The position numbers and the translations under genes were made by a program. The notes under the pieces were generated by a model, which worked only from the letters and a program-made list of their open reading frames with translations, was not told the origin of the DNA and did no database searches. From Lachnospiraceae bacterium V9D3004 (GTDB lineage Bacteria > Bacillota > Clostridia > Lachnospirales > Lachnospiraceae), in assembly GCA_000621985.1 (NCBI GenBank), contig JHWW01000021.1, positions 1-40,172 on the forward strand: DNA of 40,172 nt, given 5' to 3'. Of the stretch, positions 1-40,172 are shown piece after piece. How positions within the stretch are numbered: the first letter of the stretch is position 1; each line of letters starts with the position of its first letter.

Positions 1-29
1 CGGGCTGCTTCGCATCCCCGTCTGTTCCG
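1..29. repeat. R1-like flanking fragment at the window edge
   Basis: Bases 1-19 repeat exactly the 19-nt stretch found inside R1 copy A at 77-95. The following TCTGTT is also found just upstream of copy B (33323-33346), after the same TTCGCATCCCCG. So either R1 extends leftward beyond its outer stem, or a degenerate neighbouring copy is cut by the window edge. Confidence 0.5.
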
Positions 30-49
30 GGATATATACTGGAGATCTT

Positions 50-231
50 ATTCACAGTCCTCCCACAAGCCACAGCCGGGCTGCTTCGCATCCCCCGCAG
101 CTTCGCTGCTCATGGCTGTGGCTGCGGGAGCGGTTCCTGTTTCACAGGAACCTTCTGCCTCGCTCATACAAGTCTGCTTCTTACGAGCAAGCTCGACGAA
201 TCAGGCTTGCATGACCTCGGCGACTGTGAAT
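50..231. repeat. R1 structured repeat, copy A (182 nt)
   Basis: This is a palindrome-rich, non-coding 182-nt unit. The outer stem is ATTCACAGTC (50-59) with GACTGTGAAT (222-231). Inside are a stem pairing CTCCC and GCCACAGCC with GGCTGTGGC and GGGAG, a small GCAGC/GCTGC hairpin, a hairpin of nine pairs (GGTTCCTGT/ACAGGAACC, 132-152) and a hairpin CGAGC/GCTCG (184-195). A second copy of identical length lies at 33348-33529. The copies differ in many stem positions, but both sides change together. The unit ends about 137 nt before the start codon of the sugar-phosphate transferase gene. It could be a mobile palindromic element or a cis-acting RNA. A short ORF across it is a by-product. Confidence 0.85.
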
Positions 232-368
232 AGTAACTTTGATGAAACACATTATAGTTTTGATTTGTGTTCACTTTGTGAAGATAAAAAGTTTATATTG
301 TGAAATTACCGATTATCGGTTATTATGTAATTCATAGGGATACACATTTTTTGAAAGGACAACCCGAT

Positions 369-1799
369 ATGATTAAAGAGAACCAACGTCTTCTTAACAT
401 ATTTCATCTTATTATTGATGCACTTATTTTGATCTTTTCCTTCATGCTGTCATATTACCTCAGATTCGATACCGAAAACAGCCCGCTGATAGTATTGAAG
501 ATTATTGAAGGGCCGGACGGCCAATACCTTACTATTCAGGAATATATGCAGATGCTTGTTTTCCTGCTTCCTTTTTATATAGTGGATTATTATCTGTTCA
601 ATCTGTACAACCCGAAGAGAACATCAAGCAGGCGTGCGGAACTGTGGTCGCTCATTAAGGCGAATGCCATCGGTCTGTTGTATTGTACAACTGTCCTTTA
701 TTTCAGTAATTCCACCAATTACGCCAGATTATTCCTTGCAATATTCTTCGTTACCAATATTATATTCGACTTCCTGTTCAGACATATCGTATCAAGAATA
801 CTCAAGAAAATGAGAAGACGAGGCAAGAATCTCAAGCACGTTCTTCTTGTCGGATACGGACGGGCATCGGAAAGTTATATTGACAGGATCATGATGCATC
901 CGGACTGGGGTTATTATATCCACGGAGTTCTTGATGATCTGACTACACCGGGAACAAGCTATAAGGGTATCAAGATCATAGGCCCGATATCAAAGCTTCA
1001 GGAATTACTTGAAACCAATGAATTTGATGAGATCGTTATAACACTTAACCTTGAAGAATATAACAAACTTGAAGACATTGTAGTAACTACCGAAAAGAGC
1101 GGTGTTCACACCAAATTCGTTCCCGACTACAACAACATCATCCCGACAATACCTTACACGGAAGATCTTGACGGACTTCCTGTAATACATGTTCGCAACG
1201 TTCCTCTTAACAGTCCGGTGAATAACGTTCTTAAGAGATTCTTCGATATTATCGGTTCAATACTCTGCATTATCATATTCGCTATACCGATGCTTGTCAT
1301 AGCAATACTTGTTAAGACCACTTCAAAAGGTCCGCTTATATTCAAGCAAAAGAGGATCGGGCTTCATAACAGAGAATTCAATATGTATAAGTTCCGTTCC
1401 ATGAAAGTCCAAAGCGAAGCCGACGAGAAAAAGGCATGGACAACGGAGAATGATCCCAGAGTTACTCCTATAGGACGTTTCATAAGAAGCACAAGTCTTG
1501 ATGAGCTTCCACAGTTTTTCAACGTATTGAAGGGAGATATGAGTCTTGTGGGACCCCGTCCCGAGAGACCTTATTATGTTGATAAGTTCAAAGAACAGAT
1601 CCCGCGTTACATGATCAAACATCAAGTACGTCCGGGAATTACGGGATGGGCGCAGGTTAATGGATATCGTGGCGATACTTCCATAAAGATGCGTATAAAA
1701 TATGACATATATTATATAGAAAACTGGACTTTGAGTCTTGATTTTAAGATATTATTCCTGACTCTGTTCAAAGGTTTCGTTAATAAAAATGCATATTAA
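369..1799 (+). CDS. Undecaprenyl-phosphate sugar-1-phosphate transferase (polyprenyl glycosylphosphotransferase, WcaJ/EpsE type)
   Basis: This is an integral membrane enzyme predicted to transfer a sugar-1-phosphate (often glucose- or galactose-1-P) from a UDP-sugar to undecaprenyl phosphate. That is the first step of exopolysaccharide or surface-glycan assembly. The 476 residues begin with about four N-terminal membrane helices, then a Rossmann-like segment starting [14 protein letters not shown], then the membrane-anchored catalytic domain with the family blocks [38 protein letters not shown] and [13 protein letters not shown] chose ATG 369 because AAAGGA lies about 10 nt upstream. An in-frame GTG at 300 would add 23 unlike residues and has no ribosome site. 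It is followed after 20 bp by an LCP-family gene, which fits a surface-polymer operon. The exact sugar cannot be read from sequence. Confidence 0.9.
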
Positions 1800-1819
1800 C
1801 GGGTAGGAGGTTCAACAAA

Positions 1820-2821
1820 ATGTCCGGCGCAAGGCGCAGATTATTCAGACCATTTAAAATATTATTGATTTTCATATTAGTGATCGTATTGTTAGTCATC
1901 GGCGCAAGTATATATATATTCAGCAGACTCGGTACCACCGACTGGGATGATGACAGCATCTACATGAATAACATATCAGATTCCAACATTGACGATTACA
2001 CCAATATCGCTTTATTCGGTGTAGATTCCAGAGACAACGAACTCGACAGTAATACCCGAAGTGATTCTATAATGATCGCAAGCATCAATAAGAAGAATCA
2101 TGACATAAAGCTTGTATCTATCTACCGCGATACTTATGTATATATTGACGGGCATGGATATAACAAGCTTAATCACGCTTACGCTTACGGCGGTCCGAAG
2201 CTGGCAGTAGAGACGATCAACAGGAATTTCGATCTTAATGTTACGGACTTCATCACGATCAACTTCAGCGGCCTTACAGACGTAATAGATGCGCTCGGAG
2301 GCATTACTCTTACAATTGAAGAAGATGAGCTTGAATATGTGAATAAATACGCCAAGGACGTATCAAGGATCAATAATATGGAAAATGAATGGACTAAGAT
2401 AAAAAAGCCCGGCAAACAGGTTGTTACGGGTGTTCAGGCAACCGGTTATTCAAGAGTCCGTTATACCAAAGGCGGAGACTTCACAAGAACCATGAGGCAG
2501 CGAAATGTAATACTCGCAATACTTGACAAAGCAAGAAAATCCAATCCCGCTACGCTTGCAAAAGCAGCGAATTCGGTTCTACCGCAGCTGTCAACAGGTT
2601 TGAGCTCTCTTGAATTTGCAGGACTATCATTATTTCTTCCGTTCTATTCGATAGAAGACCAGACCGGCTTCCCGTTTGACAATACTCCGAAAAAAGTAAG
2701 CGGAGCAGACGTTATCGTATGCTCCACTCTTGTATCCAATGTTACTAAACTTCATGAGTATCTGTTCGGCACAAACGGATATGTTCCGTCAGATACGGTT
2801 AAGTCACTAAAACAGTTCTAA
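1820..2821 (+). CDS. LytR-CpsA-Psr (LCP) family glycopolymer transferase
   Basis: LCP enzymes move undecaprenyl-linked teichoic acid, capsule or other glycopolymers onto peptidoglycan outside the cell. The protein has 333 residues: a short basic cytoplasmic start, one membrane helix at about 13-34, then an extracellular LCP domain. Visible family features are DSRDNELDSNTRSDSIMI, the Arg-containing SIYRDTYV strand, NKLNHAYAYGG, the DVIDALGGI segment and the late Arg-rich block YSRVRYTKGGDFTRTMRQR. The acidic and Arg residues normally bind the pyrophosphate head group. The start follows a good AGGAGG site. It lies 20 bp behind the sugar-phosphate transferase gene, so both probably act in building one surface polymer. 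Length and domain are complete. Confidence 0.9.
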   Translation: MSGARRRLFRPFKILLIFILVIVLLVIGASIYIFSRLGTTDWDDDSIYMNNISDSNIDDYTNIALFGVDSRDNELDSNTRSDSIMIASINKKNHDIKLVSIYRDTYVYIDGHGYNKLNHAYAYGGPKLAVETINRNFDLNVTDFITINFSGLTDVIDALGGITLTIEEDELEYVNKYAKDVSRINNMENEWTKIKKPGKQVVTGVQATGYSRVRYTKGGDFTRTMRQRNVILAILDKARKSNPATLAKAANSVLPQLSTGLSSLEFAGLSLFLPFYSIEDQTGFPFDNTPKKVSGADVIVCSTLVSNVTKLHEYLFGTNGYVPSDTVKSLKQF

Positions 2822-2859
2822 CTACTTCGATGCTTTCTGACACATAACGTTGTACTGTA

Positions 2860-4341
2860 TCAGTTCTTAAGTTTCTCTGCAAGAACGCGAAGCTCTTCAG
2901 TCTGAACTGTAAGAGTATCTATGGTATTCTCGCTTACTTCGCAGGATTCCCTCGTTGATGATGTCTGTGCAGCGAATTCTTCCGATATCGCGGATATCGT
3001 CTCGACGCTTCCCATAATAACTCTGTTGGCCTCTGTAAGTTCGCTGACCGTATCATTAAGAGCTTCGGAACTCTTCCTGATATTGGTTGCATTAACTGCG
3101 ATCTGCTCGAAGCTTTCTGCCGTACTACCCACTACTTCATTCTGCTTCTCGATCTGTTCGACCATATTGGCCATTATCTCAACAACTTTATTGATCTCTT
3201 CGGATACATTCCTTATAAGTCCTTCGATATTGACGGTAGCTTCCGATGTCTGTGATGCAAGTCCTGAGATCTCGGATGCAACTACTGCAAATCCACGTCC
3301 TGCTTCTCCTGCTCTTGCCGCCTCTATTGACGCATTAAGCGAAAGAAGACTTGTCTGTGATGTAATATTATTGATGATCTCAAGAATGGAGAACATCTGC
3401 GAAGTATAATCTTCAAGTGCTTTAAGTTCACCTGTTACCTCTTCGTTAGTCCTGGTAGTGACCGTACCCTGTTCCATAAGAAGCTTGATATTCTTATTAC
3501 CATTGTCGATCGCTTCAAGTGTCTGCTTCATATTGGCCGCTATATCGTCAGCAACGCCGCCCACATCCTGAATCTTACCTGCTATGGCCTCAGTCTGTTC
3601 AAGCTGGTTCTGAGCCGCTTCAGCTGCGTCAGAAGCCCCATTTGCTATATCTACCATAGCTCTTCCGGTGTCTCTTATAGACGTTCCAAGTTCATTTACA
3701 CCATTATTAACGATCTCAATGTTGTTGGTAATATCAGATGATACCGACATGATCCTGTCGAGAAGTTCTTCAGAGGTGTGCTTCTCTTCCTCGATCTTAA
3801 CAACATCCTTCTTCGCAAGCTTTGATGCCACTATCGTCGCGTATGCCGAATAAGCACATATCATTATCATTACGATAACCTGGATCTCCGACGTAGCCGA
3901 CTCGGTCGCATCGAATCCGTCCTGTCCGTATACAATTATTACATATGCAAGGTTAGTCAGAACTACCGCAATTCCGACCTTAATTGAAAGACTACTGTCA
4001 TTGTAAACGGTCATGGCAACCATTACCGGTATTATGTATACAAATGTAAGTACATTAGTGGATGTAAAAAGAACGATTATGTACAGCACGCAATATCCCA
4101 ACAAGCTCAATATCTGTGTAACTTTACTGTCCTTCTTTGCATTATACAGGATCGTGGAAATGATAGTCGGAACCGCACCTACAACAAGTATAATGAAAAA
4201 GTATGGTAATTCCTTGGATCCTTTGACTACTTCAAGCAGATAAGCCAATATGATTATACTGACGGTTATCTGCACACATCTGAGCAAAACCTTATTCGCG
4301 CTCGCCATCTTAACATTAAAACCGGTGTTATTCTCTTCCAT
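2860..4341 (-). CDS. Methyl-accepting chemotaxis protein with a six-helix membrane sensor
   Basis: This is a chemoreceptor that signals through CheA/CheW to the flagellar motor. The 493-residue protein starts with about six closely spaced membrane helices (roughly residues 15-185) and no sizeable extracellular ligand domain. A long cytoplasmic coiled-coil signalling domain follows, with the conserved hairpin tip [17 protein letters not shown] do not see a clear HAMP domain. Such receptors may sense membrane state, energy or a small molecule within the bilayer. The start ATG at 4341 follows GGGGGACATT. It converges on the LCP gene with only 38 bp between, where a weak inverted repeat (CTGATACA/TGTGTCAG) might act as a two-way stop. 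No other chemotaxis gene is in the window. Confidence 0.93.
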
Positions 4342-4433
4342 AATGTCCCCCTTCTTCGGATGTTCATATAAGAATATCCGACACAGATTATTTTTCTCTC
4401 GTCACAAAAGACATATATTTAATAGATATTTTA

Positions 4434-5225
4434 TCACTTTTTCAAAGAAAACTCAACACTTGTTAAGATTTTTTTATCATCTTTTTTATCACCTTTCAAA
4501 TGCACATTATTACCTGTACCATCTGTGGTAGAATTCCCCGCAAGTTGGAATGTAACAAGCAACGTGTCATCGTAAAAATATACAACCGGAGTAATGACAT
4601 CTCCTTTATAAGAAGGACTCTTGTATTCGGCCCTGATCCTCTTTATCTGTGCTTCATTACCCGCACTCTCCACAATATATTCCGATGCAAACTGCACGTA
4701 TATGCCGTTATTTACATGATCGTTAGTATCAATATGACTGTCTGTTATCGTTATCGAAGGTTTAACAACACCTTCAACCCCTTCGGGAACAGTTATTTTC
4801 TTCGATGAGTAGTCCATATCAAGCTGTCTGTCAAGCCCGTAAGCCGCAACCATCTCATCCGGTGCGGTCTTTGGCTTCATCTCACCGAGATCGATATATG
4901 ACCAGACAGAATTGGCTCTTGCATATTCCTTATCTTCGTCAGCAGATCTCACTATGTATCCTCTGCAGCCCATGAATCTTCTGAATCTGTACGGATATGA
5001 CTGAATCTCAAGCCGCTCACCGAAATGCGGCATCTCTTCTATATCAATCTGCCACGATCCGAGAACCCATGCCGTATTCTGATCAAGCATATACTGCACG
5101 CCGAACCCCACATCTTCCGAATGAAATATCGCACAGTCCTGAAGGTAATTGATAAGCGCCGGGATCGTAAGAATACCGTCACTGTCTCCCTCGCTGTAGC
5201 GTACTCTTGTTGTCATACTGTACAT
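4434..5225 (-). CDS. Acyl-ACP thioesterase (Fat family)
   Basis: It hydrolyses acyl-ACP to free fatty acid, ending or diverting fatty-acid synthesis. The 263 residues match the bacterial Fat-type double hot-dog protein. The N-terminal half holds RVRYSEGDSDGILTIPALI and AWVLGSWQIDIEEMPHFGE, and the second half holds HIDTNDHVNNGIYVQFASEY, where Asn and His of the catalytic group lie. The longer frame opens at 5327 inside the upstream gene, but ATG 5225 follows AAGGAGACAGTGAT and sits one base after the TGA of the MATE gene, so translational coupling is likely. The last 30 residues are polar and Lys/Asp-rich (GDKKDDKK), beyond the usual fold. Substrate chain length is not predictable here. Confidence 0.9.
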   Translation of the reverse strand: MYSMTTRVRYSEGDSDGILTIPALINYLQDCAIFHSEDVGFGVQYMLDQNTAWVLGSWQIDIEEMPHFGERLEIQSYPYRFRRFMGCRGYIVRSADEDKEYARANSVWSYIDLGEMKPKTAPDEMVAAYGLDRQLDMDYSSKKITVPEGVEGVVKPSITITDSHIDTNDHVNNGIYVQFASEYIVESAGNEAQIKRIRAEYKSPSYKGDVITPVVYFYDDTLLVTFQLAGNSTTDGTGNNVHLKGDKKDDKKILTSVEFSLKK

Positions 5226-5226
5226 A

Positions 5227-6591
5227 TCACTGTCTCCTTCTCTTCTGCCATGTTCCCGACATAAAATATACCGCTCCGGGGATCGCAGTTCCGTAGGTCG
5301 CAAGTCCGTATCCAAGGAAGAAACCATATAAACCGAGTCCCATTACTATTCCAAGCAGATAACTGAACGCTATCCTGAACACAAAACCGTCAAGTATCGC
5401 AAATAAAAGGCTCAGCTTCGCATTTCCTATTCCCTGTATGAATGCATTGCTTCCGCGCATTATTACCATAGCCGGATAATTCCATATGATCGCGCTGACA
5501 TATACTCGCGCGAGACCGATAACATTCTCATCATCGGTAAATAATGTGAACATCTGTTCTGCTCTCGTAAAATATAATATTACGTACACCACGTAGCATG
5601 CTATACTGAGAGCCCATGCGCTGATCACAACTTTTCTTACTCTGGAATGATTGCCCGCGCCGTAATTTTGTCCAACCATCGAAGAGGCAGCGAATGTGAT
5701 TCCCTGTGTAAATTTGTTGACAAGATCATCAACCTTGATACCCACTCCGAATGTTGCCGAAGCATACACTCCCACGCTGTTAACCAGACTGTTAACGAAC
5801 ATCATCGATATATTGATGGCGCAACTTTGAAGTGCGAAAGGTATTCCAAGTCTGACCAGCTCCTTAAGCGATTCCATATGGATTCTGAAGCTTGACAACT
5901 TGAAATCGAAGCCAAAGTCCTCTTTGTGTCTTACAAGAAATATGATAGCTCCTATAAATGAGAAACCCTGCCCCATTATCGTTGCAAGTGCCGCACCGGT
6001 CACGCCCAATCCGAACACTCCGACAAATAACAGGTCAAGGACTATATTTATTATTGAAGATGCCGCGATCAGTATAAAAGGATGTTTGGAATCTCCCATT
6101 CCCCTTAATACTGCCGACAACATATTATAACCGTAAGTAAATATTATACCTATGCTGCATACGATCACGTAAGAATGAGCCATATCGGCCGATTCTGCGG
6201 GAGCATTAAGAAGCCCCAGCACAGGCCACGCGAATATGAGTCCCGCTGCCGTCATGACAAGCGCAACGCTTCCTACTATTGTGAATAAAGTTCCTATCGT
6301 GTTATTGAGAGCCTTGAATCTTCCCTGCCCTATCTTCTGGGATATACTGACCTGTCCGCCTGTAGAGAATCCTATACAGAACATTGTCATGAACATAAAT
6401 ATCTGGCTCGCGATCGACACTGCAGATAATCCGTCAGCCCCCACAAAATGACCTACTACAGCCATATCAGTGAGAGAGTACATTACCTGCATCATATTAG
6501 ACAGCATAAACGGTATAGCAAATCTGATCATCTGCTTTACCACATTGCCTTTTGTGAAATCATTTACGATCTTATTGTTCTTTAACTCCAA
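5227..6591 (-). CDS. MATE family multidrug/sodium (or proton) antiporter
   Basis: This is a predicted cation-coupled export protein of the MATE family, 454 residues, about 12 membrane helices in two related halves. The first helix region has the usual MIRFAIPFMLSNMMQVMYSL followed by DMAVVGHFVG, and the repeat region has GIPFALQSCAINISMMFVNS. Typical length is 440-460, so it is complete. The start appears to be TTG at 6591, with AAGGTG nine bases upstream; a nearby ATG is out of frame and stops quickly. It is followed by the acyl-ACP thioesterase gene with one base between. The substrate is unknown. Export of a fatty-acid-related compound is an idea suggested only by this neighbour. Confidence 0.92.
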   Translation of the reverse strand: MELKNNKIVNDFTKGNVVKQMIRFAIPFMLSNMMQVMYSLTDMAVVGHFVGADGLSAVSIASQIFMFMTMFCIGFSTGGQVSISQKIGQGRFKALNNTIGTLFTIVGSVALVMTAAGLIFAWPVLGLLNAPAESADMAHSYVIVCSIGIIFTYGYNMLSAVLRGMGDSKHPFILIAASSIINIVLDLLFVGVFGLGVTGAALATIMGQGFSFIGAIIFLVRHKEDFGFDFKLSSFRIHMESLKELVRLGIPFALQSCAINISMMFVNSLVNSVGVYASATFGVGIKVDDLVNKFTQGITFAASSMVGQNYGAGNHSRVRKVVISAWALSIACYVVYVILYFTRAEQMFTLFTDDENVIGLARVYVSAIIWNYPAMVIMRGSNAFIQGIGNAKLSLLFAILDGFVFRIAFSYLLGIVMGLGLYGFFLGYGLATYGTAIPGAVYFMSGTWQKRRRQ

Positions 6592-6649
6592 AATTCATAC
6601 ACCTTGTTCCCCGGTATCATCATTTTTTGATACCTATACATTCCCACTG

Positions 6650-7366
6650 TCACTTACTGTACGCTTTTGCATAATATCCGGACGAAGATACCGGCTCACC
6701 TGCCGCATAAAGATGTGCCGTATCACCCATAACCTGGCACCTGAAATATGCCTTATTCTCAACTCTCTCCTCCGTGTTGAATATTGTCACGGACGAAGGC
6801 GCAAGATAATAACCCTGCCACAATACCGGCGCGGATACGCCCAACAGCCTTGACATCATAACCATAGTAACTCCAAGATGACAGAATATGACTATTGTGT
6901 CATCACTGTGTTCTTCAAATTCATAATATCTTCCGCATCTTTTATATCCATGATCGGCAAGAATACCATCTATTCCGTTGTATACCTTGCTGCATTCCTC
7001 ATATATGTTATTGGAGCTTGTAAGCATAATATCAGACTTTGCCCAGTTGTCCTTATCGTACATTCCCTCATCAAGAGTCCAGTGATCCGGCATAAGATCC
7101 CAGCAAATGTGATCATAACCTGTAACACTGTTAGGCACATGACCTTCGAATTCACGAAGCCATGGGTAAGTGATCGCCTCCCTGTTAACCTTTTCAAGCG
7201 TGCAGGATGCTGTATCTCTTGCTCTTCCAAGAGGTGATACATAGAACTGTTTTACTTTCCACTTACTTACTCTCTCTGCAAGAAGTCTTGCTTCTTTCCA
7301 ACCCTTTTCCGTAAGAGAATCTTTACTGTAATCCGGTTCGGCGTGTCTGATAAATATAAGTTTCAT
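6650..7366 (-). CDS. Histidine phosphatase (phosphoglycerate mutase-like) family protein
   Basis: This is a cytoplasmic phosphohydrolase of the histidine phosphatase superfamily; the substrate is unassigned. The 238 residues open with MKLIFIRHAEPDYS, which contains the phospho-accepting His of the RHG/RHA motif. SPLGRARDTA follows (second phosphate-binding Arg), then REFEGH, and late in the protein FCHLGVTMVM carries the second catalytic His. The sequence between (CWDLMPDHWTLDEGMYD) is longer than in the minimal RNase H-like mutases. It sits between the rplL terminator and the MATE gene, 58 bp ahead of the latter, so it may start a three-gene transcript. A weak AAAGG ribosome site is about 11 nt upstream. 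Confidence 0.88.
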   Translation of the reverse strand: MKLIFIRHAEPDYSKDSLTEKGWKEARLLAERVSKWKVKQFYVSPLGRARDTASCTLEKVNREAITYPWLREFEGHVPNSVTGYDHICWDLMPDHWTLDEGMYDKDNWAKSDIMLTSSNNIYEECSKVYNGIDGILADHGYKRCGRYYEFEEHSDDTIVIFCHLGVTMVMMSRLLGVSAPVLWQGYYLAPSSVTIFNTEERVENKAYFRCQVMGDTAHLYAAGEPVSSSGYYAKAYSK

Positions 7367-7456
7367 TTTCTACGGTACCTTTCTTATTCACGTACATATT
7401 TTGTGTGCCCATGCAGAGTTTATTTTACACTATCTTGATGATTAATGCAATAAAAT

Positions 7457-7488
7457 AGAAAACCCGGTTGGAAATTAATTCCAACCGG
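7457..7488 (-). terminator. Intrinsic terminator after rplL
   Basis: On the minus strand CCGGTTGGAA, a short loop and TTCCAACCGG form a strong stem, followed by GTTTTCTATTTT. It lies about 40 bases after the rplL stop and should end the rplJL transcript before the phosphatase gene. Confidence 0.88.
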
Positions 7489-7527
7489 ATCATATGATTG
7501 TATATCTTAAACTATGAAAAAATCAAA

Positions 7528-7896
7528 TTATTTAAGAGTACATACAGCGCCTTCTGCTTCAAGCTTAGCCTTGATCTCCTCAGCCTCTGCCTTTGAAGCG
7601 CCTTCCTTGATGATCTTCGGAGCACCCTCAACTACTTCCTTAGCTTCCTTGAGTCCAAGACCTGTAGCATCACGAACAACCTTGATAACCTTAACCTTGT
7701 TAGCACCTACTTCTGTAAGCTCTACATCAAAGTCTGTCTTCTCCTCAGCTGCTGCGCCTGCTGCATCACCTGCTGCTGCAACTACAACTCCTGCTGCTGC
7801 AGATACACCGAATTCCTCCTCACAAGCTTTTACAAGATCATTTAACTCTAATACTGTCATGCCTTTAATAGCATCGATAAATTCTGCTGTTGTCAT
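7528..7896 (-). CDS. rplL: 50S ribosomal protein L7/L12
   Basis: This is the stalk protein of the large subunit; dimers bind L10 and recruit translation factors. The 122 residues show the N-terminal dimerisation helix ([22 protein letters not shown]), an Ala/Gly-rich hinge (about residues 32-52) and the C-terminal factor-binding domain [23 protein letters not shown] through to GAVCTLK. Length is normal for the family. It is 84 bp downstream of rplJ in the same direction and is followed by a strong terminator. The usual next gene, rpoB, is absent. Confidence 0.98.
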
Positions 7897-7980
7897 TTTT
7901 CATTCCTCCGTTTAAATTTTTGAATAATTTTGTTGGTTTTTCATTTACTTATCATTGCAATACCGATTCTGTATCGAATC

Positions 7981-8484
7981 TTATTCTGCTGCTGCAGCTC
8001 CATCGCCTTTTTCAGCGATCTGCTTAAGCACACGAGCAAGATTTGCGATAGGTGACTGCATACTTCCAAGAAGTCTGGAAATAAGAACTTCTCTTGACGG
8101 AATGTCTGCGATAGTCTTCATTCCATCAGCATCATAATATGTTCCTTCCACAACTCCTGCCTTGAACTCGATTGCCGGATTAGTCTTGGCAAATTCTTTG
8201 ATAATTCTTGCCGGAGCTGTTGCATCGTCCATACCGAATGCTACTGCAGTAGGTCCTTCAAGATTCGAATCAAGCTGTGCATAATCCGTTCCTTCGAATG
8301 CAAGATGAAGCATTGTGTTCTTGTATACTTTGTATACAACGCCGGCTTCACGGAGATTCTTTCTGAGAATCGTATCCTGCTCTACGGTAAGTCCCCTGTA
8401 ATCAACAAGAACTGCAGAAGTTGCTTTTTCAGCATAATTCTTGATCTCATCAACAACAGGCTTCTTAAGCTCTACCTTAGCCAT
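7981..8484 (-). CDS. rplJ: 50S ribosomal protein L10
   Basis: This is the base of the ribosomal stalk; it binds 23S rRNA and carries L7/L12 dimers. The 167 residues begin MAKVELKKPVVDEIKNYAEK and contain the family segments VDYRGLTVEQDTILRKNLRE and YKNTMLHLAFE, with an Ala-rich L12-binding C-terminal helix (LARVLKQIAEKGDGAAAAE). The ATG at 8484 follows GGAGG with nine bases between. Upstream are a dedicated promoter, an L10 leader RNA, an attenuator-like terminator and a GC-rich hairpin block, so it is very probably feedback-regulated by L10-L12 binding. Confidence 0.98.
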   Translation of the reverse strand: MAKVELKKPVVDEIKNYAEKATSAVLVDYRGLTVEQDTILRKNLREAGVVYKVYKNTMLHLAFEGTDYAQLDSNLEGPTAVAFGMDDATAPARIIKEFAKTNPAIEFKAGVVEGTYYDADGMKTIADIPSREVLISRLLGSMQSPIANLARVLKQIAEKGDGAAAAE

Positions 8485-8524
8485 CTGCGTATACCTCCTG
8501 TATATTTTTTAACGTTGTTACATA

Positions 8525-8616
8525 GAGTTTCGCTTTGCGAAACTCTCCGCGTCGACCGCGGTTGCCGCAGGCAACAATTTCCTTGCGCGCGAGTACGCAT
8601 CCTTAGCGGAGCGTTT
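8525..8616 (-). repeat. GC-rich multi-hairpin block in the rplJ 5' leader
   Basis: Between the attenuator and the rplJ ribosome site lies a stretch far richer in G+C than its surroundings. It contains AGAGTTTCGC/GCGAAACTCT (three-base loop, 8525-8547), GTTGCC/GGCAAC around a short loop near 8561-8576, and CTCCGC pairing at distance with GCGGAG. It is not part of the usual L10 leader. It resembles an inserted palindromic repeat, though no second copy is in this window. Confidence 0.6.
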
Positions 8617-8625
8617 ATTGTTTTC

Positions 8626-8670
8626 CGAAAAACAATAAAGGATCTTTCTGCGAAAACACAGAAAGATCCT
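8626..8670 (-). terminator. Attenuator-like intrinsic terminator in the L10 leader
   Basis: On the minus strand AGGATCTTTCTG, a short loop and CAGAAAGATCCT form a perfect 12-bp stem, followed by TTTATTGTTTTTC. It lies downstream of the L10 binding region and upstream of rplJ, so it could stop transcription when L10-L12 is bound. A further small hairpin (8617-8636) overlaps its T-tract and might compete with it. Confidence 0.75.
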
Positions 8671-8691
8671 GAAAATTATCATCTTCGTCTT

Positions 8692-8752
8692 TCCTCGGCA
8701 GGCGGATCCGTATCCATTATACATACTGTACCTGCTGTCTTCGGCAACAACG
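8692..8752 (-). ncRNA. Ribosomal protein L10 leader
   Basis: On the minus strand, GTTGCCGAAGACAGCAGG and, about 25 bases later, CCTGCCGAGG form the conserved kink-turn-containing L10 leader core. The two AGCAGG/CCTGC strands pair to close the arm. The leader lies directly behind a strong promoter and ahead of rplJ, which is the standard position for binding by the L10(L12)4 complex. Confidence 0.88.
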
Positions 8753-8759
8753 CTTTATC

Positions 8760-8788
8760 ATTCTATTACATATAATAATATATGTCAA
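8760..8788 (-). promoter_or_regulatory. Promoter of rplJL
   Basis: The minus strand has TTGACA (8783-8788), a 17-base spacer and TAGAAT (8760-8765). The predicted start near 8753 places the L10 leader at the very 5' end of the transcript. Confidence 0.85.
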
Positions 8789-8795
8789 GCATATT

Positions 8796-9488
8796 TTATA
8801 AGAACTGATTTCCGTTCAGTCTGATACCGGGGCCCATCGTAGTTGTAATTGTAACACTCTTAAGATACTGTCCCTTTGCCGATGCTGGCTTAGCCTTAAC
8901 AAGCGCACCCATAAGAGTCTTAAAATTCTCAGTAAGCTGTTCCTCGGTAAATGAAGCCTTACCAACAGGTACATGGATGATATTTGACTTATCAAGACGG
9001 TATTCGATCTTACCTGCTTTGATATCTTCTATAGCTTTTGAAACATCCATCGTAACTGTTCCGGCCTTTGGATTAGGCATAAGTCCTTTTGGTCCAAGTA
9101 CACGTCCGAGACGACCAACGACACCCATCATGTCCGGTGTAGCGACAACTACGTCAAAATCGAGCCATCCATCGTTCTGGATCTTCGGAATAAGCTCTTC
9201 GCCTCCAACATGGTCAGCGCCTGCTGCTTCTGCCTCAGCAACCTTATCACCTTTGGCAAATACGAGCACACGAACTTTCTTTCCTGTTCCGTGTGGAAGT
9301 ACTACAGCACCACGAACCTGCTGGTCTGCATGACGACCGTCTACGCCCAAACGAACATGAGCCTCTACTGTTTCATCGAATTTAGCAGTTGCTGTCTTCT
9401 TGATAAGTCCTACTGCTTCTGCAATATCATACTGCTTCTCGCGCTCAACAAGTTTGGCAGCTTCTACATACTTCTTTCCTTTTTTCAT
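8796..9488 (-). CDS. rplA: 50S ribosomal protein L1
   Basis: This protein forms the L1 stalk at the E site and binds 23S rRNA; in many bacteria it also represses its own operon. The 230 residues include [36 protein letters not shown] and the C-terminal [16 protein letters not shown], all family hallmarks. The frame opens at a GTG (9494), but that lies only three bases from AGGAGG. The ATG at 9488 has nine bases and is preferred. It is 108 bp downstream of rplK. The intergenic stretch holds a GGGAG/CTCCC stem that could be an L1-binding leader. Confidence 0.97.
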
Positions 9489-9504
9489 TCTCACAAACCT
9501 CCTT

Positions 9505-9545
9505 GTGGTGTTAACGGGAGCTTTCTATACGCCCTCCCACGACGT
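9505..9545 (-). promoter_or_regulatory. Candidate L1-binding leader upstream of rplA
   Basis: The minus strand in the rplK-rplA gap reads GTGGGAG, a short loop, CTCCCGTTAACACCAC and then the ribosome site. The GGGAG/CTCCC stem and its flanks resemble the L1 rRNA site mimic found before rplA in many Firmicutes. The match is from memory of the motif and is not computed. Confidence 0.45.
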
Positions 9546-9596
9546 TCAACATGAAATAGTCTTATTTTGCGATATATCTATATTCCAAAGTGATGA

Positions 9597-10022
9597 TTAA
9601 TCCTCTACAACAATACCCATACTTCTTGCAGTACCTGCGATCATGCTTATTGCGCTGTCAATGTTTGCCGCATTGAGATCAGGCATCTTAAGCTCAGCGA
9701 TCTTCTGAAGTTCTGCTCTTGTTATTGTTGCAACTTTCTGCTTGTTCGGAACACCTGATCCGTGCTCTATCTTACAAGCCTTCTTAAGCAGTACAGCTGC
9801 CGGCGGAGTCTTAGTAATGAAACTAAAGCTCTTATCCTGATATACTGTAATAACTACAGGAATGATCATACCGTCCTGATTAGCTGTTCTTGCATTAAAA
9901 TCTTTTGTGAACTGCACAATATTAACACCATGCTGACCGAGTGCCGGACCAACCGGTGGTGCCGGAGTAGCTTTTCCGGCAGGGATCTGCAGTTTAATAT
10001 AACCTTCAACTTTTTTAGCCAT
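9597..10022 (-). CDS. rplK: 50S ribosomal protein L11
   Basis: This protein of the GTPase-associated centre binds the thiostrepton region of 23S rRNA. The 141 residues start [20 protein letters not shown] and include [37 protein letters not shown] and the C-terminal SMGIVVE. Length is standard. It is followed by rplA in the same direction and preceded by nusG with a 49-bp gap, as part of the rpmG-secE-nusG-rplK-rplA transcript. Confidence 0.98.
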
Positions 10023-10071
10023 TTTACAATGCCTCCTTAATTACTTCATCGATATAACCGTCTAAAAACAA

Positions 10072-10590
10072 TCACACTTTTTTGACATCCCAGAAATCGA
10101 TATCCACAGGTGTATCTCTTCCGAACATGTTGACATTGATCGTAACACGCTGCTGGCTCTCATTGATCGCAACAACAACGCCCACATTGTTCTCCCATAC
10201 TCCGGAAGTAACTATTACGTTGTCACCTACAGCAAATGATGCAACTTCCTCTTCCTGGTTCATTACGAACTTCTCAACTTCCTCATCGGTAAGCGGTACC
10301 GGTTTTGATCCCGGACCAACAAAGCCCGTAACACCTCTCGTGTTTCGTACAACGTACCATGTCTCATTCGTATATACCATATTAATAAGTACATACGCCG
10401 GGAACATCTTCTTCTGAACCTGCTTCTTCTTGCCGCCTTCTTTGATCTCCACTACATTCTGAAGGGGAATCAGAACCTTGAGAATCTGATCTTCCATATG
10501 CCTGTTCTTTACCGTCTTCTCAATGTCAAGTTTTACCTTATTCTCATATCCCGAATAAGTGTGTACTGCGTACCATTTTGCTTCAGACAT
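10072..10590 (-). CDS. nusG: Transcription termination/antitermination factor NusG
   Basis: NusG binds RNA polymerase and modulates pausing and termination. The 172 residues contain the NGN domain (AKWYAVHTYSGYENKVKLD to NTRGVTGFVGPGSKPVPLTDEEV) and a C-terminal KOW domain (FAVGDNVIVTSGVWENNVGVV through to FGRDTPVDIDFWDVKKV). The open frame reaches 10617, but ATG 10590 has GGGAGG five bases upstream and gives the normal N terminus. It lies 45 bp behind secE. Confidence 0.98.
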   Translation of the reverse strand: MSEAKWYAVHTYSGYENKVKLDIEKTVKNRHMEDQILKVLIPLQNVVEIKEGGKKKQVQKKMFPAYVLINMVYTNETWYVVRNTRGVTGFVGPGSKPVPLTDEEVEKFVMNQEEEVASFAVGDNVIVTSGVWENNVGVVVAINESQQRVTINVNMFGRDTPVDIDFWDVKKV

Positions 10591-10635
10591 GTTAACCTCC
10601 CTACGTGCCAAATGCACTTAAAACAAAAAAGAAAT

Positions 10636-10839
10636 CTACAGAATTGCATCCAAACCGATCTGAATAAGGAAATCAATACCGGCTATTATAAGGCCAAGTA
10701 TAACCGTAACAACGATAACCACGCTGGACTCTCTTATAACATTGTCCTTGGTAGGCCAGATAATTCTTGAAAATTCTGATTTCACACTCTTAAAAAAACT
10801 CTTTTTCTTAGGAGCTGCCTCTGTTTTCTTCTCTTCCAT
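10636..10839 (-). CDS. secE: Protein translocase subunit SecE
   Basis: This is the small essential subunit that clamps SecY in the Sec translocon. It has 67 residues: a polar start rich in Lys/Glu, then the conserved FFKSVKSEFSRIIWPTKDNV and one membrane helix (SSVVIVVTVILGLIIAGIDFLI). This single-helix form is typical of Gram-positive bacteria. It sits between rpmG and nusG in the classic order. Confidence 0.97.
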   Translation of the reverse strand: MEEKKTEAAPKKKSFFKSVKSEFSRIIWPTKDNVIRESSVVIVVTVILGLIIAGIDFLIQIGLDAIL

Positions 10840-10854
10840 AACGCTTACTCCTCC

Positions 10855-11004
10855 TTATTTGGTTTCTTTGTGCATAGTATGCTTTTTACAGAATCTGCAA
10901 TACTTCTTTGTTTCCATTCTGTCCGGATGGTTCTTCTTCTCCTTCGTTGTGTCGTAATTACGCTGCTTGCACTCTGTGCATGCCAATGTAATCTTAACTC
11001 TCAT
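10855..11004 (-). CDS. rpmG: 50S ribosomal protein L33, zinc-binding (C+) form
   Basis: This gene has only 49 codons. The protein begins [17 protein letters not shown] and ends with HTMHKETK. It has the four zinc-ligand cysteines C9, C12, C36 and C39, so it is the zinc-dependent paralogue. The start ATG follows GGAGGTGAACGTA. It is the first gene of the rpmG-secE-nusG-rplK-rplA transcript and ends 15 bases before the secE start. Confidence 0.96.
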
Positions 11005-11080
11005 TACGTTCACCTCCGTGATAATTACTTGGAAAGTAAAATAAAGCGCAAAAAAAAAAGACTTATTTCATCGCTAGATT

Positions 11081-11110
11081 AGAATAACACAAGGAGAGTA
11101 TGCATGTCAA
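11081..11110 (-). promoter_or_regulatory. Promoter of rpmG-secE-nusG-rplKA
   Basis: The minus strand has TTGACA (11105-11110), an 18-base spacer and TATTCT (11081-11086). An untranslated leader of about 70 bases with a ten-base T run precedes the L33 ribosome site. Confidence 0.75.
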
Positions 11111-11175
11111 CAAGAAATTTTAATGTCTGCTCGTACAATAACTGCAGGTGCTTGCATGGTGCTACATACAAATCC

Positions 11176-11199
11176 GGCGGAGCGATCGCTCGCTCCGCC
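11176..11199 (-). terminator. Hairpin after the FliD-like gene
   Basis: GGCGGAGCGA and TCGCTCCGCC form a perfect 10-bp stem with a four-base loop, about 20 bases after the stop codon at 11221. The following T-tract is weak, so termination is plausible but not certain. Confidence 0.45.
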
Positions 11200-11220
11200 T
11201 TCATCATATATAATATGTAA

Positions 11221-12492
11221 TTAACAATAATAATTAAACAACATTCCGCTGTACATTGAAGTCATGTACGGGTGCGCATATCCTTCCCTGGTGTAATCGG
11301 GATATGCAACCATAAGCTTGTTAACATAATTCATAGGATTAAGAGACATCTTATTGACCTGTGCCGACAGTCTGTTCAAAAACTCACTGTCCTTACCCAT
11401 TACCTCTTCAAATATTCCGCTCTGGAATGCCGATTCGGCAGTTGAACGTTCAAGTGTCAGATGTCCGCTCTCCTGTCTGATTATCCCCGCAGCCTGAAGC
11501 GAAAATGCATTCGCTGAATATAATATATTCATCTCAGCTCTCATTCCGCTGTTGCGTACGCCCGATGTATTGCCATGCCTATCGGACATATCTATCATAT
11601 TATTATATTGTTCAAGAATATTCTCGATCCCTTCAAATACCATAGCGGAATCTTTTTTATAACCCACATGTACCGGTTCGTCCGTTTCGCGGTTAATATT
11701 GATCTCCATTCCGTCATTGAGCACGAAACTGTTGCTCGGATGACTGTAGTTAACACCATTAATGCTTATGTTTGCATCTTTGGAGTCCTGAACGGTATGA
11801 TTCAATCCATAGTATGACACGATACCGCTCCTATCGGATACATCCTCGAATTCAAACTTCTGAATTCCCGCATCTCCCGTATCTTCCGATGTAAGCTGCA
11901 TATATATCTTACCCTCATCGGTTCTCTTAACCTCTGCGCGAACACCCATGTGCGCACCGTTGATACTGTTGGAGAGGTTCCTCATCGCAATACTGTTGCG
12001 GGTTCTGTCTCCCATGGTATATCTGAACTTATATTCTCTTCCCGCAACATTGGCCTTGAATTCATATGTGCCACCCGGAAGTCCTCTTCCGTCGGAATAA
12101 TATTCGTTACCTTTGTTGATCTGCGGAGAAGCCATAGACTTCACATCTATGTCCATATCTTCCGGAAGCGTACTGTCTTCCGATACGATCTTTGCATCCA
12201 CACTGTCATCCGAAGTGGTGACCGCGATCTTACTGTATGCTTCATCAATATTCTTAAAATATCCGTTGATCGCATTATCAATGCCAAGAGACATCTCTTT
12301 AAGACCCAGCACATACTCCTGGGTATCATCATTAAGTCTCACAATATACATTGGCGCATTCTTGCTTGACTTAACTATTTCATTATAATGATTAGTAAGT
12401 TCCTTATCACCGTGAACCCTCGTGCTCTTCTTAGAAGAAGCCGGACGGGACATAAGATATGCAGATATTAGATTATTATACACTCTGTCCAT
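11221..12492 (-). CDS. FliD-like (flagellar cap/hook-associated) protein, orphan
   Basis: The 423 residues have no signal peptide or membrane helix. Two segments resemble flagellar cap protein FliD. The first is a hook-IN-like segment at about residues 145-210 (TYEFKANVAGREYKF, then LSNSINGAHMGVRAEV, then IYMQLTSEDTG). The second is ISINGVNYSHPSNSFVLNDG followed by an extended strand and a helix ending ILEQYNNMIDM, the usual FliD pattern before the coiled coil. It lacks the long D2/D3 insertions of full FliD and ends FNYYC. No flagellar genes are nearby. It has its own promoter and AGGAGGG site. A role as a minor cap or an export-apparatus protein is inference. Confidence 0.6.
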   Translation of the reverse strand: MDRVYNNLISAYLMSRPASSKKSTRVHGDKELTNHYNEIVKSSKNAPMYIVRLNDDTQEYVLGLKEMSLGIDNAINGYFKNIDEAYSKIAVTTSDDSVDAKIVSEDSTLPEDMDIDVKSMASPQINKGNEYYSDGRGLPGGTYEFKANVAGREYKFRYTMGDRTRNSIAMRNLSNSINGAHMGVRAEVKRTDEGKIYMQLTSEDTGDAGIQKFEFEDVSDRSGIVSYYGLNHTVQDSKDANISINGVNYSHPSNSFVLNDGMEININRETDEPVHVGYKKDSAMVFEGIENILEQYNNMIDMSDRHGNTSGVRNSGMRAEMNILYSANAFSLQAAGIIRQESGHLTLERSTAESAFQSGIFEEVMGKDSEFLNRLSAQVNKMSLNPMNYVNKLMVAYPDYTREGYAHPYMTSMYSGMLFNYYC

Positions 12493-12562
12493 ATTAGTCC
12501 CTCCTTTGACTTATATGTTTTACGACAATGTTCCACAATAATCACGAGATAATCCTAACCTA

Positions 12563-12591
12563 ATCTTATAACATAATCTCTTAAAATGCAA
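12563..12591 (-). promoter_or_regulatory. Promoter of the FliD-like gene
   Basis: The minus strand has TTGCAT (12586-12591), a 17-base spacer and TAAGAT (12563-12568). It lies just behind the blaR-like gene and is a vegetative-type promoter, not an obvious flagellar sigma-28 site. Confidence 0.6.
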
Positions 12592-12611
12592 GTCTTTTTC
12601 AATATTTTTTT

Positions 12612-14867
12612 CTACCCGATCGACGCACTCCCTGCAATATCTTCTGCCTGCTCTTTTGAGAACTCCTTAGCCGATAACGACAGCACATAATACGTCCTTT
12701 CACCCTCCTTAACATAGCAGAAATACCAGTATGCGATATCTTCCGACTGCTGCTTATAACTCTCCTTAAACATGATCATATACCATCCGTCTCCGGATCC
12801 TGTGCTTTTTTTCACATCAATATATTCCACATAAGCTTTTGGATCGACCGGTACAACATTTTTAAGATCGTCCGACACATCCGACATATCGGGAATACCG
12901 TTCTTATATGTAACACCTGTATATTCTGCCAGAATCTTGCTTATCATGCCCGAATAGCCGACTTCAAGCATTGAATTCTGACCTTCTTCGCTTTCGTACG
13001 ATCTCGGCAATATCCATGATCCGCCCATCCATCCGAGATTACTGTAGTAATTACTTAATTCATATCCTTTCGGAAGTTCCACCGACAGCCAGCCGTTCAC
13101 TCTGTCATCCGAACCACCGTTTTCAAGTATATCGAATTCGCCCTGTACATCATATGTATCAAAATCTCCGGGAGCTCTGTAATCCATTATCTTCTTTATC
13201 ATTCTGTAATGACCCGGCTCAAGCTTACCATAGACATTTTCCCAGTTAATATATATCTCTGTTGTCTTTCCGCTCTTAAGATCATAGGCTATATCTTCCC
13301 ATGCCAGCGATTCGTTAAGAGGCAGATTGACCCACTCAAGATACGAATTCTGTTTTTGTATCGTATATTGCTGTCCTGTCTGAAGACTTCCCGTCACTTC
13401 TCTGCCATCCTGATATATCTCCAGCAAGCAGCCTGTGGACTTCACATCAAACAAGACAAGCTTTACGCCAATCTCATTATCTATATCCGAAGTCTCGGCA
13501 CTGTCATCCAGTTCATGCTTTTCAGGCATTTCGTAATATTCAAATACCGCCCCGTCTTCAAGTTTGACAAAATTAAAATTACCGGATCCTTCCTCTATAA
13601 ATGTGAGCTTATCATCTTCATATTTAAAATAATTCACATTATCATACCCGCATATTTCTTTATCAAGCGGCAAAGACAATATCCCGTCTTCTATAGTATA
13701 TTTTCCGTATCCGATAAAACTGCTTATCGGTGTTTCATACCACTGAAATGTGCCATCTTCATTAAGTGTTATATAGAAATATATATATTCATCAACTTTT
13801 CCAGTCATCGAATTCTTGGTGTAATAATATGTCTTTGATCCTTTGATACGGGTCTGCGCGTTCCCGGTATCAGTGTCTTCATCTTCAGACTGATGCTCTG
13901 CCTGCTCCTTTATCCGGGTATTGTCACCTATTGACAGCGGATTCGTCAGGAAAAACACACCTACTGCGATACAGCTTACAACGGCAATAAGCACTATCCA
14001 AAATGCAGGCTTCCTGTAATTAATTACATCTCTGATACGATTCTTTACCCCGGTCTCGCCGAAAGCAAGCGGACATGCTGTAATGGTTCTTCTTGTAACG
14101 CTTAAGTCAAGCAACGCCTGGGAATATGCCGCAACATACACATTCTCTTTTCCCTGTATCACTTTCTCATCGCAGGCAGCTTCTATATCACGGCACAGTA
14201 TGATATATGCTATCCAGCATAGTGGATTGAACCAGTATACGGATAATAACACCATACCAAGTGGTTTCCACCAGTGGTCAAACCGTTCTATATGCGCTTT
14301 CTCATGTGCAATGACTAGTTCCAGTGTCTCTCCTGTAACAAATGACGGCACGTATATCATCGGTTCAAAAAAACCAAGAATAAACGGCGTCTCAATATCA
14401 TCACAGACCATTATATTATCTCTTACGTTGATTGATGCACGTACTTTTCTCTTAAGTCTTATATAACTTATTAACGAATAGAGTACCATCAATACTATTC
14501 CCACTATCCACAGAGTTGATACTACAGATATTATTACCTCAAGCAGGTTGGTATGCGTCCCGGTTTCACGCCCGGATGCATCCCATATTAACGGATTTAC
14601 AGCATTATTCACAAAAGGGATTCCGGAATGTATCTCAGGATTATTCGACATTGTTATATCTTCCGGAATCACCCGGTTACTTGGAAGAAGCGAAAGGGCG
14701 CTCTCTAATGCAAACGGACATATCAGTCTTACAGCCACAAGAGCCCATAATATACAGGTGACCCATTTTGGCGCCTTTTTTAATAAAAATCGAAGGGCAA
14801 TAACCGCAACTATTAACCACGACGCATTAATACTCATATTTAATATCTTAAGGAATATGTCACTCAT
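12612..14867 (-). CDS. BlaR1/MecR1-like M56 metallopeptidase membrane sensor
   Basis: The 751-residue membrane protein is predicted to sense an external signal and trigger cleavage of its partner repressor. Membrane helices lie at about 15-50, 115-135, 195-220 and 285-310. The M56 zinc site is HEKAH (about 188-192) with a downstream Glu in EAACDEKVI. The roughly 430-residue extracellular part does not look like a beta-lactam sensor: there is no transpeptidase-like block that I recognise. It contains a lipocalin-like strand region (KTYYYTKNSMTGKVDEY), an Ig-like segment ending QGEFDIL, and a C-terminal mixed domain. ATG 14867 is chosen because AGGAGG is seven bases upstream. It begins two bases after the blaI-like stop. 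Confidence 0.85.
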   Translation of the reverse strand: MSDIFLKILNMSINASWLIVAVIALRFLLKKAPKWVTCILWALVAVRLICPFALESALSLLPSNRVIPEDITMSNNPEIHSGIPFVNNAVNPLIWDASGRETGTHTNLLEVIISVVSTLWIVGIVLMVLYSLISYIRLKRKVRASINVRDNIMVCDDIETPFILGFFEPMIYVPSFVTGETLELVIAHEKAHIERFDHWWKPLGMVLLSVYWFNPLCWIAYIILCRDIEAACDEKVIQGKENVYVAAYSQALLDLSVTRRTITACPLAFGETGVKNRIRDVINYRKPAFWIVLIAVVSCIAVGVFFLTNPLSIGDNTRIKEQAEHQSEDEDTDTGNAQTRIKGSKTYYYTKNSMTGKVDEYIYFYITLNEDGTFQWYETPISSFIGYGKYTIEDGILSLPLDKEICGYDNVNYFKYEDDKLTFIEEGSGNFNFVKLEDGAVFEYYEMPEKHELDDSAETSDIDNEIGVKLVLFDVKSTGCLLEIYQDGREVTGSLQTGQQYTIQKQNSYLEWVNLPLNESLAWEDIAYDLKSGKTTEIYINWENVYGKLEPGHYRMIKKIMDYRAPGDFDTYDVQGEFDILENGGSDDRVNGWLSVELPKGYELSNYYSNLGWMGGSWILPRSYESEEGQNSMLEVGYSGMISKILAEYTGVTYKNGIPDMSDVSDDLKNVVPVDPKAYVEYIDVKKSTGSGDGWYMIMFKESYKQQSEDIAYWYFCYVKEGERTYYVLSLSAKEFSKEQAEDIAGSASIG

Positions 14868-14869
14868 GT

Positions 14870-15235
14870 TCACCCCTCCTTCTTGAATCTGTCGATCATT
14901 TTCTGTATCTCGTCAACTTCCTGTTCAGTAAGATCCTTTTTCGAAGTAAAAGCCGCAATAAATGCAGGCAAAGATCCTTCATATGAATCCTCAATGATCT
15001 GCTCTGATTTTGCCGAATAAAAGTCTTCACGTGAAACGATGGACGTTACTATCCCGTCTACATTCCGGAACAACCCTTTTCCACATAGTTTTCTAAGTAC
15101 CGTATATGTGGTAGGTTTCTTCCAGTTCAATTCTTTTTCGCATATCTTCACCAGTTCACCCGAACCTATAGGTTCATTCGCCCAGACGATATCAGCAAAC
15201 CGTTCCTGTACAGCTCCAAGTTCTATATCCATCAT
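14870..15235 (-). CDS. BlaI/MecI-family transcriptional repressor
   Basis: This is a winged-helix DNA-binding repressor, 121 residues. The N-terminal domain has IVWANEPIGSGELVKICEKE and the wing KPTTYTVLRKLCGKGLF. The C-terminal dimerisation part starts SREDFYSAKSEQIIED. In this family, a BlaR1-type protease cleaves the dimer domain and releases the operator. Several ATGs lie close together; the one at 15235 has GGAAGG nine bases upstream and is preferred over 15244. It is followed directly by the blaR1-like gene and preceded by a promoter overlapped by two dyads, so the pair is probably autoregulated. Confidence 0.9.
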   Translation of the reverse strand: MMDIELGAVQERFADIVWANEPIGSGELVKICEKELNWKKPTTYTVLRKLCGKGLFRNVDGIVTSIVSREDFYSAKSEQIIEDSYEGSLPAFIAAFTSKKDLTEQEVDEIQKMIDRFKKEG

Positions 15236-15310
15236 AATGATCATCCTTCCAATTCTTCTAATTCTGTCATTCGGTTGATTACCCTTTAATCAAAAAATGT
15301 TGCGTCACTC

Positions 15311-15360
15311 TTTGGTTTATCGCTGTAAACCTTACGTGTAGTTTACTGCAATAAACCAAA
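15311..15360. promoter_or_regulatory. Double BlaI-type operator
   Basis: A 50-bp inverted repeat has arms of 20 bases (15311-15330 and 15341-15360) matching at 18 of 20 positions. Each arm is itself a dyad: GGTTTA-N6-TAAACC (15314-15331) and GTTTA-N6-TAAAC (15341-15356), centred about 26 bp apart. One dyad falls between the -35 and -10 boxes and the other just beyond the start site of the blaI-like gene, so binding should block transcription. Confidence 0.8.
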
Positions 15361-15368
15361 TTTGTCAA
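15340..15368 (-). promoter_or_regulatory. Promoter of the blaI-blaR1-like pair
   Basis: The minus strand has TTGACA (15363-15368), a 17-base spacer and TAAACT (15340-15345). The operator dyads overlap the spacer and the transcription start. Confidence 0.75.
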
Positions 15369-15381
15369 GGGATAATGAAAC

Positions 15382-15426
15382 AAAAAACAGCTCCTGGCCG
15401 GTACATAAACCGGTACCCGGAGCTGT
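15382..15426 (-). terminator. Terminator after the GLUG protein gene
   Basis: On the minus strand AACAGCTCC and GGAGCTGTT close a long stem that includes ACCGGTT-like inner pairing, followed by TTTTTTG. It is a strong rho-independent terminator about 60 bases past the stop at 15485, insulating the blaI promoter. Confidence 0.9.
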
Positions 15427-15484
15427 TCATGTATCATATGATGGGCAAATGACTTTTTGGCACATCATCATAATACAGCTACAA

Positions 15485-18400
15485 TTATTTCACCTTATAT
15501 GTCTTCGTAATTCCACTTTTCTTCTTCGTTACTTTGATTGTTATCTTAGTTTTCTTTTGAAGCTTATAAGACAGGTTAAGTGAGAATTTCTTACCTTTAA
15601 CTTTTGCTTTCTTATATGCCTTCTTTCCGACTTTGATCTTTACAGTGGCACCTTTCACCGACAATTTACCTGTTATTGTCTTAGTGCCTTTCTTGCATGT
15701 AACCGATACAATCTTTATCTTATTTGACTGACTCTTATTCTTACCGCCGTTTGATCCCTTCGCATTGGACGGGTCAGCCATCGTCGTTCCCCCCGAAGAC
15801 GAGGAGCCGCTAGAATTTCCTAAAGAACCGTTATTTGCAGGAACCTTCGTCGGTTCTGCTGCGGAGTTGCCATTCTGTGAAGGATCCGCGGTTGGTGTTC
15901 CTTCATTCCCCGGTTTCTTCGTCGGTTCCGCTGTGGAGTTTCCTTCCTGAGAGGGATCCTTCGTCGGTGTTACATTCGGTGATGCTGTAGGCTTATTATC
16001 AGGCGTTTCATACTCCATGCTTATCACAACATTACCGGCAGGCATGGTAAGTGTAAAACCTGAAGCTGATTTTGTCAGAGTACCTTCATTAGCAACATAA
16101 CCTTTCAGCGTGGAACCTTCCGGAACAGTACCTTTAATGGTAAGCTCCACCTTGTCCCCGCTACCCGCATAGAATGCCTCGTAGTCTGAATCAACTGCAT
16201 CATAAAAATTATAAACCTTCGTTGAAAATCCCTTGTTATGGTAAGTAATTCCGGTAACTTCCGATGTCGTTCCCGAACCGAATGATAGTTCGACTCCCTC
16301 ACCGGCTGTTACACTGTAAGCTCTCTTGCCACAGTCAGTCCATATATCGTCCGCATCCGTAATCTTGCTGTAATATGTATAATATGTATTACTTATACTT
16401 ACCGGATCGGTTCCAAGTCCCACAGGAAACTCACTGTCACTTATATCAATACATCCTGTCAGTGTAAGCTTTGATTCATCGCCGTTTAAGCCTACTATCG
16501 TACCTGCACCAAGCGCTCCGTATATTCCGCCGGCAAATACACAGTTGCGAAGAGTAGTTTCACCCGATCCAACACAACTTATGATTCCGCCGCACTGATC
16601 AGCGGTAGTATCTACTCTCGCGGATACCAGGCAGTTATTGATATAATTCTTACCCTCAGCCAAACCTGCCAAACCGGCGCAGTACAAATCACCGGTAACG
16701 CTACCTGTAACAACGAGATCAACAATCTCGGAATTATTGATATACTTAAATGGGGCAACGTAATTATCATTTTCGCTTATATTGGCAATAAGAGCATGCC
16801 CACCACCGTTAAGACATCCCTCAAAAGGATTCTCCATTGTTCCGATCATTGTTGTAACAGAGATATCATTTATCAGTTCAAACTGCTTTCCCGATGTCTC
16901 AAAACCAAGCTCTATAAATGAAGCCAACTTATCCCAGTCATCCTTATTCTGAATGGTAAACGGACGAATTCCCGTGCCGTCTTCACCGCTGTGTCCTATG
17001 GCATCTCCGCAATATTTACACTGTCTTCCGACAAAGGAATGACCCGGGCAGCGGGTTATACTTACATAAGCATTCGTACAGGCAGATAATTTATCGGAAA
17101 ACGGAGCCATAACTGCCGTATTCTTGTCCTCTCCGGCAAACACAACATAATCATCCCTGAAAATTTTAATATGATCCTTATATACGTTATTATCATATGA
17201 GTCCTTATCTTCAAGGTTAACACCTATAGCCTGTGCACCGGCTACATTATATAACGGAGTTCCCGCAATCGCCGTAACAGTTCCGTCATAGACATGAAGT
17301 ATACCGGCTTTTAGGTGTACTGTACTTCCGCTATCTGTACCCGGTCTTCCGGCACCGATTCCCGGTGCAGCAAGTCCTGTAGATGAACAGGTACTTCCTT
17401 CTGCAAGGACATTGCCTCCTTTAACGGTCACCGTTCCGCCGTCTCCACAGTCACCGCCGCCGATTCCAGCTGCTCCGCTATTACCTTTTGCTGTTACTGT
17501 ACCGCCCTCAATCGTGACTATGCCGCAGCCTTCTTCCGCAGAACCTCCGATACCGGCACATCGATCTGTTCCTGTCGCATTAAGTTCACCGTTTCCATGG
17601 ATGATGAGACTGTTTCCTTCGGATACGTTGATGCCTTTAGTGACATCAAGCTTCACATTATCTGCAAGTACAAGATTCACCTCACCGGTTATCTTAAGCC
17701 TTTCATTCAGTTCTAATGTTTTCCCCGTCTCTCCGGAATCAACTCCTGTAATATACCATCCCGAAACAAGTCCTCTTACAGCCGGATCTATTATCCACGG
17801 ATTAGCTTTCGTTCCTGCCGTAGAAAGATCGTTCATGTTACTGCAATCCATCCATATGGCATATAGTGTCGCTTGAATTTTCTCTATATTATTATACGGT
17901 TTACCTGCCTGATAATATGTTCCCGAACCGTCAGAAGCAGTATTCCATCCAAGGAATATCTTATCTTCCATGGTATACGGGCATTCCGGGGCATTGGCAG
18001 GATATGTATAACATGTATCAGTAGACGTCTTACCCGGGGCACCATTAGGATCAGTTGTTATCTTCACATAAGCGTAATAACTGCATCCCGCAAGACTGCC
18101 TACACTGTCCTCCTCTGCATTAAGTTCTCCCTCATTAACACAGTTCATAATAGCCGCACGGGCAACTCCGGCTATGCCTCCTACCTCGCCTCTTCCTTTG
18201 ATCTTTCCGTAATTATAACAGTCTTTTATAGTTCCTTCGGCATCTCCAACTATACCACCGGCATCATCAAGGCCAGTACTTACATCACCGTAATTCTTAC
18301 AGCCTTCGATCGAACCGTAATTAGTTCCGGCTATTCCTCCCGCATCACTACTCGTATCACTGATCTCCTTTACATCACCATGATTCTCACAGTCTTTTAT

Positions 18401-19555
18401 CGTACCGGAAGAAGAACCGGCAATTCCTCCGCCACTATTGTCACAGTTAACCGTACTGTAATTCTTGCAGCCTGTGATAATCCCGTCATTCATCTGTACG
18501 GCGCCGGCAATACCTCCGGCACTGCTAACTCCGGTCACAGAACCTTCTACAATACAGTCAGTATAAGCAGCATTTCCGTCCGATCCTGATTGACCTGCAC
18601 ATCCGACAATTCCACCTGCCTCACGACTACTCTTTACACTTCCATTAAAAGAACACTTATCGACAGAAACATACAACCAACCTCCGATACCTCCCGCTCT
18701 GTCTTCAGTGGCGACCACTGTTCCTTCAACTGAACATTCTGTAATTGTCAATCCTTTATTAGTATTGTCTCCAACTATACCTCCGACAGTGCCTTTTCCT
18801 GTCACATTACCTTTAAAATCGCATTTTTCAATGTTACAACCTGCATAGCCTGCAATACCTCCGAGATATCTATTACCTCTTATATCACCTTCCGCTGCAC
18901 AAGCTGTTATCCCGGCATTTTTACCCGCTGATCCGGATATGCCACCGACATAACTACCCAAAGTGGTATTGTAGCTGTTATTTACTACAATACCGGTTAC
19001 TGTACCGTTAAATGTACAATTCTCGATCTTACCCGCCATACTTCCAACTATACCGCCAACATATGCGCTGCCCTCTACCGTTCCCTCTACACTTAGATTC
19101 ATGATAACGGCATCAGCATCAGTCCCTCTGAACAATCCGACACGCTGGTTTGTTTCCTTAATATACAATCCTGTTATCTTATGGCCGTCTCCATCCAATA
19201 CCCCGGCAAAGTAATAACTCTTTTTTTCTGCGTATACTCCGATAGGGGCAAAGCTATCCTTGTCCTCTCCGTAATATTCTTCAAGAGCTATATCCTTCTC
19301 AATCTTAAAATACTTACCTTTGGTAACTCCCTGCGCAGCTATATAATCGCGCAGTGTTGCAAGGTCATCGTCACTTCCTATAAGCCACGGGTCATTTTCC
19401 GTACCCGAACCCGACAGCTCGATCGTTGTCGGTCCCGCCGCCAGTGCCACAGTCTGATGCAGTGGGATTGCAAGCGCCGCTCCGATACAGACAAAAAACA
19501 TAACTACTGTCATTAAGATAGGCAACTTTATTTTAGGTAACTGTTTTTCTTTCAT
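15485..19555 (-). CDS. Large secreted GLUG-repeat surface protein with Lys-rich C-terminal domain
   Basis: This is a predicted cell-surface adhesin-like protein of 1356 residues. An N-terminal signal peptide (LPILMTVVMFFVCIGAALAI) is followed by a long GLUG region (about 150-480) with many GGIVG/GGIAG units. Next come an InlB-type repeat with DKIFLGWNTASDGSGTYYQA (about 485-570) and a Gly-rich beta-helix-like region (about 640-760). A small CPGH...CKYC segment and a second GLUG stretch (about 860-1040) follow. A Pro/Thr/Ser linker (about 1180-1270) leads to a very basic final domain (ITIKVTKKKSGITKTYKVK). There is no LPXTG motif. The basic end may hold it to the wall non-covalently. The function is not known. 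Confidence 0.85.
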   Translation of the reverse strand: MKEKQLPKIKLPILMTVVMFFVCIGAALAIPLHQTVALAAGPTTIELSGSGTENDPWLIGSDDDLATLRDYIAAQGVTKGKYFKIEKDIALEEYYGEDKDSFAPIGVYAEKKSYYFAGVLDGDGHKITGLYIKETNQRVGLFRGTDADAVIMNLSVEGTVEGSAYVGGIVGSMAGKIENCTFNGTVTGIVVNNSYNTTLGSYVGGISGSAGKNAGITACAAEGDIRGNRYLGGIAGYAGCNIEKCDFKGNVTGKGTVGGIVGDNTNKGLTITECSVEGTVVATEDRAGGIGGWLYVSVDKCSFNGSVKSSREAGGIVGCAGQSGSDGNAAYTDCIVEGSVTGVSSAGGIAGAVQMNDGIITGCKNYSTVNCDNSGGGIAGSSSGTIKDCENHGDVKEISDTSSDAGGIAGTNYGSIEGCKNYGDVSTGLDDAGGIVGDAEGTIKDCYNYGKIKGRGEVGGIAGVARAAIMNCVNEGELNAEEDSVGSLAGCSYYAYVKITTDPNGAPGKTSTDTCYTYPANAPECPYTMEDKIFLGWNTASDGSGTYYQAGKPYNNIEKIQATLYAIWMDCSNMNDLSTAGTKANPWIIDPAVRGLVSGWYITGVDSGETGKTLELNERLKITGEVNLVLADNVKLDVTKGINVSEGNSLIIHGNGELNATGTDRCAGIGGSAEEGCGIVTIEGGTVTAKGNSGAAGIGGGDCGDGGTVTVKGGNVLAEGSTCSSTGLAAPGIGAGRPGTDSGSTVHLKAGILHVYDGTVTAIAGTPLYNVAGAQAIGVNLEDKDSYDNNVYKDHIKIFRDDYVVFAGEDKNTAVMAPFSDKLSACTNAYVSITRCPGHSFVGRQCKYCGDAIGHSGEDGTGIRPFTIQNKDDWDKLASFIELGFETSGKQFELINDISVTTMIGTMENPFEGCLNGGGHALIANISENDNYVAPFKYINNSEIVDLVVTGSVTGDLYCAGLAGLAEGKNYINNCLVSARVDTTADQCGGIISCVGSGETTLRNCVFAGGIYGALGAGTIVGLNGDESKLTLTGCIDISDSEFPVGLGTDPVSISNTYYTYYSKITDADDIWTDCGKRAYSVTAGEGVELSFGSGTTSEVTGITYHNKGFSTKVYNFYDAVDSDYEAFYAGSGDKVELTIKGTVPEGSTLKGYVANEGTLTKSASGFTLTMPAGNVVISMEYETPDNKPTASPNVTPTKDPSQEGNSTAEPTKKPGNEGTPTADPSQNGNSAAEPTKVPANNGSLGNSSGSSSSGGTTMADPSNAKGSNGGKNKSQSNKIKIVSVTCKKGTKTITGKLSVKGATVKIKVGKKAYKKAKVKGKKFSLNLSYKLQKKTKITIKVTKKKSGITKTYKVK

Positions 19556-19576
19556 TCCTTACGCCTCCTGTTATAG

Positions 19577-19621
19577 GGCAAATCCTGCCAGTCAGGGCAT
19601 GACAGGCACTTGCCGGGTTGG
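19577..19621 (-). promoter_or_regulatory. Hairpin leader of the GLUG gene, R2-like 5' end
   Basis: The minus-strand leader between the promoter and ribosome site starts CCAACCCGGCAAGTG and folds with GGCAA and CCTG pairing to CAGG and TTGCC (19577-19614). CCAACCCGG followed by TGTCATGC also occurs in R2 copy a. It may be a diverged R2 or a regulatory leader. I do not recognise a known riboswitch. Confidence 0.5.
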
Positions 19622-19665
19622 TACTGCACAATACTCCTTCAAAAAATATTAAACCACTACACTAA

Positions 19666-19694
19666 AGTATAACCTCAAACAATTCTATTAGCAA
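19666..19694 (-). promoter_or_regulatory. Promoter of the GLUG gene
   Basis: The minus strand has TTGCTA (19689-19694), a 17-base spacer and TATACT (19666-19671). The transcript would begin near 19658 and carry a hairpin leader of about 100 bases. Confidence 0.65.
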
Positions 19695-19713
19695 GAAAAA
19701 CACATCGCATCTG

Positions 19714-19796
19714 CGAACATTCCGCACTTCGTGCTCCATGTTCCCCTCCCCGTAGGAGGTGTGCTCATGCAAGCATGACACACTCCCCCGGGTTGG
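19714..19796 (-). repeat. R2 structured repeat, copy a (83 nt)
   Basis: Read on the minus strand, it runs from CCAACC to GAATGTTCG. One arm pairs GGAG, GTGTG and TCATGC with GCATGA, CACAC and CTCC. A second arm is GAACAT/ATGTTC with inner GCAC/GTGC. It starts six bases beyond the T-tract of the GH115 terminator. Copy b is at 26401-26484 in the matching orientation. Confidence 0.8.
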
Positions 19797-19802
19797 AGTT
19801 AC

Positions 19803-19835
19803 AAAAAGGAGAGGGATGTGAGTAAATCCCTCTCC
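19803..19835 (-). terminator. Terminator after the GH115 gene
   Basis: On the minus strand GGAGAGGGA and TCCCTCTCC form a perfect stem with a ten-base loop, followed by TTTTT. It lies about 45 bases past the stop at 19879. Confidence 0.9.
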
Positions 19836-19878
19836 TACTACAATCAATTATATGTTACTTTCTGTATATTGTTACGTA

Positions 19879-22800
19879 TTAATACATTAAGATCTTATCA
19901 TAAAGTCTTGATGAAACGTCAACCTTCTTGCCTACATAGTAGCTCTCTGCCGGTGCATTGTATACACTTGCGAGATCATCCTGATGTAATACAAGTCTTA
20001 TGAGTGCCATATTAGGATCACACTGATAATATCTGATCTTATGAACTCCAGGTGTAAGGTGAATTCCTGAAATCTTTGAAGTTCTTCCGTTCTTCTCGAT
20101 ATCGGTCGCCCATGTACCCTGTGACCATGTTCCTGCAAGATAGTTATCAACGATCGAGTTGGTGATCTTAATATCTCCGCCATCTATTGATATACCGTAT
20201 CTAAGCTGCATATTGTTGTACTCAAGGTTACTTGTAGGATTGAACTGACAATCAAGTGTGTAAGTATCATCCTGAGGAACGCTTACGGTATATTCAACAT
20301 AAGGTGCATTTGCAAGAGCTGCAGCATTATCATATGTTATTGTACTGCTTGTTGTTCTTACTGCTGTGAGATATTTGCCGTTATCCGGTACAACGATCAT
20401 CTTGTTATCTGATTCTTTACCGGCATTGGTAATACCCTTACCGTCTTTGATATCAGTGTAGTTTGCCACGTCGATTGAAGCATATTCATTAGCCATTATA
20501 TAAGTCTTGTCAGCAAGTCCTTCCGTAGCAACCTTTTCTGCATATACGTTAACTTTTACTGTATTGCTTCCGTCGCTTATCTCTATCGAACCTGATGCGG
20601 TAGCCGTAAGCTTGCTCCAGTCGATATATACATGGATAGCGTCAAGTTCGTTAACAGTGCCTGATGCCTTGGACAATACGATCCAGTCAGCACTTGCCTT
20701 TGCTGTGTAATCATAAGAACCTGTGCCCTTGTTTGCAAGTTCGATCGTATATACTTCATTATTGGTGCTTGTGAATCCCGGAAGCTCTGCTTCTCCGTCA
20801 GTGTATGCCTTGGTCATTGAACCTGTGATGCTTTCTACAAGTACATTGAGTCCCGCACTGCCGGATCCGTTAACTGTCTTAAGTGACGGAAGCTGTCCGC
20901 TGTCTGTATTCCACTGCTGCATTCCTATATGATACTTCTGATCTGCAGACTGCATACCTCTCCACTTCTTACCATTCTCAGGTGCACCCGGCATATTGTT
21001 GTTAAATGTATCATAAAGTTCATTATCAAGATCTATTGCCTGCTGGCAAAGCTCTCTGTACTTATTGGCTGCTGTAAGTCCCATCTCGGAATACTTGTTA
21101 TTGAGAGCTGCATATATCTCAATCTTAAGTACGTTCGGAACTGCCATTGCCGGATAATATATAAGCTGATAGAACGCTGCCTGAAGATCTTCCGGAACCT
21201 TTGCCTTGAGATCTTCTGCTCTGTTCATTATGTCATTACATTTCATGAGGATATCCTGAGCCTCGTTGTAATTATTCACACTGAACATATCCGAGCAATT
21301 GTTTGCTGTGTTGTAAAGAACGTGCTCAACCTTTCTTGATGTCTCAAGATCAAGGTAATCGTCCATAAGTCTTGATGCCTCAGCAAGCTGTTCCTTATCA
21401 AGTCCGCCGAGTCCAGACTTACCGAACTGCTCTGCGAACCATTTCTCTTTGTATTCGGCAAGCTTGGAGTTTCCGTTAACTCCCCACTTCTCATAATCAT
21501 ATCCGAGATCGAGGAAGTATGATATATCCATCTCCATAGGCTTAAGGTCACCAACGTTAACTACCCATACATCATCGATTCCATAATCATAAGATACGGA
21601 CATCTGATCCCATATACGTGATATCTGAGTTGTCTGGATCCATGTATATGACTTAGGAGCTCCAACGTAATCAAAATGATAATACATTCCGAGTCCGCCT
21701 ACCATCTGCTGCTGCTCATATGTAGGAAGTGTTCTTACATAAGCCCAGTTATCATCGCAGAGCATTGCGATGGTATCCTTCATACAATCCTGCTCATAGA
21801 GAGCGCCTTCGTTCCATGCGTTCTCAACTTCCTTATATACAACAAGCTGTGTAGGATTGGTATCACCGTTGTTTGCAAGAATGTCTTTCTGCTGGTTGAT
21901 GATATGGTTAAGAAGTTCTGCATACTTTGGCGGATCGTCTGCTGCCGGAAGCGATGAGTCGTTCTCACCTCTCATACCTACGGTACAGATATTATCAAAT
22001 GCACCATTTCTCTTAACACCGTCATCCCAGAACTTCTCGATAGCAGTGTTGATTCTTTCATCATAAGCCGCCTCGCTTGGAAGATTGTACTTATTCCATG
22101 CGTTAGCTGAACTGTCACTTATACTTCCCTTGTACTTACTGTATTCGTTACCCCACTCATTACCTGCACGGTAACATGGCTCATGGTGAGATGTTCCCAT
22201 TACAATACCATACTTGTCGGCAAGCTTGGCATTGGCAAGAGTGTCTCCCTCATATTCAGGATCAACTCCGCCCTTAACACTGCTTACACCGTCTTTACTG
22301 AAGGCATTGCCCCACATTGCAGGCCAGAGATAATCTCCCTTAAGTCTGAGTATAAGTTCAAATACATGTGCGTAGAATTTGTAATTACGCTGTCCGTACT
22401 TATTGTTTGACCAGTTGGTAAGTGACGGTGATTCATCATTAAGGAATATACCACGATATTTTACTGATGGCTCCTTAGATGTCTTATTGATCTCAGCTCC
22501 GTCAAGGTCAACCTTAGCTCTTACTGCCGGTGTTGCATCTGCCCACCATACCCATGGTGAAACTCCCATGAGTTCCGACAGACGGAATATTCCGTATATT
22601 GTTCCTCTCTTATCGCTTCCCGCTACTACAAGTGCTTCGTCCACACCTACAACAGGATTCTTGATAACCTGAAGCTTATAGGTCTCCCATTTACCTTCAA
22701 TATCACTTACATCAAGCTTTCCGTCGCTTACAAGCTGCTTGATGAGATCATTACCGTTAGCGCCTACTGTACCGGCAATGATCGCTCTTCCTGATACGGC

Positions 22801-23478
22801 ACTCTTATCTGTAACAACCTGAAGACCGTTAGGACTCTCGTTTGCAACGCCTTCATCATCAGTACCGATTCCGGATACTCTTGCAACGTCAGCCTTGAAC
22901 GCTTCCGCGATAATGCTAATTCCATCATATTCCGAATCCTTAGGATCGATGTAGAGCATAGCTGATGCTTTTGAGTTATCAACTATATTGAACGGTTCAG
23001 GTGTTGCCGTAGGAACTGCTGTAGGAGCAGCCGGTCCCTGTGTTACTACCGCAGAAGTAGCTGCCGGTCCCTGTGTTACTGTCTGTGAAGCCTGGGTAGC
23101 ACTCGGCGTCTGCGGATTATTACTTACATTAACTGTACATTTCAATGTTTTTTTACTCTTTCCCAGCTTATACACTGCTGTTATTACTGATTTTCCCTTC
23201 TTAACCCCTTTTACATTGGCAAATGCCTTATTGCCTTTGGTGTTCTTCTTTACGATCTTCGCATATTTTTTCTTGGAAGACTTCCATGTTACCTTACCCT
23301 TCTTTTTTCCGTTCTTAAGGGATATCTTGATAGTCTTTCCAACTGCAACCGTTGCTCTTGTTCGGCTGAGTTTTACTTTTTTCTTGGCAGCATCACCGGT
23401 GTTAGGTATAGTGGTAATGCTTCCTGCAAGCATTGCAGCGGCGCAAACCCATGCCACTAATTTCTTTGCTTTTATCAT
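19879..23478 (-). CDS. Secreted xylan alpha-1,2-glucuronidase, GH115 family, with Ig-like domain
   Basis: GH115 enzymes remove (4-O-methyl)glucuronic acid side chains from glucuronoxylan. The 1199 residues comprise a signal peptide (1-30), a Lys-rich Big_2-like domain (about 31-120), a Pro/Thr linker (about 121-165) and the GH115 catalytic region. Catalytic-region segments include ASAMLYIDPKDSEYDG, SVKYRGIFLNDESPSLTNW, GDYLWPAMWGNAF, GIVMGTSHHEPCYRAGNEW and GMRGENDSSL. A C-terminal beta-rich accessory region starts near SADWIVLSKASGTVNEL. The enzyme is complete. It follows the SGNH esterase gene by 103 bp in the same direction, with a structured RNA between them, and ends at a strong terminator. 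Together with the esterase it suggests removal of side groups from xylan at the cell surface. Confidence 0.9.
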   Translation of the reverse strand: MIKAKKLVAWVCAAAMLAGSITTIPNTGDAAKKKVKLSRTRATVAVGKTIKISLKNGKKKGKVTWKSSKKKYAKIVKKNTKGNKAFANVKGVKKGKSVITAVYKLGKSKKTLKCTVNVSNNPQTPSATQASQTVTQGPAATSAVVTQGPAAPTAVPTATPEPFNIVDNSKASAMLYIDPKDSEYDGISIIAEAFKADVARVSGIGTDDEGVANESPNGLQVVTDKSAVSGRAIIAGTVGANGNDLIKQLVSDGKLDVSDIEGKWETYKLQVIKNPVVGVDEALVVAGSDKRGTIYGIFRLSELMGVSPWVWWADATPAVRAKVDLDGAEINKTSKEPSVKYRGIFLNDESPSLTNWSNNKYGQRNYKFYAHVFELILRLKGDYLWPAMWGNAFSKDGVSSVKGGVDPEYEGDTLANAKLADKYGIVMGTSHHEPCYRAGNEWGNEYSKYKGSISDSSANAWNKYNLPSEAAYDERINTAIEKFWDDGVKRNGAFDNICTVGMRGENDSSLPAADDPPKYAELLNHIINQQKDILANNGDTNPTQLVVYKEVENAWNEGALYEQDCMKDTIAMLCDDNWAYVRTLPTYEQQQMVGGLGMYYHFDYVGAPKSYTWIQTTQISRIWDQMSVSYDYGIDDVWVVNVGDLKPMEMDISYFLDLGYDYEKWGVNGNSKLAEYKEKWFAEQFGKSGLGGLDKEQLAEASRLMDDYLDLETSRKVEHVLYNTANNCSDMFSVNNYNEAQDILMKCNDIMNRAEDLKAKVPEDLQAAFYQLIYYPAMAVPNVLKIEIYAALNNKYSEMGLTAANKYRELCQQAIDLDNELYDTFNNNMPGAPENGKKWRGMQSADQKYHIGMQQWNTDSGQLPSLKTVNGSGSAGLNVLVESITGSMTKAYTDGEAELPGFTSTNNEVYTIELANKGTGSYDYTAKASADWIVLSKASGTVNELDAIHVYIDWSKLTATASGSIEISDGSNTVKVNVYAEKVATEGLADKTYIMANEYASIDVANYTDIKDGKGITNAGKESDNKMIVVPDNGKYLTAVRTTSSTITYDNAAALANAPYVEYTVSVPQDDTYTLDCQFNPTSNLEYNNMQLRYGISIDGGDIKITNSIVDNYLAGTWSQGTWATDIEKNGRTSKISGIHLTPGVHKIRYYQCDPNMALIRLVLHQDDLASVYNAPAESYYVGKKVDVSSRLYDKILMY

Positions 23479-23511
23479 ACTTATTATACCCTCCTCTTAT
23501 TTTTTATGAGC

Positions 23512-23575
23512 GTTTTGCACCCCGGTTCCCTGTCGCAAGGCCACAAGGAATATCGTTGTGTCAGGGATGCAAAAC
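23512..23575 (-). promoter_or_regulatory. Three-tier stem element between the esterase and GH115 genes
   Basis: Nested perfect arms GTTTTGCA/TGCAAAAC (23512-23519, 23568-23575), CCCTG/CAGGG and CACAA/TTGTG fill most of the 103-bp gap. There is no T-tract, so it is not a simple terminator. RNA processing, differential stability or a regulatory leader for GH115 are possible. Confidence 0.65.
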
Positions 23576-23581
23576 ATTCAA

Positions 23582-25261
23582 TTATTTTTCAAACATTGTA
23601 AGGTCGATCGCATTAGCCATTACATCATAACCTTCATATGGATGAAGTCCGTCATTGAGCGTATATTCATGTTTGATGTTCTTTGGATTGTCCGGATCTG
23701 CAAGCGCACTTTCAAAATCAATGATTCCATCCATCTCGGATTCCTCAAGATTACGCATCCATGTGTTGATCTTAGTTCTCACTTCTTCGGATGCATCACT
23801 GTAGTAATCGCTTGTTCCGAACGGAAGTATCGGTGCTCCGTATACCTTAATGCCGTTATCATGACATGTCTCTACCATCTTCTTATATTCGGGAAGCAGC
23901 TGATCATATTTTGAAGTGTTATCCAGCTTATTAAGGTCATTAACACCAAACAGGATTATACAATACTCAACACCGTCATGCTGTGTAAGATCTCTCTCGA
24001 ATCTGTCTTTACCTGCATCTGTAGGATAACTTCCGAACATTGCATTGGCACCGATTCCTTCATTTATTACAGATACATGCTTGGTCTTCTCATTAGCCTG
24101 AAGTCTCTTTGCAAAATAATCTCCCCATCTTGTGTAACTGTCAGGCTTCTTGCCGAGATAAGAAGCATCTGTTCCGTATCCGTCTGTTATTGAATCACCG
24201 AAACACACAACGGCTCTGCTGTCTCCCGGAGACATAAGCGAGCAGTCAGCAAGGAAGAACCAGCTTGTCGGCTTATGCTCTGTAGTAATTGTCTCATCGG
24301 ACACATGATTACCGGCGATCTGGTATGTAGTTGCCCTTGCACCTCTGTGTCCTGTTATGTTATTCGTCGGAGCTGATTCAAAATACATTGATATTGCAAT
24401 ATTATCAAGCGCTTTTGCATCAAAATTTATTCCGTCTGTCTCAATAAGTTCTCTTGCGGGAATCTTGAATTCTTCCTCTCCGCCTACAGTGATAACCGTA
24501 TCGGTTGAAGGATCTATTGTAGACTTATCAGGCTCTATCTGCTTAGCGATGTGCATTGATTTAACAACCACATCACTGCTACCGTACTGGTTTGACAGTC
24601 TGAACTTGATCTTGGATCCGCTTGTGGTGATCCTGATGATCTGACGTATAGTAGAATCTGCAAGCGGGATCTTCGGCATCGCAGAATCTGCCGATACATC
24701 ATTCTTCTCTTCGGATGTACCCCATGTGGTTACCCACTTGTCAGGACCGACAGTCACTTCCGGTGTCGGTGTAGCAGCTTCAGTCGGTTTTACTGCATTG
24801 GGATCAGCTGTCGGATTGGTACCTGCAGGTGCTGTTGTCGGTGCAGTTGAAGCAGCAGGTACTGCAGTACCTGCCGGTACTTCTGTAGGCTGAACTGTAT
24901 CGATCTTGTTATCCTTGGCAGTTACCTTTACCTGAATCGAAAGATTCTTTTTATACTTACCCAAAGTGTATTTTGCTGTAATCTTGGCTTTGCCGGCCTT
25001 GATTCCTTTTACCTTTGCGGAAGCTTTTGAGGCTTTAACGATCTTGGCGATCTTGGTTGCCTTGGATGCCCATTTTACCTTTGCCTTCTTGTTGACGTTC
25101 TTAAGGTTCAGCGTAATGGTGCTTCCTTCCTTAACTTTAGCACTCTTCTTGGCGAATGCGGGTGCCTTTGCTGCAGACAGATCAACTCCGCCCGGCAGAA
25201 CAAGAGATGCAGCCAACGCAAGACTGAGAACAGATGCTTTGATGCGTGTTACTTTTTTCAT
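23582..25261 (-). CDS. Secreted SGNH/GDSL hydrolase (probable carbohydrate esterase) with Ig-like domain
   Basis: This is a predicted extracellular esterase, 559 residues. The order is signal peptide (1-31), Lys-rich Big_2-like domain (about 32-115), Pro/Thr/Ala linker (about 120-172), a beta-rich module (about 175-345), and an SGNH catalytic domain. The catalytic domain has VCFGDSITDGYG (nucleophile Ser about 357), EGIGANAMFG, the Asn block GVNDLN, and DGLHP with Asp about 537 and His about 540. This full set supports an active hydrolase. The substrate is not readable; the neighbouring GH115 gene favours acetyl or other ester groups on xylan. It is the first gene after a regulated divergent promoter facing an AraC gene. 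Confidence 0.88.
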   Translation of the reverse strand: MKKVTRIKASVLSLALAASLVLPGGVDLSAAKAPAFAKKSAKVKEGSTITLNLKNVNKKAKVKWASKATKIAKIVKASKASAKVKGIKAGKAKITAKYTLGKYKKNLSIQVKVTAKDNKIDTVQPTEVPAGTAVPAASTAPTTAPAGTNPTADPNAVKPTEAATPTPEVTVGPDKWVTTWGTSEEKNDVSADSAMPKIPLADSTIRQIIRITTSGSKIKFRLSNQYGSSDVVVKSMHIAKQIEPDKSTIDPSTDTVITVGGEEEFKIPARELIETDGINFDAKALDNIAISMYFESAPTNNITGHRGARATTYQIAGNHVSDETITTEHKPTSWFFLADCSLMSPGDSRAVVCFGDSITDGYGTDASYLGKKPDSYTRWGDYFAKRLQANEKTKHVSVINEGIGANAMFGSYPTDAGKDRFERDLTQHDGVEYCIILFGVNDLNKLDNTSKYDQLLPEYKKMVETCHDNGIKVYGAPILPFGTSDYYSDASEEVRTKINTWMRNLEESEMDGIIDFESALADPDNPKNIKHEYTLNDGLHPYEGYDVMANAIDLTMFEK

Positions 25262-25292
25262 GTTACTCTTCTCCCTTCAGAAAATATGTGTA

Positions 25293-25385
25293 ATTTTGCC
25301 ACTTATAAGCACTATATTAACACGATAGATATTTTTTAACAATCGGGATGGCAAAATGCAATATTTTCTTGACCATTTGCAATAT
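25293..25385. promoter_or_regulatory. Candidate AraC binding sites in the divergent control region
   Basis: A perfect 9-bp inverted repeat, ATTTTGCCA (25293-25301) and TGGCAAAAT (25349-25357), flanks the esterase promoter. Direct repeats of TGCAATAT at 25357-25364 and 25378-25385 are 21 bp apart (two helical turns), the last overlapping the AraC promoter spacer. These are likely sites for the AraC protein. Confidence 0.6.
25314..25342 (-). promoter_or_regulatory. Promoter of the SGNH esterase gene
   Basis: The minus strand has TTGTTA (25337-25342), a 17-base spacer and TAATAT (25314-25319). Confidence 0.7.
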
Positions 25386-25398
25386 AACACGTTATACT
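25369..25398 (+). promoter_or_regulatory. Promoter of the AraC-family gene
   Basis: The plus strand has TTGACC (25369-25374), an 18-base spacer and TATACT (25393-25398), about 50 bases before the start codon. Confidence 0.7.
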
Positions 25399-25450
25399 TA
25401 TAGTGTTATATTTGATTATTTTTTACCAATATTTTACGGAGCTGAATCAT

Positions 25451-26332
25451 ATGAGGTATGTTTATTCCGAGAATGACCTTCCCAAGGCAAATGACTATTA
25501 TTATGAAGCCAGACATACGACCAATATAAATGAATTCCCGTTTGTTCAGGCTCATTCACATAATTTTTATGAGATATATATGTTCCTTAGCGGTTCGGTA
25601 CGTCTTTTTGTGGAAGATACTTTCTACAATGTAGAGCTTGGAGATATTATTATAATTCCGCCATATACCATTCACCAGTTATATGCGACAGACCCTCCGG
25701 TACTGCCGTATATGAGAATGTATATGTATATATCCGAGCCATGCCTCAAATCATTCCAGTTTAACGAGCACAATCCTCTTCATACACTTAAACTGGCTAC
25801 ATCGCATAAGAGGTATCATTTTCACATTGATGACGAAAAGGAATATAATTCCATCAAATATTGCATGAGATATGTGTATGACAGTAAAAAGTCGGATTAT
25901 TACGGCAAAGAAATGCTCAACCGTTCCTGCATTCTCCATCTTATCACGCTTCTTTGCAAGAACATTGTTGAATCCCTCGAACCTCAGGGAATCATTCATA
26001 CAAACCCGATGATAGAGAATGTCTTGTCATACATTAATTGTAATTATACCGAAGAGATATCGCTTGATACACTTGCTGATCATTTTTATATCAACAAGTC
26101 AACGTTATCAAAAGAATTCAAGGAATACACCGGTCAGACGATACACAGTTATCTGATAATGAAGAGGATCAATACGGCAAAGCAGGATATGTCGAACGGC
26201 GTATCACCGACACAGGTATATCTTTCCACCGGTTTTAAAGACTACTCCACATTCTACAGAACATTCCAGAAATATGAATCAATGTCGCCGAAAGAATTCT
26301 ATTATATCGGTTCGGCAAGCGAAAGCGAATAA
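25451..26332 (+). CDS. AraC-family transcriptional regulator with cupin sensor domain
   Basis: The regulator has 293 residues. The N-terminal cupin-like domain has HSHNFYEIYMFLSGSVRLFV (metal/sugar pocket type) and GDIIIIPPYTIHQL. The C-terminal pair of helix-turn-helix motifs runs from ENVLSYINCNYTEEISLDTL through FYINKSTLSKEFKEYTGQ to the family-typical end FKDYSTFYRTFQKYESMSPKEFY. ATG 25451 has GGAG nine bases upstream and is preferred over the first ATG at 25403. It is divergent from the esterase-GH115 genes and is probably their sugar-responsive activator. The gene ends at a strong terminator. Confidence 0.92.
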   Translation: MRYVYSENDLPKANDYYYEARHTTNINEFPFVQAHSHNFYEIYMFLSGSVRLFVEDTFYNVELGDIIIIPPYTIHQLYATDPPVLPYMRMYMYISEPCLKSFQFNEHNPLHTLKLATSHKRYHFHIDDEKEYNSIKYCMRYVYDSKKSDYYGKEMLNRSCILHLITLLCKNIVESLEPQGIIHTNPMIENVLSYINCNYTEEISLDTLADHFYINKSTLSKEFKEYTGQTIHSYLIMKRINTAKQDMSNGVSPTQVYLSTGFKDYSTFYRTFQKYESMSPKEFYYIGSASESE

Positions 26333-26357
26333 ATATAATAAAAAACAAGAATAAAAG

Positions 26358-26392
26358 CCCCGCGGACGTAAGTATCCGCGGGGTATTTTTTT
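26358..26392 (+). terminator. Terminator after the AraC gene, possibly two-way
   Basis: CCCCGCGGA and TCCGCGGGG form a perfect nine-base-pair stem with an eight-base loop, followed by TATTTTTTTT. The other side is A-rich, so it may also stop the converging glgP transcript. Confidence 0.92.
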
Positions 26393-26400
26393 TCGCTAAA

Positions 26401-26484
26401 CCAACCTGCAGGGGGCTGCTGCGCTTGCAAGAGCCGCCCTCCTGCGGGTGTAAGAACATGGAGTATAATAGTGTGAAATGTTCG
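26401..26484 (+). repeat. R2 structured repeat, copy b (84 nt)
   Basis: It starts CCAACC and ends AATGTTCG, aligning with copy a along its length, including CCTCCT.CGGG and GAACATGGAG. Internal pairing is CCTGCAGG with CCTGCGGG, GGGGGC with GCCCTCC, and GAACAT with ATGTTC. It begins seven or eight bases after the T-tract of the AraC terminator. Confidence 0.8.
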
Positions 26485-26513
26485 GATTGGCATTTACAAA
26501 TATCGGTAACAAA

Positions 26514-28976
26514 TCAGTCTTCTGCCTCAACCGTAACCTTCTCAAGTTTCCATATCTCTTTAGCATATTCTTCGATAGTTCTGTCTGATGAGAACTTACC
26601 GCACTTGGCCGTGTTGAGCATTGCCATCTTAGCCCAGCGTGCTTCATCTCTGTATGCCTCTTCAACTTTGAGCTGTGCTTCCGCGTAAGATCTGAAGTCC
26701 TTAAGAATGAAGTACTGGTCTGCTCTTCCACCTTCCGGTTCAAGAAGTGAATTGTAGAGCTCTCTGAACAGATCGAAATCATTATGTGAATATGTTCCGT
26801 CGATGAGCTGCATAAGAACGGCTCTGATCTCGGTATCGGTATTGAAGATATCCTTAGGATTGTACTCGCCGTTATGCTCATAGGCGATTACTTCGTCTGA
26901 GCTGAGTCCGAAGATAAATGCGTTCTCTCCGCCAACTTCTTCAACGATCTCCACATTGGCTCCGTCCATTGTTCCGAGAGTTACCGCACCGTTAAGCATG
27001 AACTTCATGTTACCTGTTCCGGATGCCTCTTTACTTGCTGTGGATATCTGCTCTGATACATCAGCCGCAGCAAAGATTATCTCTGCATTGGATACACGAT
27101 AATTCTCTATGAATACAACTTTGATCTTATTGTTAATGCTCTTATCGTTATTTATAACGTCAGCTACACTGTTAATAAGCTTGATAACAGCCTTGGCTCT
27201 TCTGTAACCCGCAGATGCCTTTGCACCGAATATAAATGTTCTCGGATACATGTCAAGATTCGGGTTAGTCTTAAGCTTATTGTACAGATACATAATATGA
27301 AGTATGTTAAGGAACTGTCTCTTGTACTCATGAAGTCTCTTAACCTGAACGTCGAATATTGAACGCGGATCAACTTCGATTCCGTTATGCTCTTTGATAT
27401 AAGCAGCAAGTCTTACTTTGTTCTGATATTTGATGTTCATGAATTCCTTCTGGCATTTCTCATCATCAACATATACGGACAATTCGTTCATATGGCTGAG
27501 ATCGGTGATCCAGTCACTGCCGATCTTATCCGTAACCCATTCTGCAAGAAGCGGATTACCATGAAGAAGGAATCTCCTCTGTGTAATACCGTTAGTCTTA
27601 TTATTGAATCTCTCCGGATACATCTCATAGAAATCCTTAAGTTCCTGATTCTTAAGAATCTCTGTATGAAGTCTTGCAACACCGTTAACCGAGAAACCGG
27701 CAACGATAGCAAGATGAGCCATCTTAACCTGTCCGTCATATACGATAGCCATGCTTCTTACTTTATCGCCGTTGCCCGGATATTTCCTCTCGATATCAAG
27801 AAGGAAACGACGGTTGATCTCTTCTGTTATCTGATATATTCTCGGAAGAAGTCTTGAGAACAGCTCAAGAGGCCATTTCTCGAGTGCTTCCGACATGATG
27901 GTATGGTTGGTGTAAGCACATGCCTTTGTAGTAACATTCCATGCCTCATCCCATTCAAGTCCGTAGTCATCCATGAGTATACGCATAAGTTCCGGAACCG
28001 TTACAGTCGGATGCGTATCATTCAGCTGGAAGCATACTTTCTCATGAAGCTTTCTGATGTCATCATGCTTATCCATGTATTTTTTAACTGCAGTCTGAAC
28101 ACTTGCCGATACGAAGAAATACTGCTGCTTAAGTCTTAATTCCTTACCTGAATAATGGTTGTCATTCGGATAAAGTACTTCGCAGATGGTTCTTGCAAGG
28201 TTCTGCTGCTCAACAGCCTTCTGATAATCACCCTTGTCGAACTCGTCAAGGTTAAATGTATCGATTGCCTCAGCATCCCATATTCTAAGCGTATTAACTA
28301 TATTATTGTTATATCCTACGATCGGAAGGTCATAAGGTACCGCACGTACCGACTGGTATCCTTCCTGAACGAAGCAGTCTTTTCCGTTCTCATTCTTACG
28401 AACAGCTACATAACCGCCGAACTTTACTTCCGTAGCATATTCAGCTCTCTTGATCTCAAACGGATTACCTACAGCGAGCCAGTCATCCGGTGCCTCAACC
28501 TGAAAACCGTTCTCGATCTTCTGCTTGAACATTCCGTACTTATATCTGATACCGCAGCCGTAAGCCGGATATCCGAGACTGGACAGTGAATCAAGGAAAC
28601 ATGCTGCAAGACGTCCGAGACCTCCGTTACCGAGAGCTGCATCCGGTTCTTCATCTTCGATCACATCAAGATCAAAACCGATCTCATCAAGTGTCTCTCT
28701 GACAACCTTGTCTGCCTTGAGGTTTATTATGATATTACCGAGTGCCCTTCCCGTAAGGAACTCCATGGACAGGTAATATACCGTCTTGGAATCAAGCTTG
28801 TCGTACTGCTTGTGTGTTGCCATCCATTTGTCCACAATGTCATCTTTGAGGGCATAGGATAAAGCCTGATACACCTGCTGATTGGTAGCCTCATCGATAG
28901 TTTTTCTGTACAGGATCTTAAGATAACTCTCTATCTCCTGTTTTAATTCGTTTTTGGTAATCTCTTTTTTCTTCAT
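26514..28976 (-). CDS. glgP: Glycogen/maltodextrin phosphorylase
   Basis: This cytoplasmic PLP enzyme releases glucose-1-phosphate from alpha-1,4-glucans. Its 820 residues are full length for the family. Landmarks are MEFLTGRALGNIIINL near the N terminus, DAALGNGGLGRLAACFLDSL, FQLNDTHPTVTVPELMRIL and the PLP-lysine region EASGTGNMKFMLNGAVTLGT. It sits 40 bp downstream of ileS in the same direction and might be cotranscribed with it. No other glycogen genes are present. Its fine specificity (glycogen, starch or maltodextrin) cannot be told apart here. Confidence 0.96.
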   Translation of the reverse strand: MKKKEITKNELKQEIESYLKILYRKTIDEATNQQVYQALSYALKDDIVDKWMATHKQYDKLDSKTVYYLSMEFLTGRALGNIIINLKADKVVRETLDEIGFDLDVIEDEEPDAALGNGGLGRLAACFLDSLSSLGYPAYGCGIRYKYGMFKQKIENGFQVEAPDDWLAVGNPFEIKRAEYATEVKFGGYVAVRKNENGKDCFVQEGYQSVRAVPYDLPIVGYNNNIVNTLRIWDAEAIDTFNLDEFDKGDYQKAVEQQNLARTICEVLYPNDNHYSGKELRLKQQYFFVSASVQTAVKKYMDKHDDIRKLHEKVCFQLNDTHPTVTVPELMRILMDDYGLEWDEAWNVTTKACAYTNHTIMSEALEKWPLELFSRLLPRIYQITEEINRRFLLDIERKYPGNGDKVRSMAIVYDGQVKMAHLAIVAGFSVNGVARLHTEILKNQELKDFYEMYPERFNNKTNGITQRRFLLHGNPLLAEWVTDKIGSDWITDLSHMNELSVYVDDEKCQKEFMNIKYQNKVRLAAYIKEHNGIEVDPRSIFDVQVKRLHEYKRQFLNILHIMYLYNKLKTNPNLDMYPRTFIFGAKASAGYRRAKAVIKLINSVADVINNDKSINNKIKVVFIENYRVSNAEIIFAAADVSEQISTASKEASGTGNMKFMLNGAVTLGTMDGANVEIVEEVGGENAFIFGLSSDEVIAYEHNGEYNPKDIFNTDTEIRAVLMQLIDGTYSHNDFDLFRELYNSLLEPEGGRADQYFILKDFRSYAEAQLKVEEAYRDEARWAKMAMLNTAKCGKFSSDRTIEEYAKEIWKLEKVTVEAED

Positions 28977-29016
28977 GGAATACCTCCTTTTTTATACTCC
29001 CATCATTTTTTATTTT

Positions 29017-32000
29017 TTAAAGTAACTTCTCAACACCGAGTACGCAGTTTTCTCCGTTTATATTCCATTCTTTTGATATACCGCCTTCGGCGTCGGTAAC
29101 TACTTCATTTGCAAGGACTTCTTTTTTGATCGTATCAACATTTCTTGTGAGGATATCCTTAATCTTCTCATTGCCGGACTGGTATACCTTAATATGGTCC
29201 ATAACCTCGAAGCCGGAATCCTTACGCATATTCTGAAGCTTACTGATGATCTCTCTTACAAATCCTTCTTCAATGAGTTCATCCGTAAGATTAGTATCAA
29301 GAACAACCGTAACACCGTTATTGGAATCCGATACATAACCTTCGGTCTGAAGTGCCTCTATGAGCAGATCTTCTTTATCAATGACCTCATCAACACCATC
29401 GAGGCTTACTGTCAATGTTCCCTTCTCATTGATCTCAGCCATTGCTTTGCTGCCGTCAAGTCCTGCCAGTGTTTCCTTCAGTGCATTGATCTGCTTGCCG
29501 AATCTCTTACCGAGTGTACGAAGCTGCGGTTTGAACAGATAATCCGTGTAAGCGCTTACGTCATCGGCAAATTCAACGCTCTTGACATTGAGCTCGTCGG
29601 CAATTATTCCAATATAGAAATCCGAAAGCTTATTATCAGCCTTGATATACATCTTTGATAACGGCTGGCGGTTCTTTACATTAGCTGCATTACGGCATGC
29701 ACGACCGAGTACAACGGCATTAAGAACCTCATCCATCTCAGCCTCAAGCTTTACATCTATCATACTCTCATCAACTGTCGGGAAGTCACAAAGATGTATG
29801 CTCTCCGGAGCAGACTTGTCTATCTCACATACAAGATTCCTGTATATGCTCTCCGTCATGAACGGTATCATCGGAGCTGCTGCCTTACAGATATTGACAA
29901 GCGAAGTGTACAGAGTCAGGTAAGCATTGATCTTATCCTGTTCCATTCCCTTTGCCCAGAAACGCTCTCTTGCGCGTCTTACATACCAGTTACTGAGTTC
30001 ATCAACAAAATCCTGCAGAGCTCTTGCAGCTTCAGGTATCCTGTAGGAATTAAGATTCTCGTCAACTGCCTTAACCGTAGTGTTGAGTCTTGACAGAATC
30101 CATCGATCCATTACAGGTAATTTGTCATATTCAAGTGTATATTTTGTTGCATCAAAATTATCTATATTCGCATACAGCACGAAAAATGCATAAGTGTTCC
30201 ACAGCGTTCCCATGAACTTACGCTGTCCTTCGATAACAGCCTTGTCATGGAACTTGTTCGGAAGCCACGGCGCACTGTTGATATAGAAATACCATCTTAT
30301 GGCATCGGCACCGTATTTTTCAAGCGCATCAAACGGATCAACCGCATTGCCCTTGGACTTGGACATCTTCTGTCCGTCCTTATCAAGCACGAGACCAAGC
30401 ACGATAACGTTCTTATAAGGTGCCTTGTCGAATATCAGTGTAGATATGGCAAGAAGTGAATAGAACCATCCTCTTGTCTGGTCAACTGCCTCACTTATGA
30501 AGTTGGCAGGGAAATTCTCCTCGAATATCTCCTTATTCTCGAATGGATAATGCCACTGTGCAAACGGCATTGCTCCCGAATCGAACCAGCAGTCGATAAC
30601 TTCCGGAACTCTGTGCATTTCCTTACCGCACTTTGGACACTTGATCGTAACCGCATCTATGAACGGGCGGTGAAGCTCGATATCATCGGGACAGTTATCG
30701 GACATTGACTTAAGCTCTTCAATGCTTCCTATCGAATGCATATGACCGCATTCACATTCCCATATATTGAGCGGAGTTCCCCAGTAACGGTTACGGCTTA
30801 CAGCCCAGTCCTGAACGTTCTCGAGCCAGTCGCCGAATCTTCCCTTTCCTATACTCTCAGGGATCCAGTTAATGGTATTGTTATTGGCAATGAGTCTGTC
30901 CCTTACTTCAGTCATCTTAATGAACCATGACTCTCTTGCATAATAAATGAGCGGCGTATCGCATCTCCAGCAGAACGGATAGCTGTGCTCAAACTGAAGA
31001 ACTTTGAAGAGAAGTCCTTTCTCTCCGAGCATCTTCATGATCGGATTGTCGGCCTTCTTACAGAACATTCCCGCAATATCGGTTGCTTCAGGCTTGAATT
31101 CACCTTTCTCGTCAACAAGCTGAACGAACGGCAGGTCATAATTACGTCCTACCTTGGCATCGTCTTCACCGAATGCAGGTGCGATATGAACAACACCGGT
31201 ACCGTCTGTAAGAGTTACATATCCGTCACAGGTCACGTAGTAACATTTTTTATCTGTCTTTGCATAATCAAACAAAGGCTCATATTCCTTATATTCAAGG
31301 TCTTTGCCCTTGTAAGTCTCAACAATCTCATATACTCCGTCAATAACGGAAAGAAGTGCTTCGGCAAGATAATAATATTCAGTCTTTACCGCTGTATCTT
31401 CCTCGCCCTCTTTTACGACATCATTCTTGTCATTTACGGATACTTTGATCTTAACATAATCCATCTCGGGGTTAACGCAGAGCGCAACGTTTGACGGAAG
31501 CGTCCACGGTGTCGTCGTCCATGCGAGTATGTATTCATCTTCGGTTCCTTTAACACGGAACTTGGCGATCACGGACTTCTCTTTAACATCCTTGTAACCC
31601 TGTGCTACCTCATGGCTTGACAGAGGTGTTCCGCACCTTGGGCAGTAAGGAACGATCTTATAACCTTTGTATAAGAGCTTCTTGTCCCATATCTGCTTGA
31701 GCGCCCACCACTCTGATTCGATAAATGTATCATGATATGTTACATAAGGGTCATCCATATCTGCCCAGAAACCGACAGTTCCCGAGAAATCTTCCCACAT
31801 TCCCTTATATTTCCATACACTTTCCTTACATTCCTGTATGAAAGGCTCCAGACCGTATTCTTCGATCTGTTCCTTACCGTCAAGTCCAAGCTTCTTCTCA
31901 ACTTCAAGCTCAACAGGAAGACCGTGAGTGTCCCATCCGGCCTTTCTTATAACTTTATATCCCTTCATTGTTCTGTATCTCGGGATCATATCCTTGATAA

Positions 32001-32187
32001 CACGGGTAAGAACGTGTCCTATATGCGGCTTGCCGTTAGCTGTCGGCGGTCCGTCATAGAACGTATATGGCTCGCCTTTCTCGCGGATGCCTATACTTTT
32101 TCCGAATATCTCATTCTCATTCCAGAACTTCAAAACTTCTTTTTCTCTGTCAACAAATTGTAAATCTGTTGAGACTTTCTTATACAT
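29017..32187 (-). CDS. ileS: Isoleucyl-tRNA synthetase (long, type 2-like)
   Basis: This class I synthetase charges tRNA-Ile and edits valine. The 1056 residues contain the ATP-binding HIGH motif in NGKPHIGHVL (about 55-58) and KMSKSKGNAVDP. The editing domain includes AWTTTPWTLPSNVALCVNPE and GTGVVHIAPAFGEDDA. Metal-ligand-like pairs CPRCG and CPKCG are also present. The length and the C-terminal part (ALKETLAGLDGSKAM, GVTVVLDTNLTDEL) look like the eukaryote-like IleS2 class, which is often less sensitive to mupirocin; that is an inference. The 86-bp upstream gap has a strong promoter with a palindrome in its spacer and no room for a T-box. Confidence 0.95.
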   Translation of the reverse strand: MYKKVSTDLQFVDREKEVLKFWNENEIFGKSIGIREKGEPYTFYDGPPTANGKPHIGHVLTRVIKDMIPRYRTMKGYKVIRKAGWDTHGLPVELEVEKKLGLDGKEQIEEYGLEPFIQECKESVWKYKGMWEDFSGTVGFWADMDDPYVTYHDTFIESEWWALKQIWDKKLLYKGYKIVPYCPRCGTPLSSHEVAQGYKDVKEKSVIAKFRVKGTEDEYILAWTTTPWTLPSNVALCVNPEMDYVKIKVSVNDKNDVVKEGEEDTAVKTEYYYLAEALLSVIDGVYEIVETYKGKDLEYKEYEPLFDYAKTDKKCYYVTCDGYVTLTDGTGVVHIAPAFGEDDAKVGRNYDLPFVQLVDEKGEFKPEATDIAGMFCKKADNPIMKMLGEKGLLFKVLQFEHSYPFCWRCDTPLIYYARESWFIKMTEVRDRLIANNNTINWIPESIGKGRFGDWLENVQDWAVSRNRYWGTPLNIWECECGHMHSIGSIEELKSMSDNCPDDIELHRPFIDAVTIKCPKCGKEMHRVPEVIDCWFDSGAMPFAQWHYPFENKEIFEENFPANFISEAVDQTRGWFYSLLAISTLIFDKAPYKNVIVLGLVLDKDGQKMSKSKGNAVDPFDALEKYGADAIRWYFYINSAPWLPNKFHDKAVIEGQRKFMGTLWNTYAFFVLYANIDNFDATKYTLEYDKLPVMDRWILSRLNTTVKAVDENLNSYRIPEAARALQDFVDELSNWYVRRARERFWAKGMEQDKINAYLTLYTSLVNICKAAAPMIPFMTESIYRNLVCEIDKSAPESIHLCDFPTVDESMIDVKLEAEMDEVLNAVVLGRACRNAANVKNRQPLSKMYIKADNKLSDFYIGIIADELNVKSVEFADDVSAYTDYLFKPQLRTLGKRFGKQINALKETLAGLDGSKAMAEINEKGTLTVSLDGVDEVIDKEDLLIEALQTEGYVSDSNNGVTVVLDTNLTDELIEEGFVREIISKLQNMRKDSGFEVMDHIKVYQSGNEKIKDILTRNVDTIKKEVLANEVVTDAEGGISKEWNINGENCVLGVEKLL

Positions 32188-32225
32188 GAATTGATTCCTC
32201 CTGTAAAACTAACCTTTTGTTACTC

Positions 32226-32254
32226 ATCATATTACATATGTAATTCATTGTCAA
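32226..32254 (-). promoter_or_regulatory. Promoter of ileS with a palindromic spacer
   Basis: The minus strand has TTGACA (32249-32254), a 17-base spacer and TATGAT (32226-32231). The spacer contains the perfect 14-bp palindrome ATTACATATGTAAT (32231-32244), whose core TACATATGTA matches BlaI/MecI/CopY-type operators. Confidence 0.75.
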
Positions 32255-32273
32255 TCTGACTGTAAACCGTATA

Positions 32274-33299
32274 TTACGAAAATCCTATGATACCTCTTGA
32301 TATCAGATAACCGTATTCTATCACTTTATAACCCAGATCAGTATTCATCTGCATGGTCTTTCCAAGTATCTTGCGGTCTACCAGCCTGTACAACTCCGGA
32401 TATCTCTTCTTCAGATATCTCCATATCATCCTGTTCTTCTTAAGACTCTCTTCCGAGCCGTCTCTTACAAGCAGCGCAGTCGATACCGTCATCATCATTG
32501 CAATATCCTTGACCATGTAATTCCTTAATTTCTTATTCTCAATGGCCGGTATATCATGATATCCCATCATAAGTCTTGTGATCTTAAGCTGCTGGTCGAT
32601 CCTTCCTATCATGATCTCTTCATTGACGGACTGATCTTCCCTTCCGATGAAATATCTGTATAGATCCACATCCATGTAATACATCGTCTTAACAAAAGGA
32701 AGCGGCTGAAATACGAATATATTATCAACATAAAATGTATGTTTTGGAAGCTTTATCCCGCATTCACGAAGCATCTGTGTCCTGTATATTACCGAATGCA
32801 TAAGAATATTCTGACTCGGAAGGAAGATTCCGATATCAGACCATGAAAAGAACCTGCCGACGGGAAGAGCAAGACGGTAATTGATCACTTTGCTCTTACC
32901 GACACTGACTTTTTCATATACGTAATTGGAAATGAACATATCAAGTTCTTTTCCTCTATCCACTACTTTTTTAAGGAATCTTACAACACGCCCGAACGCT
33001 TCCGCATCAAACCAGTCATCACTGTCGAGCACCTTGTAAAATACTCCCGAAGCATTCTCGATCCCGGTGTTCACAGCACTTCCGTGACCGCCGTTTTCCT
33101 GAGATATCACCTTAACGTTATCGGGATATTTTTCCGCATATTCTTCACCGATAGCTTTGGTTCTGTCCTTTGAACCGTCATCAACAATTATTACCTCTAC
33201 GTCTTCTCCACCTACAAGTGCCGATTCTATTGCCTTTCCCATATATTCTTCCGAATTGTAACAGGGTATTGCAACCGTGAGTACATATTCTTTCTTCAT
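32274..33299 (-). CDS. Family 2 glycosyltransferase
   Basis: This is a predicted GT-A fold inverting glycosyltransferase, 341 residues. The nucleotide-binding N terminus reads VLTVAIPCYNSEEYMGKAIE and VEVIIVDDGSKDRT, with the metal/acceptor motif DSDDWFD. The C-terminal half (FYVDNIFVFQPLPFVKTMYY and later) is helical and basic and may lie on the membrane. The frame extends to 33557 only because it runs through R1. ATG 33299 has AAAGGA nine bases upstream and begins at MKKEYVLTV, the normal family start. It lies downstream of a two-component system, with R1 between. The likely role is adding sugars to a cell-surface glycan; donor and acceptor are unknown. Confidence 0.9.
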   Translation of the reverse strand: MKKEYVLTVAIPCYNSEEYMGKAIESALVGGEDVEVIIVDDGSKDRTKAIGEEYAEKYPDNVKVISQENGGHGSAVNTGIENASGVFYKVLDSDDWFDAEAFGRVVRFLKKVVDRGKELDMFISNYVYEKVSVGKSKVINYRLALPVGRFFSWSDIGIFLPSQNILMHSVIYRTQMLRECGIKLPKHTFYVDNIFVFQPLPFVKTMYYMDVDLYRYFIGREDQSVNEEIMIGRIDQQLKITRLMMGYHDIPAIENKKLRNYMVKDIAMMMTVSTALLVRDGSEESLKKNRMIWRYLKKRYPELYRLVDRKILGKTMQMNTDLGYKVIEYGYLISRGIIGFS

Positions 33300-33347
33300 C
33301 TTCGCGCATCCTTTCATACTAATTCGCATCCCCGGCTTGTCTGTTTC

Positions 33348-33529
33348 ATTCACAGGTCCCGATAAGCCGCAGCCGGGCTGCTTCGCATCCCCCGCAGCTT
33401 CGCTGCTCATGGCTGTGGCCATCGGGGGAGGTTCCTGCTTCACAGGAACCTCTTGCCGTGTACAAAAAACCCTGCTTCTTACGTGCGAGCACGACGAATC
33501 AGTCTTGCATGTACACAGCCCCTGTGAAT
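33348..33529. repeat. R1 structured repeat, copy B (182 nt)
   Basis: Its length is identical to copy A. The outer stem is ATTCACAGG/CCTGTGAAT. The inner helix pairs CCCGAT with ATCGGG where A has CTCCC with GGGAG. The small hairpin is CGTGC/GCACG (33482-33493) where A has CGAGC/GCTCG. GTGTAC pairs with GTACAC where A has TCAT with ATGA. The GGTTCCTG/CAGGAACC hairpin is unchanged. It separates the histidine kinase stop from the GT2 start, so it would lie in the GT2 leader if transcribed through. The plus-strand orientation equals that of copy A, while the flanking genes are on the opposite strand. Confidence 0.88.
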
Positions 33530-33592
33530 AGTAACATAATTCAGTATATTTTATCATATTAAAAATATTGCCGCAACAAAAAAAGATATCAC

Positions 33593-35089
33593 TTAATCGA
33601 TCATATCAATATTTATGCTGTCGAGAATGAACGTGAATGTGGTTCCTTCGCCCTTTTTGCTTGTTACGTCTATCGTTCCGTTGTGCTTTAAGGCTATGCT
33701 TTTTGCGATCTGAAGACCGAGGCCGGATCCTTTCTCGTTCATTTGAAGTTTTGAATGATAGAACTTGTCGAATATATTCGGAAGTTCTTCATCGGATATG
33801 CCAACTCCGTGATCGGTTATGGCAATACAGAGCTTACTATCTTCTTTATTAAGATCGATATCCACCGAAGAATTATCGTGCGAGAATTTGATGGCGTTAT
33901 CCATTATGACCATGAACATCTGACGAAGACGGTCATAATCTCCCATGACAAAACAATACTCATCATTTGCATTAAAATTGATACTTATCCCTCTGCTCTC
34001 CCCAAGCACTCTCGCGTTCCTTGTCACATCTTCAAATACCTGAACCACGCTTACAGGCTCCTTCTCGATCTTAAAATCGGGATTCTGCATTCTTGAAAGG
34101 ATTATAAGATCTCCCACAAGGCGCTCTATGCCACGGCACTCACGTAACATTCTTTCGTAAGTATGCTGCACTTTATCGGGCTCCGTAACATAGCCGTCCG
34201 CAAGCGATTCCGTATAACCTCTTATGACAGTGATAGGAGTTCTGAGTTCGTGTGATACATTTGCAAAGAAGTCGCGTCTTCCCTGTTCAAGACGTTCTCT
34301 CTCATACTCATTCACCGCAAGTCTGTCCGAGAGCATATTCATCGTATCTGAAAGTTCACCGATCTCACCTCTCTTGGTGATTCCGGTCTTTATTGCATAT
34401 TCTCCGTCTGCAAGTCTTAATGCAGTCTTCCTTATAACACTGATAGGTTTGGACAAACGGTTCGAGAAAAATAACGCAAGCAGCAACGCGCTGATCCATG
34501 CGATCAGAAGACTTACGATTACGATCCGCTTGGCGTTATCGATCACCTGGATCCTTTCAGCCACAACGCCGTTTAACAGCACTACGCCGACAACATTCCC
34601 GCCGTCATCGTGTATCGGAGCAGCCGCCCTTACAAGTTCGGTATCATATATCTCATCGTAACCCTGATCGGAAGCCGTGACATCCTTCGTGAATACTTTT
34701 TTTACAACTTTTTGCATCCCTTTTGAAAGAGATTTATAACTGACTGCCACATTCGTATATTTTGATTTTAATCTGTTCTCTGCTTTCTTATAAGGCATTA
34801 CCCATACATCAACCATCTGGCTCTCAAATACCGATTCTATGGCAGCCATATAATCCAGATACTTGGAAGAAGCATCTTCAATAGCATATTCTTCGATCCT
34901 CATGGCGATGTTCTTGGCATTATTTTCAAGGGTAGCCACGTATTCGTTAATAACACTCTCTTCATACATTCTCATGAAGACAATGCCGATAATGACTACC
35001 ATGATCGAACACACAAGGCCGAATGCACTGAAAAAATGCACCGATAATTTATTGGTTAATCTGCTTATATTCTTAATACCTTTACTCAA
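33593..35089 (-). CDS. Membrane sensor histidine kinase
   Basis: The 498 residues form a first helix (about 18-38), an extracellular region of about 145 residues, a second helix (about 187-208), a HAMP linker, a HisKA domain with phospho-acceptor His280 in FFANVSHELRTP, and a HATPase domain with DNAIKFS, DHGVGISDEELPNIF and GSGLGLQIAKSI. The start is TTG at 35089, two bases after the response-regulator stop, with AGGA inside that gene's end, so translation is coupled. It is the partner kinase of the downstream-listed regulator. The extracellular sensor resembles the family of Gram-positive cell-envelope kinases; the signal is unknown. Confidence 0.93.
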   Translation of the reverse strand: MSKGIKNISRLTNKLSVHFFSAFGLVCSIMVVIIGIVFMRMYEESVINEYVATLENNAKNIAMRIEEYAIEDASSKYLDYMAAIESVFESQMVDVWVMPYKKAENRLKSKYTNVAVSYKSLSKGMQKVVKKVFTKDVTASDQGYDEIYDTELVRAAAPIHDDGGNVVGVVLLNGVVAERIQVIDNAKRIVIVSLLIAWISALLLALFFSNRLSKPISVIRKTALRLADGEYAIKTGITKRGEIGELSDTMNMLSDRLAVNEYERERLEQGRRDFFANVSHELRTPITVIRGYTESLADGYVTEPDKVQHTYERMLRECRGIERLVGDLIILSRMQNPDFKIEKEPVSVVQVFEDVTRNARVLGESRGISINFNANDEYCFVMGDYDRLRQMFMVIMDNAIKFSHDNSSVDIDLNKEDSKLCIAITDHGVGISDEELPNIFDKFYHSKLQMNEKGSGLGLQIAKSIALKHNGTIDVTSKKGEGTTFTFILDSINIDMID

Positions 35090-35091
35090 TA

Positions 35092-35787
35092 TTATTCCTG
35101 CTCTCCAAGTTCAAACTTATATCCGAGTCCCCATATTGTCTTGATCCTCCATTCGGGATGGGGGACCTTATCAAGCTTGGCTCTGAGCCTCTTGATATGT
35201 GAATCCACTGTCCTGCTGTCACCGAAATAATCCATTCCCCACAGGCTGTCAAGCAGATTGTCCCTCGTAAATACCTTGTTGGGATTATCCGCCAGCACCC
35301 ACATGGTCTCGATCTCTTTCTTCGTAAGAGGCACCTTGTTACCGTTTATCAGTAACGTGTATTCCTCCATATTGATCGTAAGCGTGCTTATTGACAGTAC
35401 GTTCTTTGCATCCCCGCTTTCCGACTTACTCATCCTTCTTAAGACAGCCCTTACCCTTGCCATTACCTCGCTGGGGCTGAAAGGTTTCACTATATAATCG
35501 TCCGCTCCTATATCAAGACCCATTATCCTCTCAAAGTCTTCACCTCTTGCCGTGATAAGTATGATAGGTACATCAGACTGTTTTCTTATCTCCCTGCATA
35601 CCTCATATCCGTCTTTTTTGGGCATCATGACATCAAGAAGTACCACATCGGGCGAATATTTCTTAAACTGCAGCAGAGTCTCTATTCCATCCATTGCTAT
35701 TACGGGCTCGAAGCCTTCCTTTGAAGCATAGGTTGAAAGTATATCGATAATATCCTGATTATCATCTGCTATTAATATATAAGGCAT
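35092..35787 (-). CDS. OmpR/PhoB-family response regulator
   Basis: The 231 residues have a receiver domain with the acidic pair in ILIADDNQD, phospho-acceptor Asp52 in LLDVMMPKKDGYE, the conserved Thr/Ala in ILITARG and Lys in VKPFSP. A winged-helix DNA-binding domain ends with DSRTVDSHIKRLRAKLD and IKTIWGLGYKFE. The start ATG follows GGGAGGAATAAT. It is the first gene of a two-gene unit with the kinase, transcribed away from the secreted Big_2 gene. No regulon can be deduced, but the neighbouring GT2 and surface-protein genes make an envelope response plausible. Confidence 0.95.
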   Translation of the reverse strand: MPYILIADDNQDIIDILSTYASKEGFEPVIAMDGIETLLQFKKYSPDVVLLDVMMPKKDGYEVCREIRKQSDVPIILITARGEDFERIMGLDIGADDYIVKPFSPSEVMARVRAVLRRMSKSESGDAKNVLSISTLTINMEEYTLLINGNKVPLTKKEIETMWVLADNPNKVFTRDNLLDSLWGMDYFGDSRTVDSHIKRLRAKLDKVPHPEWRIKTIWGLGYKFELGEQE

Positions 35788-35848
35788 ATTATTCCTCCCT
35801 GTACTAATTATGATAATATAAGTACATCAAATAAATGTAGCAATAAAA

Positions 35849-35868
35849 TGTCAAATTTCCCTTTGACA
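35849..35868. promoter_or_regulatory. Divergent promoter palindrome
   Basis: TGTCAAA (35849-35855) and TTTGACA (35862-35868) form a perfect 7-bp inverted repeat with a six-base spacer. Each arm gives a TTGACA -35 box, one to each side. The leftward one has TTTGAT at 17 bases. Rightward, the closest good -10 is TATAAT at 35909-35914, too far for that box, so it may use a weak -35 of its own and an activator. Confidence 0.55.
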
Positions 35869-35949
35869 ATATTATGACAAAAAATACATATATTGTAAGC
35901 TATACACCTATAATTACCGGCATACTATGAAAAGGAGTACATTATCCGC

Positions 35950-36708
35950 ATGATCACTGACAAAAAATATTCATTATTAAGACATTTGACCGGATTATGT
36001 CTGATATCAATATTCATAATGGCACTCATACTGACACTTCCTTCGGAAGCTGCCATAAGTTATGCTGCCACAAAGAATCCAAAGCTTAACATCCGTATTC
36101 TCAACACTATCAAAAACACGAAACACAACCTTAGAGTATATAATACACTTGAAAGCCAGTCCGTTCAATTCGAATCTGACGACACCGACATAGTCGCGAT
36201 CCGAAAAGTCCGCAGTACTTCGTGCAGGCTCGTTGCCAAAGCAACCGGAAACACAGTTATAAACGCGTATATATATGATGAAAATGAGGAGCTTGTAACT
36301 ACACTTACATGCACAGTTACGGTATCTCCACGTGCCGCAAGCGTTAAGTTCAATAAGAAAAAATATAAATTGACCGTAGGAACGACAAAGAGAATAAAAG
36401 CTATCGTAAAACCGATAACTTCATGCGAGAATCCTCTCTATTCTTCAGAAGATACTTCAATCGCAACCGTCAGCAGCAACGGAACCGTTACCGCGCTCGC
36501 ACCCGGGCAGACAACCATAAAAGCTTATATCTCAAATGGCCGTGAGAGTTCATATACTCTTAACGTGATCGAAAGTCCCGCACCTGTACATGATGTTGAC
36601 GGCACCGGTAATTCTGTCGAGCCTACCGCAACTCCCCAGCCTTCATCTTCTGAATCAGCCGATCAGGCAAAAGGAAAGCCCGATGTTATTAATGCCGGCG
36701 TCAAATGA
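35950..36708 (+). CDS. Small secreted protein with Big_2 Ig-like domains
   Basis: The 252 residues include a basic N terminus, then a membrane/signal segment (LCLISIFIMALILTLPSEAA). A degenerate Ig-like segment (about 45-130) follows, then a clear Big_2 domain (about 132-207) with KLTVGTTKRIKAIVKPIT, SSEDTSIATVSSNGTVTALA and PGQTTIKAYIS. The Pro/Ser/Thr tail is cut off at GVK. There is no enzyme domain. It shares style with the N-terminal domain of the GH115 and esterase proteins. It is divergent from the two-component system and may be its target. The stop codon lies inside the terminator hairpin. The function is unknown. Confidence 0.82.
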   Translation: MITDKKYSLLRHLTGLCLISIFIMALILTLPSEAAISYAATKNPKLNIRILNTIKNTKHNLRVYNTLESQSVQFESDDTDIVAIRKVRSTSCRLVAKATGNTVINAYIYDENEELVTTLTCTVTVSPRAASVKFNKKKYKLTVGTTKRIKAIVKPITSCENPLYSSEDTSIATVSSNGTVTALAPGQTTIKAYISNGRESSYTLNVIESPAPVHDVDGTGNSVEPTATPQPSSSESADQAKGKPDVINAGVK

Positions 36709-36722
36709 CACCGGCATTTTTT
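36691..36722 (+). terminator. Terminator overlapping the end of the Big_2 gene
   Basis: AATGCCGG and CCGGCATT pair, with GTCA/TGAC inside, followed by TTTT. The left arm contains the last codons and the TGA stop lies in the loop region. The hairpin therefore begins within the coding sequence. Confidence 0.88.
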
Positions 36723-36758
36723 AGTCTTGCTTCGTTTATATTTGTTCAGCACCCCAGT

Positions 36759-36902
36759 TTAATTCTTATACTTCTTAATGATCTCCTCATACCTTCTTCT
36801 TGAAGCCTGAACTTCTTCACTTTCTTCCTCTTCTTCGGTATCTTCTTCTGCCATCTCTGAAAGAAGATCCTTAAGATCATCATCACTGTAAAAATCCTGC
36901 AT
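36759..36902 (-). CDS. Small acidic protein (47 aa)
   Basis: The ORF begins MQDFYSDDDLKDLLSEMAEE and ends RRRYEEIIKKYKN. The centre is an acidic Glu run (residues about 19-30), and the C terminus is a basic amphipathic helix. AAGGGGGC lies seven to eight bases before the ATG. Codon use (GAA, GAT, AGA, AAG) agrees with its neighbours. It lies alone between the Big_2 terminator and the CYTH gene, on the other strand. I do not recognise the family. The charge pattern suggests a protein-binding adaptor, but no function can be assigned. Confidence 0.65.
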   Translation of the reverse strand: MQDFYSDDDLKDLLSEMAEEDTEEEEESEEVQASRRRYEEIIKKYKN

Positions 36903-37015
36903 AGGTAAAGCCCCCTTTACGTTTTTGCTTTTATAATTTATAATCTGTAACTGTAATTTTACTATATTTGAAGTGATTATACAAGGGAAATTTTTTGCGA
37001 AAGGAAGTATATACC

Positions 37016-37516
37016 ATGGGAACTTCTTACGAGATAGAAAGGAAATTCAGAATAAATAAACTGCCGGATGATCTTGAATCTTTTGATCCTTCATACATTG
37101 AGCAGGGTTATCTCTGCGTCAACCCCGTCATCCGTGTCAGAAGACGCGATGACAAATATATTCTTACATACAAATCCGGCGGTCTTATGAAGCGTGAAGA
37201 ATATGAGCACCTTTTAACCAAAGAAGGTTTTGAACATCTGATCAAAAAAGCCGACGGAATTGTCATATCAAAAACAAGATACTTTATTCCCGATGATTCG
37301 GGATATACTATAGAACTTGATGTATTTCACGGTGATCTTGAAGGTTTTATTATGGCCGAAGTTGAATTCGAATCTGAAGAAGCGGCAGATTCATATACCC
37401 CTCCTTCATGGTTTGGCGAAGATGTAACAAAAAACCCTGCCTTCCACAACAGTAATATCAGCCGTATGGATAAGGCAGAGCTTGAGATTTTTTTGGAAAA
37501 GTACTCTTTTTCATAA
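37016..37516 (+). CDS. CYTH-domain (triphosphate tunnel) phosphohydrolase
   Basis: The family binds triphosphate-containing substrates such as tripolyphosphate, thiamine triphosphate or ATP in a beta-barrel. The 166 residues carry the signature ExExK as YEIERKFRI (E6, E8, K10), RVRRRDDKYILTYKSGG with the Arg/Lys tunnel residues, and the acidic strand IMAEVEFESEEAADSY. It is somewhat shorter than full adenylate-cyclase-type members and similar to the bacterial YgiF/NE1496-like short forms. The frame opens at a TTG (36995), but the ATG at 37016 has AAAGGAAG eight bases before it. It is monocistronic and convergent with the esterase gene. The substrate is unknown. Confidence 0.88.
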   Translation: MGTSYEIERKFRINKLPDDLESFDPSYIEQGYLCVNPVIRVRRRDDKYILTYKSGGLMKREEYEHLLTKEGFEHLIKKADGIVISKTRYFIPDDSGYTIELDVFHGDLEGFIMAEVEFESEEAADSYTPPSWFGEDVTKNPAFHNSNISRMDKAELEIFLEKYSFS

Positions 37517-37592
37517 TTGCATAATATCGCATTTTATCGTCTTGCTTAGCAGGCAGATCATGGGCAGGCAGCGAAAAACACGTCAAAAGAGA

Positions 37593-39677
37593 TCAAATGA
37601 TTACCGCAAAAGGAATCATCGGAAGATCTGCTCCGTTATATAACGGAGGATCGGACGGACAGTTATCATAGCAATATCTGACTGCAGCCGGTTTTTCATT
37701 TTGAGTATCAATAATATGTCGTATGTCATCAGACAGAGTGATAACCACCGTGTTCTCACCGCTTATTCTTATATCATCCGCATCAGATGGTCTGATCCAT
37801 GTTATGAATGGGTCATAGACGCTCTCTGATGCGGAGATAAGACCTATCTCAAAATAATTATTATCATTTATCTTCTTGATACCACCTGTACAGTGTGTAA
37901 ATGTAAGTCTTATCTCATTATCCTTCTCTGAATACCTGACACTTTCAAGCTTAGGTCCGCTGTACTCCACATCTTTTCCGTACACAAGTGCTTCGGCGGC
38001 AAGAGCAAGTCTCTTTCCAACAGCTTCTTTAGTCTGGGGATGAAGGTCGTTAGCCTCTCCCACATCAATCGTAACAGCCATCGCGGTATTATCCCTGCTG
38101 TAAAGAACCCTTCTTTGTTCCTCTCTTATCACAGCCCACGAATCCTTGGTGACTACTCTGGCCGGATCGTCGTATTGAGGCAGTCCGACGAACATGAACG
38201 GAAGATCATCACCAAACCATTCACGCCAGCAGTCTATAAGCGCTTCCATGAGCTTCGCATAACCTTCGGGATGGCTGTCATTTGATTCGCCCTGATACCA
38301 TAATCCTGCTCTGCATGTATATCTCTTAACCGGATACATCATTCCGTTGTAAAGTGCCGATGGTTTGTATATAAAAAATGTCTGCATAGGCAGTTCTTCC
38401 ATCTTTGCGCCGTAGGAATATCTCCATGTTCCCGACAGATCAAGTTCCCATTTTCCGCTTTCCGGTGAGGCATTTCCCACTGATGCTTCAGCCGATTCAG
38501 ACCGGACTCCGGTGTTCATTTTCCCCTTTAAACTATCCGGCATGGCATATTCGGATATTATTGTTCCATCCGTATATCCACCCTCGAATATGCAGGCGTT
38601 TCCTTGTAAGCAGTATTTTTTATTCTGTGTAAAACCGCCGGTATTGCGATTAATTATCACTCGCATCGCGATAACATTCTTTCCGTGTTTAAGCAATCCG
38701 TCAGGAATCCTGTAACGTCTTGGCGGGTACATATATGCAGTCTCTCCGACTTTTACTCCGTTAACATATGCTTCATCACCATCTATCAGAGTTCCCAGGC
38801 GAAGCATGACCCCGTTAATATTATAATCTTCCGGGATATCTATCTCTCTTCGAAACCAGATGGAACCATGATATGAGCCAATATCGGTATCACCGAAGAA
38901 TACGGGGATATCAATCTTATCCCAGTCAGAATCATCATATTCAGGATCTGCATAGGAAGAATCACCGAAACCTCTGTCTGCATTATATAAGTCGGAATAC
39001 CACCCGTTCATCCTGTCCATATCGGATGCCATCGTATCTTCAACATATTTTTTATCAAGACACTGATCTATGATCTCATCATATCCACCCATTTTTCGTA
39101 AAAGTTCTTCCGGCAAATGTGACTCGATCGGAGTCCCGCCTATTGAATTATTGATAAGTCCTATCGGAACATTTTCTTCAAGATATACGCGCTCGGCAAA
39201 GTTGAAGCCGGCCGCGCTCATAAGAAGCAGATCATCTCCGACAGCCCTGTACCATCTGCATTCCGGAAGCTGTCTTGTCACTTCTCCAAACCGCATGATC
39301 TCAGGCACTCTTAATTCACGTATCATTGGATAATTGACAGAATCAATCCTGTCACCGATCAGATCTATCGTCCTTTCGATAGGAAGCTGCATATTGGACT
39401 GTCCGCTTATCAGATAGACATCACCGTACAGAATATCATTAACTTCCACAATATCCGATCCGCCTGTCACGGTCATTGTATGCGGTCCGCCGGCTTCTCC
39501 GGTATATATAGACGCTTCGAATATACCTTCCTCATCGGCAACCGCCTCGCACTGCTTATCATCAAGCTTAACAGTGACTGTAACACCCGGTGATGCAAAG
39601 CCCCATACATTAACATTCTTTTCTCTCTGAAGGATCATTCCGTCCTGAAATGCTCTGAATAATTCAAAATCAGCCAT
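37593..39677 (-). CDS. Sialate O-acetylesterase-like SGNH esterase with sugar-binding insertion
   Basis: This is a cytoplasmic or surface esterase of the SASA family, 694 residues. The catalytic pieces are VYLISGQSNMQLPI (Ser nucleophile), GLWYQGESNDSHPEGYAKL and the Asp-His pair in NDLHPQTKEAVGKRL. Between them (about 235-400) is a jelly-roll, GH2-like insertion with SIWFRREIDIPEDY and DEAYVNGVKVGETAYMYP, common in proteins that remove acetyl groups from glycans such as xylan or sialic acid. The frame opens at 39782 in a region overlapping the next gene; ATG 39677 follows GGAGATTATC. There is no signal peptide. It could act on acetylated oligosaccharides imported after extracellular breakdown. 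Confidence 0.9.
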   Translation of the reverse strand: MADFELFRAFQDGMILQREKNVNVWGFASPGVTVTVKLDDKQCEAVADEEGIFEASIYTGEAGGPHTMTVTGGSDIVEVNDILYGDVYLISGQSNMQLPIERTIDLIGDRIDSVNYPMIRELRVPEIMRFGEVTRQLPECRWYRAVGDDLLLMSAAGFNFAERVYLEENVPIGLINNSIGGTPIESHLPEELLRKMGGYDEIIDQCLDKKYVEDTMASDMDRMNGWYSDLYNADRGFGDSSYADPEYDDSDWDKIDIPVFFGDTDIGSYHGSIWFRREIDIPEDYNINGVMLRLGTLIDGDEAYVNGVKVGETAYMYPPRRYRIPDGLLKHGKNVIAMRVIINRNTGGFTQNKKYCLQGNACIFEGGYTDGTIISEYAMPDSLKGKMNTGVRSESAEASVGNASPESGKWELDLSGTWRYSYGAKMEELPMQTFFIYKPSALYNGMMYPVKRYTCRAGLWYQGESNDSHPEGYAKLMEALIDCWREWFGDDLPFMFVGLPQYDDPARVVTKDSWAVIREEQRRVLYSRDNTAMAVTIDVGEANDLHPQTKEAVGKRLALAAEALVYGKDVEYSGPKLESVRYSEKDNEIRLTFTHCTGGIKKINDNNYFEIGLISASESVYDPFITWIRPSDADDIRISGENTVVITLSDDIRHIIDTQNEKPAAVRYCYDNCPSDPPLYNGADLPMIPFAVII

Positions 39678-39690
39678 GATAATCTCCATT

Positions 39691-39846
39691 CTATTTGCAT
39701 CCTTTGCAACGACTGCAATCGCCGCCACATGAGGATCGTCCTTTTTTCTTATCGCGAACCATGACGTATAAAATGCATGCAACGATCACTACAAGGATAA
39801 CACCTACAACGATCGTTCCCACATTGTTGCTTAACCATTCGATCAT
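39691..39846 (-). CDS. FeoB-associated Cys-rich membrane protein
   Basis: This 51-residue peptide begins MIEWLSNNVGTIVVG, has one membrane helix (about 10-30) and ends with a Cys cluster at C40, C44, C47 and C50. This pattern matches the short protein that follows ferrous iron transporter feoB in many Firmicutes. ATG 39846 has GGAG six bases upstream and is preferred to the longer frame from 39882, whose extension is a hairpin. It is 14 bp ahead of the esterase gene. No feoB lies in the window. The upstream side enters the IS110-like element, so feoB, if present, is beyond it. Confidence 0.75.
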   Translation of the reverse strand: MIEWLSNNVGTIVVGVILVVIVACILYVMVRDKKKGRSSCGGDCSRCKGCK

Positions 39847-39861
39847 ATAAATCTCCATTCC

Positions 39862-39880
39862 GCCGCCTTCGGTCGGCGGC
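39862..39880. promoter_or_regulatory. GCCGCC/GGCGGC hairpin in the leader of the Cys-rich peptide gene
   Basis: GCCGCC (39862-39867) and GGCGGC (39875-39880) pair around a seven-base loop, just upstream of the ribosome site at about 39850-39855. It has no T-tract. It might be a remnant of a terminator or attenuator. Confidence 0.4.
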
Positions 39881-39900
39881 ACAAATAGTGATGAAAGTAT

Positions 39901-40139
39901 CGACTGTCCTCCACGTTGTGTATATAATTCAAGCGAGAAGCTATACTACAAAGCACGGGAGGAGGAGTCGTAAAAACTCTCTCGTTTTAGACAGCATATA
40001 AATCAGTGTAAGTTCCACCTTCCAAGCACAAATAAGTGGCTCTATCAGACCGTACACTAAGAATTGTTTTAACTCTTGTTGAATTGTGTGGTGGAACAGT
40101 CAATGGCTTCTCTTTATTCTAAAGAAAGGAGCTATGCCG
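39901..40139 (+). ncRNA. Left non-coding end of an IS110-like element, candidate bridge RNA region
   Basis: This stretch precedes the transposase start and holds two long-range inverted repeats. One has arms CGACTGTCCTCC (39901-39912) and GGAGGAGTCG (39961-39970), with all but one or two positions pairing. The other has arms GTTCCACC (40012-40019) and GGTGGAAC (40090-40097), with CACAA/TTGTG nested. In IS110-group elements the bridge RNA is encoded here. The exact RNA ends and the left boundary of the element are not determined. Confidence 0.5.
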
Positions 40140-40172
40140 ATGAAAGTTGTTTATCAAACCTGCTGTGGCGTC
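40140..40172 (+). CDS. IS110-family transposase, N-terminal fragment at the window edge
   Basis: Only 11 codons are visible, MKVVYQTCCGV, cut off by the end of the window. This is the characteristic start of IS110-family DEDD transposases, where VY..CCG.DVHK normally follows. AAGGAG lies eight bases upstream of ATG 40140; an in-frame ATG at 40134 has too short a spacing. The call rests on a short motif plus the folded upstream leader. Confidence 0.65.
   Translation, partial: MKVVYQTCCGV

What the first reader, a model, noticed from the sequence alone, without database searches (positions are those of the whole stretch)
50..231. R1: a 182-nt structured repeat whose helices covary between copies (copy A)
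Two copies of exactly the same length lie 33 kb apart. Where they differ in a stem, both strands change: CGAGC/GCTCG against CGTGC/GCACG, CTCCC/GGGAG against CCCGAT/ATCGGG, and GACTGTGAAT against CCTGTGAAT with its partner. This is the signature of selection on the folded form, not just spread of a DNA palindrome. I do not match it to a known riboswitch or ncRNA. Candidates are a structured mobile element, a bacterial interspersed mosaic/palindrome family or a cis-regulatory RNA. It lies directly before a surface-glycan gene.
Basis: partly seen in the sequence, partly recalled or inferred. Interest (0 to 1): 0.85.

Follow-up and report, generated by a model that had tools for sequence, protein, structure and literature searches.

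The report
Mobile DNA element with conserved fold
The repeat is an old copy of a small mobile DNA element that appears to hitch-hike on a transposon's enzyme across gut and rumen bacteria, and its whole interior keeps one elaborate fold in many genera, so it can look like a regulatory RNA without behaving like a gene switch.

Summary
Both copies are 189 nt (49-237, 33347-33535) and fold far better than shuffles. Two copies alone show covariation only weakly; with 18 genome copies 27 of 50 pairs have kept double changes, and across other genera 46-48 of 50. It is not a private RNA gene: 39 distinct places in the genome match its model, and the family runs through Lachnospiraceae and some neighbouring families. 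Its ends are a terminal inverted repeat, GTTACTATTCAC(A/G)G, flanked in intact copies by an 8-bp target duplication. In Schaedlerella arabinosiphila the same 14-bp ends bound 2.2-2.5 kb insertion sequences with an IS66-family transposase and 8/8 duplications, beside intact R1 copies. R1 is therefore best read as a MITE mobilised in trans by IS66-type transposases. The window's genome showed only an IS66 relic, and its copies look old. Flanking genes show no preferred orientation, which speaks against cis-regulation. Unusual is the deeply conserved junction fold of the core. Two moderate signals (wobble bias; sub-threshold resemblance to Rfam Clostridiales-1 RNA) mark the reverse strand as RNA-like. 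Why the fold is kept is open.

The parts
49..237 (+). R1 copy A, whole element as it stands (left outermost 5 bases GTTAC replaced by GATCT)
   Evidence: alignment of 18 genome copies, model match 185.6 bits, left end read
224..237 (+). right terminal inverted repeat of copy A, CTGTGAATAGTAAC; the last 16-17 bases of the element equal the ends of the Schaedlerella IS66-type elements
49..57 (+). what remains of the left terminal inverted repeat of copy A, TATTCACAG; pairs with the right end as the closing stem
60..130 (+). lobe 1 of copy A: stem CCACAGCC/GGCTGTGG carrying two small hairpins with TTC loops (GAA on the other strand); limits approximate
   Evidence: fold, pairs (helices 3-7)
132..152 (+). 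middle hairpin of copy A, GGTTCCTGTTTCACAGGAACC
   Evidence: fold, helix 8
156..222 (+). lobe 2 of copy A: long interrupted stem; limits approximate
   Evidence: fold, helices 9-10
184..195 (+). tip of lobe 2 of copy A, CGAGCAAGCTCG (reverse strand CGAGCTTGCTCG)
   Evidence: fold; helix 10, helix 13
33347..33535 (+). R1 copy B, whole element as it stands (left outermost 5 bases GTTAC replaced by TGTTT)
   Evidence: model match 168.4 bits, fold, left end read
33522..33535 (+). right terminal inverted repeat of copy B, CTGTGAATAGTAAC
33430..33450 (+). middle hairpin of copy B
   Evidence: fold
33482..33493 (+). tip of lobe 2 of copy B, CGTGCGAGCACG
   Evidence: fold

Best explanation
R1 is a non-autonomous mobile DNA element (a MITE) of about 190-200 bp. 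An IS66-family transposase encoded elsewhere recognises its terminal inverted repeat GTTACTATTCAC(A/G)G and inserts it into AT-rich intergenic DNA, duplicating 8 bp. Shown here by sequence: the inverted repeats, the 8-bp duplication, multiple copies, and identical 14-bp ends and duplication length on IS66-type insertion sequences in the same chromosome as intact R1 copies. Inferred: that this transposase moves R1. In the window's genome the family looks inactive: no intact IS66 transposase was found and the copies are 69-87% like their nearest relative. Between the ends lies a core that folds as a closing stem with three branches (lobe 1 with two hairpins, a middle hairpin, lobe 2 with a conserved tip). 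That fold is kept by selection on nucleic-acid pairing across many genera. My guess at why (inference): when a copy lies in a transcript, the reverse-strand RNA folds into one compact domain, which protects the element or its host transcript or is bound by a host factor, so the element can sit in either orientation beside genes at little cost.
For: Flush 8-bp duplication: in 59 copies mean identity of the flanking 8-mers 0.559 against 0.290 shuffled (0 of 2000 as high), other lengths near background except slight excess at 6 and 10; in 78 exact-TIR elements of named records 0.769 against 0.303 (0 of 2000), 47 of 78 with 7 or 8 of 8 (lengths 6, 7 and 9 also exceed the shuffles slightly). 32 TIR pairs with 7-8 of 8 duplications in the loci then held, 0 in the same loci read backwards. 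Schaedlerella chromosome: exact TIR pairs spaced 2458 bp (4 times), 2176 bp (3), 4375 bp (2) and 195 bp (4); the seven elements of 2458/2176 bp and the three fetched of the four 195-bp ones have 8/8 duplications. Their long ORFs match DDE_Tnp_IS66 (E 1.3e-10, 3.8e-15) and NCBIfam IS66 family transposase (150.8 and 154.0 bits, under its 180 cut-off). Copy A's end matches those IS ends over 16-17 bases. Of 100 stretches found by TIR pair alone, 83 carry the R1 fold at E<=1e-6. Fold conservation.
Against: Movement was not observed. PF03050 was found in only 4 of 11 R1-bearing genomes searched, and in the window's genome only as a 91-residue fragment, so in most hosts the partner is absent, too diverged or in an assembly gap. 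The IS66-type element of G306 has variant ends (GTTACTGTTCAGGG) without duplication (2/8), and the G101 loci show no such ends. In the window's genome only 2 of 16 copies whose ends were placed keep a duplication of 7-8 of 8, and neither window copy does; 11 of 19 have lost the left GTTAC while 19 of 19 keep the right GTAAC, an asymmetry this account does not explain. The purpose of the fold is a guess.
Confidence: 0.9

Rival explanations
1. R1 is primarily a functional structured RNA (reverse strand), distantly related to Rfam Clostridiales-1 RNA, that happens to be carried by transposon ends: a mobile non-coding RNA.
For: Covariation in helices far inside the ends. At consensus pairs, A-C mismatches (which are G-U on the reverse strand) outnumber G-U 56 to 37 by events, while unpaired sites show the opposite, 28 to 48 (Fisher p 0.003). 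Alignment-free count in 155 elements: A-C 75, G-U 47 (p 0.014). RF01699 matches 8 of the 25 R1-bearing loci scanned at E<=1, in 8 of 8 cases on the strand opposite to R1.
Against: All eight RF01699 matches are below the gathering score of 48 (22.0-39.7 bits), four come from one genome, and the shared part is mainly the long hairpin with the GCUUGC tip. Strong RF01699 hits (102.7 and 126.3 bits) in 2 of 57 loci scanned at gathering lie outside the TIR-bounded elements. The wobble bias is modest, rests on related copies, and one genome (G139) runs the other way. No transcript evidence. No fixed gene orientation.
Confidence: 0.25
2. The pairing is kept by DNA-level processes: hairpins or cruciforms in single-stranded DNA during replication or transposition, or template switching that repairs one arm from the other, without any RNA function.
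For: The element is a DNA transposon passenger. The reverse strand carries GCGAAGC-type loops, which I recall to be very stable in single-stranded DNA. Both strands fold strongly (for DNA).
Against: It predicts no difference between G-U and A-C mismatches, whereas A-C is in excess. It does not explain the conserved unpaired parts and the lobe-2 tip across genera.
Confidence: 0.4
3. A cis-regulatory RNA (riboswitch or leader) of the adjacent glycan genes.
For: Copy A lies 131 bases before the start of a sugar transferase gene (window 369).
Against: No orientation preference in 73 copies, unrelated neighbours at copies A and B, many copies per genome, transposon ends with duplication, no Rfam gathering match in the window.
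Confidence: 0.03
4. A REP/BIME-like palindrome moved by a Y1 (IS200/RAYT-type) transposase on single-stranded DNA.
For: Palindromic intergenic repeat; Y1_Tnp genes occur in the genome (4 matches, all at contig ends).
Against: An 8-bp duplication is present; Y1_Tnp was not found in 3 of 8 R1-bearing genomes (G139, G235, G011); the IS200-like element's ends differ (read).
Confidence: 0.02

Closest known systems
IS66 family insertion sequences (Schaedlerella elements L325-L331 here)
   Same: Identical 14-bp ends GTTACTATTCACAG and 8-bp target duplication.
   Different: R1 has no ORF-sized coding content and its interior shows no match to these ISs beyond the ends in the 30 best hits printed.
Bacterial MITEs: BOX and RUP of Streptococcus pneumoniae (passages of PMC3049150), Correia, Chunjie, QMITE2 (passages of PMC10969869)
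   Same: Short, terminal inverted repeats, target duplication, tightly folded with the ends paired to each other, ends shared with an IS, mostly intergenic, multiple copies.
   Different: In the passages seen these are described within single species or close groups; R1 keeps one fold with covariation across many genera and several families. IS66 as the partner does not occur in the text of PMC10969869 (find).
Clostridiales-1 RNA (RF01699; listed in Table 1 of PMC2864571 as a probable RNA, not cis-regulatory, Clostridiales and human gut)
   Same: A closing stem with several branches, a long lobe with a GCUUGC-type tip, same host order, opposite strand of R1.
   Different: R1 stays below the gathering score; the two strong instances seen lack R1's ends.
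REP/BIME palindromes with Y1 (RAYT-type) transposases
   Same: Interspersed intergenic palindromes.
   Different: R1 has an 8-bp duplication and shares its ends with a DDE-type IS.

Membership tests
MITE of the IS66 family | Short (<500 bp) and without a transposase gene | tested here: met
   169-202 nt in the 18 own copies aligned; interior unrelated to the IS beyond its ends
MITE of the IS66 family | Terminal inverted repeats | tested here: met
   GTTACTATTCAC(A/G)G at both ends in relatives; in the window's genome right end intact (>=4/5 outer bases) in 19 of 19, left in 8 of 19
MITE of the IS66 family | 8-bp target site duplication | tested here: met
   for the family; in the window's genome 2 of 16 placed copies keep 7-8 of 8, neither window copy among them
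MITE of the IS66 family | Ends shared with an autonomous IS66 element | tested here: met
   14 of 14 identical ends in Schaedlerella; transposase PF03050
MITE of the IS66 family | Partner transposase in the same genome | tested here: not met
   Window's genome: only a 91-residue PF03050 fragment; found in 4 of 11 R1-bearing genomes searched. Present in Schaedlerella. I treat this as loss of the partner, not as exclusion, since MITEs often outlive it (recalled)
MITE of the IS66 family | Mobility in trans demonstrated | not testable with these tools
   needs an experiment or strain comparison
Clostridiales-1 RNA (RF01699) | Score at or above the curated gathering score (48 bits) | tested here: not met
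   window: no match at gathering; best R1 matches 39.7, 35.7, 34.5 bits
Clostridiales-1 RNA (RF01699) | Branched architecture on the same strand | tested here: inconclusive
   similar branched folds and tip, 8 of 8 sub-threshold matches on R1's reverse strand
IS200/IS605 or RAYT-REP element | No target duplication; presence of a Y1 transposase | tested here: not met
   8-bp duplication; Y1_Tnp not found in 3 of 8 carriers
Cis-regulatory RNA | Constant orientation upstream of regulated genes | tested here: not met
   26 with, 24 against, 12 divergent, 7 convergent, 4 undetermined on one side, of 73 (simple ORF calls)

The most novel reading that the evidence does not exclude
R1 is a mobile non-coding RNA: IS66-type transposon ends have captured a branched structured RNA (encoded on the strand opposite to R1 as drawn), akin to Clostridiales-1 RNA, and selection on that RNA, not on the DNA ends, has kept its fold across Lachnospiraceae and neighbouring families. 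The candidate RNA class Clostridiales-1 and the R1 MITEs would then be the resident and the mobile branch of one RNA superfamily.
Probability: 0.2. Interest if true: 0.8.

Novelty: new variant of a known kind. Interest (0 to 1): 0.5.

Why it matters
Covariation is often read as proof of a functional RNA. Here a covarying fold of RNA quality sits inside transposon ends with target duplications, in many genera, so motif catalogues built from covariation may contain mobile elements, and some mobile elements may carry selected RNAs. The TIR, the duplication and a named culturable host (Schaedlerella arabinosiphila DSM 106076) that holds both the IS and intact R1 copies make trans-mobilisation and the purpose of the fold directly testable. 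It also warns annotators that such copies beside glycan genes are not regulatory switches.

Tried and rejected
Rfam at gathering: only an L10 leader in the window. A Y1 (IS200-like) partner: genes present but with other ends, and not found in 3 of 8 carriers. An autonomous partner in the window's genome: 20 solo TIR sites fetched with about 3 kb inward showed no transposase-sized element with paired ends; solo sites in three relatives likewise (one search listed 66 loose TIR pairs against 5 in the backward control, none convincing). The partner appeared only when a complete named chromosome was searched. The 1820-bp TIR pair in L263 and the 1233-bp pair in L313 were dropped: the first has two mismatches and shares an R1 end, the second is two separate small elements. 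Clostridiales-1 as the identity of R1: below gathering, so kept only as a possible relative. Literature: searches for the TIR letters, MITE with Lachnospiraceae, Roseburia/MITE, 8-bp duplication with Clostridium, IS66 with MITE, and structured RNA with transposable element listed no description of this element (listings only; the library lacks most subscription papers). PMC3733652 and PMC4666352 do not mention the Lachnospiraceae genera asked for (find). PMC2864571: passages and section 4 (Table 1) seen, its additional files not. PMC10969869, PMC3049150 and PMC2267715: passages only.

Full report
What is there. The window is the whole of contig C19 of a 3.42-Mb draft genome. The repeat occupies 49-237 and 33347-33535, both 189 nt, 157 of 190 aligned columns identical. 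Both fold with z-scores of -9.29 and -7.14.

A genome-wide family. BLAST with copy A found 29 matches in the genome. A covariance model from 18 full copies found 41 matches at E<=0.001, two of which are the opposite strand of places already listed, so 39 places; 150 of 808 first-look candidates were scored. Nineteen score 148 bits or more; most of the rest are truncated. In the genus 5 of 10 genomes match at E<=0.001, the window's own included. In the family 53 of 299 match at E<=1e-5, own included, with strict filters and at most 8 candidates scored per genome. In the order 21 of 295 match: own, 9 of the same family and 11 in four other families, several of these weak or partial, the best 1.2e-16. 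Genome G306 of the same family as the window's has contigs of the same lengths (43162 and 56905 bases) as two records titled Lachnospiraceae bacterium RGIG5021, so the window's organism is a member of that family; its own record was not named by any search.

The fold is conserved. In the 18 copies, 27 of 50 pairs have kept double changes (0 of 500 shuffles as high; slid versions 2-8). In 63 rows from many genera (5 own) it is 46 of 50 and 661 cells, against 185 in shuffles; in 86 distinct rows from named records 48 of 50 and 980 cells against 284. Slid versions reach at most 129 cells. The alignments are fitted to the model, which favours it, but the excess is several-fold. The architecture is a closing stem made of the element's ends, lobe 1 with two small hairpins, a middle hairpin, and lobe 2 with a tip whose reverse strand reads like CGTGCTTGCACG.

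It is a mobile DNA element. Many relatives have GTTAC at the left of TATTCAC to match GTAAC at the right. Directly outside these ends, 8-bp direct repeats occur: mean identity 0.559 against 0.290 in shuffles over 59 copies; lengths 4-5, 7, 9, 11 and 12 sit at or near background and 6 and 10 slightly above (69 of 79 copies had placeable ends, 60 passed the end-mismatch limit, 59 had flank enough). A joint search for ends plus duplication gave 32 elements in the loci then held and none in the same loci read backwards; sizes were 54, 142, 152, 171-200, 235 and 303 bp, so other small elements use the same ends. Of 100 exact-end stretches, chosen without regard to their interior, 83 carry the R1 fold.

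The likely mobiliser. On the Schaedlerella arabinosiphila chromosome exact ends are paired at 2458 bp (four times), 2176 bp (three), 4375 bp (two) and 195 bp (four, one on another contig). The 2458- and 2176-bp elements have 8/8 duplications in 7 of 7 cases, and the three fetched 195-bp elements in 3 of 3; the 4375-bp ones are the 2458-bp type with another DDE transposase gene inside and have no matching duplication (2/8). The long ORFs of the first two types (587 and 519 aa) match DDE_Tnp_IS66 and the NCBIfam IS66 transposase model at 150.8 and 154.0 bits, under its cut-off of 180; a small upstream ORF (121 and 135 aa) has no Pfam match. The last 16-17 bases of copy A are identical to their ends; no R1 interior matched them in the 30 best hits printed. 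Against a simple story: PF03050 was found in only 4 of 11 R1-bearing genomes, and in the window's genome only as a 91-residue fragment, beside which the end-like sequence GTAACTGTTCAGG can be seen by eye. The IS66-type element of G306 has variant ends and no duplication, and two IS66 loci of G101 show no such ends.

State of the window's copies. Copies in this genome are at best 69-87% like their nearest relative, 2 of 16 with placeable ends keep a duplication, and the left outer 5 bases are kept (4 of 5 or better) in 8 of 19 against 19 of 19 on the right. The same tilt is seen in G139 (3 of 7 against 7 of 7), much less in others (8/8-8/8, 7/9-8/9, 7/9-8/9, 17/21-20/21). I cannot explain this asymmetry.

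Context and strand. With simple ORF calls, 73 copies show no orientation preference (26 with, 24 against, 12 divergent, 7 convergent, 4 undetermined). Copy A lies 131 bases before a sugar transferase (Bac_transf), copy B between a histidine kinase and a family-2 glycosyltransferase, both read against R1. At paired sites within five genomes, A-C mismatches exceed G-U by 56 to 37 events (p 0.06 on its own), while transitions at unpaired sites go the other way, 28 to 48 (Fisher p 0.003). Counting isolated mismatches in helices folded without G-U pairs and required on both strands, 155 elements give A-C 75 and G-U 47 (p 0.014), with the named set alone 42 and 26; G139 runs opposite (0 and 6), and at least two rows of the named set are in reversed orientation. 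Copies are related, so these p-values are too small. Taken at face value they make the reverse strand the RNA-like one.

Relation to Clostridiales-1 RNA. Of 25 R1-bearing loci scanned at E<=1 (7, 18), 8 gave an RF01699 match on the R1 element, always on the opposite strand, at 22.0-39.7 bits (gathering 48; E from 2.7e-5 to 0.81); four are from one genome. Most of the score comes from the long hairpin with its tip. At gathering, 57 loci held two RF01699 hits, both away from the R1 element and without its ends. So R1 is not a member by the curated threshold; a distant relation is open. Weinberg and colleagues list the motif as probably RNA and not cis-regulatory (Table 1, PMC2864571).

How it works. 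Shown: ends, duplication, copy number, shared ends with an IS66-type IS in one chromosome, conserved fold, no fixed gene orientation. Inferred: the transposase acts in trans on R1; the family is dormant here. Unknown: whether the fold serves transposition (DNA), protection of transcripts or an RNA function. I hold the MITE reading at 0.9, DNA-level and RNA-level reasons for the fold at about 0.4 and 0.25 as additional, partly compatible claims.

Noticed in passing
window 1-56 and L010 (contig C23) 1501-1563: The last 26 bases of contig C23 equal the first 26 of the window, and window 1-56 matches C23 at 98%: a tandem part-duplication of R1's left side probably broke the assembly, so C23 and C19 likely abut. 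The C23 gene read divergently looks like an HtrA-type protease by eye (not scanned).
   Followed up: partly
own genome, loci L009, L013, L024, L025, L027 and L016, L023, L029: Half copies: five hold lobe 1, ending in or near the middle hairpin, and three hold lobe 2 with or without that hairpin, as if the middle hairpin were a preferred breakpoint.
   Followed up: no
own genome, full copies: Left outer bases GTTAC kept in 8 of 19 copies but right GTAAC in 19 of 19; the same tilt in G139 (3 of 7 and 7 of 7). Unexplained; one-ended decay or one-ended transposition are ideas.
   Followed up: partly
L321:5331-5947: A 617-bp element with perfect R1-type ends and a 7/8 duplication, no Rfam match at E<=1, and long inverted segments seen by eye: possibly a larger structured passenger of the same transposase.
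   Followed up: no
L187, L190, L195, L197 (genome G067): A separate 142-bp element family with the same ends and 8/8 duplications: several small passengers share this transposase signature.
   Followed up: no
L332, L333 (Schaedlerella chromosome): The 2458-bp IS66-type element carries a second DDE transposase gene (PF01609) inserted in it, and its two copies have unmatched flanks.
   Followed up: partly
L210:2993-3157 and 3199-3280: A strong Clostridiales-1 RNA with a partial second copy close behind it, just upstream of what reads by eye as an ileS gene: this RNA class too may duplicate or move.
   Followed up: no
window 8628-8762, minus strand: A ribosomal protein L10 leader (RF00557, 60.6 bits).
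   Followed up: no
G000:C2 end, C8 start, C16 end, C17 start: IS200-like Y1 transposase genes cut by contig ends, with ends unlike R1's.
   Followed up: partly
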